From contig JAAELY010000206.1 in NCBI GenBank assembly GCA_024226335.1, positions 1 through 64,000 on the forward strand: a stretch of 64,000 nt of DNA. Direction: 5' to 3'. Made by a program: the position numbers and the translations under genes. This document shows, in pieces, positions 1 to 64,000 of the stretch. Under the pieces are notes generated by a model. That model saw only the letters and a list, made by a program, of their open reading frames with translations, ran no database searches and was not told the DNA's origin. Each line of letters opens with the position of its first letter. Position 1 is the first letter of the stretch. The DNA comes from a bacterium (GTDB lineage Bacteria > Myxococcota_A > UBA9160 > SZUA-336).

Positions 1-260
1 CCGATCTTCACCTGTCCGGGAGGGAGATGAACCGGGAATGCGCCGAGTTCCGTCACACCGATCTCGAAAGTGACGAATGTGCGCAGACTCGGCTTCTCGA
101 AGTAGAGGATCACGGAACAGCCTTCGAGCGTTCGGGTCGGCTCACGCCGTCTGCGCAATTCCTTCAATTCCCCAGCCCGCGCCAGCATCGCCTCGAGATC
201 CGAACGCGACCAGTCGGCGATCGAGATGAAACTCCCCGGCCTATCAGCGATTGTGGACAA
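1..260 (-). CDS. argF: Ornithine carbamoyltransferase, N-terminal part (cut by window edge)
   Basis: Reading the minus strand from a TTG at 260 gives an open frame of about 86 residues to the window edge. It contains [19 protein letters not shown], the carbamoyl-phosphate-binding segment of ornithine carbamoyltransferases (usual form FEKPSTRTR.SFE), preceded by the typical N-terminal [14 protein letters not shown] helix. The enzyme makes citrulline from ornithine and carbamoyl phosphate. The proposed TTG lies 17 bases inside the end of argB, with a GGAG about 12 bases upstream. The next gene upstream is argB, so this is an arginine operon reading leftward. The R-to-F change after SLRT departs from the common SLRTR and would be checked with the full gene. 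The family call is firm; the exact start is uncertain. Confidence 0.85.
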
Positions 261-1107
261 GCTTGGTCCCCACTCCGACGTCGGTAAAAATCTCCAGCAG
301 CAAAGCGTGGGATACACGCCCATCGATGATATGTGTTGAGGTCACACCGTTCTGGAGCGCGTCGACACAACACTCTAGTTTCGGGATCATACCGCCTTTG
401 ACGGAGCCATCCGCGATGGCTTCGCTGACGTCCAGCGATGTCATCTGCGCGCGCAACTCCCCGGCAGCACTCAGCACTCCCTCGACGTCGGTGAGCAGAA
501 TCAACTTCTCCGCCAACACCGCCTGCGCGATTCCGGAAGCCGCGATATCGGCATTCACATTGTAGGTGTCGCCCGATTCGGAAATGCCGATCGGAGCAAC
601 CACGGGAATCACACCGTCCCGGGTCATAGACGAAATCAACTCGGGCTCGATGTGCTCGGGCGTCCCCACGCAACCCAGATCCTCACCGCGTGGACCATCG
701 AGTTTGCGGACGCGCATGAAGCCCCCACCATCCTTGCCCGTCAGTCCAACGGCCTGGCCTCCGGCCCGGCCAATCAGCGAGACGATCTCGGCGTTGACAT
801 GCCCACCCAGGACCATCTCGACCACCTCCATGGTCTGTTGGTCCGTGACCCGCATCCCATCGACGAAGCGGGTTTCGATGTCCAGGCGTTTGAGCATGCG
901 ACCGATCTGCGGCCCACCGCCGTGCACGATGACCGGCCGCAGACCGATGTAGCGCAGCAAGGTCACGTCGGTCGCGAAGGAGGCCTTCAGTTTCTCGTCG
1001 ACCATCGCCGCCCCGCCGTATTTGATGACGAGAGTCTTGTCGTAGAACGCCCGGATGTAGGGAAGCGCCTCGACGAGAACACGAGCCTTTTCGATCGTCT
1101 TTTCCAT
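244..1107 (-). CDS. argB: Acetylglutamate kinase
   Basis: The 287-residue protein has the length and motifs of ArgB, which phosphorylates N-acetylglutamate in the second step of arginine synthesis. The phosphate-binding VIKYGGAAM lies near residues 27-35, the glycine-rich HGGGPQIG at 63-70, the substrate-binding RVTD near 87-90 and GLTGKDGG near 122-129. The ATG at 1107 follows the hslU stop by only 3 bases, so translation is probably coupled. The 3' end overlaps the likely argF start. The arrangement hslV-hslU-argB-argF in one direction resembles deltaproteobacterial genomes. The N-terminal helix needed for arginine-inhibited hexamers is present (residues 1-20), so feedback control by arginine is possible but not shown. 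Confidence 0.96.
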
Positions 1108-1110
1108 GGT

Positions 1111-2433
1111 CTACAACACGAAGCGGGACAGATCGCTATCGCCCGCGATCTCCGCCAGGATCTCCTTCACCTTCTGAGCGTCAAACACCAGTTTGCACTC
1201 CCCCATGTCTGGGGCCTCGAATAGCGTATCGTCCAGCAGCCGTTCGAGCACCGTATGGAGGCGTCGAACACCGATGTTTTCGGTGGTCCGATTCACCTCG
1301 CCCGCAATCCGGGCGATCTCTTCGATGGCATCCGGCTTGAACTCCAACTCGACGTTCTCGGTTCTCAACAGTGCTTGATATTGCTTGATCAGGGCATTGT
1401 GCGGTTCCAGGAGAATCCGCACAAACGCCGCATCGTCGAGGCTTTCGAGTTCGACGCGGATGGGAAAGCGCCCCTGAAGCTCCGGAATCAGATCTGAAGG
1501 ACGCGAGACATGGAATGCGCCGGCGGCCACGAAGAGCACGTTGTCGGTGCGCACCGACCCGTGCTTGGTCTGGACCGAGCAACCCTCGATCACCGGTAGC
1601 AAATCTCGCTGAACGCCTTCGCGCGAAACGTCGGTGCCCTGGGTTTCACGCCTGGCGATCTTGTCGATCTCATCGATGAAGACGATTCCAGAGTCCTCGA
1701 CACGCTCGATCGCGCGCTCGCGCACTGCATCCTCATCGATGAGGCGGTGCGCTTCTTCTTCGATCAAACTCTCGCGCGCCTGGGATACCTTGGCGCGGCG
1801 AACTCGCGTGCGCTTCGAACCGAGGTTTCCCATGAAATCCTTCAGTGAGAAACCCATCTCCTCCGTGCCTTGCGGCGAGAATATCTCCATGGTGGTCGAG
1901 GTGCGTTCCGGGACTTCGATTTCGACCTCGCGATCTTCGAGTTCTCCGGCCCGGAGCTTCTCTCGCAAGCGCTCGCGCGTGCTGTCCTCCCTGCCCGCCG
2001 CGTCGCCGCCATCCGGGTTGGGGTACAACGCGTCGAGCAAGCGCTCTTCGGCGATGCGCTCCGCTGAAGCCTCGACCTTCTTCTTTTCCTCTTCTCGCAC
2101 TAGCTTGATGCCGACCTCGGTCAGATCGCGCACGATCGACTCGACATCCCGGCCGACATAGCCCACTTCGGTGAACTTCGACGCCTCCACCTTCACGAAG
2201 GGGGCACGCGCAAGCTTCGCGAGGCGCCGAGCGATCTCCGTCTTGCCGACGCCCGTCGGGCCGATCATCAGGATGTTCTTGGGGTGAATTTCCTCGCGCA
2301 GATCGCCGGTCACCTGCTGACGCCGCCAGCGATTGCGCAGGGCGATCGCGACGGCCCGTTTGGCAGCCAGCTGACCGATGATGAACCGGTCGAGTTCCGA
2401 AACGACTTCGCGGGGGGTAAAATTGACACTCAC
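1111..2433 (-). CDS. hslU: ATP-dependent protease ATPase subunit HslU
   Basis: HslU is the AAA+ unfoldase ring that feeds substrates into the HslV peptidase. The 440-residue protein shows Walker A GPTGVGKT (58-65), the pore-loop GYVG (91-94), an inserted I-domain with charged helices (about 110-235), Walker [11 protein letters not shown] (249-258) and the C-terminal SRFVL tail that docks into HslV. The start is GTG at 2433, overlapping the hslV stop in a GTGA tetrad, so the two subunits are translationally coupled. The length matches E. coli HslU (about 443 residues). Nothing looks truncated. Confidence 0.97.
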
Positions 2434-2972
2434 GCGCCGAGTTCCTCGATCGTGATCTGGTTGTTCGTATAAATGCAGATGTCGGCCGCCACCTTCATCG
2501 ATCGCTCGGCGATCTCACGAGCCGAGAGTTCAGTGGCGGAAGAGAGTGCGCGCGCAGCAGCCAGCGCGTAGTTGCCTCCGGAACCGATGGCTACGATGCC
2601 GTCGTCTGACTCGATCACGTCGCCCGTTCCCGACAGAAGCAGGGTCTCGGCTTCGTCCGCGACGATCATGAGCGCTTCGAGCCGACGCAGCATACGGTCG
2701 GTGCGCCAGTCTTTGGCCAGTTCGACAGCGGAACGGCGCAGAACGCCGCCGTAGGATTCGAGCTTGGCCTCGAAACGCTCGACGAGCGCGATCGCGTCGG
2801 CCGTCGAACCCGCGAAACCGGCCAATACCGAGCCGCCTCGCAACTTCTGGATCTTGCGGGCGCCCGTCTTGACGACACTCTCTCCCATCGTCACTTGACC
2901 GTCGCCGGCCAGCACCACTCGCCGATCGCGTCGGACGGCCAGTACGGTCGTACTTCGAATCTGGGGCTTCAA
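2430..2972 (-). CDS. hslV: ATP-dependent protease peptidase subunit HslV
   Basis: HslV is the proteasome-like threonine peptidase that pairs with HslU. The sequence [20 protein letters not shown] matches the HslV N-terminus, with catalytic Thr expected at residue 8, followed by the conserved [10 protein letters not shown]. The best start is TTG at 2972, preceded by GAGGAG about 10 bases upstream inside the end of xerC. This implies a seven-residue MKPQIRS leader that must be removed, whereas E. coli HslV loses only the initiator Met. Length is 180 residues. No better start codon exists nearer the Thr. Family call is secure; the propeptide length is an inference from the start choice. Confidence 0.95.
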
Positions 2973-2979
2973 GATCGAT

Positions 2980-3912
2980 TCACTCCTCGCTGGGGGATTT
3001 GGACGGGCTCGAGCGGATCCGAGCCCGTGGGTGGGACTGACGGTACACGGCCGCGAGCCGCTCTGCAGAGACCTGGGTATAGCGTTGAGTTGTCGCCAGG
3101 CGCTCGTGGCCCAGCAATTCCTGGATCGCCCTCAGGTCGACCTGCGCATCGAGCAAGTGGGTGGCGTAGCTGTGACGCAGGGTGTGCGGGCTGGCTGAGC
3201 GCAGGATACCGGCTTCGAGTAGACGTCGGCGCAGGAGGTGCCGCACCCCCCGGTCCGTCAGGCGTTTGCCCCGCGCATTCTCGAAGAGGGGTTGACCGAG
3301 CAATCCCGCCTCCTTCCGGCCCTCGAGATAGGAGGAGATCGCGTCAAACGCGCTCGCGGGAACAGGCACGACGCGTTCCTTATTGCCTTTACCTCGCACG
3401 CTCAGTTCACGCCGATAGCGATCCAGATCGCGCACATCCAGGCTCACGAGTTCGCCCACGCGCAGACCGGTTCCGTACAGGAGTTCGAACATCGCCAGAT
3501 CGCGGGCCTCCAGCCGGGGAGTGCGATGAGTCTCGGGAGCCTCGATGAGCTGTTCGCACTCTTCGGCGCTGAGCGGTGAGGGCAGGCGACGCTCGGACCT
3601 CGGACCCGGCAGGCCCTCGCTGGGATCGACCGGGATGGCCTTCACTCGAACCCGATAGCGAAAGAACGCGCGCAGTGACGCAAGCCGCCGATTGCGGGTC
3701 GACGGCTTGTGTTGTTTGTGAAATCCGGCCAGATAGGCCCGCAGCGCCAGCGCATCGGTTTGATCGAGTCCGCCACAGCGCTTGCACTCTTCACTGTCCG
3801 CGAAGCGCCTGACCTCGCTCCCGTACGCGCGCAGCGTGTGATCCGAATAACCGCGTTCGCTCGTCAGGTAGCGGGCGAAGCCCTCCAGTGCTCTTTCGTC
3901 CGCAGTCGTCAC
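2980..3912 (-). CDS. xerC: Tyrosine recombinase XerC
   Basis: A 310-residue tyrosine recombinase of the XerC/XerD class, which resolves chromosome dimers at dif during cell division. The N-terminal SAM-like core-binding domain spans about 1-100 and the catalytic domain about 110-300. Catalytic residues are visible: Arg151 in GTGLRVGEL, Lys175 in RGKGNKER, His243 and Arg246 in [10 protein letters not shown], His269 in [10 protein letters not shown] and the nucleophile Tyr278 in RYTQVS. The start is GTG at 3912, overlapping the trmFO stop (GTGA). The cysteine-containing stretch EECKRCGG near residues 41-48 is unusual for the family. Its position between trmFO and hslVU is typical for XerC rather than for a phage integrase. 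Confidence 0.94.
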
Positions 3913-5228
3913 ACGGCCTCCGGGCGCACCCGTTCCGACCAGGTTTGAAGGTCTTCGAGCGCGCGCGCAACGAGCTTCGCATTGCGATCCTTGCGCGAGA
4001 GCCTGCCCAATTCTTCAAGTGGGGGAAACAAGCCGAAGTTGATATTCATCGGCTGGAAGCTCTTCGACCGACTTTCCCGCAAGTGGCGACTCAGCGCACC
4101 GATCCCGCTGGTGATCGGCGCCAGCGGCGACTCCTTGCCCCGCGCGCGAAATGCCAGATAAACCCCCGCGAGCAAACCTAGAGCAGCCGACTCGACATAG
4201 CCTTCCACTCCGGCGATCTGCCCGGCGAAATGGAGTCCGTCTCGCTTGCGCATCTGGAGACGCTCGTCGAGCAGTTCAGGAGCGCAGAGGTAGGTGTTGC
4301 GATGCGCCGACCCGTAGCGGGCGAACACGGCTTTCTCCATGCCCGGCAGCATGCGGAACACTCGTTGTTGCTCGGAGATCGTCAGCTTCGTCTGGAAGCC
4401 CACCAGATTGTACAGAGAGCCTTTCTCGTCTTCCCTGCGCAACTGGATCACGGCGTGTGGTCGTCGCCCGGTGCGCGGATCGATCAGGCCCACGGGTTTC
4501 ATCGGACCGTAGGCCAGCGTGTCGCGTCCGCGTTCCGCCATGACCTCGATCGGCAGACACGCCTCGAAATAGATCGCCTTCTCGAAGTCCCGCAGCGGGT
4601 TCTTCTCGGCCTGCAATACCTCGTCGATCAAGCGATGGTACTCATCGCGATTCAGGGGAATGTTCAGATAGTCCCCTTCTCCGTCTTCGTAGCGCGACGC
4701 GCTAAACAGGACCTTCATGTCGAGGCTGTCCTCGTAGACCGTGGGCGAGATCGAATCGTAGAAATACAGGGAGTCACCGGCGAGCTTGCCGATCTCCTGG
4801 GCCAGAGCGTCCGAGGTGAGCGGACCCGTAGCAACGAGCGCGAGACCCTCTGGGAGTTGGGTGACCTCCGAGCGCACGATTTCGATGCGGGGCTCGGCTT
4901 CGATCTTGTCCGTGATCAAGCTCGAGAACCGCTCGCGATCGACCGCCAGTGCGCGTCCGGCGGGAACCCGAGTCGCATCCGCTGCAGCGAGTACGAGCGA
5001 ATCGAGGCGGCGGAGTTCCTCGTGTAGCAGACCCACAGCGTTTCCGATCTGATCGGAGCGCAGACTGTTCGAGCAGACCAACTCGGCCAGGTGCTCGCTG
5101 GAGTGCGCGGGCGAAGACCGCTGGGGGCGCATTTCGTGCAGGCGCACGTCGACCCCGCGACGCGCCATCTGCCAGGCCGCCTCGCATCCCGCCAGCCCTC
5201 CTCCGATGACCTGAATACGTTCTTCCAT
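3909..5228 (-). CDS. trmFO: Folate- and FAD-dependent tRNA uridine-54 methyltransferase TrmFO
   Basis: The 439-residue protein carries the FAD-binding IGGGLAGCEAA near residues 8-18 and the family signature LVCSNSLRSD (50-59), whose Cys corresponds to a conserved catalytic-region cysteine. A second conserved segment, EACLPIEVMAERG, contains the other conserved Cys. TrmFO makes ribothymidine-54 in tRNA using methylene-tetrahydrofolate, instead of the SAM-dependent TrmA. Start is ATG at 5228. The gene sits between dprA and xerC. In many related genomes topA lies between dprA and trmFO; it is missing here, with only 43 bases between them. Confidence 0.96.
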   Translation of the reverse strand: MEERIQVIGGGLAGCEAAWQMARRGVDVRLHEMRPQRSSPAHSSEHLAELVCSNSLRSDQIGNAVGLLHEELRRLDSLVLAAADATRVPAGRALAVDRERFSSLITDKIEAEPRIEIVRSEVTQLPEGLALVATGPLTSDALAQEIGKLAGDSLYFYDSISPTVYEDSLDMKVLFSASRYEDGEGDYLNIPLNRDEYHRLIDEVLQAEKNPLRDFEKAIYFEACLPIEVMAERGRDTLAYGPMKPVGLIDPRTGRRPHAVIQLRREDEKGSLYNLVGFQTKLTISEQQRVFRMLPGMEKAVFARYGSAHRNTYLCAPELLDERLQMRKRDGLHFAGQIAGVEGYVESAALGLLAGVYLAFRARGKESPLAPITSGIGALSRHLRESRSKSFQPMNINFGLFPPLEELGRLSRKDRNAKLVARALEDLQTWSERVRPEAV

Positions 5229-5271
5229 GGAAGCCGCGGAGGATAGCGCGGGCTCGCGTCGCAGGCGGCGC

Positions 5272-6408
5272 TCAGACCCTGCAAAGCGAGATCCGCCTGC
5301 CCTGCCTGCGAATCACGCCCGCGAGTTCGAGTTCCAGGAGCTCTCCGGCCAGCGCGGGCGCCGTCAGGCCCGACGCCCGCCCCAGGTCGTCCAGATCCCG
5401 AGGTCCATCCTCCAGCGCGTCGACCAGGGCGAGGATTTCGGCCGAGGCTCCATCGGGCAGGCGGACTTTTCGGGTCCCGGAAACGGAGACTTCACCCGGT
5501 GCGAGGCCGAGCACGGCGAAGAGCAGATCGTGCGAGTCGAGAATCGGCGTGGCGCCGTCGCGCAACAGCCCGTTGGAGCCCCGGCACTGCTCTGTGTCGA
5601 TGGGCCCGGGAACGGTCAACACCTCTCGGCCCTGCTCCAGAGCGTGCCGCGCGGTCCAGAGCGATCCGCTGCGCTCGCGGGCCTCGATGATCAGGGCGTG
5701 ACTCGCCAGGCCGCTGATCAGGCGATTCCGTTCCGGGAAATGGAAGGGGAGCGCGGCGGTGCCCGGAGGATGCTCGGAAACCCAGGCTCCGCCCGAATCG
5801 AGTATGCGCTGGGCGAGTCGCCGATTGGCCCTGGGCGTGGGCCCGTCGAGCCCGGAAGCGAGAACGGCGACCGTCTTGCCACTGGCCGCCAGCGCGCCTT
5901 CGTGGGCGGCTGCGTCGACGCCAAACGCCAGACCGCTGATCACCACCGCGCCCGCAGCGGAGGCTTCGCGGGCGAAGCCGTGCGCGGTCGCGCGCCCCCG
6001 CGCAGAAGGACGGCGCGAGCCCACGACCGCCAGGGAGGGGCCATCCGGCAGCGATCCGCGGACAAAGAGGAGCAGCGGTTCGTCCGGGATACCCCGCAGT
6101 GTCCCGGGATAGGCCGGATCTTCTGGAAGCAACACGCCGAGCCCGAGACTGTTCGCAAGCGAGAGCTGGCGCCGGGCTGCGTCGAGGGCGGATCCGAGCA
6201 ACGGGGCCGCGATTCCGGGGGAGAGAGAAGACTCGAGGGCGCGACGAGAGCGCGACATCAAGCTCCGAGCGCTCCCGAAGTGCCGGATCAACTGACTCGA
6301 TCGCGCGCGTGCCAGACCCGGCGCGTTGCGCAGCGCCAGACGACAGAGGATCTCGTCCAAGGGAAACTCCGCGGGACCGCGCGGGGCAAGGACGGTAGAG
6401 TAACCCAC
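5272..6408 (-). CDS. dprA: DNA-processing protein DprA (Smf)
   Basis: DprA loads RecA onto incoming single-stranded DNA during natural transformation. The 378-residue protein has an N-terminal helical SAM-like part, the Rossmann-fold start AVVGSRRPSARGR near 127-139, ISGLAFGVDAAAH, the ERNRLISGLA segment and a C-terminal winged-helix region (about 310-375). The proposed GTG start at 6408 is the only good upstream choice and lies 3 bases from the divergent GTG proposed for the membrane protease gene. DprA is widespread and does not by itself prove competence. No com genes are nearby. Confidence 0.95.
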   Translation of the reverse strand: MGYSTVLAPRGPAEFPLDEILCRLALRNAPGLARARSSQLIRHFGSARSLMSRSRRALESSLSPGIAAPLLGSALDAARRQLSLANSLGLGVLLPEDPAYPGTLRGIPDEPLLLFVRGSLPDGPSLAVVGSRRPSARGRATAHGFAREASAAGAVVISGLAFGVDAAAHEGALAASGKTVAVLASGLDGPTPRANRRLAQRILDSGGAWVSEHPPGTAALPFHFPERNRLISGLASHALIIEARERSGSLWTARHALEQGREVLTVPGPIDTEQCRGSNGLLRDGATPILDSHDLLFAVLGLAPGEVSVSGTRKVRLPDGASAEILALVDALEDGPRDLDDLGRASGLTAPALAGELLELELAGVIRRQGRRISLCRV

Positions 6409-6411
6409 CTC

Positions 6412-7104
6412 GTGGAAAGACCCGACAACAATCGAGACCTGCTACTGCCCTACTTGTTGCCGTACTTGATGTACGTGCTGCCCGGAGTGGTGCTCGGCGA
6501 TGGATCGCAGCGCGAAATCATCTACCTGCTGCGCCTGATCCTGTGCGGTGGGGCTCTGGTCTGGGGCTGGCGGCGCTACGCCCCGATCTCGAGGGCCGGA
6601 GCAACTCTGGGTTCGATCGGTATCGGATTCGCGGCGGGATTGATCGGAACCGTCCTCTGGATCGCCCTGCTGATGCCGTTTGTCGGCGCTGGCGGTGAGC
6701 CCTGGGATGAGCGCAGCTGGGCTCTGCGTCTGCTGGTCGCCGCGACGCTCCCACCGCTTTTCGAAGAACTCTTCCTGCGAGGCTATGTGCTGGGTGTTGC
6801 CACCCAGTGGGACCGACTTCGCCGCGCGGGACGCAAAGATGCCTTCGCTCAGGCTCTCGACCACGACTCGATCAGGACACTCGATCCCGGGGCCTGGACC
6901 TGGGTGGCGATCGGAATCTCGACGCTCCTGTTTACACTTGGCCACACCGAGGCGGAATGGCTGGCTGCATTCGCCTACGGCCTGCTCATGTGTGGCCTCT
7001 GGATCGTGCGCAAGGACCTCGTATCATGCATGACCGCGCACGCGGTCACGAACATCGCCCTGGGCCTGTACGTGCGCGCGAGCGGTCACTGGACCCTCTG
7101 GTAG
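6412..7104 (+). CDS. CPBP-family intramembrane metalloprotease
   Basis: A 230-residue, multi-spanning membrane protein with the CPBP (CAAX-protease and bacteriocin-processing, Abi) motifs: FEELFLRG near residues 117-124 with the paired glutamates and arginine, a histidine in TLGHTEAEW (motif 2) and TAHAVTN near the C-terminus (motif 3). These residues form the intramembrane glutamyl/metal active site known in Rce1-like proteases. The open frame extends far upstream opposite dprA, but that part is low-complexity antisense sequence, so I place the start at GTG 6412 just before the first hydrophobic segment; ATG at 6469 is an alternative. It reads in the same direction as valS, 32 bases away. 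Substrate unknown. Confidence 0.82.
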   Translation: MERPDNNRDLLLPYLLPYLMYVLPGVVLGDGSQREIIYLLRLILCGGALVWGWRRYAPISRAGATLGSIGIGFAAGLIGTVLWIALLMPFVGAGGEPWDERSWALRLLVAATLPPLFEELFLRGYVLGVATQWDRLRRAGRKDAFAQALDHDSIRTLDPGAWTWVAIGISTLLFTLGHTEAEWLAAFAYGLLMCGLWIVRKDLVSCMTAHAVTNIALGLYVRASGHWTLW

Positions 7105-7136
7105 CCACCGAGTTTCCCCCGCTGGAGAAGGCAGAT

Positions 7137-9776
7137 ATGAGCGAGATCCCGCAGAAGTACGACTACGTCAAATCGGAGGCCGCGTGGGGCGAGGTCTGGG
7201 ACCGCAAGCAGATCTACCACTGGGATCCTTCGAGGGGTCGCGAAGAGTCCTTCGTCGTCGATTCCCCCCCGCTGACGGCTTCGGGATCGCTGCACCTCGG
7301 CCACGTGTTCAGCTTCACCCATCAGGATCTCCTGGTTCGCTACCAGCGCATGCGGGGCATGAACATCGCCTACCCGATGGGATGGGACGACAACGGGCTG
7401 CCTACCGAGCGCCGTGTCCAGACTGTATTCGGCGTACGACCGAACGCGAATCTGCCCTACGACCCGGACTGGAAGCCTCGCCGTGACAAAGGCAAGAAGG
7501 ACGCGATCGAAGAAATTTCACGGCTCAACTTCGTGGAACTGTGCACGCTGCTCACCGAAGAGGATGAGAGCACGTACAAGGCCCTATGGATAAAACTGGG
7601 CCTTTCGATCGACTGGTCGATGGAGTACGCCAGCAACGACACACACTGCCGGCGCATCTCGCAGATGTCGTTCCTGGACCTGGTGGAACGCGGATATGTG
7701 TACCGGATGCTCGCGCCCACGATGTGGGACATCGATTTCAAGTCCGCGATCGCCCAGGCCGAGGCCGAGGATCGCGAGAAACCCGGCGCATTCCACGATA
7801 TCCGCTTCGGCATCGAAGGCGGAGGTACATTCGAGATCTCGACGACTCGCCCCGAACTTCTCGGTGCGTGCATCGCAGTCGTCGCCCATCCGGACGACGA
7901 GCGCTATCAGGCCCTGTTCGGCAAGAAGGCGATCACGCCGCTTTTCCACGCGCCCGTACCGATCCTGCCCGCCGATCACGCAGATCCTGAAAAAGGCACG
8001 GGCATTCTCATGGTCTGCACCTTCGGCGACCTGATGGACGTGGACTACTGGAAGAGCTCCGATCTTCCACTCAAGCAACTGGTGGGTATGTCGGGCCGAC
8101 TGCTCCCGGTGAGCTTCGGCGAGGGGGCCTTCGAGACCCTCGACCCGGAAAAGGCGCGCAACGCCTACGCCGAGATCGAGGGCTTGTTCGTGAACCAGGC
8201 CCGCAAGAAGATCGTGGAGTTGCTGAGCGCAGAGGGCAGCGGCATCGACGGGAATCCCGCGCTGGTGGGCAAGCCACGCGCCATCACTCACCCGGTGAAA
8301 TTCTACGAGAACGGCGAACGACCGCTCGAGTTCGTGCCGACGAGGCAGTGGTTCGTGCGCCTGCTCGATCACAAGGCGGAGCTGATCGAACAGGGCCGAA
8401 AAATCCACTGGCGGCCCGACCATATGCGGACCCGTTATGAGAACTGGGTCGACGGCCTGAATCAGGACTGGTGCATCAGCCGGCAGCGTTTCTCCGGCGT
8501 GCCCTTTCCTGTGTGGTATCCGATCGATGCGGACGGCGAGACCGGCTTCGACAACCCGATCTACGCGGCCTCGGATCAACTCCCGGTCGACCCGATGTAC
8601 GAAGTGCCGACGGGGTTCGAAGAAGCGCAACGCGATCAACCGGGCGGGTTCACGGGTGATCACGACGTGATGGACACCTGGGCGACTTCATCGATGACGC
8701 CCGAGATCGTGAGCCACTGGAAGCTCGACCCGGAGCGCCACAAATCGCTATTCCCCATGGACGTACGCCCTCAATCGCACGAGATCATTCGCACGTGGGC
8801 GTTTTACACAATCGCCAAAGCGTGGATGCACGGAGAGGGCATCCCCTGGCATAACGTCGTAATCAGTGGCTGGATCCTGGATCCCGATCGCAAAAAGATG
8901 AGCAAGTCCAAGGGGAATGTGGTCACTCCCGAACATCTGTTCAACCAGTACTCGACGGACGCCATGCGCTACTGGGCCGGGCGAGCGCGTCTGGGCGCCG
9001 ATACCGCTTTCGACGAGACCGTACTGAAGGTGGGCAAGCGACTGGCCACCAAGATCTTCAACGCGAGTCGCTTCGTCTTGATGCAGATCGATCGAGTGCA
9101 GGCGTCCGAGCAGTCGCACGGTGCCGAAGCCATTCGCTCGCCGATCGACGTAGATCTGATGCGCAAGCTCAGGGAATTGCTCGAGCGCGCGACAGACGCC
9201 CTGGATCGTTTCGAATACTCGATCGCGTTGCAGTCGACCGAAGAAGCCTTCTGGGATTTCTGCGACAACTACCTCGAACTCGTGAAGGTGCGAGCCTACG
9301 CCGAGGACGATTCAGAAGAACGACGCTCCGCAGTTGCCACTCTGCGCCTGGCGCTGCGCATCTTCTTGCGCTTGTTTGCGCCGTTCATGCCCTTCGTCAC
9401 CGAAGAGGTCTGGTCCTGGCGCTTCGCGCAACCCGGACGGGAGGAGTTCATCCACACCAGCCCCTGGCCCACTGTAGACGAACTGGCTGCAATCGAGGAC
9501 ACGAGGCTGCCGAACGTATACTCGGCCGCCGTCGAGGTAAGTCAGAAGATCCGCGCTGCGAAGACGCAGGCGCGCAAGAGCCTGCGCTGGCCTGTGGAGA
9601 GGCTCGAAGTCGCCGCGAGCGACGCCGATGTCGAAGGACTTCGCTCGGCCCTCGGCGACGTTCTCGCTTCCGGTGGCGTACCCGAACCGGCCTGCACACT
9701 CCGAATCGGTGAAGCGCCCGAGAACGAACGCTTCACCGTCGAAGTAACTCTCGGAGCGGAAGCTTCCGAGAACTGA
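7137..9776 (+). CDS. valS: Valyl-tRNA synthetase, short archaeal/actinobacterial type
   Basis: A class I aminoacyl-tRNA synthetase of 879 residues. The HIGH signature appears as HLGH (about 53-56), the catalytic loop as KMSKS (587-591), and the connective editing domain holds TTRPELLGACIAVVAHPDD. MGWDDNGLPTERRVQ and QSHEIIRTWAFYTI are ValRS signatures. ATG 7137 is chosen because GGAGAAGG precedes it; the frame is open further upstream but overlaps the protease gene. The protein ends soon after the anticodon-binding domain and lacks the C-terminal coiled-coil arm of E. coli-type ValRS. Sequence features such as GVRPNANLPYDPD match the actinobacterial/rickettsial/archaeal branch. I see no other valS in the window to compare. 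Confidence 0.93.
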   Translation: MSEIPQKYDYVKSEAAWGEVWDRKQIYHWDPSRGREESFVVDSPPLTASGSLHLGHVFSFTHQDLLVRYQRMRGMNIAYPMGWDDNGLPTERRVQTVFGVRPNANLPYDPDWKPRRDKGKKDAIEEISRLNFVELCTLLTEEDESTYKALWIKLGLSIDWSMEYASNDTHCRRISQMSFLDLVERGYVYRMLAPTMWDIDFKSAIAQAEAEDREKPGAFHDIRFGIEGGGTFEISTTRPELLGACIAVVAHPDDERYQALFGKKAITPLFHAPVPILPADHADPEKGTGILMVCTFGDLMDVDYWKSSDLPLKQLVGMSGRLLPVSFGEGAFETLDPEKARNAYAEIEGLFVNQARKKIVELLSAEGSGIDGNPALVGKPRAITHPVKFYENGERPLEFVPTRQWFVRLLDHKAELIEQGRKIHWRPDHMRTRYENWVDGLNQDWCISRQRFSGVPFPVWYPIDADGETGFDNPIYAASDQLPVDPMYEVPTGFEEAQRDQPGGFTGDHDVMDTWATSSMTPEIVSHWKLDPERHKSLFPMDVRPQSHEIIRTWAFYTIAKAWMHGEGIPWHNVVISGWILDPDRKKMSKSKGNVVTPEHLFNQYSTDAMRYWAGRARLGADTAFDETVLKVGKRLATKIFNASRFVLMQIDRVQASEQSHGAEAIRSPIDVDLMRKLRELLERATDALDRFEYSIALQSTEEAFWDFCDNYLELVKVRAYAEDDSEERRSAVATLRLALRIFLRLFAPFMPFVTEEVWSWRFAQPGREEFIHTSPWPTVDELAAIEDTRLPNVYSAAVEVSQKIRAAKTQARKSLRWPVERLEVAASDADVEGLRSALGDVLASGGVPEPACTLRIGEAPENERFTVEVTLGAEASEN

Positions 9777-9777
9777 T

Positions 9778-10884
9778 TCAGAACTTGGTGCGGTAGTGGT
9801 CTCCGATCAACAGATCGGTATCCGCGCGCGTCACCAACGCCAGCGACGTCTTGTCCGATGACTTCAGGACAAAGGCCTCACCGATCACGTCGTCGGGCAC
9901 GAGAACTTTCGTAAGAGTGAGTGGATCTCGCACTTCCTTGCCCTGGCGAAAGATCTCGAAACGACGCCCGGGCTTCACGCCCTGGTTCATTCCGCCGTCC
10001 AGCACCACCAGGTCACCCCCACCGCTTCGCAGCCGGTACGGCTGGTAGGCGACAATCTGTCCTTCGACCAGACCGGTGTCGCGAATCTCTCGGATTCGCG
10101 TCTCATCCTCCACGAAGGGCACGACCCGGTCGCCGGGCTGGACCTCACCGTAGGAGGTCACGATCTTTACGAACGAAGCCTCCGGGTGGATCTCGGTAAC
10201 CTCGGCTCGGCCCAGGACCTGAACGAAGTACCCCAGGAGTTCGTTTGTCCTTGGGTGCAATAGGCGCCGGCGAATGCGGAACATGGCGAAGGAATCACCG
10301 ACATGTGCCGCGCCTTCGCCAATACTGATGATCGTGCTCTGCTCCTGCGAGGACCAGTAGTTCGCGTTGTGGTTGCCCATGACCGCACCACTACCCGTGA
10401 ACTCCTCGGCCGAGACGAACGAGTAGCGCTGCATGTCCGGAACCTCGACAAAACGCTCATCGCCCATGTCGCTCGCGTCCAACGCCGCAAACGGGTCCGG
10501 GCGCTCGGCCGGAGGCGCCTTTTGCACGATCGGTGGCGGTGCAGGCGCCGCGGGCACGGGCGCAGGCTGCTCGGCATGCCGGTTGGCGAACTCTTCCGCC
10601 TCCTCAGGCGAGAGCTTCCGCATCATTCCCTTGCTGATCCAGATCAGATCTCCGGGAGTGATCAGATGGGGATCGGCGATGTCGGAGTTTTCCTTCCAGA
10701 CAGAAGGCCAGATCCAGGGCGTGCCGAGGTACGTCTTGGTGATGTCCCAAAGCGTATCTCCAGTCACGACCTTGTGGATACGTCCTTTCTTGCCGTCGGG
10801 TGATACCCCGTACCCCTGCGCCAGGCACAACCCGGGCAACGCAAGAAAAGCCAAAAATGCAATATACAAGCGGAACGAAGCCAT
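9778..10884 (-). CDS. LysM-domain periplasmic or envelope protein
   Basis: The 368-residue product starts at ATG 10884, which has a strong AAGGGGGAG about 6 bases upstream; a longer frame to 10947 lacks such a site. Residues 1-22 form a signal peptide ending LCLAQG. A LysM peptidoglycan-binding domain follows (about 38-83: VVTGDTLWDIT ... WPSVWKEN ... ITPGDLIWI), then a proline/alanine-rich linker (about 105-125) and a C-terminal region without a domain I recognise, rich in beta-strand pattern. It is likely secreted and bound to peptidoglycan. It lies 98 bases downstream of the TPR lipoprotein gene in the same direction, so both may be one transcript. It converges with valS with one base between. 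Confidence 0.85.
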   Translation of the reverse strand: MASFRLYIAFLAFLALPGLCLAQGYGVSPDGKKGRIHKVVTGDTLWDITKTYLGTPWIWPSVWKENSDIADPHLITPGDLIWISKGMMRKLSPEEAEEFANRHAEQPAPVPAAPAPPPIVQKAPPAERPDPFAALDASDMGDERFVEVPDMQRYSFVSAEEFTGSGAVMGNHNANYWSSQEQSTIISIGEGAAHVGDSFAMFRIRRRLLHPRTNELLGYFVQVLGRAEVTEIHPEASFVKIVTSYGEVQPGDRVVPFVEDETRIREIRDTGLVEGQIVAYQPYRLRSGGGDLVVLDGGMNQGVKPGRRFEIFRQGKEVRDPLTLTKVLVPDDVIGEAFVLKSSDKTSLALVTRADTDLLIGDHYRTKF

Positions 10885-10982
10885 ACGAAGCTCCCCCTTC
10901 CGCCACGAAATCGGCAGTACGCGCGAGCCACTTGAGGGGAGCTTCAAGATCCCGGGAGCCGAAGTTTCAGAACCAGGTGCGC

Positions 10983-13421
10983 TCAGGACTTCTCGAGCTT
11001 CTCCAGAAGTTCCTCGGCATCCTTGCGTTCGGCGAAGCTGGCAACCTCATCGAGTGCCCGCCGCAGTTCGCTGATGGCTCGTCCCGTCTCACCGTTGTCC
11101 TCGTAGGACTTCGCGAGGTGATAGCGAACCGTACCGCGCAGGGGATGCGCCTCCGGGTAGCCCTCGATGGCCTCGCGGAACAGTGAGATGGCCGCGGCGG
11201 GGATGCCCTTCTTGTACATGATCCAGCCGAGGGTATCGGTGACGCTCGGGTTTCCGGGAAGGGCTTCTTTGGCGTCCTGTGCCAGCTGAAGAGCGCGATC
11301 GAGCTGCTTTTCGGTCGGAGACTGAGCGTTTGCCAGCAACCAGGCCAGATTATTCTTGGCCTCTGGCTGAGACTCGTCGAGCTTCAAGACCTCCTCATAG
11401 CTGGCTTTCGCTTCTTCCGTACGCAGCAGAGATTCGTATAGGACCGCCAGCTGCAAACGCACGCTCGCATCCTCGGGGAAGCTATCGCGTGCGCGCTTGT
11501 AGGTTTCGACCGCGTCATCTACTCGGCCCAGGCTGCGGTACAGTTCCGCCAGAGATACGAGAGGCTCGATTCGCTTCGATCCCTTGCTCAACGACATCTT
11601 CAGATCGGCTTCGATCGCATCCGCTTTCTCCATGTCCATACCAGAGACGGTGCTGAGGCGAACCCGGCCGCGCAGGTCGTAGAGAGCGGGGTTGTCGGGT
11701 TGATCGATGATCCACTCGTCGAGGCGGTCCAGCGCCTTCTCGGGGTCGCGACTGGTTACATCGACGGCGATGATCTCTCGCATCACGTCTTCGCTGGTCG
11801 GATCGGCCTTGAGCATCCCCTCGAGCAGTTTTCGCGCCCCATCGCGATCGCGCGACCGGCGCAACAGTCGGGCGATATGCAACTTGACCGTGGTCGACAC
11901 GTCTACTCCCGCATCCCCCACGCCCTTGAGGACGTCACGCGCTTCGTGCTGTCGGTCGAGGCGAATCAGAGCTTCCGCATAGGTCAGGCGAAGCTGCATG
12001 TCGTTTGGATTGCGCGTGAGTCCGGTCTTCGATTCACGTGCGGCCAGCTCGTTCTCGCCTGTGCGCAAGTAGAGCACCGCGAGCTGTGAACGCGCGGGGT
12101 AGTTCTGCGCGTCGAGTTGCAGCGCGGACAGGTACTCACTGCGAGCGAGGTCATCCTGTTTCATCGCCATATAGGCACTACCGAGAAGCACATGCGCGTT
12201 CGCCGTGGGTTGTTCATCGATCACGCGACGCAGGCTAGTGGCAGCCTCCTCATACTTGCTTTCCAGCAGGAAGAACTTGCCTTCGTTGAACAGACCCATC
12301 GTACTCTTGGGATTCTCCTCGAGTACCTGCCGCACGACGCTCCACGCCTCTTCGGGGATCTCCGCGGTTCCATCTTCGTTCGGAACGACGAGCATCTCCG
12401 AACGACGCAGACGTGCTTGCTCGGACATCGGATCCAAATCCAGCGCACGCTGGATCGTCTCCAGCGCTTCCTCACGAGCGCCGATCTGGCGATGGTATTC
12501 CGCGAGAACCAGAACCGGTTCGACGTCTTCAGGATGCTGCTGAACATTCTCCTCGAGCATGGAAACAGCCTTTTCCTTGTCTCCTTGCGTGTAGTAGAAC
12601 TTCGCCAGTGCCTGGAGAATCTTCGGGTTTGCGGGATCGTCTGCCTTCGCGCTGAGCAGGACCTTTTCGGCTTCCCCGGACTTGCGTTGGTTCAGGTGGA
12701 AGTTGGCCAGGAAGAACTGCGCGTTCGTTTTCTGTTCCTTGTCTTCCGCAGCGTCGACCGCGGCCCTCATCTCGACTAGGGCTTCCTCGGGCCGCTGCAG
12801 TAGCGCCAGATAGCGTGCAAGACTCAGGTGGTTGGCCATCGTCGGCTCGACCTTCAAAAGCCTGCGCATGTACTCTTCGGCGCCGGTCGAATCTCCCGAT
12901 CGGCTCAGGGCTTGCGCCTTGAGCGACAGCGCGCTCTTGCTCTCGGGATCCAGTTCGAGGGCCTTGTCCACGTCCTCCATCAGCCCGGCGAAGTCGCCTT
13001 TCACAGACTTCTGCGCTCCGCGCAAGAGCAGCGCCTCGACGTTGTTCGGATCCTGCTCGAGCACTGCAGCGATATGCTCGGCGGCCGAGTCGTAACGTCG
13101 AGCCGTGAACTCGACTTTGGCCACCTTCATGCGCCATTCGGTGTTATCCGGCGCCAATCGGGCGGTCTCGTTGTACTGCCAGAGCGCCTCGCCGTACTCC
13201 TCCAGATTCCAGAGGGTTTCAGCCATCTTGTAGTGCGCTTCCGCGTCGTCGGGAGTGAGTTGCAGGAGGTTGAGGAACTCGATCTTGGCTTCACTCCACT
13301 CCTCATCCTCGAAATACTGGAATGCGGCCGTGTGGTGCTTTTCGATCTTCTCCTCTTGAGAGGTGCACGCCAGCGCCAGTAGCACCAGAAGGGAACCGAT
13401 AATCCTCGCCGTTCGCATCAC
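10983..13421 (-). CDS. Large TPR-repeat lipoprotein (PrsT-like)
   Basis: An 812-residue protein with a lipoprotein signal: hydrophobic residues 7-18 and a lipobox LALAC with Cys19. The rest is almost entirely tetratricopeptide repeats, for example AEAHYKMAETLWNLEEYGEA, PNNVEALLLRGAQ and PEAKNNLAWLLANAQ, about 15-18 repeats by eye. The architecture and N-terminus resemble the TPR lipoprotein PrsT of PEP-CTERM/exopolysaccharide systems, which would link it to the polysaccharide locus at 34-64 kb, but this is a resemblance and not a proof. Start ATG 13421 has AGAGGAG about 7 bases upstream. Likely role: envelope scaffold for polysaccharide or secretion machinery. Confidence 0.85.
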   Translation of the reverse strand: MMRTARIIGSLLVLLALACTSQEEKIEKHHTAAFQYFEDEEWSEAKIEFLNLLQLTPDDAEAHYKMAETLWNLEEYGEALWQYNETARLAPDNTEWRMKVAKVEFTARRYDSAAEHIAAVLEQDPNNVEALLLRGAQKSVKGDFAGLMEDVDKALELDPESKSALSLKAQALSRSGDSTGAEEYMRRLLKVEPTMANHLSLARYLALLQRPEEALVEMRAAVDAAEDKEQKTNAQFFLANFHLNQRKSGEAEKVLLSAKADDPANPKILQALAKFYYTQGDKEKAVSMLEENVQQHPEDVEPVLVLAEYHRQIGAREEALETIQRALDLDPMSEQARLRRSEMLVVPNEDGTAEIPEEAWSVVRQVLEENPKSTMGLFNEGKFFLLESKYEEAATSLRRVIDEQPTANAHVLLGSAYMAMKQDDLARSEYLSALQLDAQNYPARSQLAVLYLRTGENELAARESKTGLTRNPNDMQLRLTYAEALIRLDRQHEARDVLKGVGDAGVDVSTTVKLHIARLLRRSRDRDGARKLLEGMLKADPTSEDVMREIIAVDVTSRDPEKALDRLDEWIIDQPDNPALYDLRGRVRLSTVSGMDMEKADAIEADLKMSLSKGSKRIEPLVSLAELYRSLGRVDDAVETYKRARDSFPEDASVRLQLAVLYESLLRTEEAKASYEEVLKLDESQPEAKNNLAWLLANAQSPTEKQLDRALQLAQDAKEALPGNPSVTDTLGWIMYKKGIPAAAISLFREAIEGYPEAHPLRGTVRYHLAKSYEDNGETGRAISELRRALDEVASFAERKDAEELLEKLEKS

Positions 13422-13442
13422 AAGACTCCTCTAGCTCAGTCG

Positions 13443-13460
13443 GCTCTCCTCCTGGAGAGC
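13443..13460 (-). other. Leader hairpin upstream of TPR lipoprotein gene
   Basis: GCTCTCC and GGAGAGC form a perfect 7-bp stem around a 4-base loop. On the minus strand it lies between the sigma-54 activator stop (13547) and the lipoprotein start (13421), about 20 bases before the start. It buries a purine-rich AGGAGGAG, while the functional-looking AGAGGAG lies further downstream. It could end the regulator transcript or modulate translation; there is no U-tract. Confidence 0.4.
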
Positions 13461-13546
13461 TTCGAAGGGGGGGACCGTAGCAACACCTCGGCTCGGGTTC
13501 CTCCCTATTCGCGAGAAGCAACCGAGCCGGTGCTCTGTACGGCAGT

Positions 13547-14941
13547 CTACGCTGGGCCGCAGTTTTTTCGCCAGCCTGGATGGGTGATGCCCAGACGGGT
13601 AATCCGGTAGTTGAGCTTTCTACGACTCATGCGCAGCAGATCGGCGGCGTCCTTCTGGACCCAGTTCGCCCTCTCGAGCGCCTGCAGGATCAGCTGCCGT
13701 TCGGCTTCACTGTAGTCAATACCCCCCGACGGCAGCTGAAACCCCACCGGGTCGGTGTCCGGAGGAGACCCGGCTTCGCTGGAAAGACAGTTCAAGGACA
13801 GGCGCTCGGCCTGGATCTGATCGGAGTCCTCCAGCAGTACCGCGCGCTCCAGCACATTCCGGAGTTCACGGACGTTGCCGGGCCACGCGTAGCTCGCCAG
13901 AGCCTTCGCGACCCCCGGTGCCAGGGAAAGTCGATCCCGGCCCTGGGCGGAGGCAAATTCGCTCACGAACTGCTCTGCCAACTCGGGGATGTCGGTCGGG
14001 TGTTCTCTCAGCGGAGGCAGGTGCACTGGCACGACGTTCAGGCGATAGAACAAATCCTCGCGAAAGCGCCCGCGAGCGATCAGTTCGGGCAGATCCTGGT
14101 TGGTGGCTGCGATGACCCGGACATCGACCCGGATGGTCCGCGTCCCACCCAGACGTTCGAACTCCTGCTCCTGGAGGGCACGCAGCACCTTCGCCTGAGT
14201 CCGAAGTTGCATATCCCCGATCTCGTCGAGAAAGAGCGTGCCCTCATCCGCTTCCTCGAAACGGCCGATCCGACGCTGCTCCGCGCCCGTGAACGCCCCG
14301 CGTTCGTGACCGAAGAGTTCACTTTCGAGCAGCGGATCGGGCAGCGCCGCGCAGTTCACCTTGACCATCGCTTCGGCCCGGCGGGGTGAGCCCGCGTGGA
14401 TCAGACCGGCAACCAGTTCCTTGCCCGTTCCGGTTTCCCCCGTGATCAGCACCGTGGCTCGACCGCGCGCGATGCGTCCCACATGATCGCGAAGTTCGAG
14501 CATTGCCGAACTTCCGCCGCGCAGACGCGTTGCCGGATCGATCGCTCCTGCGCGCTCGGACTCGCGTCGGGCTCCCAGCGCGCGACGCACCTCTAGAGAG
14601 CGCTCGACCCGCAGCTCCAGTTCCTCGAGATCGAACGGCAGGAGCAGAAAATCGTCCGCCCCCTCTTTTAGCGCGGCGATTCCCGCCTCGATCATGCCGT
14701 GGGGGCAGAGGGCGACGACCGCGATTCGCGGCCAGCGCTGAATGCCCGCCTGCAGCCGTTCACGACCGGTACCGTTGTTCCCGGGAAACTCTACGACGAG
14801 AACGTCGGGGCGGGGCGACTCGGGCAGATCTCCGGATTCGGTCGAGAATCCGCGAGCCTCGAAGGCCTGCGATACCCGAGAGCAGACGACTGGGTCGTCC
14901 AGGACCAGCCAGACAAGCGGTTGCACCATTACCCCATCCAA
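13547..14941 (-). CDS. Sigma-54-dependent activator with degenerate receiver domain
   Basis: A 464-residue NtrC-type protein. Residues about 8-125 fold like a receiver, but the phosphoacceptor position reads VLVVEFPG with Glu51 where Asp is expected, the switch Thr/Ser position looks like Cys79, and the conserved Lys before Pro is Leu101. The acidic pair Asp15-Asp16 remains. The AAA+ domain is intact: Walker A GETGTGKE (168-175), sigma-54-contacting GAFTGA, Walker B GTLFLDEIGDM and the arginine-finger region. A Fis-type helix-turn-helix ends the protein. The Glu probably mimics phosphorylation, so activity may be constitutive or controlled otherwise. No partner kinase is adjacent. It lies upstream of the TPR lipoprotein gene. 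Confidence 0.92.
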   Translation of the reverse strand: MDGVMVQPLVWLVLDDPVVCSRVSQAFEARGFSTESGDLPESPRPDVLVVEFPGNNGTGRERLQAGIQRWPRIAVVALCPHGMIEAGIAALKEGADDFLLLPFDLEELELRVERSLEVRRALGARRESERAGAIDPATRLRGGSSAMLELRDHVGRIARGRATVLITGETGTGKELVAGLIHAGSPRRAEAMVKVNCAALPDPLLESELFGHERGAFTGAEQRRIGRFEEADEGTLFLDEIGDMQLRTQAKVLRALQEQEFERLGGTRTIRVDVRVIAATNQDLPELIARGRFREDLFYRLNVVPVHLPPLREHPTDIPELAEQFVSEFASAQGRDRLSLAPGVAKALASYAWPGNVRELRNVLERAVLLEDSDQIQAERLSLNCLSSEAGSPPDTDPVGFQLPSGGIDYSEAERQLILQALERANWVQKDAADLLRMSRRKLNYRITRLGITHPGWRKNCGPA

Positions 14942-15036
14942 GAACGAAAACGTGCTTCGCCTATCGGGCGCTCGATTGGCCCAACTTGAACGGATCGTGC
15001 CTGGTGCCCCGAGGTACGGTTTCGACCTGGCCCTTC

Positions 15037-15834
15037 TCAGCCGCGCTCGCTCAGCTTCGTGAAATCAGGTGCGCGTTTCTCCTTGAACGCGGCCAGCGCT
15101 TCGCGGTTCGCCGGACCGCCGACGAGCTTCGCAAATCGGCTGTTTTCACGTGCGCGCGCCGCGCGGACCTGTTCGAGCCGGGTGTCGAGAACTAACTGCT
15201 TCGTAGCTACGAGCGAGTCGATCGGCATGGCGGCGATCTCCCGTGCGACCTCGAGAGTCTGCGGGAGCAGCTCATCGGGCTCACAGACGCGCCAAGCCAG
15301 GCCGATCTCGACCGCGCGTTCGGCGTCGATCCAGTTTGCGGTATAGAGAAGATGTGCGGCGTTCTGCCAGCCCACACGCTCGGGAAGGAGTGCGCTATTC
15401 CCCGCCTCGACGGTGACGCCCAGACTCGCAAAGGGTGCGCGCAGACGGGCACCACGAGCGATCAACACGAGATCACAGTGTGGCAGGAACGTGAGACCAA
15501 TCCCCACCCCGATCCCGTTGACCGCCGCGAGCAGCGGTTTTGGGAAACTCTCGACGGTCTCGATGAAGGGTTGGAATCCGTGGCGCTCACCTGCGGGGTG
15601 GCGCGCTGGATTTGCCATCTCCGCGAGATCCTGGCCGGCGCTAAAAGCGCGGCCAGCTCCGGTAACGACGACTGTGGCAATCCCGGGGTCGGACGCTGCA
15701 TCGCGTAGCGCATCGCCCACTGCGTCGTACAACTGATCGTCGAAGGCATTGAGAGCGTCCGGACGATCGAGCGTCAGTAGGCGAATCCGACCCTCGTCTT
15801 CGACACGGAGTCCACGTTCCGCGAAACCGCTCAT
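15037..15834 (-). CDS. Enoyl-CoA hydratase/isomerase family protein
   Basis: A 265-residue crotonase-fold protein. The CoA-binding/oxyanion segment GAGRAFSAGQDLAEM is at about 60-74 and the second oxyanion helix region NGIGVGIGLTFLPHCDLV near 109-127. A Glu in VTVEAGNSALLPERVG occupies a catalytic acid position seen in hydratases/isomerases. It should act on an acyl-CoA in beta-oxidation or a related pathway. The start ATG at 15834 overlaps the stop of the VOC gene (ATGA), so the two are coupled. The exact substrate cannot be read from sequence. Confidence 0.9.
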   Translation of the reverse strand: MSGFAERGLRVEDEGRIRLLTLDRPDALNAFDDQLYDAVGDALRDAASDPGIATVVVTGAGRAFSAGQDLAEMANPARHPAGERHGFQPFIETVESFPKPLLAAVNGIGVGIGLTFLPHCDLVLIARGARLRAPFASLGVTVEAGNSALLPERVGWQNAAHLLYTANWIDAERAVEIGLAWRVCEPDELLPQTLEVAREIAAMPIDSLVATKQLVLDTRLEQVRAARARENSRFAKLVGGPANREALAAFKEKRAPDFTKLSERG

Positions 15835-16697
15835 GCGTCGTCCCTTACTCGCTCGGGCGAACCCGACCAGCTCCAGGCCTGGCTACGACGAGACAACCCC
15901 AGCATCATTCCCCCGAGTGCCGGTGGATGCAGGAAGACTGTGTCCGCACCTGCTCCCTTGCGCTTCTCGACGGGCGGCACGGTGGTATGGCCCGCGCCCG
16001 TTTCGAGAGCGCGCTTCTCGATGCTCGCGAGTTCGCCGCTCTCGGCGAAGGCCATGTAGAGACTCTCGCCACAACGAGCGAAGAATCGGCCCATGGTGTT
16101 CTCGGGCACACTCGGTGTGATCATCTCGATCCGGTCGAGACGCTCCGGATCAAAGAGCGTCAGGGTTCCCGCGTAGCCGTAGTGGTCGGAGTCGATCGGG
16201 ACGAACGCAGCTCCATCGAGGCCGAAGATATCGGCGAAGCGCGGAACGGCGCTCTTCGCGTCACTCACCAGATTCGTCACCTCGTAGAGAAAGTCGATCG
16301 CACCCACGGATTCGCGCTCTTCGTGCTTGCTGATCACCATTCGCAGACCGTGGCCGTCGCGGCCCTGCGAGTCGACGTGAAGCTGGCTGGTTTCGCACAG
16401 GACTTCGATTCCAGCCCCGCGCAGTCGCGCCTCGAGAGCAGCAACGTCGGGCGTCGCTGCTCCCGCGGCGAAAAGATGCGCACCCCGGGCCGCGAGCGCA
16501 TCCGCGACCGGCCCTGCGCCGTCGGGTTCGAGGATTTCTACGAAGCCCCGCCCGAGCCTGTAACTGGATCGCCGAGCGCCGAGTCCTCGCAGCTTGTCTT
16601 CCCCTGCGGGCTCGGCTCCGAGCAGGCTCGTCCAGCCGCTCGCCGCGTTCGCCGCATCCGGAACGGCCAGTTGTATTCGGTCGATTCGAGTCAACAT
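15831..16697 (-). CDS. VOC (glyoxalase-like) family protein
   Basis: The 288-residue protein starts at ATG 16697 behind a perfect AGGAGG about 6 bases upstream. It begins IDRIQLAVPDAANAASGWTS, the typical first strand of a vicinal-oxygen-chelate module, and has a second module starting near AIDFLYEVTNLVSDA with KHEE and later IEMITPS. Such two-module proteins include extradiol dioxygenases and isomerases that use a divalent metal. Substrate unknown. Coupling to the downstream enoyl-CoA hydratase suggests a shared acyl-CoA or aromatic/steroid degradation role. The 213 bases between this gene and the divergent UPF0178 gene probably hold both promoters; I see no clear -10/-35 pair. Confidence 0.82.
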   Translation of the reverse strand: MLTRIDRIQLAVPDAANAASGWTSLLGAEPAGEDKLRGLGARRSSYRLGRGFVEILEPDGAGPVADALAARGAHLFAAGAATPDVAALEARLRGAGIEVLCETSQLHVDSQGRDGHGLRMVISKHEERESVGAIDFLYEVTNLVSDAKSAVPRFADIFGLDGAAFVPIDSDHYGYAGTLTLFDPERLDRIEMITPSVPENTMGRFFARCGESLYMAFAESGELASIEKRALETGAGHTTVPPVEKRKGAGADTVFLHPPALGGMMLGLSRRSQAWSWSGSPERVRDDA

Positions 16698-16910
16698 CGG
16701 CTTCCTCCTGGAGAGGGAAATTCCCACCCGGCCGACGATATCACGACGCGTTCGGCGAGAACGATGCCGCAGATCGCATCGCCACCTGTAGGATGAGCGC
16801 TCTCATGGACGCTCCTTGCCACGACCTGTTGTCCGCGCGACCGCCTGCTCGAACTCGGGTGCGGCCCTACCTCTGGAAAAGCGTCCGAAAAAGAGTGGGG
16901 AAGACCTCGC

Positions 16911-17411
16911 ATGGAAAATCCTGAAGGACTCGCGGACGCAAGAGGGGAAGCGTCGACCCGGATCCTGGTCGACGCCGACGCCTGCCCGGTCAAGGAAGAA
17001 GTCTATCGCGTCGCTGCGCGGCGACGCATTCCCGTTCTGCTGGTCGCGAATAGCCGTATGGGAATCCCCGAGGATCTCGAGATACAGATGATCGTGGTCG
17101 GACGCGATCTCGACGCGGCCGACGATTGGATCGCAGAACACGTAAAACCCTGCGACGTGGTCATCACGGCCGACATCCCACTGGCCGCTCGCTGTCTGAA
17201 ACAGGGTGCGCGCGTGCTGGGCAATAACGGTCGCCCCTTTACCGAGGAGTCCATCGGCAGCGCTCTCGCCACCCGCGATCTGAAGGCTCAGCTTCGCGAA
17301 ATGGGAGTCGAGTCGTCCGGGCCGAAAGAGTTTTCGCCCAAAGACCGATCGCGCTTCCTCTCGAGACTCGATCAACTCGTCGGTGAAGCCCAGAGGGTGT
17401 CGCGGGCCTGA
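16911..17411 (+). CDS. UPF0178 (YaiI/YqxD) family protein
   Basis: A 166-residue protein matching the DUF188/YaiI family: RILVDADACPVKEEVYR near residues 17-33, then VANSRM, DLDAADDWIAEHV, DVVITADIPLA and LGNNGRPF, all in the family order. The fold is PIN-like, with the aspartates of DADACP and ITADIPL in metal-binding positions, but the family has no firmly assigned function. The start at ATG 16911 has GGGGAAG upstream. The C-terminal tail (about 145-166) is variable in the family. It is followed by a terminator-like hairpin. Confidence 0.9.
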   Translation: MENPEGLADARGEASTRILVDADACPVKEEVYRVAARRRIPVLLVANSRMGIPEDLEIQMIVVGRDLDAADDWIAEHVKPCDVVITADIPLAARCLKQGARVLGNNGRPFTEESIGSALATRDLKAQLREMGVESSGPKEFSPKDRSRFLSRLDQLVGEAQRVSRA

Positions 17412-17442
17412 GAGGCAGGCGCTTCCGAGGCCCCGTTTTCTT
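17404..17442 (+). terminator. Possible intrinsic terminator after UPF0178 gene
   Basis: GGGCCT at 17404-17409 pairs with AGGCCC at 17428-17433, followed by CGTTTTCTT. The stem is short (6 bp) with an 18-base loop that contains a minor inner stem. The T-rich tail on the plus strand fits termination of the UPF0178 transcript, whose stop codon sits inside the left arm region. Confidence 0.4.
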
Positions 17443-17492
17443 CCCGACGGAACGCTACCTTCTCCGCGGGCAAAGGCGCAGGAGGCCATACC

Positions 17493-18338
17493 ATGGAGCG
17501 AGCGCTGACCTCGTCACTCCCCGATGGCGTGAACATCACGTACCGACGCATGCACTTCGAACTCGATGCAGAGGTTCCCCGTTACTGGCACGGCGGAGAT
17601 CCCGGCAAGACCCACTTCTTCACGGCGCTATCCCTGCTCTTTCCCGAGGGCGAGAAGTTCTTCATCGATTCCGTGCGGCACTTCGAAGACGCGGACCTGG
17701 ACCCGAAGACCCGCGAAGAGATTCGCGAGTTCGTCAAACAGGAAGCACACCACACGTACCAGCATCGGATCTACAACTCCCTCGTCGCGGCGCAGGGACT
17801 GAACACCGAATGCTACGAGAATTTTCTGCGACGCGCTCTTGGCCTGGTGCGGAAGATCATGTCCCACAAGACTCAATTGGCCATCACCGTGGCACTCGAG
17901 CATTTCACCGCCGTTCTGGCGAACCAACTGCTCACGAACCCGGATCTCACCAAAGGCATGCACTCCGCAGTCAAACCTCTTTGGCTGTGGCACGCGGTCG
18001 AAGAGACCGAACACAAGGCAGTGTGCTTCGACGTCTATCAGCAGGTCGGTGGCCAGTACTGGATGCGCGTGCTGGTGATGGCGAGGATCATGATGGGGTT
18101 CCCGGTGATGATCACGCTCTTCCAACTGGGCATCCTCTTTTCCGACCCGCGGTCGGGGAGTCTGCGGACGCTGTGGAAGAGCCTGCTCTTCATCTGGGGC
18201 AAGGGGGGCTTCGTCAGAGCCGTCCTTCCGGAACTCAAGACCTTCTTCCGCCGCGAATTCCACCCCTGGGATGTCGACAATCGAGATCTGATCCCCGCGT
18301 GGGAGGTCGAAAACACGCAGTACCTCGCACGCGGATGA
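17493..18338 (+). CDS. Predicted metal-dependent hydrolase (PF10118-like)
   Basis: A 281-residue protein of the predicted metal-dependent hydrolase family often found in proteobacteria and actinobacteria with many acyl-CoA enzymes. It shows the family pattern HFFTALSLLFPEGEKFFI (about 40-57), EAHHTYQH (about 88-95), ALEHFTA (about 132) and WHAVEETEHKAVCFDVY (about 166-182). These Glu/His clusters resemble a ferritin-like di-metal site, which is an inference. One hydrophobic segment (about 192-215) may associate with the membrane. Start ATG 17493 has AGGAGG 7 bases upstream. Function in the cell is not established. Confidence 0.85.
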   Translation: MERALTSSLPDGVNITYRRMHFELDAEVPRYWHGGDPGKTHFFTALSLLFPEGEKFFIDSVRHFEDADLDPKTREEIREFVKQEAHHTYQHRIYNSLVAAQGLNTECYENFLRRALGLVRKIMSHKTQLAITVALEHFTAVLANQLLTNPDLTKGMHSAVKPLWLWHAVEETEHKAVCFDVYQQVGGQYWMRVLVMARIMMGFPVMITLFQLGILFSDPRSGSLRTLWKSLLFIWGKGGFVRAVLPELKTFFRREFHPWDVDNRDLIPAWEVENTQYLARG

Positions 18339-18339
18339 G

Positions 18340-18680
18340 TTTCCGCTAGCGAGTTCGCATCGGCGCATCGGCGAACGAAGAGCACCCTCTTCCAGATCTT
18401 CTCCTCGCTCCAGCCGACCTCCGACTCCGGTCCATAAGCGGGCATGGCGGAGCGCTCACCGCCTCCCGTCAGTATCTGGTAGAAGAGTTGGCCATCGCTG
18501 CGGGTTGCCATGAAGGCCGCATCGGAATAATCACGGGGTGCCACCCGCTGCACGGCCGCATTCTCATCCGACCCCGTCCATCAGCGCCGTGACAACGCTT
18601 GCACTGAGCTTTGTACTGGCGTGCGAAATAGCGAATCCGGTCTTCGGAAATCGTCAGGCACAATCTTCCGGGCCCAACCC
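18340..18680 (-). pseudogene. Frameshifted cytochrome c remnant
   Basis: Two minus-strand frames together encode a class I cytochrome c. The first gives RIRYFARQYKAQCKRCHGAD with the haem motif CKRCH at 18589-18603. After a frameshift near 18565-18578 (GC-rich run), the next frame continues VAPRDYSDAAFMATRSDGQ, LFYQILTGGGERSAMPAYGP and WSEEKIWKRVLFVRRCADAN, which is the expected C-terminal half with the axial Met in AMPAYGP. No signal peptide is present before the haem motif because sodB occupies that region, and no stop follows the natural C-terminus. The remnant follows sodB in the same direction. A base-calling or assembly error could explain the frameshift, but not the missing N-terminus. 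Confidence 0.75.
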
Positions 18681-18683
18681 GAA

Positions 18684-19259
18684 CTAACCGAGTTGGCTTG
18701 CGACGAACTCCCAGTTGACCAGATTCCAGAAAGCTTCGATGTACTTGGGACGGGCGTTCCTGTAGTCGATGTAGTACGCGTGCTCCCACACATCGCAGGT
18801 AAGTAGAGGCGTTGCGTCGCCAGTAATGGGAGTAGCGGCGTTGCTGGTGCTTTCGAGACCCAGCTTGTCGTCTTTGTTTTTCACGAGCCAGGCCCAGCCA
18901 GAACCAAAGGTGGTGGCGGCACAGTCACTGAACTTCTGCTTGAACTCGGCAAATGAGCCAAAGTCGCGATTGATGGCGTCAGCCAAGGCGCCGCTGGGCT
19001 CCCCTCCTCCTGTCGGACTCAGGCAGTTCCAGTAGAAGGTGTGATTCCAGACCTGGGCTGCGTTGTTGAACAGACCGCCGGAAGCAGACTTGATGATCTC
19101 TTCCAGAGACGCATCGGCCTGATCGGTGCCTTCGATTGCGGCGTTCAACTTGCTGACGTAGGTCGCGTGATGCTTGCCGTAGTGATACTCGAGTGTCTCC
19201 CGCGAGATATGCGGAGCGAGCCCATCCATGGCGAACGGAAGGTCGGGTAGCTTGATCAC
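18684..19259 (-). CDS. sodB: Superoxide dismutase, Fe type
   Basis: A 191-residue SOD, close to the 193 of E. coli SodB. I choose GTG 19259 because AAGGAG lies 6 bases upstream and the protein then begins [18 protein letters not shown] as in the family; a longer frame to 19307 adds unrelated residues. Metal ligands are His26 (EYHYGKHH), His in WNHTFYW, and Asp and His in DVWEHAYY. The Gln in [11 protein letters not shown] is the position used by iron enzymes, so iron is favoured. No signal peptide, so cytoplasmic. It is 13 bases downstream of the peroxiredoxin gene, forming an oxidative-stress operon. Confidence 0.95.
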
Positions 19260-19272
19260 GTTCTTCTCCTTT

Positions 19273-19866
19273 TCAACCGGCATGCTTGGCCAGATAGCTG
19301 GCAACACCGGCGGCAGTTGGCGTCATGGCGTCTTCTCCCTTGCGCCAGTTGGCGGGGCAGACTTCACCGTGTTCTTCGTTGAACTGCAACGCATCCAGGA
19401 TCCGCAGGGCTTCGTCGACGTTGCGACCAAGTGGCAGATCGTTGACGAGTGAATGGCGAACCACACCGCTCTTGTCGATCAAGAATAATCCGCGAAGGGC
19501 GACCTCGTCATTGACGAGAACACCGTATTCACGAGCGATGCTCTTGCTCAAATCGGACACCAGAGGAAAGCGCACGTTTCCGATGCCCCCGCCTTCGACC
19601 TTGGTGTTCTTCCAGGCCAGATGCGTGAAGTGGGAGTCGACGGAGCAACCCACGACTTCGGCGTTTCGCTTTTTGAATTCGTCGAGTTTCCGGTCAAAGG
19701 CGATAATTTCCGAGGGGCAGACGAATGTGAAGTCGAGCGGGTAGAAAAAGAGAACGGTGTACTTGCCGCGTAGCGAGGAGAGTTTGAAGTCGTCCTGGAT
19801 GCTGTTGTCCGCGAGTACGGCCTTGGCGGTAAAGTCAGGAGCTTCTCGGGTTACTAGCGAGGTCAT
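19273..19866 (-). CDS. ahpC: Typical 2-Cys peroxiredoxin (AhpC/Prx1 family)
   Basis: A 197-residue thiol peroxidase starting at ATG 19866 with GGAGG upstream; the frame is open for 89 more codons but without homology. The peroxidatic Cys50 lies in [13 protein letters not shown] and the resolving Cys near 170 in GEVCPANW. The C-terminal YF-type extension is present ([10 protein letters not shown] lacks the exact motif). It reduces H2O2, organic peroxides or peroxynitrite using thioredoxin or AhpF. No reductase is adjacent. It leads an operon with sodB and faces a divergent XRE-cupin regulator. Confidence 0.94.
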
Positions 19867-19894
19867 TTCGCGTCCTCCAGATCGTCGGTCAAAG

Positions 19895-19910
19895 GGCGGA
19901 AGGTTCCGCC
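19895..19910. promoter_or_regulatory. Dyad in the ahpC upstream region
   Basis: GGCGGAA and TTCCGCC form a perfect 7-bp inverted repeat around two bases, 29 bases upstream of the ahpC ATG and inside the 190-base divergent region shared with the XRE-cupin regulator. It could be an operator for that regulator or a leader hairpin. I found no convincing -35/-10 pair nearby. Confidence 0.35.
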
Positions 19911-20056
19911 GGTTTTCAAATTGCGTCGCCCGCCGGACCAAAGGGTTCCGGGCAAAGCCAGAGTTGAGCTTGGGCTGAACAGTGTAGTTCGAGCAATCGG
20001 AACTGCCGGTCCTGCCTGCTAGAATTTTGACTGTTTTTGCTATGATTCTGTCATTC

Positions 20057-20629
20057 ATGTCGAGAAATGCACCCCACCGACCCGACCATCTGGCGAACAA
20101 TCTGCGGCACCTGAGAAAAGCGGCTGATCTCACTCAACAGAAGCTGGCCGATACGGCGGGGCTTCCCCGAGCCACCCTGGCCAGCATGGAGCACGGAGGG
20201 GCCAATCCGGGATTGGACAGCGTTCTGGCCGTAGCCACGGCACTCAACGTGTCGCTCGACGAACTGGTGCTGGCTCCGCCGGAACGACGCTTCTTCGTGG
20301 TCGACGAGTCGACGGTCCACGAGAGTCAGAGCGATCACGGGAGATACCGGGCGCGCCTGCTGACGCCGCTCGCCACCAAAGGCGTACAGATCCAGAGCGT
20401 CGAACTGAAACCCGAATGCGATACGCCGGGACGTCCACACCCCCGTGGTTCACAGGAGTTCTTCCTGGTCCGTTCGGGAACGGCGACCCTGCTCATTGCC
20501 AATGAAGAGGTCGCGCTTCATTCGGGTCAGTTGATCCAGTTTCCCGGCCACCTGCCCCACCGCTACAGCAATCGCTCGCGGCGCGCCGCAGTTCGCGCAA
20601 TCTCGGCGGTGGTCATGGCGATGAGGTAG
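20057..20629 (+). CDS. XRE-family regulator with C-terminal cupin domain
   Basis: A 190-residue transcription regulator. Residues about 10-65 form an HTH_3 domain ([47 protein letters not shown]); residues about 110-180 form a small cupin barrel ([30 protein letters not shown]). Such proteins sense small molecules or redox signals through the cupin. ATG 20057 is chosen; starts at 20027 and 20042 are also in frame. It is divergent from ahpC-sodB, which suggests it controls them, but this is inferred only from position. Confidence 0.86.
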
Positions 20630-20650
20630 ATCGCCTGTAGCTGATTCCGC

Positions 20651-21958
20651 CTACCAGTACGAGATCGCAGCGTGGTACAGGTCGGCCAACTGACCACGAC
20701 TGATCTCGCGCGGCGCGTTCGAGAAGAGGCGGCGTTGGGGATATGCGCGCTCGGTCAGTGCCGAGACATCGGACGCGTCGTAGCCAACACCAGACAAACC
20801 ATTGGGGATGCGCGTCGCACGCATCAGCTTGACGATCTGATCCGCGAGAACCACCCCCGCATCTTCGGCAGTAGCTCCGTTCACATCCGCACCCAGGTAC
20901 TCGGCCGCCGTCAGATGTCTCTCCGGTGCGGCGCTGGCCGTAAATCGAAACACCGCCGGCGCATTGACGATCACCGACATGCCGTGAGGCACGATGGGTA
21001 CACCCGGCGGATACCCGTCGGGACAGAACTCACGCACCAGACCCGAAACGGAATACGACATTCCGTGCGGTGCGTGACAGCCCGCATTGCCGAACGCGAT
21101 TCCGGCGAGTGTCGAGGCCCACATCATCTGCTCTCGCGCTTCGTCGTCCTCCACATCGGCCACTGCGCGAACGAGAAAGCGTCCCGCAAGGTTGAGCGCC
21201 TCACGACAGCCGAGATCGCTCCATGGATTGGCTCCCTGACTCATCGGTCGCAGACTCGGGCGCGTCGGGGCGGCGCGCTGGCTATAGGGCAACGCGGTAT
21301 AGGATTCGAGCGCATGGCTCATCACATCGAGTGCGCTGGCGGCGAGTACGCGATCCGGCAGCGTGCGCGTCGTATCTGGATCGATCAGTGCGCGAGTCGG
21401 CCGCAGAGCTCGTGAAACAATGCCGGTCTTGGATTGCATCGACAAGAGGTCGAAGATGGCAATTCCCGTGCACTCACTCCCGGTACCCGATGTGGTCGGG
21501 CAGGCAATGAATGGACGGAGTGGCCCCGGAACCGCTTCGCCTGCGCCGATCGGCGCGTTCACATAGGTCAGGAAGTCCGCCGGATGCGACGAGTAGAGAT
21601 TGGCCGCTTTCGTCGTATCGATCACGGACCCACCGCCGACCGCGATGAATCCATCCACTTCACTCTCGCGCGCGAAGTCGCTCGCGGCGAGGAAAGAGAC
21701 ATCGGTCGGCTCGATCTGCACCTCGTCGTAGAACACTACATCGATGCCAGAAACACGCAGTGATTCGCGCACTTTCCGCACGTGCTCGCTCGCGGACAAG
21801 CCGCGATCCGTCAGTAGTGCGATGCGCTGGATCCCGAGTGCCCGTGCGTGATCGCCGGCCTCCGCGAGCACACCGCGCCCGAATGTGATTGATGACGTGT
21901 CGACGGAAAACGCCGTATCACCGCCCGTTTCGGGAGCGTAGTAGTGACAACAGGCCAT
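20651..21958 (-). CDS. Hydroxyacid-oxoacid transhydrogenase (iron-containing ADH family)
   Basis: The 435-residue protein resembles ADHFE1-type hydroxyacid-oxoacid transhydrogenase, which transfers hydride between 4-hydroxybutyrate and 2-oxoglutarate using bound NAD. It starts [20 protein letters not shown], has the nucleotide-binding [14 protein letters not shown], and metal-site segments [27 protein letters not shown] and VPHGMSV that supply the Asp/His ligands. The insertion [20 protein letters not shown] is characteristic of this subfamily rather than of simple alcohol dehydrogenases. Start ATG 21958 has AGGAGG upstream. It converges with the XRE-cupin gene (21 bases between). Confidence 0.88.
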
Positions 21959-22074
21959 GTCGGCTCCTCCTGGATGGACTGATGAAGTCTACGCGAGTCG
22001 CCACAAAAGCGAGTGTCCGTCAGATTCGCAAGTCAGGATCTGCTGGTCCCGAACCGAATTGCTATGGTGCAATT

Positions 22075-22890
22075 GTGACCCGATCAAGCGACGAGTCCGC
22101 TTCTGAGGAAGACACATCTCACTCCGGACGGGGAGTCAGCCGACGTGCGTTCATGGCCACTGCGATTGCGGCACTTCCGCTCGGAACGACCTTCGGCGTT
22201 GCAGCGTACGGCACGCGGGATCTTCGCATCGAGTCCGTTCGCCTGAGCGCCGCTCCAGAATGCCGACTCGTACAGTTTTCCGACCTTCATTACAAAGGCG
22301 ATGTCGATTACGTCGAACGCGTGATCAACAGCATCAACGGATTGCAGCCGGACTTCGTCTGCTTCACCGGAGATCTCATCGAGGAAACACACCACCTGGA
22401 CGAGGCACTGGAACATCTGGCGGGAATCGAAGCTCCGCTATTCGGCGTCCCGGGCAACCATGAGTACTGGTGCGAGGCTCCTTTCGAGCAATACGATCGG
22501 CGCTTCGGGGCGAGCGGCGGCGCCTGGCTGGTCAATCGGACGGCGACCGTACCGGAAAAGGGATTGACCATCGTCGGCGTGGCCGAGCGTGATCACGAAG
22601 CGCTGGGCTCGGCTCGGACCGAGCGCAACATCCTGCTCACCCACTACCCCGCCTTCGTCGACGAACTCGACGGCTCCCCGTTCGACCTCATCCTCGCAGG
22701 TCACTCGCACGGCGGACAGATTCGCCTACCGGGCGTTGAAAAGGCGTTCGTGCCCTTCGGCGTGGGAAACTATGACAGTGGTTCCTTTGAAACGGCCGGA
22801 GGCCCGCTCTACGTGAACCGCGGTGTCGGCACCGCCGTGATTCCTCTGCGCGTTGCCTGCCCGCCGGAAATCACACTGATCGAGTTCTAG
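22075..22890 (+). CDS. Tat-exported metallophosphoesterase (YkuE-like)
   Basis: A calcineurin-type phosphoesterase. Motifs in order: FSDLHYKGD, CFTGDLIEE, PGNHEYW, LTHYP and LAGHSHGGQIRLPG, together supplying the two-metal site. I place the start at GTG 22075, which leaves a twin-arginine signal GVSRRAFMATAIAALPLG near residues 22-39; frames open further upstream overlap the divergent promoter region. Product about 271 residues, probably anchored or released outside the cytoplasmic membrane. Relatives such as YkuE are implicated in envelope lipid or phosphodiester turnover. The 3' end overlaps the convergent methyltransferase gene by 20 bases. Confidence 0.85.
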   Translation: MTRSSDESASEEDTSHSGRGVSRRAFMATAIAALPLGTTFGVAAYGTRDLRIESVRLSAAPECRLVQFSDLHYKGDVDYVERVINSINGLQPDFVCFTGDLIEETHHLDEALEHLAGIEAPLFGVPGNHEYWCEAPFEQYDRRFGASGGAWLVNRTATVPEKGLTIVGVAERDHEALGSARTERNILLTHYPAFVDELDGSPFDLILAGHSHGGQIRLPGVEKAFVPFGVGNYDSGSFETAGGPLYVNRGVGTAVIPLRVACPPEITLIEF

Positions 22891-23641
22891 AAGGTCGCGG
22901 ATCCTTCAGGAAGAGATAGACCGCCCAGCCGAGTTCGTCGCGAGCCCAGCGCAGGTAGTTCCCGAGATCCTCGCGCACTATCCCGAGAATCTCGTCGGCG
23001 TCGGGGTCTTCCGGATGGCTGCGCGCGTAGCGCTCCGTCGCATAGGTCTTGTAGCCCTCGTAGCGGTCCCAGTCGTCGACACTCGAGACGATCGCATGCA
23101 GAAAGCCGAGACCCTGCGCCGGCCCGGCCTCGGCATTTTGCTGATGGCTCGCGAAGCTGGAGCGCTGAAGACCGGCAGCTTCCAGATATTCAGCCGAGGG
23201 TTCGCGGTGCCAGAAGGGTTCGCCGACCGCGACCAGGCCACCGGGCTTGGTCCAGTGCGCGAGTGCGCGCAGTGTTCCTTCAAATCCTCCCCAGACCCAA
23301 GTCGCACCGATGCAGAACGTTGCATCGAACGAATCGGGCGCAGCCTCGTAGTCTGCTCCGTTCGCCTCGATTGTTTCGATCTGCGATGCGAGCCCCGCGG
23401 CTTCCAGCTTCTCGCGGGCTTCGCGAACGAAATGGGGCGAGATGTCGACCCCCACACCGCGACATGCGAAACGGCGTGCGCAACGCAACAGGAATTCGGC
23501 CTTTCCGCAGGCGATATCGAGTACGCGCGCTTCCTGTGGCAGATCGAGCAGTTCGATCAGTTCGTCGAACTTGGCCTCCGCCATCGGATTGCAGAAAGTC
23601 AGGTTCCCGTGGGTGATCGCATGCAGCTTCCAGATGTCCAG
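22871..23641 (-). CDS. Class I SAM-dependent methyltransferase
   Basis: The Rossmann methyltransferase signature ARVLDIACGKAEFLLR is followed by GVDISPHFV, an acidic FDATFCIGATWVWGG and WTKPGGLVAVGEP. ATG 23584 would start the protein only 18 residues before motif I, but the same frame continues upstream as LDIWKLHAITHGNLTFCNPM, which looks like a genuine conserved N-terminus. No ATG, GTG or TTG lies upstream; a CTG at 23641 has AAGGAG five bases before it and is my proposed start (256 residues). If wrong, the gene is 22871-23584. Substrate unknown; small-molecule methylation is likely. Confidence 0.8.
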   Translation of the reverse strand: MDIWKLHAITHGNLTFCNPMAEAKFDELIELLDLPQEARVLDIACGKAEFLLRCARRFACRGVGVDISPHFVREAREKLEAAGLASQIETIEANGADYEAAPDSFDATFCIGATWVWGGFEGTLRALAHWTKPGGLVAVGEPFWHREPSAEYLEAAGLQRSSFASHQQNAEAGPAQGLGFLHAIVSSVDDWDRYEGYKTYATERYARSHPEDPDADEILGIVREDLGNYLRWARDELGWAVYLFLKDPRPSRTRSV

Positions 23642-23737
23642 ACTGTCTCCTTCGAACCCTGGAACGGGCTTCGCGCAACGAGCAAGGTAACACGAAGCGA
23701 ACGCATGGACTAACAGACTGCGCAGGAACGCATCCGA

Positions 23738-24472
23738 TCAATCGTCTCTCGAGGCCAGATAGGCGAAGAGGTTCTCCAGATCCCCGGCATTCAGCTCATC
23801 GAAGAGGCCGTCCATATCGTCGCTGCCGCGCTTCCCTGTGCGGTACTTCTCGATCTGCACGCGCAGGTAGTAGGTATGCTGGCCCGCGAGCTGCGGAGTA
23901 TCCTCATCCCCCCAACCCTCATCGCCGTGGCATTCGCCGCATTCCTCCTGGTAGATTTCGGCGCCTTGTGCGATGTCTCCCTTGACTCCGGGAACATTGA
24001 AGACCGCCTGAGCAATTTTCAACCGCTCATAGGCTCCCATTTTCGGGTCGAGGACGGGCATCTGGGTGGTGAGTTCGATCTGTGAGAGATAGCGGGCGAT
24101 ATCGAGAACGTCGTCCGGAGGCAATTCTCGTTCGGTCGCGTAGGGATACATTGGAATATTGATTCGACTGCGCGTCTTGAAGGCACGCAGCTGGCGAGCG
24201 AGATACACCTCATTCAGTCCGGCGAGCCTGGGGTAGGCGCCCTGCTTGCCACCCTCCCCACTCTTCCCGTGGCAGGCTGCGCAGGTCTCCAGAATGTCCC
24301 GGGCATTGCCCGCGTCGTACTTCCACGTGGAGGAAGAAGCCGATGCAGCAGGAGATTTCTGTTCCGCAGCGGAACTCCCGACCGCGATCAGCAGGAAAAG
24401 TGTGATCGCCGACACAGAACGATAGGCGCCGACCTTGAAATCGCTCAGCCTTTTTTCAGAACGATTAGGCAA
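23738..24472 (-). CDS. Diheme cytochrome c (c4-like)
   Basis: A 244-residue secreted cytochrome with a signal sequence (SAITLFLLIAVGSSAAEQ, about 20-37) and two haem motifs, CAACH and CGECH, each in a class I domain of about 90 residues. Methionine axial ligands are likely in NIPMYPY and DDMDGL. The layout resembles cytochrome c4 and related electron carriers of the periplasm. The start is TTG 24472 with GGGGAG a few bases upstream. It is divergent from a hybrid histidine kinase. The electron donor and acceptor are not evident from neighbours. Confidence 0.88.
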   Translation of the reverse strand: MPNRSEKRLSDFKVGAYRSVSAITLFLLIAVGSSAAEQKSPAASASSSTWKYDAGNARDILETCAACHGKSGEGGKQGAYPRLAGLNEVYLARQLRAFKTRSRINIPMYPYATERELPPDDVLDIARYLSQIELTTQMPVLDPKMGAYERLKIAQAVFNVPGVKGDIAQGAEIYQEECGECHGDEGWGDEDTPQLAGQHTYYLRVQIEKYRTGKRGSDDMDGLFDELNAGDLENLFAYLASRDD

Positions 24473-24645
24473 GACACTCCCCAGACATGGATGACGCTCT
24501 GCTTCGCGGGGGTACGGTAGCGATAGGCCAATGAGACCACGAGTGCGAGGACGAGCAGGCCAGACCAGCTCTTCGCGTGCCGATTGCTTCGCCCGATACA
24601 GGTTTTCTGATGCCTCGGATGCCGGGAGATCGTAAGATCAAAGGG

Positions 24646-26436
24646 ATGCCGGGTTCCACGATCGCACACACCTATTCAGTTCGAACCACTTTGGGTACGG
24701 GTGCACTGATCCTCGGCTTATGGTACGCGCTACTCATCTGGATTCAGGCTCGCACTCTCCCGGCCGGCCCGGCGTTCTGGATATCAGGAGCGTGCGCGAT
24801 CACGGCTCTCGTTCTCATCGGCTGCGGGCTGCGCTGGATCCAGCGACCGCCTCCAGAACGGCTCGTCGACGCTTGCGTGGGCGGCATCTGCTTCGGAATT
24901 CTGGCGAACGACACCCTGTTTCTCACATTCTATCCCGAGCCGCAGTTTTTCCACGGACTGGGAGCGGTCGTCGTTGGCGGTGGCCTCTTCCTGACCTCAC
25001 GAGTGTGGTTCGGCGCGCTGCTGACGAGTGTTGCTGCAGTTGTGGCCTTGTCTGTGGCCAGGAGCGACGCGACCGAGGGATGGGGCAATCCGGGCGTCCT
25101 TCTCGCGACGTGTGGAGCCCTCGCCCTGATCATCCATGTCTGGCGAAGTGCCTTCGTGAAGCGCCTCGAGGCTCTAGGTCGGGAAAGTGAAGACCGGCGA
25201 GTCGAACTCGAACGCAACGTGGCAACCCTCGAATTCGAAGTACAGGAGCGCGAGAGACTCCAGGCAGAACTGCTCAAGACCCAGAACCTCGAGAGCCTGG
25301 GCCGGATGGCCGGTGGTGTTGCTCACGATTTCAACAACCTCCTGATGATCATCCTCGGTCATGCCGAACTGGCGCACGCCGGACTTTCAGCCACGGCATC
25401 GGTCCGTGGCAACCTCGACGAAGTGATTCAGGCGGCCGAGCGGGCCTCTCTTTTGACAGGCCAATTGCTTTCCTACGCCGGAGGGGGACGGGTCAGCCTC
25501 GAGCCTCTGGAATTGAACACAGTGGTGCACCAGGCCGTGGAGATCGTCCGCGAATCCCTTTCTTCGGATGCCCGTATCGAGTTTCATCTGGCAGAGCGCG
25601 ATCTGATGGTGGCGGGAGATCCCGGTCAGTTGCAGCAGATCGTCATGAACCTTTTGCTGAATGCTGGAGAGGCCCTTTCTGGGAAGCCCGGTTTGATCCG
25701 CGTGTGCTCGAGCAACGAACAGCTCGACCGCGTCGAGGCCTTCCAACTAGATCCGCCCGAAGACCGGTCCGCGGGGCATTACGCGTGCCTGGAGGTCAGT
25801 GACACGGGCCGGGGGATCCCTCAGGAGGACCACTCCCGCATTTTCGATCCCTTCTTCACGACGAAGAGCCAGGGTCGCGGTCTCGGACTGGCCGCGGCGC
25901 TCGGCATCGCACGGGGACACGGCGGTGGATTCACACTCGAATCCGCACCGAAGAGAGGCTCGCGCTTTCGCCTCTTCATTCCCGAGAGCGAAGAGAACTC
26001 CCGGAAAGCGGAGTACCAACCCGTCGCCGGGTCCCTGACGGGACGTGCGATCCTTGTAGTAGATGACGAAGAAGCGATTCGGAGCTTCGTTCGCCGGGTG
26101 CTGGAGGATTTCGGTTGCACGATCCACGAGGCTTCAAATGGAGAGGAGGCCCTGGAAACGGCTCGCGGCTTGAGCGAACTCGACGCGGTCGTACTCGATA
26201 TGACCATGCCGGGGCTAAGCAGCCGCACGACGTTCAAACGCTTTCGGGAAGCACATCCTTGCGCGGCGATCCTCCTGACCAGTGGCTATGAAGCAGAAAG
26301 AGCCGCAAGTCAACTGGTCCGGGAGCCGGACGTGAGCTTTCTGCGAAAACCCTACGTGGGGGCTGAACTGGCCGCGATTTTGGGCGTTCTTCTCGACGGA
26401 ACGATCCGGAACGGGGATTCTGGTTGTTCAGACTGA
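24646..26436 (+). CDS. Membrane-bound hybrid histidine kinase with receiver domain
   Basis: About 596 residues from ATG 24646 (in-frame starts also at 24577, 24610 and 24619). N-terminal part has about five to six hydrophobic segments (roughly 10-170), then a coiled-coil region (about 175-215), a HisKA domain with the phosphoacceptor His in GGVAHDFNNLLMIILGHAEL, an HATPase_c domain (VMNLLLNAGEAL; SDTGRGIP; GRGLGLAAALGIARGHGG) and a C-terminal receiver with VVDDEEAIRS and phosphoacceptor Asp in VVLDMTMPG. The HDFNN type H-box is typical of NtrB-like and hybrid sensors. No output domain. The signal is unknown; the membrane region has no obvious ligand domain. Confidence 0.9.
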   Translation: MPGSTIAHTYSVRTTLGTGALILGLWYALLIWIQARTLPAGPAFWISGACAITALVLIGCGLRWIQRPPPERLVDACVGGICFGILANDTLFLTFYPEPQFFHGLGAVVVGGGLFLTSRVWFGALLTSVAAVVALSVARSDATEGWGNPGVLLATCGALALIIHVWRSAFVKRLEALGRESEDRRVELERNVATLEFEVQERERLQAELLKTQNLESLGRMAGGVAHDFNNLLMIILGHAELAHAGLSATASVRGNLDEVIQAAERASLLTGQLLSYAGGGRVSLEPLELNTVVHQAVEIVRESLSSDARIEFHLAERDLMVAGDPGQLQQIVMNLLLNAGEALSGKPGLIRVCSSNEQLDRVEAFQLDPPEDRSAGHYACLEVSDTGRGIPQEDHSRIFDPFFTTKSQGRGLGLAAALGIARGHGGGFTLESAPKRGSRFRLFIPESEENSRKAEYQPVAGSLTGRAILVVDDEEAIRSFVRRVLEDFGCTIHEASNGEEALETARGLSELDAVVLDMTMPGLSSRTTFKRFREAHPCAAILLTSGYEAERAASQLVREPDVSFLRKPYVGAELAAILGVLLDGTIRNGDSGCSD

Positions 26437-26493
26437 CACCGCAATGTGTTTCGCTCTGAGGCGGCAGGCAGACCGCCCGAAAGGACGAAGAGA

Positions 26494-27411
26494 ATGCGAC
26501 GAGACGTCGAATTTCCAGGACACTCCGGAACCATCCTGCGCGGTTGGCTGTATCTGCCATCCGGTGTGAGTAAAGCGCCGGGAGTGATCATGGCACACGG
26601 ATTCTCGGCCGTGAAGGAGATGGCTCTGGACCGCTATGCCGAGGTCTTCTGTGACGCCGGACTGGCAGTACTGGCCTACGATCATCGCAACCTCGGCTCC
26701 AGTGACGGCGAGCAGAGGCAGGAAATCAACCCCTGGGCACAGGCCCGTGACTATCGACGTGCCATCGACTGGCTCAGCGGAAGGTCAGAGGTGGACGCGA
26801 AGCACATCGCCATCTGGGGCAGCAGTTACAGCGGAGGCGAGGTGCTCGTGGTCGGTACCTGCGACGAACGCGTAAAGGCCGTGGTGGCCAATGTTCCTTT
26901 CACAGGCTATGCCGGTGTCGACTACAGCGACACCAGAGAGCGTTGCGAGGCGATTTGCGATGAGGTCTGCGACGAGAGCGGAGCGGGTCTGGCAGATCGC
27001 CGGGACGTCTCGGTCGGACCTCTGCCAGTTGTCCGTCTGACGGGCGACGCCCCGGAAGCACCCGTCCTGCTCGACCAGTCCGAGTCGAGCGAATGGTTCG
27101 GGGGCCAGGTTTCCAGTGCACCGAACTGGATCAACTCGGTCACGCTGAGCAATGGCATGGGAACCGAGCCGATGTGGGACCCCGGCGCGTGTATAGCCCA
27201 TCTGAGTCCCAAACCCCTGCTACTCGTGGTCGCAACTGAAGACCGCCTGGCCGAAACCGCGGTCAGCGTAGCGGCCTTTGAACGCGCCGGTGAACCGAAG
27301 CAACTGGTGATGATCGAGGGGCATCACTTCATTCCCTACGATGGAAAGGGCTTCGAGCAATCTTCACAAGCTGCGAAGCGCTTCTTGCTGGAGCACTTGA
27401 CCGGCACTTGA
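26494..27411 (+). CDS. Alpha/beta hydrolase
   Basis: A 305-residue alpha/beta-hydrolase-fold protein. The oxyanion segment MAHGFSAVKE follows strand 3, the nucleophile elbow is GSSYSGGE (Ser in G-S-S-Y-S-G), an acid is likely in VVATEDRLAE and the base His in IEGHHFIPY near the C-terminus. YDHRNLGSSDGEQRQE is characteristic of the family of uncharacterised hydrolases that includes dienelactone-hydrolase relatives. ATG 26494 is preferred because the frame upstream has no homology. Its stop overlaps the ATG of the molybdopterin oxidoreductase (TGATG), so both are probably translated together. Confidence 0.83.
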   Translation: MRRDVEFPGHSGTILRGWLYLPSGVSKAPGVIMAHGFSAVKEMALDRYAEVFCDAGLAVLAYDHRNLGSSDGEQRQEINPWAQARDYRRAIDWLSGRSEVDAKHIAIWGSSYSGGEVLVVGTCDERVKAVVANVPFTGYAGVDYSDTRERCEAICDEVCDESGAGLADRRDVSVGPLPVVRLTGDAPEAPVLLDQSESSEWFGGQVSSAPNWINSVTLSNGMGTEPMWDPGACIAHLSPKPLLLVVATEDRLAETAVSVAAFERAGEPKQLVMIEGHHFIPYDGKGFEQSSQAAKRFLLEHLTGT

Positions 27412-29648
27412 TGAGCGAGAGGCCGGTCTGGCGCAGACATGTGCCGCTTGCCCTGCCCGGCCCGAAGCGGCACGGTGTCGACACCATGGAGCGAGTCGTT
27501 CATCGCAGTTGCACTCTGTGCGAAGCCTCGTGCGGGATCTCGGTACACGTGGATGGAGACCGGATCAGTACGATCCGGGGTGACGCGAAGGATGCTCTCA
27601 GCCGCGGGCACATCTGTGCAAAGGGCTGGGCACTCAAGGATCTGCACGAAGATCCCGAACGCCTGCGTCAGCCGATTCGCCGCAAAGATCAGCGCTGGGA
27701 GCGCATCTCCTGGGACGAGGCCTTCGAACTCGCCAGCGAAGGAATTCTGGCGGTGCGTCGCAAACACGGCGAAGATGCGCTCGCTGCCTATCTGGGTGAA
27801 CCGCTAGTCCACAATCTCGGCTCGATCCTCTTCAGCGATGAGTTCATTGGCGCGCTGGGCACACACAAGCGCTTTAGCGCGAATTCCCTGGACCAGTTCC
27901 CCAAGCAACTCGCCTGCCACTGGATGTATGGAAGCGGCCTGTTCATTCCGGTTCCGGACATCGACCGCACTCACCACATGCTGATTCTCGGGGCAAATCC
28001 CGTGGTCTCCAACGGAAGCCTGATGACCGCACCCGGGATGCGCGGACGGCTCCAGGCGATCCAGAAACGTGGGGGCCGAGTCGTCGTGATCGACCCCGTG
28101 CGCACGGAGACGGCCAGACTTGCCGATGAACATCACTTCATCCGGCCAGACACGGATCCGCTTCTACTCGCTGCGATGATCCATACGATCTTCGCCGAGG
28201 ATCGGCTGCGCATGGGACGGTTGGGGGAATTCAGTGAAGGCCTGGAAACGCTGAAACGGGCCGTCGCCGGTTTCGCGCCGCGAGTCGTTGCATCGCGCGT
28301 TTGCATTCCCGAAGACGTGATCCGCTCACTGGCCCTTTCGTTCGGCGATGCCGAGAGCGCAGTCTGTTACGGCCGTATGGGAACCAGCACTGTCCGCTTC
28401 GGAACCGTTACGAGCTGGCTCGTCGAAGTCCTGAACGCAATCACGGGAAATCTCGATCGCTCCGGGGGTGCGATGTTCCCGCAACCACCGGTCGACGTGA
28501 TCTCGCTTCAACCACCGACCCGGCGCGGACGCTGGCACTCCCGGATACGAGGAACCCCTGAATTCATGGGAGAGCTGCCCTCGGCAAGCCTGGCCGAAGA
28601 GATCTCGACCCCGGGGGACGGACAGGTTCGCTCACTCGTCACGGTTGCAGGCAATCCGGTGTTGTCTTCTCCGGGTGGCCAACGGCTTGATGCGGCGTTG
28701 CGCGAACTCGATTTCATGGTGTCGATCGATTTCTATTTGAACGAAACTACGCGTCACGCTCACCTGATCCTGCCTCCGGTGGGGCCGCTCGAACGCGATC
28801 ATTTCGAGGTGGCGTTTTCGCTTTTTTCGGTGCGCAACGTGCCTCGCTGGTCTCCGCGAGTCTTCGATCCACCTGTGGGCGAGCGAAGCGACGGGGCGAT
28901 CCTCCTGGAACTCGCGCAGCGACTGCGTCGCGGACGCGGAGGAACGAGTCGAGTGCGAGCGCTGGCACTTTCTGCCGCGCTGCGCCTGGGCGCGGACCGG
29001 GCTGCGACGATCCTGCTCGACCTCGCTCTGCGTACGGGCCCACACGGCAGCGGTCTGCTTCCATGGCGGTCAGGGCTGAGCCTGAAGTCGCTACGCAAAG
29101 CAGAACACGGCATCGATCTGGGTCCCATCGAACCAGCGCTACCGGGACGTCTGCCGGGAGGAAGGAGTTCGATTGACCTGGCGCCGAAGGAAATCGTCCA
29201 GGAAGTACTTCAACTCGTAGACTGGGAGCCGGAAACAAACGACGGTCTTCTACTGATCGGGCGAAGGGAGAGCCGTAGCGTCAATAGCTGGTCGCACAAT
29301 CTCCCGAGCCTGGTCAAAGGGCGGATGCGCTGTGTGCTCTACATCCATCCGGCAGATGCGCAAGAACGTGGCATTGCGAATGGCAGTGACGTGAGTGTCA
29401 GTAGCCGGATCGGCCGCATCGAAGTGCCCGCCGAGATCACAGAAGCGGTAATGCCCGGCGTCGTCAGCCTGCCTCACGGCTACGGTCACGGTCGGGAGGG
29501 AACCGCCATGAAGATCGCCGCCGATCACCCCGGAGCCAGCATGAACGACCTCACCGATCCAGAGCGGGTCGATGCACTGTCCGGAAATGCCGTCCTCAGC
29601 GGAATCCCGGTCTCGGTGGCGCCGCTCGCCCGCACCGGGGCAGAGTAG
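27411..29648 (+). CDS. Molybdopterin-dependent oxidoreductase with [4Fe-4S] motif
   Basis: A 745-residue DMSO-reductase-family protein. The N-terminal iron-sulfur motif is C-x2-C-x3-C in SCTLCEASCG with the fourth Cys in GHICAKGW. The three molybdopterin-binding regions are visible, including MLILGANPVVSNGSLM, GGRVVVIDPVRTETA and a C-terminal dinucleotide-binding domain (PHGYGHGREGT). The region that usually supplies the metal ligand reads NSLDQFPKQLACHW, so I cannot tell which residue, if any, ligates Mo/W. No Tat signal is seen, so it is probably cytoplasmic. ATG 27411 overlaps the hydrolase stop; ATG 27486 is an alternative. Substrate unknown. Confidence 0.85.
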   Translation: MSERPVWRRHVPLALPGPKRHGVDTMERVVHRSCTLCEASCGISVHVDGDRISTIRGDAKDALSRGHICAKGWALKDLHEDPERLRQPIRRKDQRWERISWDEAFELASEGILAVRRKHGEDALAAYLGEPLVHNLGSILFSDEFIGALGTHKRFSANSLDQFPKQLACHWMYGSGLFIPVPDIDRTHHMLILGANPVVSNGSLMTAPGMRGRLQAIQKRGGRVVVIDPVRTETARLADEHHFIRPDTDPLLLAAMIHTIFAEDRLRMGRLGEFSEGLETLKRAVAGFAPRVVASRVCIPEDVIRSLALSFGDAESAVCYGRMGTSTVRFGTVTSWLVEVLNAITGNLDRSGGAMFPQPPVDVISLQPPTRRGRWHSRIRGTPEFMGELPSASLAEEISTPGDGQVRSLVTVAGNPVLSSPGGQRLDAALRELDFMVSIDFYLNETTRHAHLILPPVGPLERDHFEVAFSLFSVRNVPRWSPRVFDPPVGERSDGAILLELAQRLRRGRGGTSRVRALALSAALRLGADRAATILLDLALRTGPHGSGLLPWRSGLSLKSLRKAEHGIDLGPIEPALPGRLPGGRSSIDLAPKEIVQEVLQLVDWEPETNDGLLLIGRRESRSVNSWSHNLPSLVKGRMRCVLYIHPADAQERGIANGSDVSVSSRIGRIEVPAEITEAVMPGVVSLPHGYGHGREGTAMKIAADHPGASMNDLTDPERVDALSGNAVLSGIPVSVAPLARTGAE

Positions 29649-29722
29649 CCGGGCACAGCCCCGGTAGACCGCACCCCCGAAGAACGGATATCCTTCGAGT
29701 GCTCGAAGTAGGAGATCGAATC

Positions 29723-31231
29723 ATGAAGAAGCTCGACACGAACTGGGACGTCATTGTCGTAGGCTCAGGACTGGGCGGATTGACGGCCGCAACCCGACTC
29801 GCACGAGCCGGCCTGCGAGTGCTGGTCATCGAACAACACGTCTTCGCTGGTGGTTACGCTCATCATTTCTTGCGCAAGGTTAGAGGTACCGACATCGTCT
29901 ATGACTTCGATGTCGCGCTTCACCAGACTGGAAGCCTGAAACCGGGCATGGGCATGGATCGCATGTTGCGTGAACTCGGAATCAGACAGCGTATCGAGCT
30001 CAATCAATTCGACATCGCCTACCGCTCCCGCGGCCCTGCTCACGATCTACAGATTCCAGCAGATGCCGATGACTACGCAGCACTCTTGTGCGACAGCTTT
30101 CCCGAACACGCCGGTGGCATCCGCGACCTGTTCGAGACGATGCGTCGCATCCAGGGCAGCGAGGACGAAACCGGACCCAACGAAGCCGCAATGGCCACAA
30201 TGGGTCTGACCCTCGAAGAACTGGTTCATCAGCACGTTCGCGATGAGAGGATCACTTCGATCTTCGGAACGCTATGGGGCTATATCGGACTCGTCCCATC
30301 CAAAGCCTCGGCGTTCATCTACTCGATGATGTGGAACAGCTATCACTTCGGTGGTTGTTTCTACATGAAGGGCGGTGGACAGGCGCTTTCCAATGCCTTC
30401 GTTGCCGAGATCGAGGAGAACAACGGCCGCGTGATCCTGAATACCGAAGTTACGGACATCGTCACGGAAGGAGGCCGCATCGTCGGCGTAGAAACCGCGA
30501 AGAAGGGCTCGTTCCGGGCACCTTGCGTCGTGAGCAATGCGGCGGCTCCTCTCACATTCAACAACCTCATCGATCGCCCTGAACTCGTGAAAGCCGATCG
30601 AGAGGTCGACGAGTCGTTGCCGGTCGCATGTTCGATTCACCAGTCCTATATCGGCCTGCGCGGCGACGCGTCGAAGATCGGTCTTCCAGACCGCGGTGCC
30701 TTCTTCAACCGGACCTACGACCTGGACGCGGAATGGGATGCCGTTCAACGCGGCGACTACGAGTCCCAGGGTTGGCTCACGGGCAACCACAATCTCGCTG
30801 ATCCCGGCCATGAGCCCAAAGGCCGTTCGATCGTGCACGCGGCCACCATCGCCGTAGGAAAGCACTGGGTCGATCTCGATGATGATACCTACGCAGAAAA
30901 GAAACGCGATCTCGAGAATTACCTGGTCGATCGACTGGCCGAACAGATTCCTGATGTTCGCGATCGAATCGAAATCATCGAAACAGGCACGCCGCGCACG
31001 ATGAAACGCTACTCCAGCAATCCCTCCGGCTCGATCTACGGTTACGCCCTGGCTCCAGACTCGCATAGCGTCTTCCGACCCCAGCCGAGAACCTCCGTTC
31101 CCGGCCTCTACCTCGCGGGAGCCTGGACTTTTCCCGCTGCCGGATTTGGCGGAACCATGTCCTCGGGGCACAACACAGCGGGTCTGATTTTTGAAGACAT
31201 GGAAGGCCGACCGGAAACCGACAAGAGCTGA
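29723..31231 (+). CDS. FAD-dependent oxidoreductase, carotenoid isomerase/retinol-saturase-like
   Basis: A 502-residue flavoprotein starting at ATG 29723, which has AGGAG upstream. The FAD-binding VVGSGLGGLTAATRLARAG is at about 11-29, followed by VIEQHVFAGGYAHHF. The C-terminal signature PGLYLAGAWTFPAAGFGGTM matches the phytoene-desaturase/CrtISO/retinol-saturase superfamily. These enzymes reduce or isomerise polyunsaturated chains. No carotenoid genes are in the window, so the substrate is open. It lies 74 bases after the molybdopterin enzyme and 23 bases before the aminotransferase in the same direction, so a common transcript is likely. Confidence 0.86.
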   Translation: MKKLDTNWDVIVVGSGLGGLTAATRLARAGLRVLVIEQHVFAGGYAHHFLRKVRGTDIVYDFDVALHQTGSLKPGMGMDRMLRELGIRQRIELNQFDIAYRSRGPAHDLQIPADADDYAALLCDSFPEHAGGIRDLFETMRRIQGSEDETGPNEAAMATMGLTLEELVHQHVRDERITSIFGTLWGYIGLVPSKASAFIYSMMWNSYHFGGCFYMKGGGQALSNAFVAEIEENNGRVILNTEVTDIVTEGGRIVGVETAKKGSFRAPCVVSNAAAPLTFNNLIDRPELVKADREVDESLPVACSIHQSYIGLRGDASKIGLPDRGAFFNRTYDLDAEWDAVQRGDYESQGWLTGNHNLADPGHEPKGRSIVHAATIAVGKHWVDLDDDTYAEKKRDLENYLVDRLAEQIPDVRDRIEIIETGTPRTMKRYSSNPSGSIYGYALAPDSHSVFRPQPRTSVPGLYLAGAWTFPAAGFGGTMSSGHNTAGLIFEDMEGRPETDKS

Positions 31232-31254
31232 GATCCGGCGGATAGGAGAGAAAC

Positions 31255-32238
31255 GTGGAGATCATTCGCGCGGCTGAGATCATGGCGACCCACCCGGAAC
31301 ACCAACGCCTTCCGCACCCGCAGAACTACGCTCTCGGCGGCGCTTTCACCGCGGATCATCACTGCGGGCTGATCGAGGCCTCCGTTCCTCTGATCGATTG
31401 TGGTTTCATGCACGCCGATGCGGTGTACGACGTGGTAAGCGTGAGTCGCGGCGCCTTTTTCCGCCTCGATCAGCACCAGGATCGACTGGCACGCTCATGC
31501 GAAGCCATCCATCTGCAGAACCCGATGAACCGGAAACGGGAAGCCGAGATCCTGCACGAAACCGTCGCCCTCTCTGGCCTCAAGGACGCGTACGTTTGGT
31601 GGGCCGTCACACGCGGCCTGCCACCTCTGGGTCGCGGCGAAATGATCGACCCGCAGAATTTCCAGCCGCGTTTCTACGCCTTTGCCTCACCGTTCGTGTG
31701 GCTGGCCGACGACGATCAGCGAGCTCGCGGACTCGACCTCGTGCTCTCCCGCGAGCGGGTACGGATCTCACCGAGAGCCGTCGATCCGACGGCCAAGAAC
31801 TTCCACTGGCTGGACATGCAGATGGCACTGTTCGAAGCCGGTGAGCGCGGCGGCGAATGGGCAATGCTCCCGGATGAAGACGGATATCTCACCGAAGCCA
31901 CCGGAGCCAACGTCTTTGTGATTCGCGATGGCGTCGCCCTTACCCCCGACTCCGGTTGCCTGGAAGGCATCACACGCCAGAGCGTTTTCGACCTGTGTGC
32001 GGAGCTCGGCATCCACGCGAAAGCAACGCGGATCCACAGCAGTGAACTCGAGGATGCGGAGGAGATCTTCCTCACGACGACGGCCGGAAGCATCATGCCG
32101 GTGCGAACCATCGATGGCCGAGCGATTGGCGGGCGCGAAGGACCCGGAGAGATCGCGACGACCCTGCACAACCGCTACTGGGAACACCGCTGGGATGGCT
32201 GGGACACCACTCCCGTGCGCTACGAACTGGCGAAGTAG
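31255..32238 (+). CDS. Class IV (branched-chain-type) aminotransferase
   Basis: A 327-residue PLP enzyme of fold type IV. The PLP-binding Lys is expected in DPTAKNFHWLDMQM (about 181), with the cofactor/substrate segments EATGANVFVI and GCLEGITRQSVFDL and ETTTAG-type LTTTAGSIMPV. The N-terminal PLIDCGFMHADAVYDVVSV is the typical start of the family. It could act on branched-chain amino acids, D-amino acids or aminodeoxychorismate; the VYDVVS variant resembles uncharacterised members. GTG 31255 is the start, with TAGGAGAG upstream. The preceding two genes encode redox enzymes. Confidence 0.88.
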   Translation: MEIIRAAEIMATHPEHQRLPHPQNYALGGAFTADHHCGLIEASVPLIDCGFMHADAVYDVVSVSRGAFFRLDQHQDRLARSCEAIHLQNPMNRKREAEILHETVALSGLKDAYVWWAVTRGLPPLGRGEMIDPQNFQPRFYAFASPFVWLADDDQRARGLDLVLSRERVRISPRAVDPTAKNFHWLDMQMALFEAGERGGEWAMLPDEDGYLTEATGANVFVIRDGVALTPDSGCLEGITRQSVFDLCAELGIHAKATRIHSSELEDAEEIFLTTTAGSIMPVRTIDGRAIGGREGPGEIATTLHNRYWEHRWDGWDTTPVRYELAK

Positions 32239-32261
32239 AGTTGCAACGCAGCGTTGACTCT
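32237..32261. terminator. Hairpin between convergent genes
   Basis: AGAGT-CAACGC pairs with GCGTTG-ACTCT, an 11-bp stem with a 2-base bulge, overlapping the stop codons of the aminotransferase and the convergent acyl-CoA dehydrogenase genes. Its placement suggests a bidirectional terminator, although no long T-run follows on either side. Confidence 0.5.
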
Positions 32262-33448
32262 TAGGCGGTTTCCCCGTCGACACTGAAGCCGCCCGAGAGA
32301 TCAATTGCGAATCCGTGCTGGCGCAAGAGATCCTTGGCAACAGTGAGTTGCTGAATCTCGCTGGTTCCGCCACCGACGGTCCAGAGCTTGATGTCGCGGA
32401 GAAGCCGCTCCGGAGCGTGTTCGCGCAGATAACCGGCGCCACCCATGATCTGCATGGCATCGAGGGCCACACTGACGGCGGCCTCGGTCGCATACCACTT
32501 GGCGGCGCTCACCTGACGTTCGGTCACCGTTCGCGTTTCTTGCGCGCGGATCAATGCGAACATCGAGTTGCGAACGTTTTCCTGGGCGACGTAGATGCGC
32601 GCCAGCTTCTGCTGTGTGAGCTGGAAGGCCGCAATCGGCTTTCCGAATTGAACGCGCTGGGTCGTATGGGAAATCGATTCCTCCAGGCACCGCTCGATGA
32701 CACCCAGACACATCGCAACGATGGCAATGCGCTCGGTCGCCAGCGTCTGCTCCGCGGTAGCACGCGCTGGGCGATCCGGATCCCCTAGCAGATTTCCCCG
32801 GGGCACTCGCACATCGTCGAGAAAAATGTCCCCAGTGGGGGAGGCGTGCATGCCGAATTTCTCGAGGGGTGGCCCCGTCTCGAGACCGGGTGTTCCCCGT
32901 TCTACGACGACGGGAAAGATGCGGCTCTTGTCAGCCCGCTCTCCACCGGCGAGGCGCGCGTAGATCAGCAGGACGTCGGCCACGGGAGCATTCGAAGAAA
33001 AGGCCTTGCTGCCGTTCAATACGACTTCATCCCCTTCGATTCGCGCGGTCGTCTTCAACGCGAAAGCGTCGGAACCGGATTCCGATTCGGTCAGAGCCCA
33101 GCAACCGACCTTCTGAAGAGAAAGCACCGGTATCCCACAACGTTGGATCAATTCCGGATTGCCTCGGGTGGCGATCGTCGCACCGCAACCCAGATTCGAA
33201 ATGACCGATAGACACAGTCCCGGGCTGACCCGGGAGAGTTCCTTGGCCAGGATCGCGGGAACGGTAGGATCGGCGATCGCACCGGATCCGATCAGCCCCG
33301 CCATGTCGAGGGCGTCGGACATCTTCCTCATGACCTCGAAGACCGGGAGATCGCCGGATTCGAGTTTCGGAATACAGGGCTCGATCTCGCGCTGGCAGAA
33401 ATCGCGGATCACGCCTTCCATCGCCTTCTGTGTCTCGTCGAACTCCAT
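32261..33448 (-). CDS. Acyl-CoA dehydrogenase
   Basis: A 395-residue flavoenzyme with the standard three-domain acyl-CoA dehydrogenase layout. N-terminal helical domain (1-120) begins MEFDETQKAMEGVIRDFCQR; the FAD/beta domain has GCWALTESESGSDAFALKT (about 115-133); the C-terminal domain has RVQFGKPIAAFQLTQQKLA and the active-site region QIMGGAGYLREHAPERLLRD, with FAD-contact TVGGGTSEIQ. It oxidises an acyl-CoA to the enoyl-CoA and passes electrons to ETF. The chain specificity is not readable. The catalytic base expected after MGGAGYLRE is plausibly Glu in that segment. Confidence 0.92.
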   Translation of the reverse strand: MEFDETQKAMEGVIRDFCQREIEPCIPKLESGDLPVFEVMRKMSDALDMAGLIGSGAIADPTVPAILAKELSRVSPGLCLSVISNLGCGATIATRGNPELIQRCGIPVLSLQKVGCWALTESESGSDAFALKTTARIEGDEVVLNGSKAFSSNAPVADVLLIYARLAGGERADKSRIFPVVVERGTPGLETGPPLEKFGMHASPTGDIFLDDVRVPRGNLLGDPDRPARATAEQTLATERIAIVAMCLGVIERCLEESISHTTQRVQFGKPIAAFQLTQQKLARIYVAQENVRNSMFALIRAQETRTVTERQVSAAKWYATEAAVSVALDAMQIMGGAGYLREHAPERLLRDIKLWTVGGGTSEIQQLTVAKDLLRQHGFAIDLSGGFSVDGETA

Positions 33449-33520
33449 CGTCCCCTCCCCGCTCTCGACTGGCTCGAATCCTATCTTACGGGAACGATCT
33501 GTCGAGAAACCGGGGACGGT

Positions 33521-34192
33521 TCAGGGCTCATCCTTCGGGATGAGGTATCGCTTGCCCTCCTGGGCGAGCCAGCCTTCCTTCTTGAGTTCCTTGATGACGC
33601 GAGTGATCGTCTCGCGGCTGGTACCTACGAGGTCGGCGAGTTGCTGATGCGTGATCGGCGAGGTCGCGACCCGGTCGGGGTATTCCGAGAGCGTCTCCCG
33701 GGCGAGTCTGCGCATAAGGCGTCGGGCACGACCCTCGACCCGCTCGAAGAGCAGGCCGCGGATCTGCTCGTTGGTCTCGCGCAGGCGACGCGTGAGTTCG
33801 CGAATCAGTTCGAGCGAAAGTTCGGAGTTCTGTGCGAGCAGCGCGAGAAAATCGCTGCGCGAGAGTGCGAGCAGGAGACAGGGCTGCATCGTCTTCACGG
33901 ACGCCGAACGCGGTTCGCGATCGAGCAGGGACATCTCACCGACGAACTCCCCTGGACCGAGGATCTCCAGGATCTTCTCGCGCCCGTCGTCGGACATCTT
34001 GGCGACCTTTACCTGACCCTCCTGGATCACATACATGTAGTCGCCCAGCGTGCCCTCTTCGAAGATGACCGCATCCTTCGGAATCTTCCGGTCGATCAGC
34101 AGACCGGCAATTTCGCGCAGGTGTTTTTCATCCAACGCTTGAAAAAGCGGAATCCCGCGGAGTGCTTCGACCCTGTCTTTCATGGCGTTCAT
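33521..34192 (-). CDS. Crp/Fnr-family transcription regulator
   Basis: A 223-residue regulator. The cyclic-nucleotide-binding fold covers about 15-130 (IFEEGTLGDYMYVIQEGQV; GPGEFVGEMSLLDREPRSAS), followed by the dimerisation helix and a Crp-type winged helix (about 165-215: THQQLADLVGTSRETITRVI). The phosphate-binding cassette GEMSLLDREPRSAS is well preserved, so cAMP or cGMP binding is plausible. No N-terminal cysteine cluster, so it is not an FNR. Start ATG 34192; ATG 34183 is also possible. It is directly upstream of the acyl-CoA dehydrogenase and downstream of manC on the same strand. Confidence 0.92.
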   Translation of the reverse strand: MNAMKDRVEALRGIPLFQALDEKHLREIAGLLIDRKIPKDAVIFEEGTLGDYMYVIQEGQVKVAKMSDDGREKILEILGPGEFVGEMSLLDREPRSASVKTMQPCLLLALSRSDFLALLAQNSELSLELIRELTRRLRETNEQIRGLLFERVEGRARRLMRRLARETLSEYPDRVATSPITHQQLADLVGTSRETITRVIKELKKEGWLAQEGKRYLIPKDEP

Positions 34193-34193
34193 T

Positions 34194-35276
34194 CTACGCC
34201 AGATCCTTCCTTCCCCGAAGGGACAGTTCTTTGACGACCTCTCGGACTCCCTGTGCCTGGTCTTTTCGGCAGATCAACAGGGCATCGGCTGTGTCCACGA
34301 TCACAAGGTCGTGAACGCCCTGTAAAACAAGGGTTTTCCCGCCTTCATTCCACACGATATTGCCCGATGCTCCGAGACTGAGCGGCGTTTCCCCGGCAAC
34401 TGAATTGCCGTCGATCTGGGGAAGATGCCCCTCGAGTGCGTCCCAGCTGCCGAGGTCCGACCAGGCAAAACGCGCGCGCACCGCGAAGGTCCGCGCACTC
34501 CGTTCCAGCACGGCGTAGTCGAAAGAAATCGCCTCAGCAGCGCGAAAGGCGCCCAGCAACTCGACACGCGTCACGCGCTGACCCTTCGCGATCCTCTCGA
34601 GCGCCGGCCCGAGACCCTTCCAGACCTCGGGTGCGTGCTCGCGGGTTTCCGACAGGATGAGTTCCGGTCGCGCGACCAGCATGCCCGCATTCCACAGATA
34701 CTCACCGCTGTTGAAATAACGCTTCGCAACCCGGGATTTTGGTTTCTCCTGAAAGTTCTTCACGAGCTGCGCACCGCGGCCCCCCTTGCCGATGCGCAGA
34801 TAGCCATAGGCGGTATCGGGTCGGGTCGGTTGCACACCGATCAGGACCAGCTTCTCTCCCCGCGCGGCTGCCCGCACTGCAGTATCGACGGTCCGGGCAA
34901 ATTGATCCGGGCGGGGAATGTGGTGGTCGGCCGGGAAGATGCCGATCACACCGTCGCAGCCCTGCCCCAGTGCGCACGCTGCGGCGAATGCAATCGCCGG
35001 AGCCGTGTTCCGAGCGATGGGTTCGAATTGGAGAGTGACTCCCTTGTGCGGTCGCAGAGCCTTGCGCATGACACCGGCCAGTTCCCTCGCGGCAATCACC
35101 GAGGTCGGAGCCGTAGTCTTCAGGCGCGCCATGCGCAAAAGAGTTTCGTCGAGGAGCGTCTGCTCGCCCAGGAGTTTCACGAACGGTTTGGGCACAGCCT
35201 GGCGGCTCGCCGGCCAGAAACGCGTACCCGCGCCGCCGGCCAGGACGATCGGCCAGAGCGTGGTCTGGGAAGCTAT
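34194..35276 (-). CDS. manC: Mannose-1-phosphate guanylyltransferase
   Basis: The nucleotidyltransferase signature VLAGGAGTRFWPASRQAVPKPF is split here by position: LAGGAGTRFWPAS near residues 11-23, then PKPFVKLLG. Later segments GIFPADHHI, NFQEKPK, YLWNAGMLV and FAWSDLGSWDAL are typical of GDP-mannose pyrophosphorylase. It makes GDP-mannose for polysaccharide. The protein ends without the phosphomannose-isomerase domain, so it is the monofunctional form. No ATG, GTG or TTG fits near the true N-terminus. An ATA at 35276 overlaps the UDP-glucose dehydrogenase stop (ATAG) and gives the natural ASQTTLWPIVLAGG start; the only alternative is ATG 35411, which would add 45 unrelated residues. Confidence 0.9.
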   Translation of the reverse strand: MASQTTLWPIVLAGGAGTRFWPASRQAVPKPFVKLLGEQTLLDETLLRMARLKTTAPTSVIAARELAGVMRKALRPHKGVTLQFEPIARNTAPAIAFAAACALGQGCDGVIGIFPADHHIPRPDQFARTVDTAVRAAARGEKLVLIGVQPTRPDTAYGYLRIGKGGRGAQLVKNFQEKPKSRVAKRYFNSGEYLWNAGMLVARPELILSETREHAPEVWKGLGPALERIAKGQRVTRVELLGAFRAAEAISFDYAVLERSARTFAVRARFAWSDLGSWDALEGHLPQIDGNSVAGETPLSLGASGNIVWNEGGKTLVLQGVHDLVIVDTADALLICRKDQAQGVREVVKELSLRGRKDLA

Positions 35277-36586
35277 CGCCCTACTCCCGTGTAGCGGAAC
35301 CCGAGCTCTTCCATCTTCGGGCGATCGTAGATATTGCGCATATCGATGATCACGGGTTCTTCTAGCAGACTGTGGATGCGTTGAAGATCGAGCCGTCGGA
35401 ACTGATTCCATTCCGTCGCCAGCACGAGTGCGTCGCAGCCCTTCGCCGTGTCATACGAATCCTGACAGTAGGTCAGATCGGGCAGGTCCTGTGCCGCATT
35501 CGACATCGCCTGGGGATCGTAGGCGCGGATCCGCGCACCACGCTCGAGCAGGCGCTCGATCACTTCGATCGCCGGGGAATCGCGCACGTCGTCGGTATTG
35601 GGTTTGAAGCTCAGACCCAGCACACCGATCGTGCGGTTCTTCAAGTCGCCACCGAGGGCCTCTTCGACTTTCGACACCATGCGATCGCGTTGCGCCTCGT
35701 TGACCTCGAGGACCGACGACACGATCCGCTGGGGTACGCCGAATTCCTCGCTGAAGCGAACCAGTGAAGCGGTGTCCTTGGGAAAGCACGAGCCGCCGTA
35801 GCCGGGACCCGGGTGCAGGAATTTCGGACCAATGCGCCCGTCGAGCCCCATCGCACGAGACACGTGATGCACGTCTGCGCCGACACTCTCACACAGATTG
35901 GCAATCTCGTTGATGAAGCTGATCTTCGTGGCCAGGAAGGCGTTCGAGGCGTACTTGATCAGCTCCGAGGTCGCGACGTTCGTGATGACGAACGGAACCT
36001 CGATCAGGTTCAGAGGCGCGTAGAGATCCTTGAGGATGGCGATCGCCTCGGTGTCGTCGGCCCCGATCACGACCCGGTCGGGGTGCATGAAGTCGTCGAC
36101 CGCACTGCCCTCGCGCAAGAACTCGGGATTCGAAGCGACGGAGTAGCGGATGTCGGCCTTTCCGTGTTGCTGAGCCGATTCCGCGATCAGGCGCGACAGG
36201 CGCTCGGCGGTCTTCACAGGCACCGTGCTCTTGGTGACCACGACCTTGTAGCCATCGAGATGTTCACCGATCGTGCGCGCGACCGTGTCGACGTAGCTCA
36301 GGTCGGTACTGCCATCGGCAGCGGGCGGAGTGGGTACGGCAATGAAAACGACCAGGGAGCGCTGGATGGCGCTTCGTGTATCCGTGGTGAACGTGAGTCG
36401 ACCGGCCTCTGTGTTGCGGCGCACGATCTCTTCGAGTCCAGGCTCGAAGATGGGAATCTCACCCGCTTCGAGCCGCTCGATCTTCGATACGTCCTTGTCG
36501 ACGCAGGTCACATTGATTCCGAACTCGGCGAAACATGCGCCCGTCACGAGTCCGACGTATCCAGTTCCGATCACAGCTATGTTCAT
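35273..36586 (-). CDS. ugd: UDP-glucose 6-dehydrogenase
   Basis: A 437-residue enzyme that makes UDP-glucuronate. NAD-binding IGTGYVGLVTGACFAEFG starts at residue 6; the middle domain includes SNPEFLREGSAVDDFMHPDR; the catalytic cysteine is in GPGYGGSCFPKDT. The C-terminal domain has GLSFKPNTDDVRDSP. Start ATG 36586 has AGGAG about 9 bases upstream. It belongs to the sugar-nucleotide part of the exopolysaccharide locus, with two epimerases upstream and manC downstream. The UDP-glucuronate would be a substrate for UDP-glucuronate epimerases. Confidence 0.96.
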   Translation of the reverse strand: MNIAVIGTGYVGLVTGACFAEFGINVTCVDKDVSKIERLEAGEIPIFEPGLEEIVRRNTEAGRLTFTTDTRSAIQRSLVVFIAVPTPPAADGSTDLSYVDTVARTIGEHLDGYKVVVTKSTVPVKTAERLSRLIAESAQQHGKADIRYSVASNPEFLREGSAVDDFMHPDRVVIGADDTEAIAILKDLYAPLNLIEVPFVITNVATSELIKYASNAFLATKISFINEIANLCESVGADVHHVSRAMGLDGRIGPKFLHPGPGYGGSCFPKDTASLVRFSEEFGVPQRIVSSVLEVNEAQRDRMVSKVEEALGGDLKNRTIGVLGLSFKPNTDDVRDSPAIEVIERLLERGARIRAYDPQAMSNAAQDLPDLTYCQDSYDTAKGCDALVLATEWNQFRRLDLQRIHSLLEEPVIIDMRNIYDRPKMEELGFRYTGVGR

Positions 36587-36956
36587 TGCTGTGGTTCTCC
36601 TCTTGCTTCACTGAAAGAGCCCTGTAGCCCTCCCAGAGCGCAGCACCCACGAGAATCCCGATCGCATTCGTTCTCAGGTCTGTAAGCGAGGCAAACCTAC
36701 CCGGAACGAGACGCTGATGCCATTCCTCGGTCGCTGAGAAGGCGAAGCAGGCTGCGCACACGAAAACAACGCGCCACAGACCACCGCCGACGGTGGCCCA
36801 CAAGCAGACAATCGTCAGACCGGCAAAGAGCGGCAGATGCGCGAGATCCCAGACGAACTTCGGAAAACCGAAGACAGAGAGATCGCGCCCCGGCAGCAAC
36901 GAGAGAAATATCGTTCCGATCGCATATGCCGCCAAGACCGTCAGTCGCCAGGCCAT
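36459..36956 (-). CDS. VanZ-like membrane protein
   Basis: A 165-residue protein with about four membrane segments. SLLPGRDLS near the N-terminus, FAGLTIVCLWATV, ATEEWHQRLVPGR and TDLRTNAIGILVGAALW match the VanZ-like family, in which the Glu-Trp-x-Gln and Asp-x-x-x-Asn patterns are conserved. VanZ-like proteins in polysaccharide loci are frequent but their role is unknown. The frame overlaps the first 128 bases of the UDP-glucose dehydrogenase gene in another frame; the tail after about residue 122 is probably functionally irrelevant. Confidence 0.75.
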   Translation of the reverse strand: MAWRLTVLAAYAIGTIFLSLLPGRDLSVFGFPKFVWDLAHLPLFAGLTIVCLWATVGGGLWRVVFVCAACFAFSATEEWHQRLVPGRFASLTDLRTNAIGILVGAALWEGYRALSVKQEENHSNEHSCDRNWIRRTRDGRMFRRVRNQCDLRRQGRIEDRAARSG

Positions 36957-36964
36957 CGCCGGAA

Positions 36965-37906
36965 CTACCTCCGGACATCCCGGTAGTACGCCACCGTATC
37001 GCGTAGACCCGTTCGCAGGTCGACCCCGGGTTGCCAGTCCAGGAGTTCGCGAGCCCGGTGGATATCGGCACGACTCGCAGACACATCGCCGGGTCGGGCC
37101 GGAGCGAAATCCGGCGCAGGAGGGTCCACGCCCAAAGCCAACGCGATCTCGCGCAGGAGTTCGAGGATGGTCACGCTCTCGCCTCGCCCCACGTTGATCA
37201 CCTTGCCCGCAGCCACAGATGGCGCGACAGCCGCCGCGCGGTTCGCGGCAACGACGTCCTGAACGTAGACGAAGTCACGAGTCTGCAGCCCGTCACCGTC
37301 CACACGCGGAGTGCGACCGCCGACCAGTGCGGTCACGAAAATCGGGATCACACCCGCATACATCGATTTCGGATCCTGGCGCGGACCAAAGACGTTGAAG
37401 TAGCGCAGTGCGACCGCCTCCAGGCCAAGTAGATCGCTGTAGAGTTCGCAATAGCGCTCGCCCATATGTTTGTGCAGGGCGTACGGAGACAGCGGACGAG
37501 CGGGCATTGCTTCGGTCTTGGGAAGCTCCTCAGAATCTCCATAGACCGCACAGGATGCTGCAAAGACCACGCGTCGCACTCCGGCACGGCGGGCGGCTTC
37601 CAGGACGTTTAGCGTTCCGGTCGCGTTCACCGCGTGGGTGCCGATCGGATCATCCAGCGACTGTGGTACAGAGGCCACCGCCGCCTGGTGAAAGACGACT
37701 TCGCAATCGGCTACCGCGTGCGCGACCTGGTCGGGATCGACGACACTGCCCTTGGAATAATCCACAGCGTCGAGAACGCCGTCCAGATTCGCGAGATGTC
37801 CAGAACTCAGATCGTCGAGCACCCGCACATCGTCGCCCGCCTCCAGGCAGGAGCGCACGAGATGCGAACCGATGAAGCCGGCGCCACCGGTCACCAGTAC
37901 TCTCAA
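36965..37906 (-). CDS. NAD-dependent UDP-sugar 4-epimerase (WbpP/GalE-like)
   Basis: An extended SDR enzyme of 313 residues. LRVLVTGGAGFIGSHL starts the protein and binds NAD; the catalytic Tyr and Lys are in SPYALHKHMGE; RYFNVFGPRQDPKSMYAGVIP resembles WbpP/TviC-type UDP-N-acetylhexosamine 4-epimerases. I choose TTG 37906, which overlaps the stop of the upstream epimerase (TTGA) and has GGAG 5 bases before it; longer frames overlap that gene without homology. It supplies a UDP-sugar for the polysaccharide. Confidence 0.9.
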   Translation of the reverse strand: MRVLVTGGAGFIGSHLVRSCLEAGDDVRVLDDLSSGHLANLDGVLDAVDYSKGSVVDPDQVAHAVADCEVVFHQAAVASVPQSLDDPIGTHAVNATGTLNVLEAARRAGVRRVVFAASCAVYGDSEELPKTEAMPARPLSPYALHKHMGERYCELYSDLLGLEAVALRYFNVFGPRQDPKSMYAGVIPIFVTALVGGRTPRVDGDGLQTRDFVYVQDVVAANRAAAVAPSVAAGKVINVGRGESVTILELLREIALALGVDPPAPDFAPARPGDVSASRADIHRARELLDWQPGVDLRTGLRDTVAYYRDVRR

Positions 37907-38856
37907 GTCATCTCCGAGCGAAACCAGTCCACGAACGCGGCGATTCCAGCCTCGAGCTGGGTCTTCGGCTGATAGCCGAGTTCCTCGCGGGCGCGCTCGA
38001 TCGAAGCCCAGGTACGAGGTACATCGCCCGGCGCGCACGGTTGCTGGTCGCGCCGTACCGACATACCCAGGGCTTTCTCGAGTGCGCGAATCGTCTCGTT
38101 CAAGGTTACGGGTTCACCCCGACCCAGGTTGTACACACGAAAGGCGTTCGCGCGATCCAGCGCGCTCAGAATTCCGTCGACCAGATCGTGGACGAAGGTA
38201 AAGTCGCGTTCCGCGGACCCGTCGCCGAAAACGGGAATCGGCTTGTCTTCAAGCGCGAGTCGAGACCAGCGGTGGATCGCCAGGTCGGGACGTTGCCTGG
38301 GACCGTACGCAGTAAAAAAGCGCAGGCAGCTGATCGGCATGCCCGTACTGGAATACGCGGCGTGGCAGAGGAGTTCACCGGCGCGCTTGGTCGCGCCATA
38401 AGGAGAAAGGGGTCGATCCGCGACCAGGTCTTCCACAAAGGGTCCGCGTGGTCGCTCGCCGTACACGCTGGAAGACGAGGCAAACACCAAGCGCTCGACC
38501 CCGGCGCGACGCGAGGCCTCCAGAACTACAGAGGTACCGGTCAGGTTCACATCGCTGTAAGTCACCGGATCTTCCAGGCTCGGGCGTACGCCGGCGCGTG
38601 CGGCCAGGTGGATCACACCCTGTGGTCGGAAGGCATCGAAAGCGCGCGCAACGCCCTCGGTGTCGCGGATGTCGGTCTCGAACAGCTCGTAGAAACCGGG
38701 TTGCGCCTGTGCAGCGGCCAGATTGCGCTGCTTGCGAATCCGGGGGTAGAAGTCGTGAAACGAGTCGAGCACTGCGACTTCCTCGCCGCGTGCCAGAAGC
38801 GCTTCGACGACCCAGGAGCCGATCGCCCCTGCACCGCCCGTGACGAGCACTCTCAT
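37903..38856 (-). CDS. NAD-dependent UDP-glucuronate epimerase-like SDR
   Basis: A 317-residue extended SDR starting at ATG 38856 behind GGGGAGG. The NAD motif reads VTGGAGAIGS (Ala where Phe is usual), the catalytic Tyr-Lys is in SPYGATKRAGE, and RFFTAYGPRQRPDLAIH with GDGSAERDFTFV resembles UDP-glucuronate 4-epimerases. It probably acts on the UDP-glucuronate made by the dehydrogenase downstream. The upstream 241-base gap to the outer-membrane protein gene holds its promoter; I see no clear sigma-70 or sigma-54 pattern in it. Tight overlap with the next epimerase indicates an operon. Confidence 0.9.
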   Translation of the reverse strand: MRVLVTGGAGAIGSWVVEALLARGEEVAVLDSFHDFYPRIRKQRNLAAAQAQPGFYELFETDIRDTEGVARAFDAFRPQGVIHLAARAGVRPSLEDPVTYSDVNLTGTSVVLEASRRAGVERLVFASSSSVYGERPRGPFVEDLVADRPLSPYGATKRAGELLCHAAYSSTGMPISCLRFFTAYGPRQRPDLAIHRWSRLALEDKPIPVFGDGSAERDFTFVHDLVDGILSALDRANAFRVYNLGRGEPVTLNETIRALEKALGMSVRRDQQPCAPGDVPRTWASIERAREELGYQPKTQLEAGIAAFVDWFRSEMT

Positions 38857-39097
38857 GACGCCTCCCCGACGTTCGATGCCGGTTGCCTGGTTTGTCTTAT
38901 CGGTGGTTTGTCCCGCCAATTACCGAGAAAATTCGGGGCGGGTCAGAAGCTCGTCTGCCGGTCGGGTTCAGCACGCAGATCTGCGCCCCGGCGAGCGGGT
39001 CGGCGAGATTGCGGGGAGCAAGCCCCGGCCCCGGAAGCCATCTGAAAAAGGGATGTGAGTTTTCGGCAGATTCCCGAGGTCCCCGGGAGCGCTGTGC

Positions 39098-40732
39098 CTA
39101 GAATTCCTGATCGAAGAAGTACCGGAATCCGAACGACATGATGACCTTGTCGTAGCTTTCACTCGATTGGTAGTCCTGTGAATCGAAGTCCGACCACTTT
39201 AGTAATAGGAAGGTCGTGAGGCGGCGCTTGAGCCGCCAGTCGATACGAGCGGACAACGACAGATTCTCTCGATCCGTATCGTTGTCGATCAGATGCAGAC
39301 ACCTGGCGGACGTGCCGCTCCAGGCAGCGCCGACGTTATCAGCGTATTCACTGCAGTCAATCAGCGGAAATGCATTGGCTATTCCGGGCACCTCAGTGAT
39401 AGTGACTTCACCGCTTGAATCATTCAATAGGACCAGGATGGGTTCATGGATCGCGATCTTGATGCCGTTCGCGAAGGTCAGTTTCTCACTGAGCGTTACG
39501 GGGAACTCGGGGGACGGCACGTCTTGCAGAAGCACACCGCCCGAATCGATGAAAGTCTCGTCGATATTCTCCAGCAGGTCGCCGGTCAGCTGAGTTCCTT
39601 CCTTCAATATGCTTTTCGCTGGTAGAGTTTGGCCGGCTTCCAGGAATTTCCCATCTTCCAAAACCAAGTGCCGTGGCGCGAAGGCACCTTCATCAACATC
39701 CTGAACATCACCCGTCGAGGTGTAGCGGCGGGCTTCGCCGACCAGCGAGAAGGTGACACGCTCGGACAACTTGCGAATCAACCGCATCGTCAGCGTGTCG
39801 ACGTCCACACTGGAACTCCCTCCCGAAGTCGCCTTCGAGTCTCGGCTGTAGGAAAGACTGGCAAATCCTCGTGCAAAGCGACGCTGCACAGTCGCACTTC
39901 CGACCAGCCCCGTGGTCTTTACCGTAGCACCGGAGAATTCCTTCTCGAGGGTACGGAAGCCCAACGAAACTCGGGTATCCCAGCGCGAGCTGATTATGTG
40001 TTTCCAGCCGATCTGGTTGTTCCACAAGGTCGTGTCGGTCTCTCCCGCGCCGATGTCCTGCAGATTCGTCTCGCTGTAGGTCGAGGTCACGCTGACCTCA
40101 TCTAGCAATGAGAGATTGCGAATTACGCTGACCTGTCCCCAGTTTCTGGTTGAGTCGCGACGACCTCGAGCATTGAGGTTTGAGATGTCTAGCCGCTCAT
40201 CGTAGTCGACAGAGCCATACCCCAGGTCGATGTTGAGCCGGGAACGGGAATCGATCAAATAACGCAAACCACCACCGAATGCAGTGTCCTGCTGGTCCGG
40301 ACGGCCACCGAAAATCGCATTGTCGTCTTCGAACCGATCCCGTTTGGAGTAGTCGTCGAAACGAATGTTTGAAACCAGGGTGAGCCGCTTAGTGATCTGC
40401 CGCTCGATTTCGAACTTGCTGAATACATCGAAAGAGTTGAGATCCGAATAGGCTTCGTAAATCCGCCCGGTACCGCCCAGAGTAAAGCCAGTCGTTCCCG
40501 AATCACTCTCCCGTTCGATGAAGAGCTTCGGGCGCAGGCGCGTGAAGAAACTGTCCTGCTGATTGACTTCGTCGTTGAGCACATTGTCGTCGTAGCCGAC
40601 CGACACCGACATCGACGGACTCACCATCCTCTTTCCCGCGTGGGCAGAGGTCGGCATCGCCAGGGTGAGCACCAGGCCGATCAGTGAAACGAAAGCAAGC
40701 GTTGAGCTAGCGCTACCAGAATGGGGCTTCAT
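39098..40732 (-). CDS. Outer-membrane beta-barrel protein of exopolysaccharide locus
   Basis: A 544-residue secreted protein from ATG 40732 with a signal peptide (about 1-32, ending SAHAG). The body has alternating beta-strand patterns (LTLVSNIRFDDYSKR; LNIDLGYGSVDYDERL; RFARGFASLSYSRDS) and ends FGFRYFFDQEF, with terminal Phe as expected for Bam substrates. It resembles the outer-membrane beta-barrel proteins found in XrtA/PEP-CTERM exopolysaccharide loci, presumably the export pore partner. An insertion of about 110 residues (roughly 350-465), with two cysteines, interrupts the late strands. The gene overlaps the export lipoprotein gene by 20 bases. Confidence 0.82.
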   Translation of the reverse strand: MKPHSGSASSTLAFVSLIGLVLTLAMPTSAHAGKRMVSPSMSVSVGYDDNVLNDEVNQQDSFFTRLRPKLFIERESDSGTTGFTLGGTGRIYEAYSDLNSFDVFSKFEIERQITKRLTLVSNIRFDDYSKRDRFEDDNAIFGGRPDQQDTAFGGGLRYLIDSRSRLNIDLGYGSVDYDERLDISNLNARGRRDSTRNWGQVSVIRNLSLLDEVSVTSTYSETNLQDIGAGETDTTLWNNQIGWKHIISSRWDTRVSLGFRTLEKEFSGATVKTTGLVGSATVQRRFARGFASLSYSRDSKATSGGSSSVDVDTLTMRLIRKLSERVTFSLVGEARRYTSTGDVQDVDEGAFAPRHLVLEDGKFLEAGQTLPAKSILKEGTQLTGDLLENIDETFIDSGGVLLQDVPSPEFPVTLSEKLTFANGIKIAIHEPILVLLNDSSGEVTITEVPGIANAFPLIDCSEYADNVGAAWSGTSARCLHLIDNDTDRENLSLSARIDWRLKRRLTTFLLLKWSDFDSQDYQSSESYDKVIMSFGFRYFFDQEF

Positions 40733-41351
40733 CGGGAACAATGATCCGATCTCCGGGTAGGAGCAGTACGTTCTGCTCGAGATTTTCTCCGCTCACGAAA
40801 GCGTCGTAGTCGAAGATGAACTCGACGGTCTGCCCGCTGTCCTTGGTGCGGATGAGCTTGATGCGATCCTTGCGCGAGAAGGTCAGGAAACCCCCGGCCA
40901 TCGCGATCGCGTCGACCAGGCGCATCTCCGGCTGGAGGAGGAACGAATTCTCTTTGACGACCTCGCCGAGTATGTAGATCACCTTCGACCGGCTCTGAAG
41001 GACCGTTATGGTGACCTGAGGATCGCTGATGAACTCCTCGAGACCCTCGGTCATGACGACCTTGAGTTCAGCCGGAGTGAGGCCCGCGGCCTGCACATCG
41101 TCGAGCAACGGACTCGAGATCTTGCCATCGAGGCGTACCTCGAGACTTGGCGTGCTCAATTGCGACTGGCCCCAGACACTGATAGCGAGCGTATCACGCG
41201 GACCGATGACGTATTCCTGGCGCGCTTCCTGGGCAAAGGCATCCATCTCGGCAGCGCTGGGCTGGTCGCGGAGGGTCTGAACACAAGCACTGATCGTCAG
41301 CCCGAGCAGGGCCAGGATCAGTGCTGAAATGGGGGGGCGTCTCAACGGCAT
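40713..41351 (-). CDS. Polysaccharide export lipoprotein (Wza-like)
   Basis: A 212-residue lipoprotein: signal peptide with lipobox ISAC near residue 23, then a Poly_export domain (EYVIGPRDTLAISVWGQSQL) and a SLBB domain (SKVIYILGEVVKENSFLL, RLVDAIAMAGGFLTF). It would form the periplasmic/outer-membrane export channel for the polysaccharide. ATG 41351 has AGAGGGA upstream. It is 41 bases after the PrsR-like regulator gene on the same strand, so both are probably transcribed from the sigma-54 promoter at 42849-42866. Its length is shorter than Wza (about 380), as is usual for XrtA-locus proteins. Confidence 0.92.
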   Translation of the reverse strand: MPLRRPPISALILALLGLTISACVQTLRDQPSAAEMDAFAQEARQEYVIGPRDTLAISVWGQSQLSTPSLEVRLDGKISSPLLDDVQAAGLTPAELKVVMTEGLEEFISDPQVTITVLQSRSKVIYILGEVVKENSFLLQPEMRLVDAIAMAGGFLTFSRKDRIKLIRTKDSGQTVEFIFDYDAFVSGENLEQNVLLLPGDRIIVPDEAPFW

Positions 41352-41392
41352 CGTTCCCTCTATCATACGACGGATAGATGCCGGAGTTCGGA

Positions 41393-42805
41393 TCAGGCTG
41401 AATCCACCAGCCCGGCATCTTTCATCTTGTAGAGCAGCGCCTTGTAGCTGATCTGGAGAATTCGTGCAGCTTCTTTGCGATTCCAGCGGGTTCGTTCGAG
41501 AACTCGCTCGATCAGGTGTTTCTCCGCAACCAAGGTCGCTTCTCTGGCAATGCGTTTGAGGCTGACCGACTCGGCCTCGCCCGACAAATACCTCTGAAGC
41601 TCTGTGGGCCTGGAGGCGGTGGAGGTGACGGACTGGCGTGATTTCCGGGCTGCGAGCTCGTGTAACGCCGGCTGCTCCGTTCCCAGCACGACGATCCGCT
41701 TGATCAGATTTTCGAGTTCACGCACATTGCCCGGCCAGTCGTGGATCAACATGGCGGTCTGCAATTCCTCGGAAAGACGTGTGCATTCCTTGCCGTATTC
41801 ACACGAGTACGTTTCCAGAAAGTACTCCCCCAGGGGTCCGATCTCATCGCTGCGCTCCCGCAACGGCGGGATCGAAATCGTCACCACGTTCAGCCGGTAG
41901 AACAGATCTTCGCGGAACGCGCCCGCGCGCACCGAAGCTTCCAGGTCGCGATTGGTCGCAGCCACGACGCGGGTGTCGACCTCGATGTCGCGTTCGCCGC
42001 CGAGCCGGCTGAACTGACCGTCCTGGAGCACTTGCAGGAGCTTGGCCTGCAGGCTCGGGTGCATCTCGCTGATCTCGTCGAGAAAGATCGTTCCGCCGTT
42101 GGCCACTTCGAACTTGCCCAGCTTGCGCCGCTGGGCGCCGGTGAACGCGCCCTTCTCATAGCCGAAGAGCTCGCTCTCGAGCAGTTCCGCGGGTAGCGCA
42201 GCGCAGTTGACCTTGATCAGGGGGCAGCTCGAACGGCTCGACTGCTGGTAGAGTCGACGCGCGACCAGTTCCTTGCCGGTTCCGCTCTCGCCGCGAATCA
42301 GCACCGTGATGTCGGTATCGGCCACGTGCCGGATCACGTCTTCGACCAGAAGCATCTTGGGATTACTGCCCAGACTGAGGTATTTGCCGGGAAAGCCGCG
42401 GCGATTGCGCAGGAACTCGACTTCGCGATCGAGCCGAGTGCGCGCCAGCGCCTTGTCGAACGCGGTCTCGAGTTCCTCGAACTCGAATGGCTTGCGCAAG
42501 AAATCACAGGCCCCGTTGCGGATCGCCTCCACGATCGTCTGGGTCGACCCCGCGCCCGCCAGCATGATCACGGCGGTGTGGGCATTCATGCGCCTCAGGG
42601 CCTTCAGCGTGGTCATGCCGTCAATCCCGGGCAACTGCACGTCGAGCGTCACGAGGTCGGGCTGGAAGGCCTCGAATAGATCCAGGGCCCGCTCGCCCGT
42701 TTCTGCGATCGCCACCTCGAAACCGAGCCGGACCGCGAAGGCCGCGAGCCAGCCCCGCGCAGCCTCGTCGTCGTCCACCACCAGCAGTTTCTGCGTCTGA
42801 TTCAT
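41393..42805 (-). CDS. Sigma-54-dependent response regulator (PrsR-like) 1
   Basis: A 470-residue response regulator starting at ATG 42805. The receiver is complete: KLLVVDDDE, phosphoacceptor Asp in [10 protein letters not shown] and Lys in FLRKPFE. The AAA+ domain has [14 protein letters not shown] and [11 protein letters not shown]. The C-terminal Fis-type helix-turn-helix is [20 protein letters not shown]. It closely parallels the regulator at 61564-63051, including the C-terminal NRK.AA.IL..SYK.LL pattern. These resemble PrsR, which regulates XrtA/PEP-CTERM exopolysaccharide genes. It heads an operon with the export lipoprotein and barrel protein. A sigma-54 promoter precedes it, so it may activate itself. 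Confidence 0.93.
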
Positions 42806-42848
42806 CTTCACCCGGCCCCGGGCACGAACGCCCACCCCGCTTGGCGGG

Positions 42849-42866
42849 TGCGACAAGCGTGCCAAG
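42849..42866 (-). promoter_or_regulatory. Sigma-54 (-24/-12) promoter P2
   Basis: Minus strand reads CTTGGCACGCTTGTCGCA, matching TTGGCACG-N4-TTGCW: -24 GG and -12 GC separated by exactly 10 bases. It is 44 bases before the PrsR-like regulator ATG and shares 16 of 17 core positions with P1 (61276-61293). Confidence 0.8.
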
Positions 42867-42940
42867 TCCAACTCCAGCGAATTGCGTAGCCAATCCGCAC
42901 ACAGAGCCGGAAAATCACCGGCAGAAACCCGAAGATGCAG

Positions 42941-42966
42941 ATCACTGTGTATCGCTCTACAGAGAA
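42941..42966. promoter_or_regulatory. Degenerate enhancer-like inverted repeat upstream of P2
   Basis: ATCACTGT, a 10-base spacer, then ACAGAGAA (6 of 8 positions symmetric). Centre is about 91 bases upstream of the P2 -24 element. Arm and spacer layout matches the better repeat upstream of P1 at 61365-61390. Candidate activator binding site; weak on its own. Confidence 0.4.
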
Positions 42967-42996
42967 ACGGTGGACGGCTTCCCATTGCTAAACGGC

Positions 42997-43031
42997 AGCT
43001 CGGGAAGTTCGATTTTCGAACTATTCGAGCT
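42997..43031. terminator. Two-tier hairpin after the FkbH gene
   Basis: AGCTCG and CGAGCT form an outer 6-bp stem, and AGTTCGA and TCGAACT a perfect inner 7-bp stem around TTT, separated by 3-by-3 internal bases. It lies 10 bases after the FkbH stop (43041) on the minus strand, so it may end that transcript. There is no U-tract; a role as a regulatory site upstream of P2 is also possible. Confidence 0.5.
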
Positions 43032-43040
43032 TTGACCGGC

Positions 43041-44726
43041 TCAGGAGTCGGCGGAACGCACCTGAATTGCGTCCGGGAGTGGGTAGGGCTCGAGGGTATC
43101 CCACACGAAGGTATTGCCCTCGCCGATCCGCTCCAGACCCGAGGCGCCCAGAAATTCCAGACAAGGCTTGTTCTTGGCAGTCGGCAGGTACTCGGCCTCG
43201 ACGCGTTTCGCGCCCAGGCTGCGGGCGTGCTCTACGAGCGTGTGCATCATGACCCGCTCGATCTTGCGGCCGAAGACGCGGCAGCTCAGCACGAAATCGA
43301 CGACCTTCGCGTCGTCACCGGAACACCTCAGGCTGGCAATGCCGGTGAGCCCGGAATCGGCGAAGCGATCCTCCACTCGGAAGGTCCAGAGTTCGTGCGC
43401 CGGATCGTCCTGCCAGGCACCGAGTTCGGCTTCCGTAATGCGCCGCGTACTCAGGTTCATCTGGTTGGTCTTGTTCAGCAATTGGACGGTACGCTTCAGG
43501 TTCGCGGCGCCGAGCTTTTCGACCTGTACCCGTAGCTGAAGCGTGGAGAGCCACTCCTCGACCGACCCGATCGATTCCAATAGCTTTCCGCGCTCGCTCT
43601 CACTGGCGTACATCTCGGTGCGATGCCGGTCTTCATCGGAGATCGACAGGCTGTCGAAACAGCGCAGTCCGAGCAGGGCTTCGGAGTAGAGCATCGGGTC
43701 CTTCGGCCACTCGGGGACGAGCACCTCCGGAAGGGCCTCACGCACCCGCGCGCGCTCGGCTGGATTGTCATCGATGAACACGACCGACTGCAGACCCAGG
43801 TTCAGCTCGCTCACGATCTCAGCGATGTTATGCGCTTTGTCACTCCAGTTGATGCGTCGGGCGACGAAGTCGGATTCCCGCAAGCACATCTCCTCGTGTT
43901 TGCGCAGCGCCTCGAGTGCAATCGCTTCGTCGTTCTTGCTGGCAATCGCCAGCAGGACTCCGCGACTGGAGAGCGCGCGCAATTCCCGCTGGAAGTCACA
44001 AAACGCCTCACCGACCGGATCGTGCCCGCCTAGTGTGAGCGACTGCCAGCCCTCGTCACCGACGACGCCGCCCCAGAGCGTGTCATCCAGATCCAGAACG
44101 ATCAGCTTGCGGGTATCGCCCGCGAGTGTGCGCAGAGCGGCCTTGATGTCGGCGGTTGCTTCCTTGAAGACATCGCGACTGAAGGGAATCTTGGCCATGT
44201 ACCAGTACTTGGATCCGTAGGCGGCCGAACCCGCGGCCTCCATCCAGCGACGCGAATCGATCACCCACACTCCTCGTACATCGCGCAGACGCTCGATCAG
44301 GCGGTGATTCATGCGCATGAGCAAATCGCCCAGGCCTCCTTTCAGGTCGCAAAGCCCGGTTCCTCTGCGAAAACCGGGAATCGTCCAGGTCGCGACCAGT
44401 ACCGCTTTCACGCGATCTGTAGCGCCCTCGATCGCACGGCAAAAAGAGTCGACCTCTTCGAGCGGTCGCTCTAGATCGTGCGACTCACCTCTCTGAAAAG
44501 CGGCAAAGCTCTCGATCACGCCCTCGGGTCGGGTCCAGACCAGCGCCAGATCGTGTGCGTCCCGCCACGCTTCGGCACCGGCGTCGAGCAGGCTCGGCAT
44601 CACCTGACCAAACGGCGTCAGCTTCGCGACCACGGATGGCGCTTCGTCATCATTGCCGAGATAGCCGCTCAGATTTCCCAGATTGAAATCGGAGATCAGC
44701 AGACACGATGTCTTCTGATCCCCCAT
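43041..44726 (-). CDS. FkbH-like HAD-IIIC phosphatase/acyltransferase
   Basis: A 561-residue protein. The N-terminal part (about 1-215) is SGNH-like; the HAD domain has the catalytic [16 protein letters not shown] near residue 225, [12 protein letters not shown] and [11 protein letters not shown]; the C-terminal acyltransferase-like (GNAT) part includes [11 protein letters not shown] and [16 protein letters not shown]. FkbH proteins load glyceryl groups from 1,3-bisphosphoglycerate onto a carrier, and in polysaccharide loci often serve sugar modification. ATG 44726 overlaps the stop of a 35-codon upstream ORF (TGATG). A longer frame to 45407 covers noncoding sequence. Confidence 0.9.
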
Positions 44727-44833
44727 CAACTCTGGACCCCGGCGGCCACCGTCCCGAAAGTCCCGTCGGGGCGCGTCTCGGAAACCTGATCGATGATCTC
44801 GAACCGGATCTGGGCGATCTGCTGCCGATTCAT
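44726..44833 (-). CDS. Small ORF coupled to the FkbH gene
   Basis: A 35-codon frame (MNRQQIAQIRFEIIDQV..., ending AAGVQS) with AGAGGA 4 bases before its ATG, overlapping the FkbH start. FkbH proteins often need an acyl carrier protein, but this peptide lacks the Asp-Ser-Leu attachment motif. It may be a leader peptide for coupling or a remnant. I do not recognise it. Confidence 0.4.
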   Translation of the reverse strand: MNRQQIAQIRFEIIDQVSETRPDGTFGTVAAGVQS

Positions 44834-45245
44834 GCCGTCCTCTGCCGCAAGTAGACTTCGACTCCGCGTCTGATCGCGCCTGCCAGTGCCGCCAGAATCG
44901 TCGTAAGTAGCTATTTTGAAAGCGAATTCTACCAACGGACCAGACTCCAGGCAAGCCTCGTTCGCACCCGCTTTCCTCTCCATCGGTCCGCTCGGAAGAA
45001 TTGCGCATAGGCGTTTGAGCCTGCGGGGCATCCCTCGAATGTCCGAGCGCGGCCCAGTTGCGCGATCTCCGACACTGGCAACCCGTGCGACGATCTGCGG
45101 AAGTCGTGCGCCTGCCCATCGAGCCAGAAAAGAGCTCGATCCGCAGCTGCGCTCCGGGCCCTCGCGGGCGCCTTCCGCGCCTGTTACACATCCGTCTGCG
45201 CCTGACCCAAGTACAGTCCGAACCCTCTCCGGGAACGAGAACCCA
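44834..45245. other. Long intergenic region between divergent FkbH and sulfotransferase genes
   Basis: About 410 bases without a supported gene. The sulfotransferase frame is open through most of it but shows low-complexity Arg/Ser/Pro-rich translation, so I treat it as noncoding. No sigma-54 core with correct spacing was found. It should contain the promoters for both directions. Confidence 0.5.
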
Positions 45246-46166
45246 TTGAGCAATGACGGCAATTCGAATCCCCTGAAGCAGATCGACCGGATCGCGCGGC
45301 GCTGGGTGAGCCAACTGCTCGCCGAGATGCGACGCACACGACGTGAGATCGTAGTCGCGGAATCCACGAGTCCCAGCGAGCCACCCATCTTCTTGACGGG
45401 CGTGCACCGTTCCGGCACGACGCTATTGCGCCTGATCGTCGACAGCCATTCGCGCTTCGCCTGCCCACCGGAGTCATTCTTCCTCACACCGCTGGCTTCC
45501 GTACTCGATGACGCAAAGGCTATGGAAGGTTTTGAAGCGATGGGTTTCTCGCGCGAACACGTGATCGCGCGGATTCGAGAATCCGCCTCCTACTTCTTCG
45601 ACAACTACTGTGCAGCGCGACATAAACCGCGCTGGGCCGACAAGACTCCGAGTTACGTGTCGCACCTTGCGCGGCTGGAAGAACTGTATGGGCCGGCCTG
45701 CCTCTACCCGATGATCTATCGCCACGGACTCGATGCCTCGTGCTCGATCGCCGAGATGCCCAATCGCGACATCACTCCCTTCGTTGAAGCCTGCAAAGGC
45801 GACGCCCACGCTGGTGCCGCGCGTTACTGGTCCACACAGTGCGAGAAGATGCTCGGATTCCAGGCCGCGCATCCCGATCGCTGCCACGAAATCCGCTACG
45901 AACAGCTCGCGAGCGATCCCGAGCCGACGGTCCGAGGCTTGTTCGAATTCCTGGGTGAAGCATGGGAGCCCGAAGTTCTTCGCTTCCACGAACAGGAACA
46001 CGACGAGTGGATCGGCCTGCAAGACGAGAAGGCCGCGCGCTCGCGCGGATTTTCGCCGAGCATCGGCAACTGGCGCGAGCAACCGCGAGACGTGATCGAG
46101 CGGATGCTCGCCGAAGCTGGCGAGACCATGACCCGACTCGGATACGACCTCCCCAGCTCGGACTGA
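45246..46166 (+). CDS. Sulfotransferase family protein
   Basis: A 306-residue sulfotransferase starting at TTG 45246. The 5'-phosphosulfate loop is PIFLTGVHRSGTTLLRLI (about residues 42-59) and the 3'-phosphate-binding region YPMIYRHGLDASCSIAEM. PAPS-dependent sulfotransferases add sulfate to sugars or lipids; in this locus a polysaccharide or its lipid carrier is likely. The C-terminal part has SIGNWREQPRDV as in family PF13469. Its 3' end adjoins the flippase gene (2 bases), which suggests an operon. Start codon is chosen from homology; the frame upstream is open. Confidence 0.85.
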   Translation: MSNDGNSNPLKQIDRIARRWVSQLLAEMRRTRREIVVAESTSPSEPPIFLTGVHRSGTTLLRLIVDSHSRFACPPESFFLTPLASVLDDAKAMEGFEAMGFSREHVIARIRESASYFFDNYCAARHKPRWADKTPSYVSHLARLEELYGPACLYPMIYRHGLDASCSIAEMPNRDITPFVEACKGDAHAGAARYWSTQCEKMLGFQAAHPDRCHEIRYEQLASDPEPTVRGLFEFLGEAWEPEVLRFHEQEHDEWIGLQDEKAARSRGFSPSIGNWREQPRDVIERMLAEAGETMTRLGYDLPSSD

Positions 46167-46168
46167 CG

Positions 46169-47710
46169 TTGCGCGACCAGACGCGGATCATCTTCAACAC
46201 GCTCATCACCTACGCCACCAGCGGCGCAAACGCGGTGGTGGGATTCCTGATGGTGCCTTTTCTGCTCAGCCATCTAGGAAAAGAAACCTACGGCGTGATC
46301 GGCGTAATTGCGGCACTACTGCGGTTCATCGTACTGATAGACGGAGGCATTCGTCCGGCGGCCACGCGTCAATTCACCCACTTCCTCTCCCAGCAGAACA
46401 CGCTGCGAGCCAACCAGGTGGCCAGCACGGCGATGGTGCTTTACGCGCTGATCACTCTGGGATTTCTGGCAATCAGCGTCATTCTGGGCACGCCATTCTT
46501 ACGCTGGATGAACGTACCGCTGCCGCTCCTACCCGAAAGCTCCACGGCCGTGATCCTGATTGCGTTCGCGCTGAGCATCTCCCTGCTCACCGCGCCCTTT
46601 GGCGCCGCACTGGCATCCCAGCTCCGCTACGACATCTCCCGGTACACCGAGATCGCGGGCTCGCTCTTACGGGCGAGTTTCATCGTCGTGGTCTTCCTGG
46701 CCTGGGACGCCCGTCTGTTCGTGTGGGCGCTCGGCTCGCTGGTCGCCTCTTTGCTCGGATTCTTCGTACTGCGGTATCAGGCCCGACGTCTCTGTCCCGA
46801 GCTGCAGATCAGACGCGAATTCGTGTCGCGAACGGGCTTTCGCGATCTCGCTAGTTTTGGGGCCTACACCTCGGTATCGCGTCTCGGCACCTGGCTTACC
46901 CAGAACAGCGGCCCGCTGGTCGTGAGCTTGTTCCTGGGTGTTTCGGCCGTAGCTCATTACACGCCGGCAATGGTTTTCGTCCTTTCTCTGGAACCCCTAT
47001 CGCGCGCATTCATCTGGCAGCTCGTGCCTGTGATCACGCGCACGAACGCCACGGGCGATCTTGCACGGCTCCAACGCGTCCTGATCCGCGGTACTCGCTA
47101 TACACTGCTTCTGTCGGGCGGTGCCGCAGTCTTCGTCGGCACGCTTGCCGACCCTATCGTCGCGGCCTGGCTGGGACAGGGATTCGAGGACACCGCCACG
47201 ATTCTGAAGCTGTGGTGTGTTACTTCGGTGCTCTCGTCAGCAACGGGACCGGCGTGGACCTTGTTCGTCGGCATGGGCCGTCTGCGCCTGATGGCGGTCC
47301 TCAACCTTCTAGTGGCGTTTTTCGGCCTGGGACTTGGTGTGTGGCTGATGCAATCGACTCAGCTCGGCATCAGCGGGCCACCGATTGGCATGCTGGCAGC
47401 ACAGTGCATTCTCTCGCCAATCTATATCGCCTACTCCGCACGAATCTGCCGGATCGGAGTGCTTCGGTATCTGCGCCACTCCTTTCTCGGCCCCGCCCTC
47501 TGCCTGGCCGCTCTGGCTCCGATGACGGTGCTCATCTCTGGAAGATGGGCGGACGAACCCTTATTGGCCCTCGTGCTCGCCGCGGCGGGGAGTATTCCTG
47601 TCTACCTGGGGCTGATCTGGCTCGTGGGATTGAGTCCGGACGATCGTCAGACAGCACGCGAATACCTCAGAGACGGTCTGAACCGAGTGTTCCGGAGTTC
47701 CGATAGTTAG
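46169..47710 (+). CDS. Oligosaccharide flippase (Wzx/MATE-like)
   Basis: A 513-residue integral membrane protein with about 12-14 predicted helices, beginning RDQTRIIFNTLITYATSGANAVVGFLMVPFLLSHLG, here named by its parts: RIIFNTLITYA, GFLMVPFLLSHLGKETYGV and LIDGGIRPAATRQFTHFL, as in polysaccharide exporters of the MOP superfamily. It would move lipid-linked repeat units across the inner membrane. Start TTG 46169 directly follows the sulfotransferase stop; a longer frame overlaps that gene. The GGIRPAATRQF segment is a strong family mark. No Wzy/Wzz neighbours immediately, but both are present further along in the locus. Confidence 0.88.
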   Translation: MRDQTRIIFNTLITYATSGANAVVGFLMVPFLLSHLGKETYGVIGVIAALLRFIVLIDGGIRPAATRQFTHFLSQQNTLRANQVASTAMVLYALITLGFLAISVILGTPFLRWMNVPLPLLPESSTAVILIAFALSISLLTAPFGAALASQLRYDISRYTEIAGSLLRASFIVVVFLAWDARLFVWALGSLVASLLGFFVLRYQARRLCPELQIRREFVSRTGFRDLASFGAYTSVSRLGTWLTQNSGPLVVSLFLGVSAVAHYTPAMVFVLSLEPLSRAFIWQLVPVITRTNATGDLARLQRVLIRGTRYTLLLSGGAAVFVGTLADPIVAAWLGQGFEDTATILKLWCVTSVLSSATGPAWTLFVGMGRLRLMAVLNLLVAFFGLGLGVWLMQSTQLGISGPPIGMLAAQCILSPIYIAYSARICRIGVLRYLRHSFLGPALCLAALAPMTVLISGRWADEPLLALVLAAAGSIPVYLGLIWLVGLSPDDRQTAREYLRDGLNRVFRSSDS

Positions 47711-47766
47711 AACGAGTCGCGTCGTGGTGATCTGGGTCGAAAAATGTGCCGACGCTCCACAACGCC

Positions 47767-48462
47767 TCAACCGACGCTGGAGAGCAACTCCTCATAGAGA
47801 CGAACTTCCTCGGGGAACCGCTCTGCGAGACCGTGATCGATTTCTTGCTGCTGCGCCCGATGGGCGAGACCTTTGTCGATCTCATCGCGTCCGGGATAGA
47901 TCGGATTGAACTTGTACCCTTCGAGCATCTGGGGCTCGTACTCCAGTCCCAAGAAGGCTGCGGCTCGACGCATCTCGGCTTCGGGGTTCTCGACGAGGCT
48001 TTCGTAGGCAACCACGAAGCAGCGCCTCGGTCCGATCTCGTCTTTCAGGCGGGACGTGATTCTCACCGTTTCGGCCCAGCGGTATGCGGCGAGTTCGAGT
48101 GTCTGGTGCCCGCGTTTGACGATCGATGAGAGCACATCGTTGCCGTCACGCAGAATCACCATCACGCGAGAATTCTCGAGGGCAAGGTAGTCCTCGATCG
48201 AGTAGACAGAAGACGGAGACTTGCGCAGTGGAAAGCCGAGTCGGCGCAACATTCGAACCCAGGCGGTGGCCTTGCGCCCGAAGTCGATCTGATTCGGGGT
48301 GCAGAGCTTGTTGCCGACGACACCCTTGCTCACGAGTTCAGAGATCGCAAAGGCTTCGTTTTCGATCAGCAGCGCCACTTCTGTATGGCGCCCTACCATC
48401 GATGCAAAAAGAGTGGTCCCACTGCGCGGTGCGCCGAGCATCAGGAGGTGAATCGTGTCCAT
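47767..48462 (-). CDS. Sulfotransferase family protein
   Basis: A 231-residue sulfotransferase starting at ATG 48462 with GGAG upstream. The phosphosulfate loop is LMLGAPRSGTTLFASMVGRH (about 6-25) and the 3'-phosphate region MVILRDGNDVLSSIV. It converges with the flippase gene (56 bases between). It is not closely similar to the other sulfotransferase, so the locus seems to carry two separate sulfation steps. Substrate unknown. Length is shorter than typical (about 280), but it ends with a normal acidic helix. Confidence 0.88.
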   Translation of the reverse strand: MDTIHLLMLGAPRSGTTLFASMVGRHTEVALLIENEAFAISELVSKGVVGNKLCTPNQIDFGRKATAWVRMLRRLGFPLRKSPSSVYSIEDYLALENSRVMVILRDGNDVLSSIVKRGHQTLELAAYRWAETVRITSRLKDEIGPRRCFVVAYESLVENPEAEMRRAAAFLGLEYEPQMLEGYKFNPIYPGRDEIDKGLAHRAQQQEIDHGLAERFPEEVRLYEELLSSVG

Positions 48463-48708
48463 TGGATCTCCAAGCCGTGGGGTCGCCTTCGGCGGGAGCG
48501 ATAGTCTAGCAGGCCTCTGGGCAACACCTGATTGAGTGTGAGCTGTAGCCTCGACGGCCCAGACACCGTGGAAATTCCAAGCGGTCCAGCCGAGCAGATC
48601 CGGGCGCATCGCCTGGCTGAGGCCGGCGACGGATGGCGCTCGGCCTCGAAAGGAGGTCGGGTCCGCCCTACAATTCACGTCCGAAAGGCGAGCAGGCGGG
48701 GACGGTGC

Positions 48709-49710
48709 ATGAAAGGGCAAGAGATGACATTCTCGACCGTGATCCCCGCCTTCAACGCGGAGAAGTTCATCTCCCGCGCTCTGCGCTCGGTCCTGGCCCA
48801 GACGCGGCTTCCAGATGAGATCCTCGTCGTCGATGACGGTTCGAGCGACAAGACGACCGAGATCGCCGAGAGCTTCGGGAGTGCAGTTCGCGTCATCCGC
48901 CAGGAAAACGGTGGCGCGTCGTCGGCGAGAAACCGCGGCATCGAGGAAGCGCGTTGCACGTACATCGCGTTGCTCGATGCAGACGACGAATGGCACCCCG
49001 CGCATCTCAGCAACGCCGCCGCCGTATTCGAAAACCACCCCGAGGTGTTGTGGTACGGGGCCGCCTACGACTGGGAAATCAGGAGCGGGGTGCGTCTGCA
49101 GACAGCACCCGACACCTCGAATCTAGTCGATGGAGACTATTTCGAAGACTACTTCCAGACGTTGGACAGCTGGTGCAACTCGACTCCAGCCACGGTGATC
49201 CACCGTGAAGTCTTCACCCGTGTCGGCAGTTTTGATACTGAACTGCTCATCGCCGAGGATCTCGATCTCTGGTTCCGCATCGGCCTCCATTTTCCCAGGA
49301 TCGGTCATCGGCCTGGCGCCACGGTAACCGTCTGGGAAGTCGAAGGATCGCTGATGACGCAGGGACTCTTCACGCCCGACAGAGCCGTTGCGTTCATTCG
49401 CAGCTGCGCGAAGCGCGCACGCGCTCTCGGGCCCGAGGCGGAACGACGTTCGCTCCCGTTCATCGTGCGCTGGACCGTGGTCATCATGCGCAACGCCCTG
49501 ATCGAGCGGGATGTTCCCGCACTGCGCGAGATCTCGCAGAGCTACGGGACTGCGATTCCGCTGCGCTGGCGTGCGATCAGCGCGATTGCGCTCTTGACGC
49601 CACAGCCGATCTGGCGCCTCCTGATGTCGGTCTGGGCTGCGACTCGCAGGACGCGACTGGAGTTGATACGCCGCCTCGGTACTCAGGGCGCGTCGAGATC
49701 ATCGAACTGA
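48709..49710 (+). CDS. Family 2 glycosyltransferase
   Basis: A 333-residue GT-A enzyme; ATG 48709 or 48724 (the latter has AAAGGG spaced 6). The signature STVIPAFNAEKFISRALRSVL is followed by DEILVVDDGSSDKT and ALLDADDEW, the metal-binding DxD region. It would add a sugar during repeat-unit assembly. It has no C-terminal membrane domain, although a basic amphipathic tail (about 290-330) may bind the membrane. It is divergent from the sulfotransferase with 246 bases between. Confidence 0.9.
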   Translation: MKGQEMTFSTVIPAFNAEKFISRALRSVLAQTRLPDEILVVDDGSSDKTTEIAESFGSAVRVIRQENGGASSARNRGIEEARCTYIALLDADDEWHPAHLSNAAAVFENHPEVLWYGAAYDWEIRSGVRLQTAPDTSNLVDGDYFEDYFQTLDSWCNSTPATVIHREVFTRVGSFDTELLIAEDLDLWFRIGLHFPRIGHRPGATVTVWEVEGSLMTQGLFTPDRAVAFIRSCAKRARALGPEAERRSLPFIVRWTVVIMRNALIERDVPALREISQSYGTAIPLRWRAISAIALLTPQPIWRLLMSVWAATRRTRLELIRRLGTQGASRSSN

Positions 49711-49839
49711 AGCAGCCAGGGTCGAGGTTTCTCCAGAACAACTCCGCTGGAAGTGAGATCGCGAACTACGAAGTGCTGACGCTGGCGCTGCCACCAGAAA
49801 CTGTGCTTCGGCAGTTGGCGCGCAAGTCGAAGTCGGACA

Positions 49840-52395
49840 TCAACCAGCATCCTCGGCGTCAGGCGCGGGGTCGAGATGCGTCAACTCACAACCCAGATCG
49901 CGCAGATAGCGCGTGGCCACATTCTTCATGTCGACACCGGAAAGCGACGCCCTACTCGGCCCAAAGGTCGGCTTCTTCACATACAGGGCGATTCCGATCT
50001 GAAGTTCCGACAAGGAAGAGTCTCGGATCTCGACATCGGAAAGATCCTTGATTGCGATCCCGGTGTAGCCATCCCGGATCCGGTTGCGCACGACCCGTGC
50101 CCTGGTGCCTTCGCCCAGACTCATACCCTTGTCGCCGCAGCCCGTGATGGTGTTTCGTTCGATTGAAACATCGGACCCACTGAAATCGATTCCGTCACCG
50201 CCCGCATCGATCACACGGTTTCCAGATACGTCGCCGACGCAGAAGTCGCAGTCGAAAGCATCATCGCGCGAACGTTCGATCACGTTGTTCTCGACCCGCA
50301 CCTCCGCGTACTTCAGGTTCAGGCCATCGTCAGCCAAAGCGTCTACGAAGCGGTTTTCGCGCAGGATCACAACGCCATCGTGGACAGCAAACGGAGAAGT
50401 AAAATGGGTCCGCTCGCTCGACGCGCCCTTGCCTCCGCGAATCCGCACATACTCCAGATGAACGCGGCTCGGCGCACTGCGCGTCCCCTGTACGGCGACC
50501 GCACCCCAATCCCGGCGACCCTTGATCCCACCCACGCGAATGGGCCGATCGGAGTTGCCAATCGCTTCTAGGTCGCCATGCAGAATCAGCGCAACGCCGC
50601 TTGCGAGTTGCAGATCGAGCCCGGGCGCGAAGCGAACATCTGTGTTCTCCGGAATCTCGACAGTGTGCTTCAACACGACTCGTCCGGGACCGAAAATCAG
50701 AAGATCGCCGCGTTGCTTCACATTGGCCAGACCGAGATTCAGCCTGACTTGCTCCACCATCGGCTGTTGGGGCGGACGCCCCTTGCCCGCCTCGATTGAA
50801 AACTCCGCGTCCGCAATCGGTTCCCCCGTTATCCCGTTACTCGCCGCGAATCCGACCAGCTTCGCGTCGATCGGGGCTTTTACCGCCACCACGGACCGGC
50901 CCGGCTCCGCCTGCCAAAGTCCATCCACGATTAGCGGCTGGTTCATCTGACGTTCCTCGAGTCCTCGCGGCCGTTCGAGTGTGTATCCGGTGATGCGAAC
51001 GAATGACTTGGATGGATTCTCGAACTCAATCGCCACGCGCCCCGCAGGCAGCCTCCAGAAACGCGCGTGCATGTCTCGGCGTTCGAACAACAGACGCAGG
51101 AAATCGCGATTTCCCCGCAGGGCTTCGAGATAGTCCGCCTGGCGCTTCCGATCCAGTTCCAGGCTCATGTGGCGCCAGTCGTGACGCAGGGGTTCGGTCA
51201 ACCTGTCGAACAGGTTTTGAGCGTGGTCGATCATCGGCTCCACGCGTTTCGTGATCAACTCCCAGGCACGCTGGTCCCGCAAACGACGAAACTCTGGAAC
51301 ACTGCAGAACGTCAGGCCGTAACCGCGGGCCAGAGTCTCACCCTCGACGTCGCGTTCTTGATTCAGGGGATACGCCGCATAGTCCCACGGGATGGGCTCG
51401 AATTTGCCTCGTGCAGGATCCCAGAACATTCGCAAGTTGTCGGGATGCCAGGCGTGGTTCGAGTGCAGGAGGAGCTTGAGAGCAGCCGCCCAGGCCCAGC
51501 GATCGACGTCCAGATAGTCGCGCAGGAATGACCACTGCGCGCAATGTGGTGCGGGCTCAGCCGCTTCCGCAGTATTGCAAGACTTGAGTCGCTCCATGGC
51601 CGGACCGGCCTTGTCGTAGGCTGCGCCCTGCTTGCCGAAGAGCTGACCGTAGCCCGAAAAGATAAAGCCCTCCGGTCGCCCCGTGCGATCCACCATGCTG
51701 CGACCAAAGTGTTCGATCTCCTGGAAGAGACCCACCGTCCTGGAGTTGACCCGAAGTACCACGAAACGGCTTTCCCAGGTCAGGATTCCGTAGCGTTCCA
51801 GTTCCCAGTTGGTGGTCACGTCGACGGTAAGACCCTTGTCGTAGGGATCCGTAAGGTTGATCTGGCGCTTGCCTTCGAAGAGTCGATCCTTCGGAAACTT
51901 CAGACGCAGCGAGGGACGGTTCTTCAAATAGTGTGTGCTGTACAAACCGCGCAACTTCACCTGGATCGGACGCCAGCCTTCGGCATCTCGGAATTGCGCG
52001 GGTACGTAGTCGCGCGGGATGTCGGTAGAGATGTGTTGGGCGGTCACACGTTCGGCAATCGTCTGAAGTGCCTTCATGCCCTTTGGATCGATCCTCAGAT
52101 CGTACACACGCAAGCCGCTTTCGAGCAGCGCCTGGCTGGCCCTGGGACGCGGTATCTGATCGTTGGTATTCAGGACGATCGTGCGCAGGGGATCGCTCCA
52201 GCGCAAAGCTTCGGCCCCCCGAACGCCTACGCGAGCTTCGCCGTATGCCAGATAGCGCTGGACGTACTCGCCGCCGAAGAACAACACGGCGATGGCGAAG
52301 GCCGCGGCCCCGATTGCGACGAGAACTCTGAGCTTGGCGGACTTCTCCGGGCGCCCCGTGTAGACGCCGTCGAAGAGGTCCCTAGAATGGGGCAT
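49840..52395 (-). CDS. CotH kinase-domain protein with C-terminal parallel beta-helix
   Basis: An 851-residue protein. A single membrane anchor lies at about 22-45 (VLVAIGAAAFAIAVLFFGG). The CotH-like kinase region (about 90-470) includes PSLRLKFPKDRLF, VGLFQEIEHFGRSMVD, a WHPDNLRMFWDP motif and IPWDYAAYPLN, matching the CotH pattern DNYYLY.DP..GKF..IPWD. The C-terminal part (about 590-830) is made of right-handed beta-helix repeats (NVIERSRDDAFDCDFC; NRVIDAGGDGIDFSGS; NTITGCGDKGMSLGEG). Bacterial CotH proteins are atypical kinases that phosphorylate secreted proteins; the beta-helix could bind polysaccharide. It is the last gene of a four-gene cluster. Confidence 0.85.
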   Translation of the reverse strand: MPHSRDLFDGVYTGRPEKSAKLRVLVAIGAAAFAIAVLFFGGEYVQRYLAYGEARVGVRGAEALRWSDPLRTIVLNTNDQIPRPRASQALLESGLRVYDLRIDPKGMKALQTIAERVTAQHISTDIPRDYVPAQFRDAEGWRPIQVKLRGLYSTHYLKNRPSLRLKFPKDRLFEGKRQINLTDPYDKGLTVDVTTNWELERYGILTWESRFVVLRVNSRTVGLFQEIEHFGRSMVDRTGRPEGFIFSGYGQLFGKQGAAYDKAGPAMERLKSCNTAEAAEPAPHCAQWSFLRDYLDVDRWAWAAALKLLLHSNHAWHPDNLRMFWDPARGKFEPIPWDYAAYPLNQERDVEGETLARGYGLTFCSVPEFRRLRDQRAWELITKRVEPMIDHAQNLFDRLTEPLRHDWRHMSLELDRKRQADYLEALRGNRDFLRLLFERRDMHARFWRLPAGRVAIEFENPSKSFVRITGYTLERPRGLEERQMNQPLIVDGLWQAEPGRSVVAVKAPIDAKLVGFAASNGITGEPIADAEFSIEAGKGRPPQQPMVEQVRLNLGLANVKQRGDLLIFGPGRVVLKHTVEIPENTDVRFAPGLDLQLASGVALILHGDLEAIGNSDRPIRVGGIKGRRDWGAVAVQGTRSAPSRVHLEYVRIRGGKGASSERTHFTSPFAVHDGVVILRENRFVDALADDGLNLKYAEVRVENNVIERSRDDAFDCDFCVGDVSGNRVIDAGGDGIDFSGSDVSIERNTITGCGDKGMSLGEGTRARVVRNRIRDGYTGIAIKDLSDVEIRDSSLSELQIGIALYVKKPTFGPSRASLSGVDMKNVATRYLRDLGCELTHLDPAPDAEDAG

Positions 52396-53086
52396 GCTGG
52401 TCGCTCTGATAGATCGAGAGGTTCACGACTCCCTCGACCGCGCGCAGCCTCCGTTCGACATCTTCGGGCTGCTTGGCCGGATCCGGCCGCACCACATAGA
52501 CGTTGGTCTCCTCATCATCCCCGAAATCGAGGATCCGATTGATCAGACGTGACTCGCGGAATGCATCATCGATTTCGGCTTCGATCTTCCGGAGCGTCTC
52601 CTCATCGGTCTTGTATGTGACTCGAAGCACGCTCTCCAGCTTCTGCTTGATCCCGTAGTCGAACCAGTACAGAGCGAGCAACAACGCGGACAGAAAGAAC
52701 GTCATGCCGATGGACGCGAGATAGAACTGCGTTCCGCAACCCATCCCGGCGATCATCGCTGTGAAGAGAAAGCCGGTATCCCGAGAATCCTTGACGGCGG
52801 TGCGAAAACGGATGATGGACAGCGCGCCGACGAGACTGAAGGCTCGCGCGATATTGCTTCCGATGATCATCATGACCACACTGGTCGCCACGGCCATCAT
52901 GAACATGGTCACAAGGAAGGACTGGGAATAGCTCGTGCCGCGATGCGTGAAGCGATAGACGTGAGCCAGCACAAAGGCGAGCAGTGTCGACACGGTCATC
53001 GCGAGAAAGAGGTCGGGGGTGCTGAAGATATCCGTTTGCGACGGCTGAAACAGCTTGTCGAGGAAATAGTTCGACTCTTCGCTCAT
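52382..53086 (-). CDS. DUF4956 membrane protein
   Basis: A 234-residue protein with four hydrophobic segments (about 28-130), including MFMMAVATSVVMMIIG, and the family signature ARAFSLVGALSIIRFRTAVKDSRDTGFLFTAM (named by parts: FSLVGALSIIRFRTA, DSRDTGFLF). The C-terminal soluble part (about 145-234) is a ferredoxin-like domain. DUF4956 genes are commonly found beside VTC-domain and CotH genes. The fold near the RFRTA segment resembles MgtC-type membrane proteins. Its start overlaps the end of the VTC gene (ATGA), and its end overlaps the CotH gene by 14 bases. Function unknown. Confidence 0.85.
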   Translation of the reverse strand: MSEESNYFLDKLFQPSQTDIFSTPDLFLAMTVSTLLAFVLAHVYRFTHRGTSYSQSFLVTMFMMAVATSVVMMIIGSNIARAFSLVGALSIIRFRTAVKDSRDTGFLFTAMIAGMGCGTQFYLASIGMTFFLSALLLALYWFDYGIKQKLESVLRVTYKTDEETLRKIEAEIDDAFRESRLINRILDFGDDEETNVYVVRPDPAKQPEDVERRLRAVEGVVNLSIYQSDQHAPF

Positions 53087-53823
53087 GCGTAAACTCCCGA
53101 ACCGTTGAGCTCGTGAAGACGAAGTACTTCTACGGCGGTGATGTATTTCGGAATCGTCTGCTGTTTGAGTTCAGCGCGCACGATTCCCTGGTGAATCCAG
53201 CCTGGAATGCCTTTGGTCGCCTTAACCTCGAGGATCATCAGCGTTTCGGGCATCAGGTGTCGCGACCGGTTCAAGAGTAGCCCGGGTGTCAGCCTCTCGC
53301 CGGGAAACAGGCCGATCAAATTGCTGTCGAACGTGACGCGGATGTCGCCTTCGACAACCCCTTCATAGGCCTCGCGTTGATAGTAGGTCTGAGCCGAAGC
53401 GCGCAGATGGTAGCGTTCTTTGAGGGTCAGGAAGGAATTCTTCATGACGGGATCGTCGAAGTGCCAGTTGTCGGGATCCAAATGAATGGAAGGGTCGAAG
53501 TCTCGGATCTGATAGCGGTACTTCTGCACCTGATCGTTGAACCGGTGCTTGATCTCTAGAAACGCGGTAGTGCCTTTGCGGTAGAGCATGTCGTAGACGC
53601 GCAGCCGGACCTTGTTGCGCTTCTGCGTACCCGCGAGTTTCTCTTCATAGAAGTCGAGGTGAGGAGAATCGTAGTACTGACTGAGAATCGGCGCCATCGC
53701 GTGCTCGTCTGTAAACGGTGCTCGTACCAGGTGGCGGCTCCAGTGTGCAAGCAGCATCTCCCGGACGCTGTGGTGCACCAGGAACTTCAACTCGTCGCGA
53801 AACGGCCGAATGATCGAACTCAT
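53083..53823 (-). CDS. VTC-domain (polyphosphate polymerase-like) protein
   Basis: A 246-residue protein of the VTC/triphosphate-tunnel class. Typical charged strands are visible: RDELKFLVHH (E-L-K-F start), QYYDSPHLDFYEEK, KVRLRVYDM, FLEIKHRF and VTFDSNLIGLF. In yeast, Vtc4 makes polyphosphate in such a tunnel; most bacterial VTC proteins next to DUF4956 and CotH have no proven activity. It lacks membrane helices. Gene order is CotH-like, VTC, DUF4956, CotH-beta-helix, with gaps of -14 to 3 bases, so the products are made together. Confidence 0.88.
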   Translation of the reverse strand: MSSIIRPFRDELKFLVHHSVREMLLAHWSRHLVRAPFTDEHAMAPILSQYYDSPHLDFYEEKLAGTQKRNKVRLRVYDMLYRKGTTAFLEIKHRFNDQVQKYRYQIRDFDPSIHLDPDNWHFDDPVMKNSFLTLKERYHLRASAQTYYQREAYEGVVEGDIRVTFDSNLIGLFPGERLTPGLLLNRSRHLMPETLMILEVKATKGIPGWIHQGIVRAELKQQTIPKYITAVEVLRLHELNGSGVYA

Positions 53824-53825
53824 CT

Positions 53826-54857
53826 TCAGAGTTCCCCCGTTTCTAGACCAAGACCAGCAACGGCCGACCGTCGCCTCGTAAACTCGACGCGAACCCGCTC
53901 CTCTCGCTGATGCAGAACCGCGTCAGTTCGCAATGCAGCCCTCAACGAGCGGGCGAAATCGGGAAAGTCCGCGGCCAGATCAAGCTCGTCTACCTTGGAC
54001 AAGGGTGAGTCATCCGCGCCACGCCAGTCCCCCTCACTCCAGCGACGCGCGCGCTCGTCGGTCACCTCCAAGGGCCGGCGACCGGACTTGGCCTCGAACA
54101 ACTCCGGCAACGAGATCGGTAAGGGCAAGAGGCTGAGATCATGAGGTTCGAGATTGGACATCAACAGGGCCGTTTCGGGGAGAGGGTTTTTCCGGGCCAG
54201 CCAGGCAAGCCGTGCACTCGGCGCGCGCAGTTGCGGAAAGCTGCCGGACGCGACGGCACCCATGTAGATTCCCGGCGCATCGTCGAAGCGAGTATCGACC
54301 ACATTCACGCGATCGCCCTGGACGGTGAGGATCTCACGCAAGATTCCGCTGCCTCCGTCCTTCTTGCGCTCGTCGAAGGGCAACCCGACCCGCAGATACA
54401 AGCCCTGATACACGCGATCGACGTGCAACTGGGTCCATTCGACGCGCGGCAAGGCGAGTTCAGGGTTCCGCTCGCGTACGAACTCGTACAGATAGGGATA
54501 CGTCCAGTCCGCAACACTCAGAGCTGGAACGAAGAACACGGTGCCCTTGCCGCGTCGTTTGGATTGAACCAGCCAGCGATCGCCCAGACCGTCTTCGCCA
54601 GTGATGCGGAAGATCTTCCACTTTCGGCCGGGCTGCCCGCGATCCGAACGACGCATGGTGGAGTCGCGGCGATCCACGACGTAACCGGATCCGCGCTCGG
54701 TCGTGTGAAACATGAGGAATGTATTGGCGAAACCAGAGGCCTCGACGTCCAGATTGGCCATGCGAGCGGCGCGGTTTGCCGGTCCGAGCCAGGCCACGAG
54801 ACCCAGGCTCAAGACCAGGGCAAGCGCGGCCGGCCACAGGGTTCTGAGTTGGATCAA
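53826..54857 (-). CDS. CotH-like protein, first gene of VTC/DUF4956/CotH cluster
   Basis: A 343-residue protein starting at TTG 54857 (GGAG about 6 bases upstream). Residues 8-27 form a membrane anchor or signal (ALALVLSLGLVAWLG). The middle part has WLVQSKRRGKGTVFF, a segment typical of the strand before the CotH nucleotide site, then VDRVYQGLYLRVGLP, resembling the CotH N.EYQGLY.L. pattern. I do not see the DN and IPWD catalytic motifs of the larger CotH protein, so this may be a non-catalytic or divergent copy. Role is inferred from position only. It may act in the envelope. Confidence 0.6.
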   Translation of the reverse strand: MIQLRTLWPAALALVLSLGLVAWLGPANRAARMANLDVEASGFANTFLMFHTTERGSGYVVDRRDSTMRRSDRGQPGRKWKIFRITGEDGLGDRWLVQSKRRGKGTVFFVPALSVADWTYPYLYEFVRERNPELALPRVEWTQLHVDRVYQGLYLRVGLPFDERKKDGGSGILREILTVQGDRVNVVDTRFDDAPGIYMGAVASGSFPQLRAPSARLAWLARKNPLPETALLMSNLEPHDLSLLPLPISLPELFEAKSGRRPLEVTDERARRWSEGDWRGADDSPLSKVDELDLAADFPDFARSLRAALRTDAVLHQREERVRVEFTRRRSAVAGLGLETGEL

Positions 54858-54879
54858 AGTCGGCTCCGGGCTCCTGAGC

Positions 54880-54899
54880 GATGCTCAAAACTGAGCATC
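54880..54899. promoter_or_regulatory. Perfect dyad upstream of the CotH/VTC cluster
   Basis: GATGCTCA, 4 bases (AAAC), TGAGCATC: a perfect 8-bp inverted repeat 23 bases upstream of the first cluster gene and 48 bases after the O-antigen ligase stop. It could be an operator for the cluster or a hairpin terminator for the ligase transcript, though no U-run follows. Confidence 0.5.
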
Positions 54900-54946
54900 T
54901 CCGAGCAATTAGGAAATCGAAGAGAGCACCGCAAGAAGCTCCCGGG

Positions 54947-56278
54947 CTAGTCTGGAGAGACGTTGAAACGATCGACGTAGGCGCGCGCCGTCATCCCGAA
55001 CTGGAGCCAGAAATAGGCGGCGATCGGTTTGGTGTAGAGAAAACCCGTCGATGTGAGGTTGGCGACGGCCACCCACGCGGTTACACCGATGAACATGGTG
55101 CCCATACCGCGTTCAGGCGTGTTGGACGACCAAAGCCTGAGCCCGTGCAATCCGCAGGAACCGAACAGCCAGGCAAGTACGGCCAGCCCGATCAGGCCCG
55201 TCTCGGCCGCCATCTTGACCGGTAGGCTGTGCGCATCCTTCATCTTGAGCAGACCGTATTTTGCTCCCCACTCCGGTGTTTTTAGCGTGAAGTAGTGCAG
55301 ACCGTGTCCCCATATGGGCGAAGCCTGGAACATTTCGAGACCCACGCTGTAGGTCACGACGCGAGCCGCCGCCGAGCCCTCAAGGTTCTCACCCCCCGGA
55401 ATCCGGTAGACGGTCTGGCCGCGATTTTGAGTCACGCCAGATACGCGATCCTGGACGATACTCGGCAGAAACGGGAACGCGATCGTGGCCGCGAGCACGA
55501 GTCCGACAAAGCCCACCCCGAGCATCTGTCGGTTCACGAAGAGAAGGAACAAGGCATGCGATGCGAGCAGCGCGAGCCAATTCCCCCGCGACAGACTCAG
55601 CACGATCGCGACGCCGCTCAACCCGTAGGCAACCAGATGAAACAGGCGTTTGACGGGGCTGAGGTCCTTGGCGTGGAGCACCAGATACAGCGACGCAAAC
55701 ATGGTCGTGCCGATCACCTGCGCCATGGCGTTGGGATCGTCGAGCAACCCATGCGCACGACTGCCGTCGCTCTTTGGATGGATCGGAATGAAGTAATCGA
55801 AGATGCCGAAGACGGCGACCGTGAGGCCCGCAAACGAGATCGCTTGAATCAGACGCCGCCGATCTTTCGGATCACCGAAGAACCAGAATGCGGGAAAGAA
55901 CAGGAAGGAGGTAAACACCATGCTCTTGAAAATCTGGAAGACCTTCCAGAGCGCAGACTCGCCGCCGGCCAACTGCACGCTTCGAACCCAGGGCAGGGCC
56001 AGGAGGAAGGCGAACAGGATCATGCCGATGAAAGCAACCACCGGCCCCGTGTAGCGCACCGGGGGGAAATGCACGCCGTAGCGCAAGAAAGTAAAAGCCA
56101 TTGCGAGACCGACGAGGAGGGTCTCTGTGTTCAGACCTGGAACAGGCAGACGTGGCGCCCAGAGGTTGATCGGGTAGATCGCCGCGATGGCGATCACGCC
56201 CCAGACAGGCTTGTAAAACAACAGAACGAGGGCGATGAACGCTAACGCGCCCGCAGGGAACTGCAGTACCTCCGCCAT
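54947..56278 (-). CDS. O-antigen ligase/polymerase (Wzy-like) membrane protein
   Basis: A 443-residue membrane protein with about 10-12 helices, from ATG 56278 with AGGAGG upstream (ATG 56329 also possible). The family mark is the long periplasmic loop followed by DAHSLPVKMAAETGLIG, the His-Ser/Asn segment of Wzy_C proteins. It should polymerise or ligate the lipid-linked repeat units outside the inner membrane. A sigma-54 promoter (P3) lies 85 bases before it, separating it from the WecA-like gene. The late loop is unusually rich in basic residues. It is the kind of polymerase found in XrtA loci. Confidence 0.85.
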   Translation of the reverse strand: MAEVLQFPAGALAFIALVLLFYKPVWGVIAIAAIYPINLWAPRLPVPGLNTETLLVGLAMAFTFLRYGVHFPPVRYTGPVVAFIGMILFAFLLALPWVRSVQLAGGESALWKVFQIFKSMVFTSFLFFPAFWFFGDPKDRRRLIQAISFAGLTVAVFGIFDYFIPIHPKSDGSRAHGLLDDPNAMAQVIGTTMFASLYLVLHAKDLSPVKRLFHLVAYGLSGVAIVLSLSRGNWLALLASHALFLLFVNRQMLGVGFVGLVLAATIAFPFLPSIVQDRVSGVTQNRGQTVYRIPGGENLEGSAAARVVTYSVGLEMFQASPIWGHGLHYFTLKTPEWGAKYGLLKMKDAHSLPVKMAAETGLIGLAVLAWLFGSCGLHGLRLWSSNTPERGMGTMFIGVTAWVAVANLTSTGFLYTKPIAAYFWLQFGMTARAYVDRFNVSPD

Positions 56279-56362
56279 CCTCGATCGTCCTCCTATTGCC
56301 ACTCTGGCGCGCGCCCGTCCGTGGCGCATCCGAGTGGGTTCTCAATGGGCGGTTGACTCTTT

Positions 56363-56378
56363 TGCAGATTCGGTGCCA
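56363..56378 (-). promoter_or_regulatory. Sigma-54 (-24/-12) promoter P3
   Basis: Minus strand reads TGGCACCGAATCTGCA, with GG and GC 10 bases apart; only one base of the -12 TTGC differs. It lies in the short gap between the WecA-like gene end (56399) and the ligase start. I found no clear enhancer repeat near the expected -90 position, which falls inside the WecA-like coding sequence. Confidence 0.65.
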
Positions 56379-56398
56379 TGCCTGCCCTGCACCGTCAA

Positions 56399-57568
56399 TC
56401 AGCCTGTGGCACGCTCCCGTTGAGGGACCTCGGACTCGGCTGTCAACGACTCGTTCAAAGCAGAATCGGCATCCGCCTCGAGGCGCTTGACGCGGCGCTC
56501 CAACATCTGCAACGCGAGATAGCCGCCCGCCAACAGCGCGATCCACAGGCCCCAGCGAACCCCCGAACTGGCCGTCCGGGTCCAAAGTCCCAGCGCGCCC
56601 AGCGCTGCCGAAAGAATGTAGAGTGCGATCAGGATCTGTTGCACGCTCCATCCAGCCCTGAGCAGCAGATGGTGCACGTGGCCTCGATCCGCACGGAACA
56701 TCGCCCGGGCAACCTCGATCAGACGCAAGCCGCTCTCACCCGGATCTCTCACATACGAAATCGCCCGGCGAATCGCGCTGCGAATCATGTCGAGCAACGG
56801 CACGCCCAGGATCAGAAGCGGTACGACAAGGGCTACGGCCGCGGTCGCCTTCTGGTATGCGGCCATCGAGAGTACGGCCGTCGTGAAACCAATCCCCATC
56901 GATCCGGCATCGCCCAGAAAGATGCGAGCCGGAGGCAGGTTGAAGCGCAGGAACCCAGCGAGCGCGCCGGAAAGCGCCAATGCGGCGATGACCGGCACCG
57001 TGGCGCCATTGTCATGCGCGAGCAAGAAAACCGTAAGAGCGACGATGATCGACACTCCGGACGCCAGACCGTCCATTCCATCCATGAGATTGAAAGCATT
57101 GGTGACGACGACGATCCAACCCACGGTCATCAGGAAGGACAGCGCACCGCCCGAACTGATCATCCAGCCAAAGGGAAGCGAGATCGCATCGATGCGAAAA
57201 CCGAGTCCCCAGGCAAGTGCACCGACCCCGATCTGCGCGACCAGCTTCAGTACGGGTGCCATGTCCCGGAAATCGTCGTACAAACCGACCGCCACCATCG
57301 CGAAAGCCCCGACGGCGAGAGCGGAAAGCGAGCCCGGACCCCAGAGCCCCGCTCCGACGTCTGGCACGACCGGGATGATCAACAGCAGACCGAGGACGAT
57401 CGAGATGAAGACCGAAACCCCACCCACAAGTGGCGTGGCGGATTGATGCTGCTTGCGCACATCCGGCTGGTCCAGCCAGCCCTGCCGATGCGCGAGGCGG
57501 ATCAGCAGAGGTGTGAGGACCAGGACCAGCAGCCATGGCGCAATCAGAATGGGGCCGAACGTCTGCAT
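56399..57568 (-). CDS. Undecaprenyl-phosphate sugar-1-phosphate transferase (WecA/MraY family)
   Basis: A 389-residue polytopic protein. Family motifs: VGLYDDFRDMAPVLKL (the DDxxD-like magnesium site), NAFNLMDGMDGLASGV (the conserved NxxNxxDGxDGL) and ARIFLGDAGSMGIGF. It transfers a sugar phosphate from UDP-HexNAc onto undecaprenyl phosphate, the first step of repeat-unit assembly. No cytosolic glycosyltransferase domain is attached. A variable C-terminal tail (about 335-389) may be coiled coil. It lies 65 bases downstream of the tyrosine kinase gene in the same direction. Confidence 0.92.
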   Translation of the reverse strand: MQTFGPILIAPWLLVLVLTPLLIRLAHRQGWLDQPDVRKQHQSATPLVGGVSVFISIVLGLLLIIPVVPDVGAGLWGPGSLSALAVGAFAMVAVGLYDDFRDMAPVLKLVAQIGVGALAWGLGFRIDAISLPFGWMISSGGALSFLMTVGWIVVVTNAFNLMDGMDGLASGVSIIVALTVFLLAHDNGATVPVIAALALSGALAGFLRFNLPPARIFLGDAGSMGIGFTTAVLSMAAYQKATAAVALVVPLLILGVPLLDMIRSAIRRAISYVRDPGESGLRLIEVARAMFRADRGHVHHLLLRAGWSVQQILIALYILSAALGALGLWTRTASSGVRWGLWIALLAGGYLALQMLERRVKRLEADADSALNESLTAESEVPQRERATG

Positions 57569-57633
57569 ACCGTTAGGATCTCACAGTTTCCCGAAGGCCG
57601 GCGTTCATTTCTTCGACCCGGCGAGTTCCCGGA

Positions 57634-58530
57634 TCAGTCCTTGCCGTAAGTACCATACGGGGACTGCTTCGCCTCACAACGGTTGAACACGGTCCCGATC
57701 AACTTGCTCGTGTCGAGGCGCTCGAGGGCCGCATCCACGTCGGCGCGGCTTACGCTACCCGCGCCAACGACGAAGAGCGCTGCATCACAGGCGTCCAGGA
57801 GACTTACCGAGTCCGCCAGCCCGAGGACCGGCGGCGCATCGATGATGATCATCTCGAAATGGCCGGCGAGTTCCTCGAGCAGTTGGGCCATTCTCGCCGA
57901 ACCGAGGAGTTCGGAGGGATAGGTCGGTAGCGCTCTCACCGGCAGAACCGAAAGACGCGAATCGGGCAGTTCGATGAGCGCGTCCGATAGCTTCGCATCC
58001 GTCTCCAGTACCTCGGCGAGACCCACTTCGGACGTCGGACCAAAGACCTTGCTGACTCCCGGTGTGCGGAGATCTGCATCGACCAGGCATGTCTTCATTT
58101 CACGGTCCATGCCGAACGACAGGGCCAGATTGATGGCAGTCGTGGTCTTGCCTTCATCGGGACGAGCCGAAGTAATCACGAGACTTGCGATCGTTCGCGT
58201 GCGACGCACCGACTGGATACGCGCTCGTAGCGTTCGGTACTCCTCGGTGACGTTTGACGCGGTGCTCCCGATCAGGACTCGTGGTCGCTGCGCTTCAAGA
58301 GAATGATCTTCTTTTCCGCGTTCCGTGCGGATGCGCAGCTTCTTGCGCGCGCGGCGTTCGCGGCGAGTTTCCTCGCGGGGTTTTCGGATCTCGGTACGCT
58401 TCGAAGGCGCTGAAACGCTCCCCCTGTCGGTCGCGGTACCAGAACCCTCGCGCAACAGGGGCGTCGCCGTACTGGCTACGCTGCTGCGCTGTTGCTCGGC
58501 TCTTTGCAGGGCATCGTGAATCTTTCCCAT
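57634..58530 (-). CDS. Tyrosine autokinase (CpsD/CapB type, XrtA-locus subfamily)
   Basis: A 298-residue BY-kinase that works with the chain-length protein. N-terminal linker is MGKIHDALQRAEQQ and basic, then RVLIGSTASNVTEEYRTLRARIQ and the ATP site SARPDEGKTTTAINLA, with the Walker A' acidic VDADLR. A Walker B-like IIIDAPPVL follows. The tail SPYGTYGKD has two tyrosines that could be autophosphorylated. The opening GKIHDALQRAE is the mark of the XrtA-associated subfamily. It lies between the ExeA-like ATPase and WecA-like genes. Confidence 0.9.
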   Translation of the reverse strand: MGKIHDALQRAEQQRSSVASTATPLLREGSGTATDRGSVSAPSKRTEIRKPREETRRERRARKKLRIRTERGKEDHSLEAQRPRVLIGSTASNVTEEYRTLRARIQSVRRTRTIASLVITSARPDEGKTTTAINLALSFGMDREMKTCLVDADLRTPGVSKVFGPTSEVGLAEVLETDAKLSDALIELPDSRLSVLPVRALPTYPSELLGSARMAQLLEELAGHFEMIIIDAPPVLGLADSVSLLDACDAALFVVGAGSVSRADVDAALERLDTSKLIGTVFNRCEAKQSPYGTYGKD

Positions 58531-58546
58531 GTCTTGACCTCTTTCC

Positions 58547-59494
58547 CTACAGCTCGCCTAGAGCGCCTGCTCTCGGGGTCCGTCGCCACCCGAACATTCT
58601 CCTAATCCAACCCTCGGATGGCTCGTTGCCGATCTCGTCCGATACAACAACAGCCTCTTCTTTCGGCGCTGGTTTCGCTTCGTCATCCAGAAGGCCCATG
58701 TCACGGGCGGCCTTCTCGATCGTCGCCGGTGTGACCCTTTCGTCGACCGAGGCGTAGGCCGTGAGCAATGCGTTGTCACACAAAACGTTGATCACGCGCG
58801 GAATCCCAGCCGTCAACTTGAACACCAATCGCAGAGCCGCGTGGGTGAACACATCACCGCTACTATTGCCCGCCACCATCATCCGCTCATTCACGTAGGT
58901 TGCAGTTTGATGAGCATCCAGAGATTGGATCGTATGCCGTAACTCGACCCTCTGGCGCAGCTGGCGCAACTTGGACTGCTCGAGCTTTTCGTGGAGTTCC
59001 GGCTGCCCGACCAGGATGATCTGCAGGAGTTTTGACTGCGGCGTCTCCAGATTCGAGAGCATGCGAATCTCTTCGAGCAGTTCATCGGAGAGGTTCTGCG
59101 ACTCGTCGATCACGAGCAATGTCTGCTTGCCTTTGCGCAATCGTTCGATCAGATGATGATTCAAACGCCGCAGAGCGGTGCTCTTGCGAAACGGCTCCAC
59201 AGACTCCAGATCGAGTTCATCGAGCATGCAGGCAAAGAAGTCGTCGATCCCAAGCGCGGTATTGAACAGATACACGGCCTGCACATCGTCGCTGAGTTTC
59301 TGCAGCAGAGCGTTGACGATCGTCGTCTTGCCGGTGCCCACTTCACCTGTGAGAACGATGAAGCCCTTGCGCTCATTGACCGCGTAGATCAGGGTCGCGA
59401 GGGCTTCCTGATGGCTCTCTGACATATAGAGAAACCGCGGATCGGGATTGACGCGGAACGGATCCGCTGAGAAGCCAAAGTGTTCGTTATACAT
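58547..59494 (-). CDS. ExeA-like AAA+ ATPase of exopolysaccharide locus
   Basis: A 315-residue ATPase starting at ATG 59494. It begins YNEHFGFSADPFRVNPDPRF, typical of ExeA/GspA-type proteins and of the XrtA-associated ATPase. Walker A is GEVGTGKTTIVNALL, Walker B LLVIDESQNL, and the C-terminal part has GIPRVINVLCDNALL. It may assemble export complexes. Start overlaps the end of the chain-length gene by 8 bases. The C-terminal end (about 285-315) is basic and could anchor the protein. No PG-binding domain is attached, unlike ExeA of type II secretion. Confidence 0.9.
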   Translation of the reverse strand: MYNEHFGFSADPFRVNPDPRFLYMSESHQEALATLIYAVNERKGFIVLTGEVGTGKTTIVNALLQKLSDDVQAVYLFNTALGIDDFFACMLDELDLESVEPFRKSTALRRLNHHLIERLRKGKQTLLVIDESQNLSDELLEEIRMLSNLETPQSKLLQIILVGQPELHEKLEQSKLRQLRQRVELRHTIQSLDAHQTATYVNERMMVAGNSSGDVFTHAALRLVFKLTAGIPRVINVLCDNALLTAYASVDERVTPATIEKAARDMGLLDDEAKPAPKEEAVVVSDEIGNEPSEGWIRRMFGWRRTPRAGALGEL

Positions 59495-61082
59495 GGGCAA
59501 CCATCACAGCTACCGTCGCAGCTTTTGGAGTCACCTGAGTTACTTTCTTGGCGTCGGCGCGAGTCGCAAAGTACAGAATCGTTCCTCCAATGAGGAGAGC
59601 CGCCAGGATCGCGGCACTCGACGCGCTCCACGCCCAGACGCGTCTTCGCGAATGATCCTTGGGAAACTCTACGGACGGCACAGCTGCAAGCACGGGCATG
59701 CCGAGCGCCTTCTGCACATCGGCGACGCTGTGGAACGTCTGATCTGAGAGTTCGCGAATAACCAGCAACGCCAGGCCTGCGATCACGCCGAGCAATGTTC
59801 CGGCGATGAACCAGAGCGGCCGATTCGGCTTGAAGGGAGAGGTCGGCGGTACGGCGGACTCCACGATCTTGAAGCGCTCGCCCTTGTTGGCGAGTTCGAT
59901 GGTGCGACCCATGTCGGCGTCGACTTTCTTGAGCTGGATCGCGCGAATCGCGGTGTGCAGTGTCTCGTAGCCCTTGGTCAGATGGTCGAGTTCCGCCTGG
60001 CGTCGCGGCGTGTTCTCGATGCGCTGCTCGAGGTCGGCGATCTCCGCCTTGAGTCGCTCGACTTCACCCGCGTACACGCGCTGACTGACCTCGTAGTCGC
60101 GCGCCTCGTTTTTCAGCTTGACCATGGAAATTGAAGTCGGAGCCGGAGCCTCAGCCTGATCGACGATCATGGCCTCGAGAGCGGCGATCTCGGCGCGTAC
60201 AAGTCGTACATCGGGATGCTTGTCGGTCTTGCCCTGCGAGATGATGCTCGTCAGTGTCAGTTCGAGCGCCTTCTTTCGGTCTTCGGGATCGCTCGGACCG
60301 CCCGCTGCAGCAGCGTTCATCTCCTGGATCTGTTGTTCCAGTAGCCGCGTCTGGTTGCGAGCTGTCTCGAGCTTCGCCTCGTGCGCGGCCAGATCCATGC
60401 GCGTGCGCTCCAGACGCTCACGGTTCAGGAGCAACTGCTCGGGTAGCTCGCCCTGGAAGTTCTCTTTGTAGTCCGTGATCTGACGGCCGACATCGGCGAG
60501 TTCGGTGCGCGCCTTGCCGAGTTCCTGCTCGAAGAACTCGGTCGTGCCTTCAGCCATGCTCGCGCGATCTCTGAGGTTGGCCGAGATGAAATCGCGGGTC
60601 AGCCGGTTCGTGACCTCAGCAGCGATCTTCGGCTTGTCCCAACTGAACGCGATTCGGAAAGAGTTCAGCTCGACCAGCTTGCGCGGATCGTAGATGGCGG
60701 GCGGCAGCGGCGCGACCGTGATGCGCGCGCGCAGGTCATCGATCAGGTCTTCGCGCGGAGCGGTCTCGCCCTCGAAGAGCTTGAATTCGTCGATTACCTC
60801 GTTGAGGTTGTCGCGGGCCAGAACCTGTAGGCGAAGGTTCTCGTAGCGAGCCTCAGTGGGGGCTGTAATCGTGGTATGTGCCAGTTCGGGTGGGATGACC
60901 TGTGGTTCGACCGCAACAGTCGCTTCGGCTTCGTACTCGGCAGGCAATACCATGGCCAGAACAGCCGAGAAGACCATCGCGATCCCAACCGGTACCAGAA
61001 ACCACCAGATTCGACGGCGGAAGACCTGAACCAGATCCCCGAGACTCAGCCCGAGTTCGCCCTGTACGTCTCTCGTCGCCAT
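59487..61082 (-). CDS. Polysaccharide chain-length determinant (Wzz-type)
   Basis: A 531-residue protein with an N-terminal cytosolic part, first transmembrane helix (about 26-50), a long periplasmic region rich in coiled coil (about 190-400: FFEQELGKARTELADVGRQ; LERTRMDLAAHEAKLET; VERLKAEIADLEQRIENT), then a second helix (NRPLWFIAGTLLGVIAGLA, about 428-447) and a third near 488-510. It controls chain length and couples to the tyrosine kinase. ATG 61082 has GGAAAGGG upstream. It begins an operon chain-length, ATPase, kinase, WecA-like, driven by P1. The third helix and C-terminal tail are unusual compared with classical Wzz. Confidence 0.92.
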   Translation of the reverse strand: MATRDVQGELGLSLGDLVQVFRRRIWWFLVPVGIAMVFSAVLAMVLPAEYEAEATVAVEPQVIPPELAHTTITAPTEARYENLRLQVLARDNLNEVIDEFKLFEGETAPREDLIDDLRARITVAPLPPAIYDPRKLVELNSFRIAFSWDKPKIAAEVTNRLTRDFISANLRDRASMAEGTTEFFEQELGKARTELADVGRQITDYKENFQGELPEQLLLNRERLERTRMDLAAHEAKLETARNQTRLLEQQIQEMNAAAAGGPSDPEDRKKALELTLTSIISQGKTDKHPDVRLVRAEIAALEAMIVDQAEAPAPTSISMVKLKNEARDYEVSQRVYAGEVERLKAEIADLEQRIENTPRRQAELDHLTKGYETLHTAIRAIQLKKVDADMGRTIELANKGERFKIVESAVPPTSPFKPNRPLWFIAGTLLGVIAGLALLVIRELSDQTFHSVADVQKALGMPVLAAVPSVEFPKDHSRRRVWAWSASSAAILAALLIGGTILYFATRADAKKVTQVTPKAATVAVMVAHV

Positions 61083-61275
61083 CGTATCCCTTTCCCGAAC
61101 CGTCTTCCGGTCCAGCCATTCCTGCTGCTGCTCAATCTATCTGGACGCCCCACCAACCGAGCGGAAATCGGCAACCGATCGGCAGAAACGGGTGGTTCTT
61201 CAACCCGGTTCAAACGCCGTTGGAGCGATCGATAACTGCCTCCGGGAACTGCCCTTGGCATCCGGAACTCTCATG

Positions 61276-61293
61276 ATGCCACAAGCGTGCCAA
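61276..61293 (-). promoter_or_regulatory. Sigma-54 (-24/-12) promoter P1
   Basis: Minus strand reads TTGGCACGCTTGTGGCAT, with -24 GG and -12 GC exactly 10 bases apart. It lies about 194 bases before the chain-length ATG, predicting a leader of roughly 185 bases. The core is nearly identical to P2, 18 kb away. Confidence 0.8.
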
Positions 61294-61364
61294 CGCACGG
61301 ACGGCGCTAGCCCCGGAAAAATGGGGGGAGTGTGAATCGCGTTACATATTACGGGAATTCCACA

Positions 61365-61390
61365 ACCACTGGGTGGACGATTCCAGTGGT
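61365..61390. promoter_or_regulatory. Enhancer-like inverted repeat upstream of P1
   Basis: ACCACTGG, a 10-base spacer, then CCAGTGGT: a perfect 8-bp inverted repeat. The centre is about 87 bases upstream of the -24 element, the usual place for a sigma-54 activator site. It is a candidate binding site for one of the two PrsR-like regulators. Confidence 0.6.
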
Positions 61391-61563
61391 ATTTGCCGCG
61401 GTTAGACGGCAAGACCCGCAACCCGATTCAGACCCGCACGCATCTCGGCCATCGAGAATCCGGAGGCCCCTGCAATCGGCCTCGAACGCTCATCGAGTTT
61501 TCACGACACCCGGCAAGAGGGCACGGAAACCTCTGAAAAACGGCGAGAATCCGGACCATCGGC

Positions 61564-63051
61564 CTATTCGGCCAGCCCACAGTCCTTGATCTTCTGGAGC
61601 AGCGTTTTGTAACTGACTTCCAGGATCTTCGCAGCCTTCTTGCGGTTCCAGTTGGTCTGGTAGAGGACCTTCTTGAGGGCCTCACGCTCGGCATCCCGGG
61701 CCGCTCGGCGACCGATCTCTCGCAACGGAACCACCCCCCCGTCCTGGAGATCGAGTTCCAGGAGTTCTGGCAGCACCGGCGGCGACTCCTCCCTCGCATG
61801 CATCCTCGCAGGCATCCCCGCAGGCGATGCGGCGGTCCCCGCCCCGCCCGGGAGCCCGAAGATCTCGTCCGCAATCGTGTCCTCGTTCTGCAATACCACG
61901 ATGCGCTTTATCATGTTCTCGAGTTCGCGGACGTTGCCCGGCCAGTCGTAGCTGGCAAATCCCTTCGTCAAGCGATCTGAGAGTGGAACCAGTTCACGGC
62001 TGTACTTGCGCGAATACACCTTCAGGAAGTGATCGCTAAGGATAGGAATCTCTTCCCGGCGTTCGCGCAGAGGCGGGACCCATACATTAACTACGTTCAG
62101 GCGGTAGTAGAGATCCTCGCGGAAACCGCCCGACTGGACCATTTCTTCGAGATTGCGATTCGTTGCCGCCACCACGCGCACGTCGACTCGCACGTCGGTA
62201 TCACCCCCGAGTCGCGAGAACTCTCCGTCCTGCAGTACCTGCAGCAACTTTGCCTGCAACTTCGGGCTCATCTCCCCGATCTCGTCCAGGAACATGGTGC
62301 CGCCGCTCGCGACTTCAAACTTGCCGGCCTTGCGCGAGGAAGCACCTGTAAATGCTCCCCGCTCGTAGCCAAAGAGTTCACTCTCGAGCAACTCTTCGGG
62401 TAAAGCTGCGCAGTTTACTTTGACGAACCGGGCATCCTTGCGCGTCGAGAGCTCATGCGTCGTACGTGCGACGACCTCTTTACCCACCCCGCTCTCTCCG
62501 TGGATCAGGATCGTCACGTCCGCGTCGGAAACCTGCTCCAGAATATCGCGGATGCGCGTCATCTTGTCGGAGACCCATTGGAACTTGACGGAATCCGATT
62601 CCTCTCGTTCACGCAACTGCTCGCGCAGATGCTCGGTCTCCGCCTTCAGGGTCTCGGATTCGAGCACCTTCTTCAGAGCGATCTCTAGTTCTTCTTCCTC
62701 AAAAGGCTTGTTGATGTAATCAGCAGCCCCCAGATTCATCGCGTCGACAACGGTTCCGGCCTTGCCCACCACGGAGAGCATGATCACGGCCACGTCCGGC
62801 AGGAGTTGCTTGATCTTGCGCAGCGTCTCCAGGCCATCCATGCCCGGCATCATGACGTCGAGAATCACGACGTCGGGGCGGGCCCCACCGTTGAGAATTT
62901 CCATGGCTTTCAGACCATCCTGCGCAAGAAGCACGTCGTAACCGCGCATTGGCAAGAGGTTCTTCAGATACGTGCGAATGACCTCCGCGTCATCGACGAC
63001 GAGTACCTGCTTGCGTTGCGGGACGGTACGGGCGACTCCAGGTCTCGACAT
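61564..63051 (-). CDS. Sigma-54-dependent response regulator (PrsR-like) 2
   Basis: A 495-residue activator. Receiver: QVLVVDDAEVIRTYL, phosphoacceptor Asp in VVILDVMMPGMDG, Lys in YINKPFE. AAA+: GESGVGKE, GYERGAFTGASSR, GTMFLDEIGEM, VPPLRERREEIP. Fis-type HTH: NRKKAAKILEVSYKTLLQKI. A 50-residue variable linker (about 395-445) with PAGMPARM-type sequence precedes it. It follows the histidine kinase gene by 9 bases, so the two form a two-component pair. It resembles PrsR. Together with regulator 1 it presumably controls P1-P3. Confidence 0.93.
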   Translation of the reverse strand: MSRPGVARTVPQRKQVLVVDDAEVIRTYLKNLLPMRGYDVLLAQDGLKAMEILNGGARPDVVILDVMMPGMDGLETLRKIKQLLPDVAVIMLSVVGKAGTVVDAMNLGAADYINKPFEEEELEIALKKVLESETLKAETEHLREQLREREESDSVKFQWVSDKMTRIRDILEQVSDADVTILIHGESGVGKEVVARTTHELSTRKDARFVKVNCAALPEELLESELFGYERGAFTGASSRKAGKFEVASGGTMFLDEIGEMSPKLQAKLLQVLQDGEFSRLGGDTDVRVDVRVVAATNRNLEEMVQSGGFREDLYYRLNVVNVWVPPLRERREEIPILSDHFLKVYSRKYSRELVPLSDRLTKGFASYDWPGNVRELENMIKRIVVLQNEDTIADEIFGLPGGAGTAASPAGMPARMHAREESPPVLPELLELDLQDGGVVPLREIGRRAARDAEREALKKVLYQTNWNRKKAAKILEVSYKTLLQKIKDCGLAE

Positions 63052-63060
63052 GGCGACCTC

Positions 63061-63888
63061 CTACGCCTCCGGCCTGCTCAGGGGCAGTGTGACGCGAAAC
63101 AGCCCGCGACCAGCTGAGGGAACCGCTTCAATCGCGCCCCCGTGCATTTGGATGATGCGTGCGCAGATCGCGAGCCCGAGGCCGACACCTCCCGATCGCG
63201 CGTCCTTTCCGCGAACGAAAGGCTCGAAGATGCTGTGCACGTCTTCAGGAGCGATTCCGGGCCCATGGTCGGCGACGGCGACGGTTACGAAGGGCCCGTC
63301 GTCTAGTTCGATGACGGAAGCCTGAAGAGAGACGTGTCCGTCCTCCGGCGAATGCGCAACGGCATTGCTGATCAGATTCACGAACACCTGCTCGAGCCGA
63401 TCCGGGTCGGCCTGCAGATGGGCGTCGTCGAGGTCCTCCAACGCCAGGTCGACCTTGATTCCGGCATCGTCGAGCAATGGGCGCGCAGTTGCGACGGCTT
63501 GAACGAGAACCTCGCGCAGATGAACAGGCTTGCGCACGACAGGCAGGGGTTGGCCGCCAGTCTGGTTCGAGAGTTCGAGTAGATTGTCGAGCATCAGGAG
63601 CACGCGCTCGGTAGATCGCCGCGCCTCACTGGCAAATGACCATTGGTCAGGATTGAGCACACCGTGGCGCTCGCTGAGGAGCATGCGCAGATAACCTCGC
63701 ACGACCGTCATTGAGGTTCGCACCTCGTGCTCGACCATGCCGACACATTCCCCACTCAACGGCAGATCACTGGCCTGTTGAACCCGGTTGGCCTGCTGAA
63801 TCCTGTCTGGGCATTCGACTGGAGAATCGGCCCCCGCTGTCGCGAGTTGGCTTGAGGTTCGGTCTCTGGGCGTCGATGGTGTGCTCAT
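63061..63888 (-). CDS. Soluble sensor histidine kinase
   Basis: A 275-residue kinase without membrane segments. The H-box reads VEHEVRTSMTVVRGYLRML (His-Glu-Val-Arg-Thr-Ser rather than the usual H-E-L-R-T-P), followed by a dimerisation helix and an HATPase_c domain (VFVNLISNAVAHS; VADHGPGIAPED; GVGLGLAICARIIQMHGG). The N-terminal 45 residues are Thr/Ser/Gln-rich with no recognised sensor domain, so it probably receives its signal from a partner. It is adjacent to regulator 2 and unlike the large membrane PrsK usually found with PrsR. The remaining 112 bases to the window edge show no gene I can support. Confidence 0.88.
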   Translation of the reverse strand: MSTPSTPRDRTSSQLATAGADSPVECPDRIQQANRVQQASDLPLSGECVGMVEHEVRTSMTVVRGYLRMLLSERHGVLNPDQWSFASEARRSTERVLLMLDNLLELSNQTGGQPLPVVRKPVHLREVLVQAVATARPLLDDAGIKVDLALEDLDDAHLQADPDRLEQVFVNLISNAVAHSPEDGHVSLQASVIELDDGPFVTVAVADHGPGIAPEDVHSIFEPFVRGKDARSGGVGLGLAICARIIQMHGGAIEAVPSAGRGLFRVTLPLSRPEA

Positions 63889-64000
63889 CCACTTCTCTAT
63901 CGGGTTCCAGGATCACTCAGCTTACCCAAGAGTGAACCTTTTTTTCCTCTTTTCCTTGGACCCAGAGCGTCTCGGCGCATTCAAACGCATGCAGACGTTC

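Follow-up and report, generated by a model that had tools for sequence, protein, structure and literature searches.

The protein families CotH, VTC and DUF4956 have been described together in streptococcal, clostridial and bifidobacterial Pel clusters, where cotH, a polyphosphate polymerase gene and a DUF4956 gene occur as accessory genes beside the polysaccharide genes (PMC7112168). A related grouping is found in Clostridium perfringens NELoc-2, which contains VTC genes, a small membrane protein gene beside each, and one CotH gene; no beta-helix is reported there, and the membrane protein, a possible DUF4956 counterpart, is annotated as a tubulin/FtsZ GTPase (PMC2879425). In eukaryotes, the VTC complex (Vtc1/Vtc3/Vtc4) combines a VTC domain with a membrane partner and carries out synthesis on the cytoplasmic side (PMC9911596). 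The literature on DUF4956 is very scarce, and our search of it found no activity for any bacterial VTC-DUF4956 pair.

Here, we analyzed a 64,000-nucleotide stretch of bacterial DNA (the window) that carries these families in a set of four genes on the minus strand. In transcription order, the set comprises p4 (54857-53826; 343 aa, TTG start), a VTC domain protein (53823-53083; 246 aa), an MgtC-like inner-membrane protein of the DUF4956 family (53086-52382; 234 aa) and a CotH-beta-helix protein (52395-49840; 851 aa). A 2-nt gap separates p4 from the VTC gene and is followed by overlaps of 4 nt (VTC/DUF4956) and 14 nt (DUF4956/CotH-beta-helix), and the tight, overlapping, co-directional arrangement given in the preliminary description is therefore real. 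The same genes recur in identical order in three other genomes, with identities of 38-55% for p4, 58-68% for VTC, 66-76% for DUF4956 and 39-52% for the CotH-beta-helix protein, so the arrangement is a conserved unit and not due to chance.

Our tentative reading, to which we give a little less than an even chance, is that the set spans the cell envelope as one module, producing a phosphate polymer (most likely polyphosphate) and delivering it outside the inner membrane. Such a module would address the question of how polyphosphate or phosphate groups come to lie beyond the inner membrane in bacteria, and the gene set points to a little-known route by which a phosphate polymer could cross the envelope.

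The VTC-DUF4956 core and its proposed outer partners

The VTC protein matches its Pfam family (PF09359, 5e-33), and its profile aligns with Vtc4 (3g3q; E 6e-23), which ranks above Vtc2 and Vtc3. Residues K13, R73, R75, K92, K101, R150, R162, E199 and K226 are invariant among 26 homologues. They correspond to Vtc4 K200, R264, R266, K281, K294, R361, R373, E426 and K458, respectively; the counterpart of Vtc4 K455 is not conserved. R264 and R266 are essential in Vtc4 (PMC8749416), and together with E426 they are the residues substituted to obtain a catalytically impaired VTC complex (PMC9911596); all three are kept in the window protein as R73, R75 and E199. The polyphosphate-polymerase-like tunnel proposed earlier is borne out by these active-site residues. 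A search for transmembrane segments found none, and the protein is predicted to be soluble. From its sequence, it is probably a cytoplasmic, polyphosphate polymerase-like enzyme with a triphosphate tunnel. The window set thus shares with the eukaryotic complex the VTC domain with Vtc4 active-site residues and a membrane partner encoded alongside, but it has neither an SPX domain nor the Vtc1-type membrane helices, and contains the DUF4956 protein as well as CotH-fold and beta-helix proteins.

The third gene product belongs, as first described, to the DUF4956 family of small membrane proteins (PF16316, 3e-14), with three strong transmembrane segments by hydropathy and invariant positions R93, R95, G114 and G118 in the homologue alignment. 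The MgtC family (PF02308) is matched by 17 of 26 homologues, with a best value of 2e-6 that stays under the MgtC cut-off, and the window protein itself has no match to it; comparison of the DUF4956 profile with MgtC using hhalign gave E 1e-4 (prob 55). A sequence search against solved structures returned nothing significant. The MgtC family is better known for regulation and for Mg2+/phosphate stress, and we know of no MgtC protein that serves as a polymer channel. The gene partnership and the sub-cut-off MgtC likeness suggest that the DUF4956 protein could act as a conduit.

We surveyed the partners of this core at 99 VTC loci in related genomes of the same phylum, along with 20 control regions. 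DUF4956 lies within 5 kb of VTC on the same strand at 92 loci. HlyD, with or without TolC, accompanies VTC-DUF4956 at 61 of the 99 (HlyD was present in one of the 20 control regions), while a CotH-beta-helix protein does so at 20. No locus has both (Fisher test, 8e-11, without correction for kinship), a pattern that would be expected if they were alternative outer partners of a single core: a periplasmic adaptor and outer-membrane channel take the place held in the window by the CotH-beta-helix protein. When the beta-helix type is mapped onto the VTC tree, seven changes are required, at least four of them forced by supported branches, and part of the mutual exclusion reflects inheritance within VTC clades. 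Three plasmid records, Gram-positive or actinobacterial and lacking usable annotation, were read with our own profiles.

In the proposed module, VTC would polymerize the phosphate polymer from ATP in the cytoplasm, and DUF4956, its near-constant neighbor, would carry or couple the chain across the inner membrane, a role comparable to that of the yeast Vtc membrane channel. The signal-anchored periplasmic proteins p4 and CotH-beta-helix would then form the receiving end, where the polymer is received or used. A further version of this idea, which we consider rather doubtful, is that VTC-DUF4956 is an export core from which DUF4956 passes polyphosphate either to HlyD-TolC or to CotH-fold proteins on the outside, where there is no ATP and where the polymer would serve these proteins as phosphate donor or ligand, with the beta-helix class of CotH being a non-kinase receptor. 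How CotH-type proteins beyond the cytoplasm would obtain ATP is not obvious, and a core with two interchangeable outer ends would, if true, give a direct answer both to this puzzle and to that of phosphate placement beyond the inner membrane.

The CotH-fold proteins and the beta-helix

The CotH-beta-helix protein consists of a CotH fold (residues ∼90-450), a beta-rich linker and a right-handed beta-helix (∼557-840). Owing to an N-terminal signal anchor at residues 22-40, it is predicted to face outward, and a single N-terminal anchor with a basic N-flank is present in 20 of 22 fused CotH proteins. The beta-helix matches PF13229 at 3e-12, while the match to CotH PF08757 (E 1.7e-4, 21.6 bits) falls slightly below the 23.8-bit cut-off. 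The AF2 model (pLDDT 82) retrieves CotH 5jda in Foldseek (E 4e-14, TM 0.74 on target), followed by the beta-helices of GH87, AlgE4, AlgG and NosD, which confirms the description of the last gene as CotH fused to a beta-helix. With the B. subtilis/B. cereus CotH kinase (5jd9, 5jda), the window protein shares the middle-domain fold and the Asp251 position, kept as D338; it differs in facing outward, in carrying the beta-helix and in being non-acidic at Asp228, where a profile alignment places His314 and a pairwise alignment Ala315. B. subtilis CotH requires Asp228, and the D228Q mutation inactivates the protein (PMC7821199). An acidic residue occupies this column in two of 22 beta-helix-fused CotH proteins compared to 41 of 43 unfused ones, and a histidine is common to eight of the 22. 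The kinase fold assigned to this gene was thus correct, and one of the two aspartates is kept, but the catalytic Asp228 is missing. Judged by these residues, the protein is likely a pseudokinase, although the retained D338 and the recurring histidine mean that the CotH domain may have an unusual activity.

Along the successive coils of the beta-helix runs an Asp/Lys/Glu ladder (D690, D712, D715, D734, D737, K756, S759, E762, K783, S786) that is conserved in 23 fused proteins. One unlikely explanation is that the beta-helix is a polysaccharide-tailoring enzyme, such as an epimerase, lyase or hydrolase, acting on a surface polymer, with VTC, DUF4956 and CotH serving to anchor, energize or regulate it. 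The conserved ladder would fit such an enzyme, as would the GH87 glucanase, the AlgE4 and AlgG epimerases and an alginate lyase among the Foldseek matches; however, the same list includes non-enzymes with beta-helix folds (NosD, adhesins), the AlgE4/AlgG catalytic motif was not seen when sought by eye in the alignment, where the ladder looks different, and polysaccharide genes are missing from the surroundings of two of the four four-gene loci. In the envelope-spanning module that we favor, the beta-helix with its acidic and basic ladder would be the likelier site of action, where a glycan or the phosphate chain is bound or processed, and the CotH fold, without its canonical catalytic Asp, would more likely serve as a scaffold for binding than as a protein kinase.

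The first gene product, p4, has a signal anchor (TM 7-25) and is predicted to face outward. It matches no family in Pfam or NCBIfam, which rules out its being a known family of either collection. Its AF2 model has a pLDDT of only 52, and the top PDB match in Foldseek is B. cereus CotH (5jda/5jd9; E 1.7e-3, prob 1.00, 167 columns aligned). Aligned with 66 CotH sequences in hhalign, the segment VNRVYQGLYLR falls weakly on the CotH VNG..GlY strand (prob 25, E 8e-4), and a direct profile comparison between p4 and the CotH-beta-helix protein, with three sequences each, found no link. A CotH C-lobe catalytic motif was sought and none was seen; the CotH-like region resembles the N-lobe. The earlier assignment of p4 to CotH is therefore upheld in part, by the top fold match, while the low pLDDT, the 167 columns and the missing Pfam match count against it; the weak model suggests that p4 may be a degenerate CotH-like protein. 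It is confined to a four-genome clade.

The module and the polysaccharide locus

Immediately upstream of the module, on the same strand, lie genes for Wzy, WecA, a tyrosine autokinase, an XrtA-type ATPase and Wzz (54947-61082), which we judged to be outside it, and past its 3′ end are GT2, sulfotransferase and Wzx genes. The reported embedding among Wzy, WecA and sulfotransferase genes is thus seen on both flanks. A promoter and terminator scan of the Wzy-p4 gap, with RNA folding, gave nothing exceeding chance. The same Wzz-WecA-Wzy locus occurs without the module in two genomes of the same family, of the three other genomes with all four genes, two have them away from polysaccharide genes and one has them beside carbamoyltransferase and GDSL genes, and Wza is within 20 kb of VTC in three of 67 genomes, all of one family. 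The synteny and the Wza survey rule out that the polysaccharide operon includes the module as a fixed component and show no conserved association with Wzy/Wza-type genes: it is an accessory added to a polysaccharide locus that also exists in relatives lacking the module, and its tie to exported polysaccharide is local. Compared to the Pel clusters, which hold the same three families, the host locus here is of the Wzy type, the CotH protein is fused to a beta-helix and has lost Asp228, and a second, degenerate CotH-like gene is present.

These findings make it improbable that the CotH proteins are active kinases whose substrate is an exported polysaccharide or matrix protein in a Wzy-type pathway, with VTC and DUF4956 supplying phosphate, as the preliminary description had suggested. 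Such a role would suit the adjoining Wzy/WecA/Wzz genes and the precedent of the Pel clusters, as well as two Gram-positive VTC-DUF4956-CotH loci in which CotH keeps the Asp motif and has an N-terminal export signal or anchor, and two beta-helix modules near GT2/Wzx/AlgX-like genes. However, with Asp228 essential and its position non-acidic in 20 of 22 fused CotH proteins, the window's included, phosphorylation by the window CotH is not the best reading, and p4 without C-lobe motifs, the module-free locus of the two same-family genomes and the rarity of Wza near VTC also oppose it. The preliminary description had named random genomic contexts and absent catalytic residues as grounds against itself, and the outcome is largely against it: contexts are varied and Asp228 is lost, while the VTC residues and D338 are kept. 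It is just as improbable that VTC and DUF4956 form an MgtC-like sensor-regulator of phosphate or energy, with no polymer made or moved and the CotH-fold proteins sensing outside, since the regulatory reputation of the MgtC family that DUF4956 resembles is set against a VTC protein that keeps its polymerase active site and against HlyD and TolC neighbors that, in most relatives, suggest export and not sensing.

In keeping with the phosphate-polymer module that we favor, other beta-helix modules contain additional genes, with a secreted metallophosphoesterase found in three of them and a phosphate-selective porin O/P-like protein in four.

A four-gene set with a polymerase-like VTC protein

The module consists of four minus-strand open reading frames: p4 (53826-54857; 343 aa, no Pfam match), VTC (53083-53823) and DUF4956 (52382-53086), both matched by Pfam, and CotH-beta-helix (49840-52395; 851 aa), whose beta-helix is recognized by Pfam and whose CotH score falls slightly under the cut-off. 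One 2-nt gap is followed by overlaps of 4 and 14 nt, and these coordinates and matches confirm the genes of the preliminary description as real. The identical order occurs in three further genomes, from the same family (locus L024), class (L025) and phylum (L046), at 38-76% identity; the closest named records are uncultured ‘Myxococcales’/‘Deltaproteobacteria’ assemblies. The module is a variant of the known CotH/VTC/DUF4956 set and departs from it in four respects: its CotH is fused to a beta-helix, the kinase aspartate is lost, a second, degenerate CotH-like gene is present, and the module is an accessory in a Wzy-type locus.

Vtc4 is the top solved structure for the VTC profile built from 26 homologues (E 6e-23), with Vtc2 and Vtc3 ranking lower. 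The profile alignment pairs Vtc4 K200, R264, R266, K281, K294, R361, R373, E426 and K458 with window K13, R73, R75, K92, K101, R150, R162, E199 and K226, all invariant in 26/26 homologues, and the equivalent of K455 is not conserved in this alignment. Apart from R264, R266 and E426, the Vtc4 positions (K200, K281, K294, R361, R373, K455, K458) are basic residues of its tunnel. Polyphosphate synthesis requires R264 and R266 (PMC8749416), and substituting R264, R266 and E426 yields a catalytically impaired VTC complex (PMC9911596). Because these active-site residues are kept, the window VTC is probably an active polymerase.

The DUF4956 protein has three strong hydrophobic segments, its R93 and R95 are invariant among homologues, and a same-strand DUF4956 gene lies near VTC in 92/99 loci. 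The MgtC family is matched by 17/26 DUF4956 homologues (best 2e-6, L026 among the loci concerned) and not by the window protein (52382-53086) itself; direct profile comparison gives E 1e-4 and probability 55. These matches suggest a DUF4956-MgtC superfamily link.

Outward-facing CotH-fold proteins

Since p4 and CotH-beta-helix each carry a single N-terminal anchor, both are predicted to face outwards, as are 20/22 beta-helix-fused CotH proteins with the same topology. The AlphaFold2 model of CotH-beta-helix (pLDDT 82) matches CotH best in the PDB (5jda; E 4e-14, TM 0.74 on target); the next matches are beta-helix proteins, among them GH87, AlgE4, AlgG and NosD. CotH is also the top match for the weak p4 model (pLDDT 52).

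A kinase role had been proposed for CotH, and the catalytic-residue check speaks against it. Asp228 is catalytic in B. subtilis CotH, which D228Q inactivates (PMC7821199); the window has His314 (profile alignment) or Ala315 (pairwise with 5jd9) there. This position is acidic in only 2/22 fused versus 41/43 unfused CotH proteins (Fisher 2e-12, kinship ignored). The Asp251 position is kept as D338 in the window, and 9/22 fused proteins lack an Asp there. Roughly half of the unfused proteins lack it too, so this position is less informative. Beta-helix residues D690, D712, D715, D734, D737, K756, S759, E762, K783 and S786 are kept in most of 23 fused proteins. The simplest reading of these patterns is that the beta-helix would be the part under selection and the CotH domain a scaffold. 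The modules of L034, L040 and L121 each have two CotH-beta-helix genes, and their CotH active sites are strongly degenerate.

We infer a module in which VTC would be the cytoplasmic synthase of a phosphate polymer, DUF4956 its membrane partner and the outward CotH-fold and beta-helix proteins the receivers; every step after synthesis is put forward conditionally.

A local polysaccharide setting

Two same-family genomes (G007, G009) share the window's order of histidine kinase, sigma-54 regulator, Wzz, XrtA-type ATPase, tyrosine kinase, WecA and Wzy. After Wzy, both lack the module and have a small opposite-strand gene, then a sigma-54 regulator, to which G009 adds Wza and a porin-like gene. 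The window has, in this gap, the module together with sulfotransferase, Wzx and GT2 genes spanning several kb. Elsewhere, the module adjoins an AbgT transporter gene (L024), carbamoyltransferase and GDSL genes (L025), or lies near genes that we read as resembling HMG-CoA lyase and biotin carboxylase (L046). Wza lies within 20 kb of VTC in only 3/67 VTC-bearing genomes, all of one family. Because G007 and G009 lack the module, relatives' neighbours differ and Wza is so seldom near VTC, the polysaccharide setting is local, and a reading of the module as a fixed component of the polysaccharide locus does not hold. A repeated polysaccharide link exists outside the window, as Gram-positive Pel clusters contain cotH, a polyphosphate polymerase and DUF4956 (PMC7112168).

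The XrtA-type polysaccharide locus (window 39098-61082; L160, L161) is conserved in same-family genomes, and in the window the inserted sulfotransferases, Wzx, GT2 and module separate Wzy from the sigma-54 regulator/Wza part. The inserted stretch includes a minus-strand ORF (43041-45407, 788 aa) with no Pfam match, which may not be a real gene. Between Wzy and p4, 54858-54946 holds a perfect 8-bp hairpin (GATGCTCA-GTTT-TGAGCATC) with no T run, and folds no better than shuffled sequences.

Alternating partners of VTC-DUF4956

Of 99 VTC loci, 61 have an HlyD-type adaptor, 30 a TolC-type protein and 20 CotH-beta-helix within 5 kb and on the VTC strand. HlyD and CotH-beta-helix co-occur in 0/99 (Fisher 8e-11; the loci are related and the counts not independent), and HlyD appears in 1/20 control regions. 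Seven changes of the beta-helix label are needed on the VTC tree; because supported branches force at least four of them, the alternation reflects more than one event, even with non-independent counts. Records from E. faecalis and Nonomuraea show VTC and DUF4956 accompanied by a CotH with the Asp kept and an N-terminal export signal or anchor.

The HlyD-type adaptor, often with a TolC-type gene, directly joins VTC-DUF4956 in L071, L073, L097, L100, L104, L110, L112 and others. This HlyD arrangement is that of most VTC-bearing genomes of the phylum, and our literature search found no description of VTC-DUF4956-HlyD(-TolC). In L026, L027 and L061, a membrane-anchored TPR-like protein gene lies between DUF4956 and CotH, and a secreted calcineurin-like metallophosphoesterase is encoded directly 3′ of CotH-beta-helix (L026:15350-16402; L061:15813-16955). 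A phosphate-selective porin O/P-like protein adjoins the CotH-beta-helix module in L065 (13743-14786), L066, L067 and L068.
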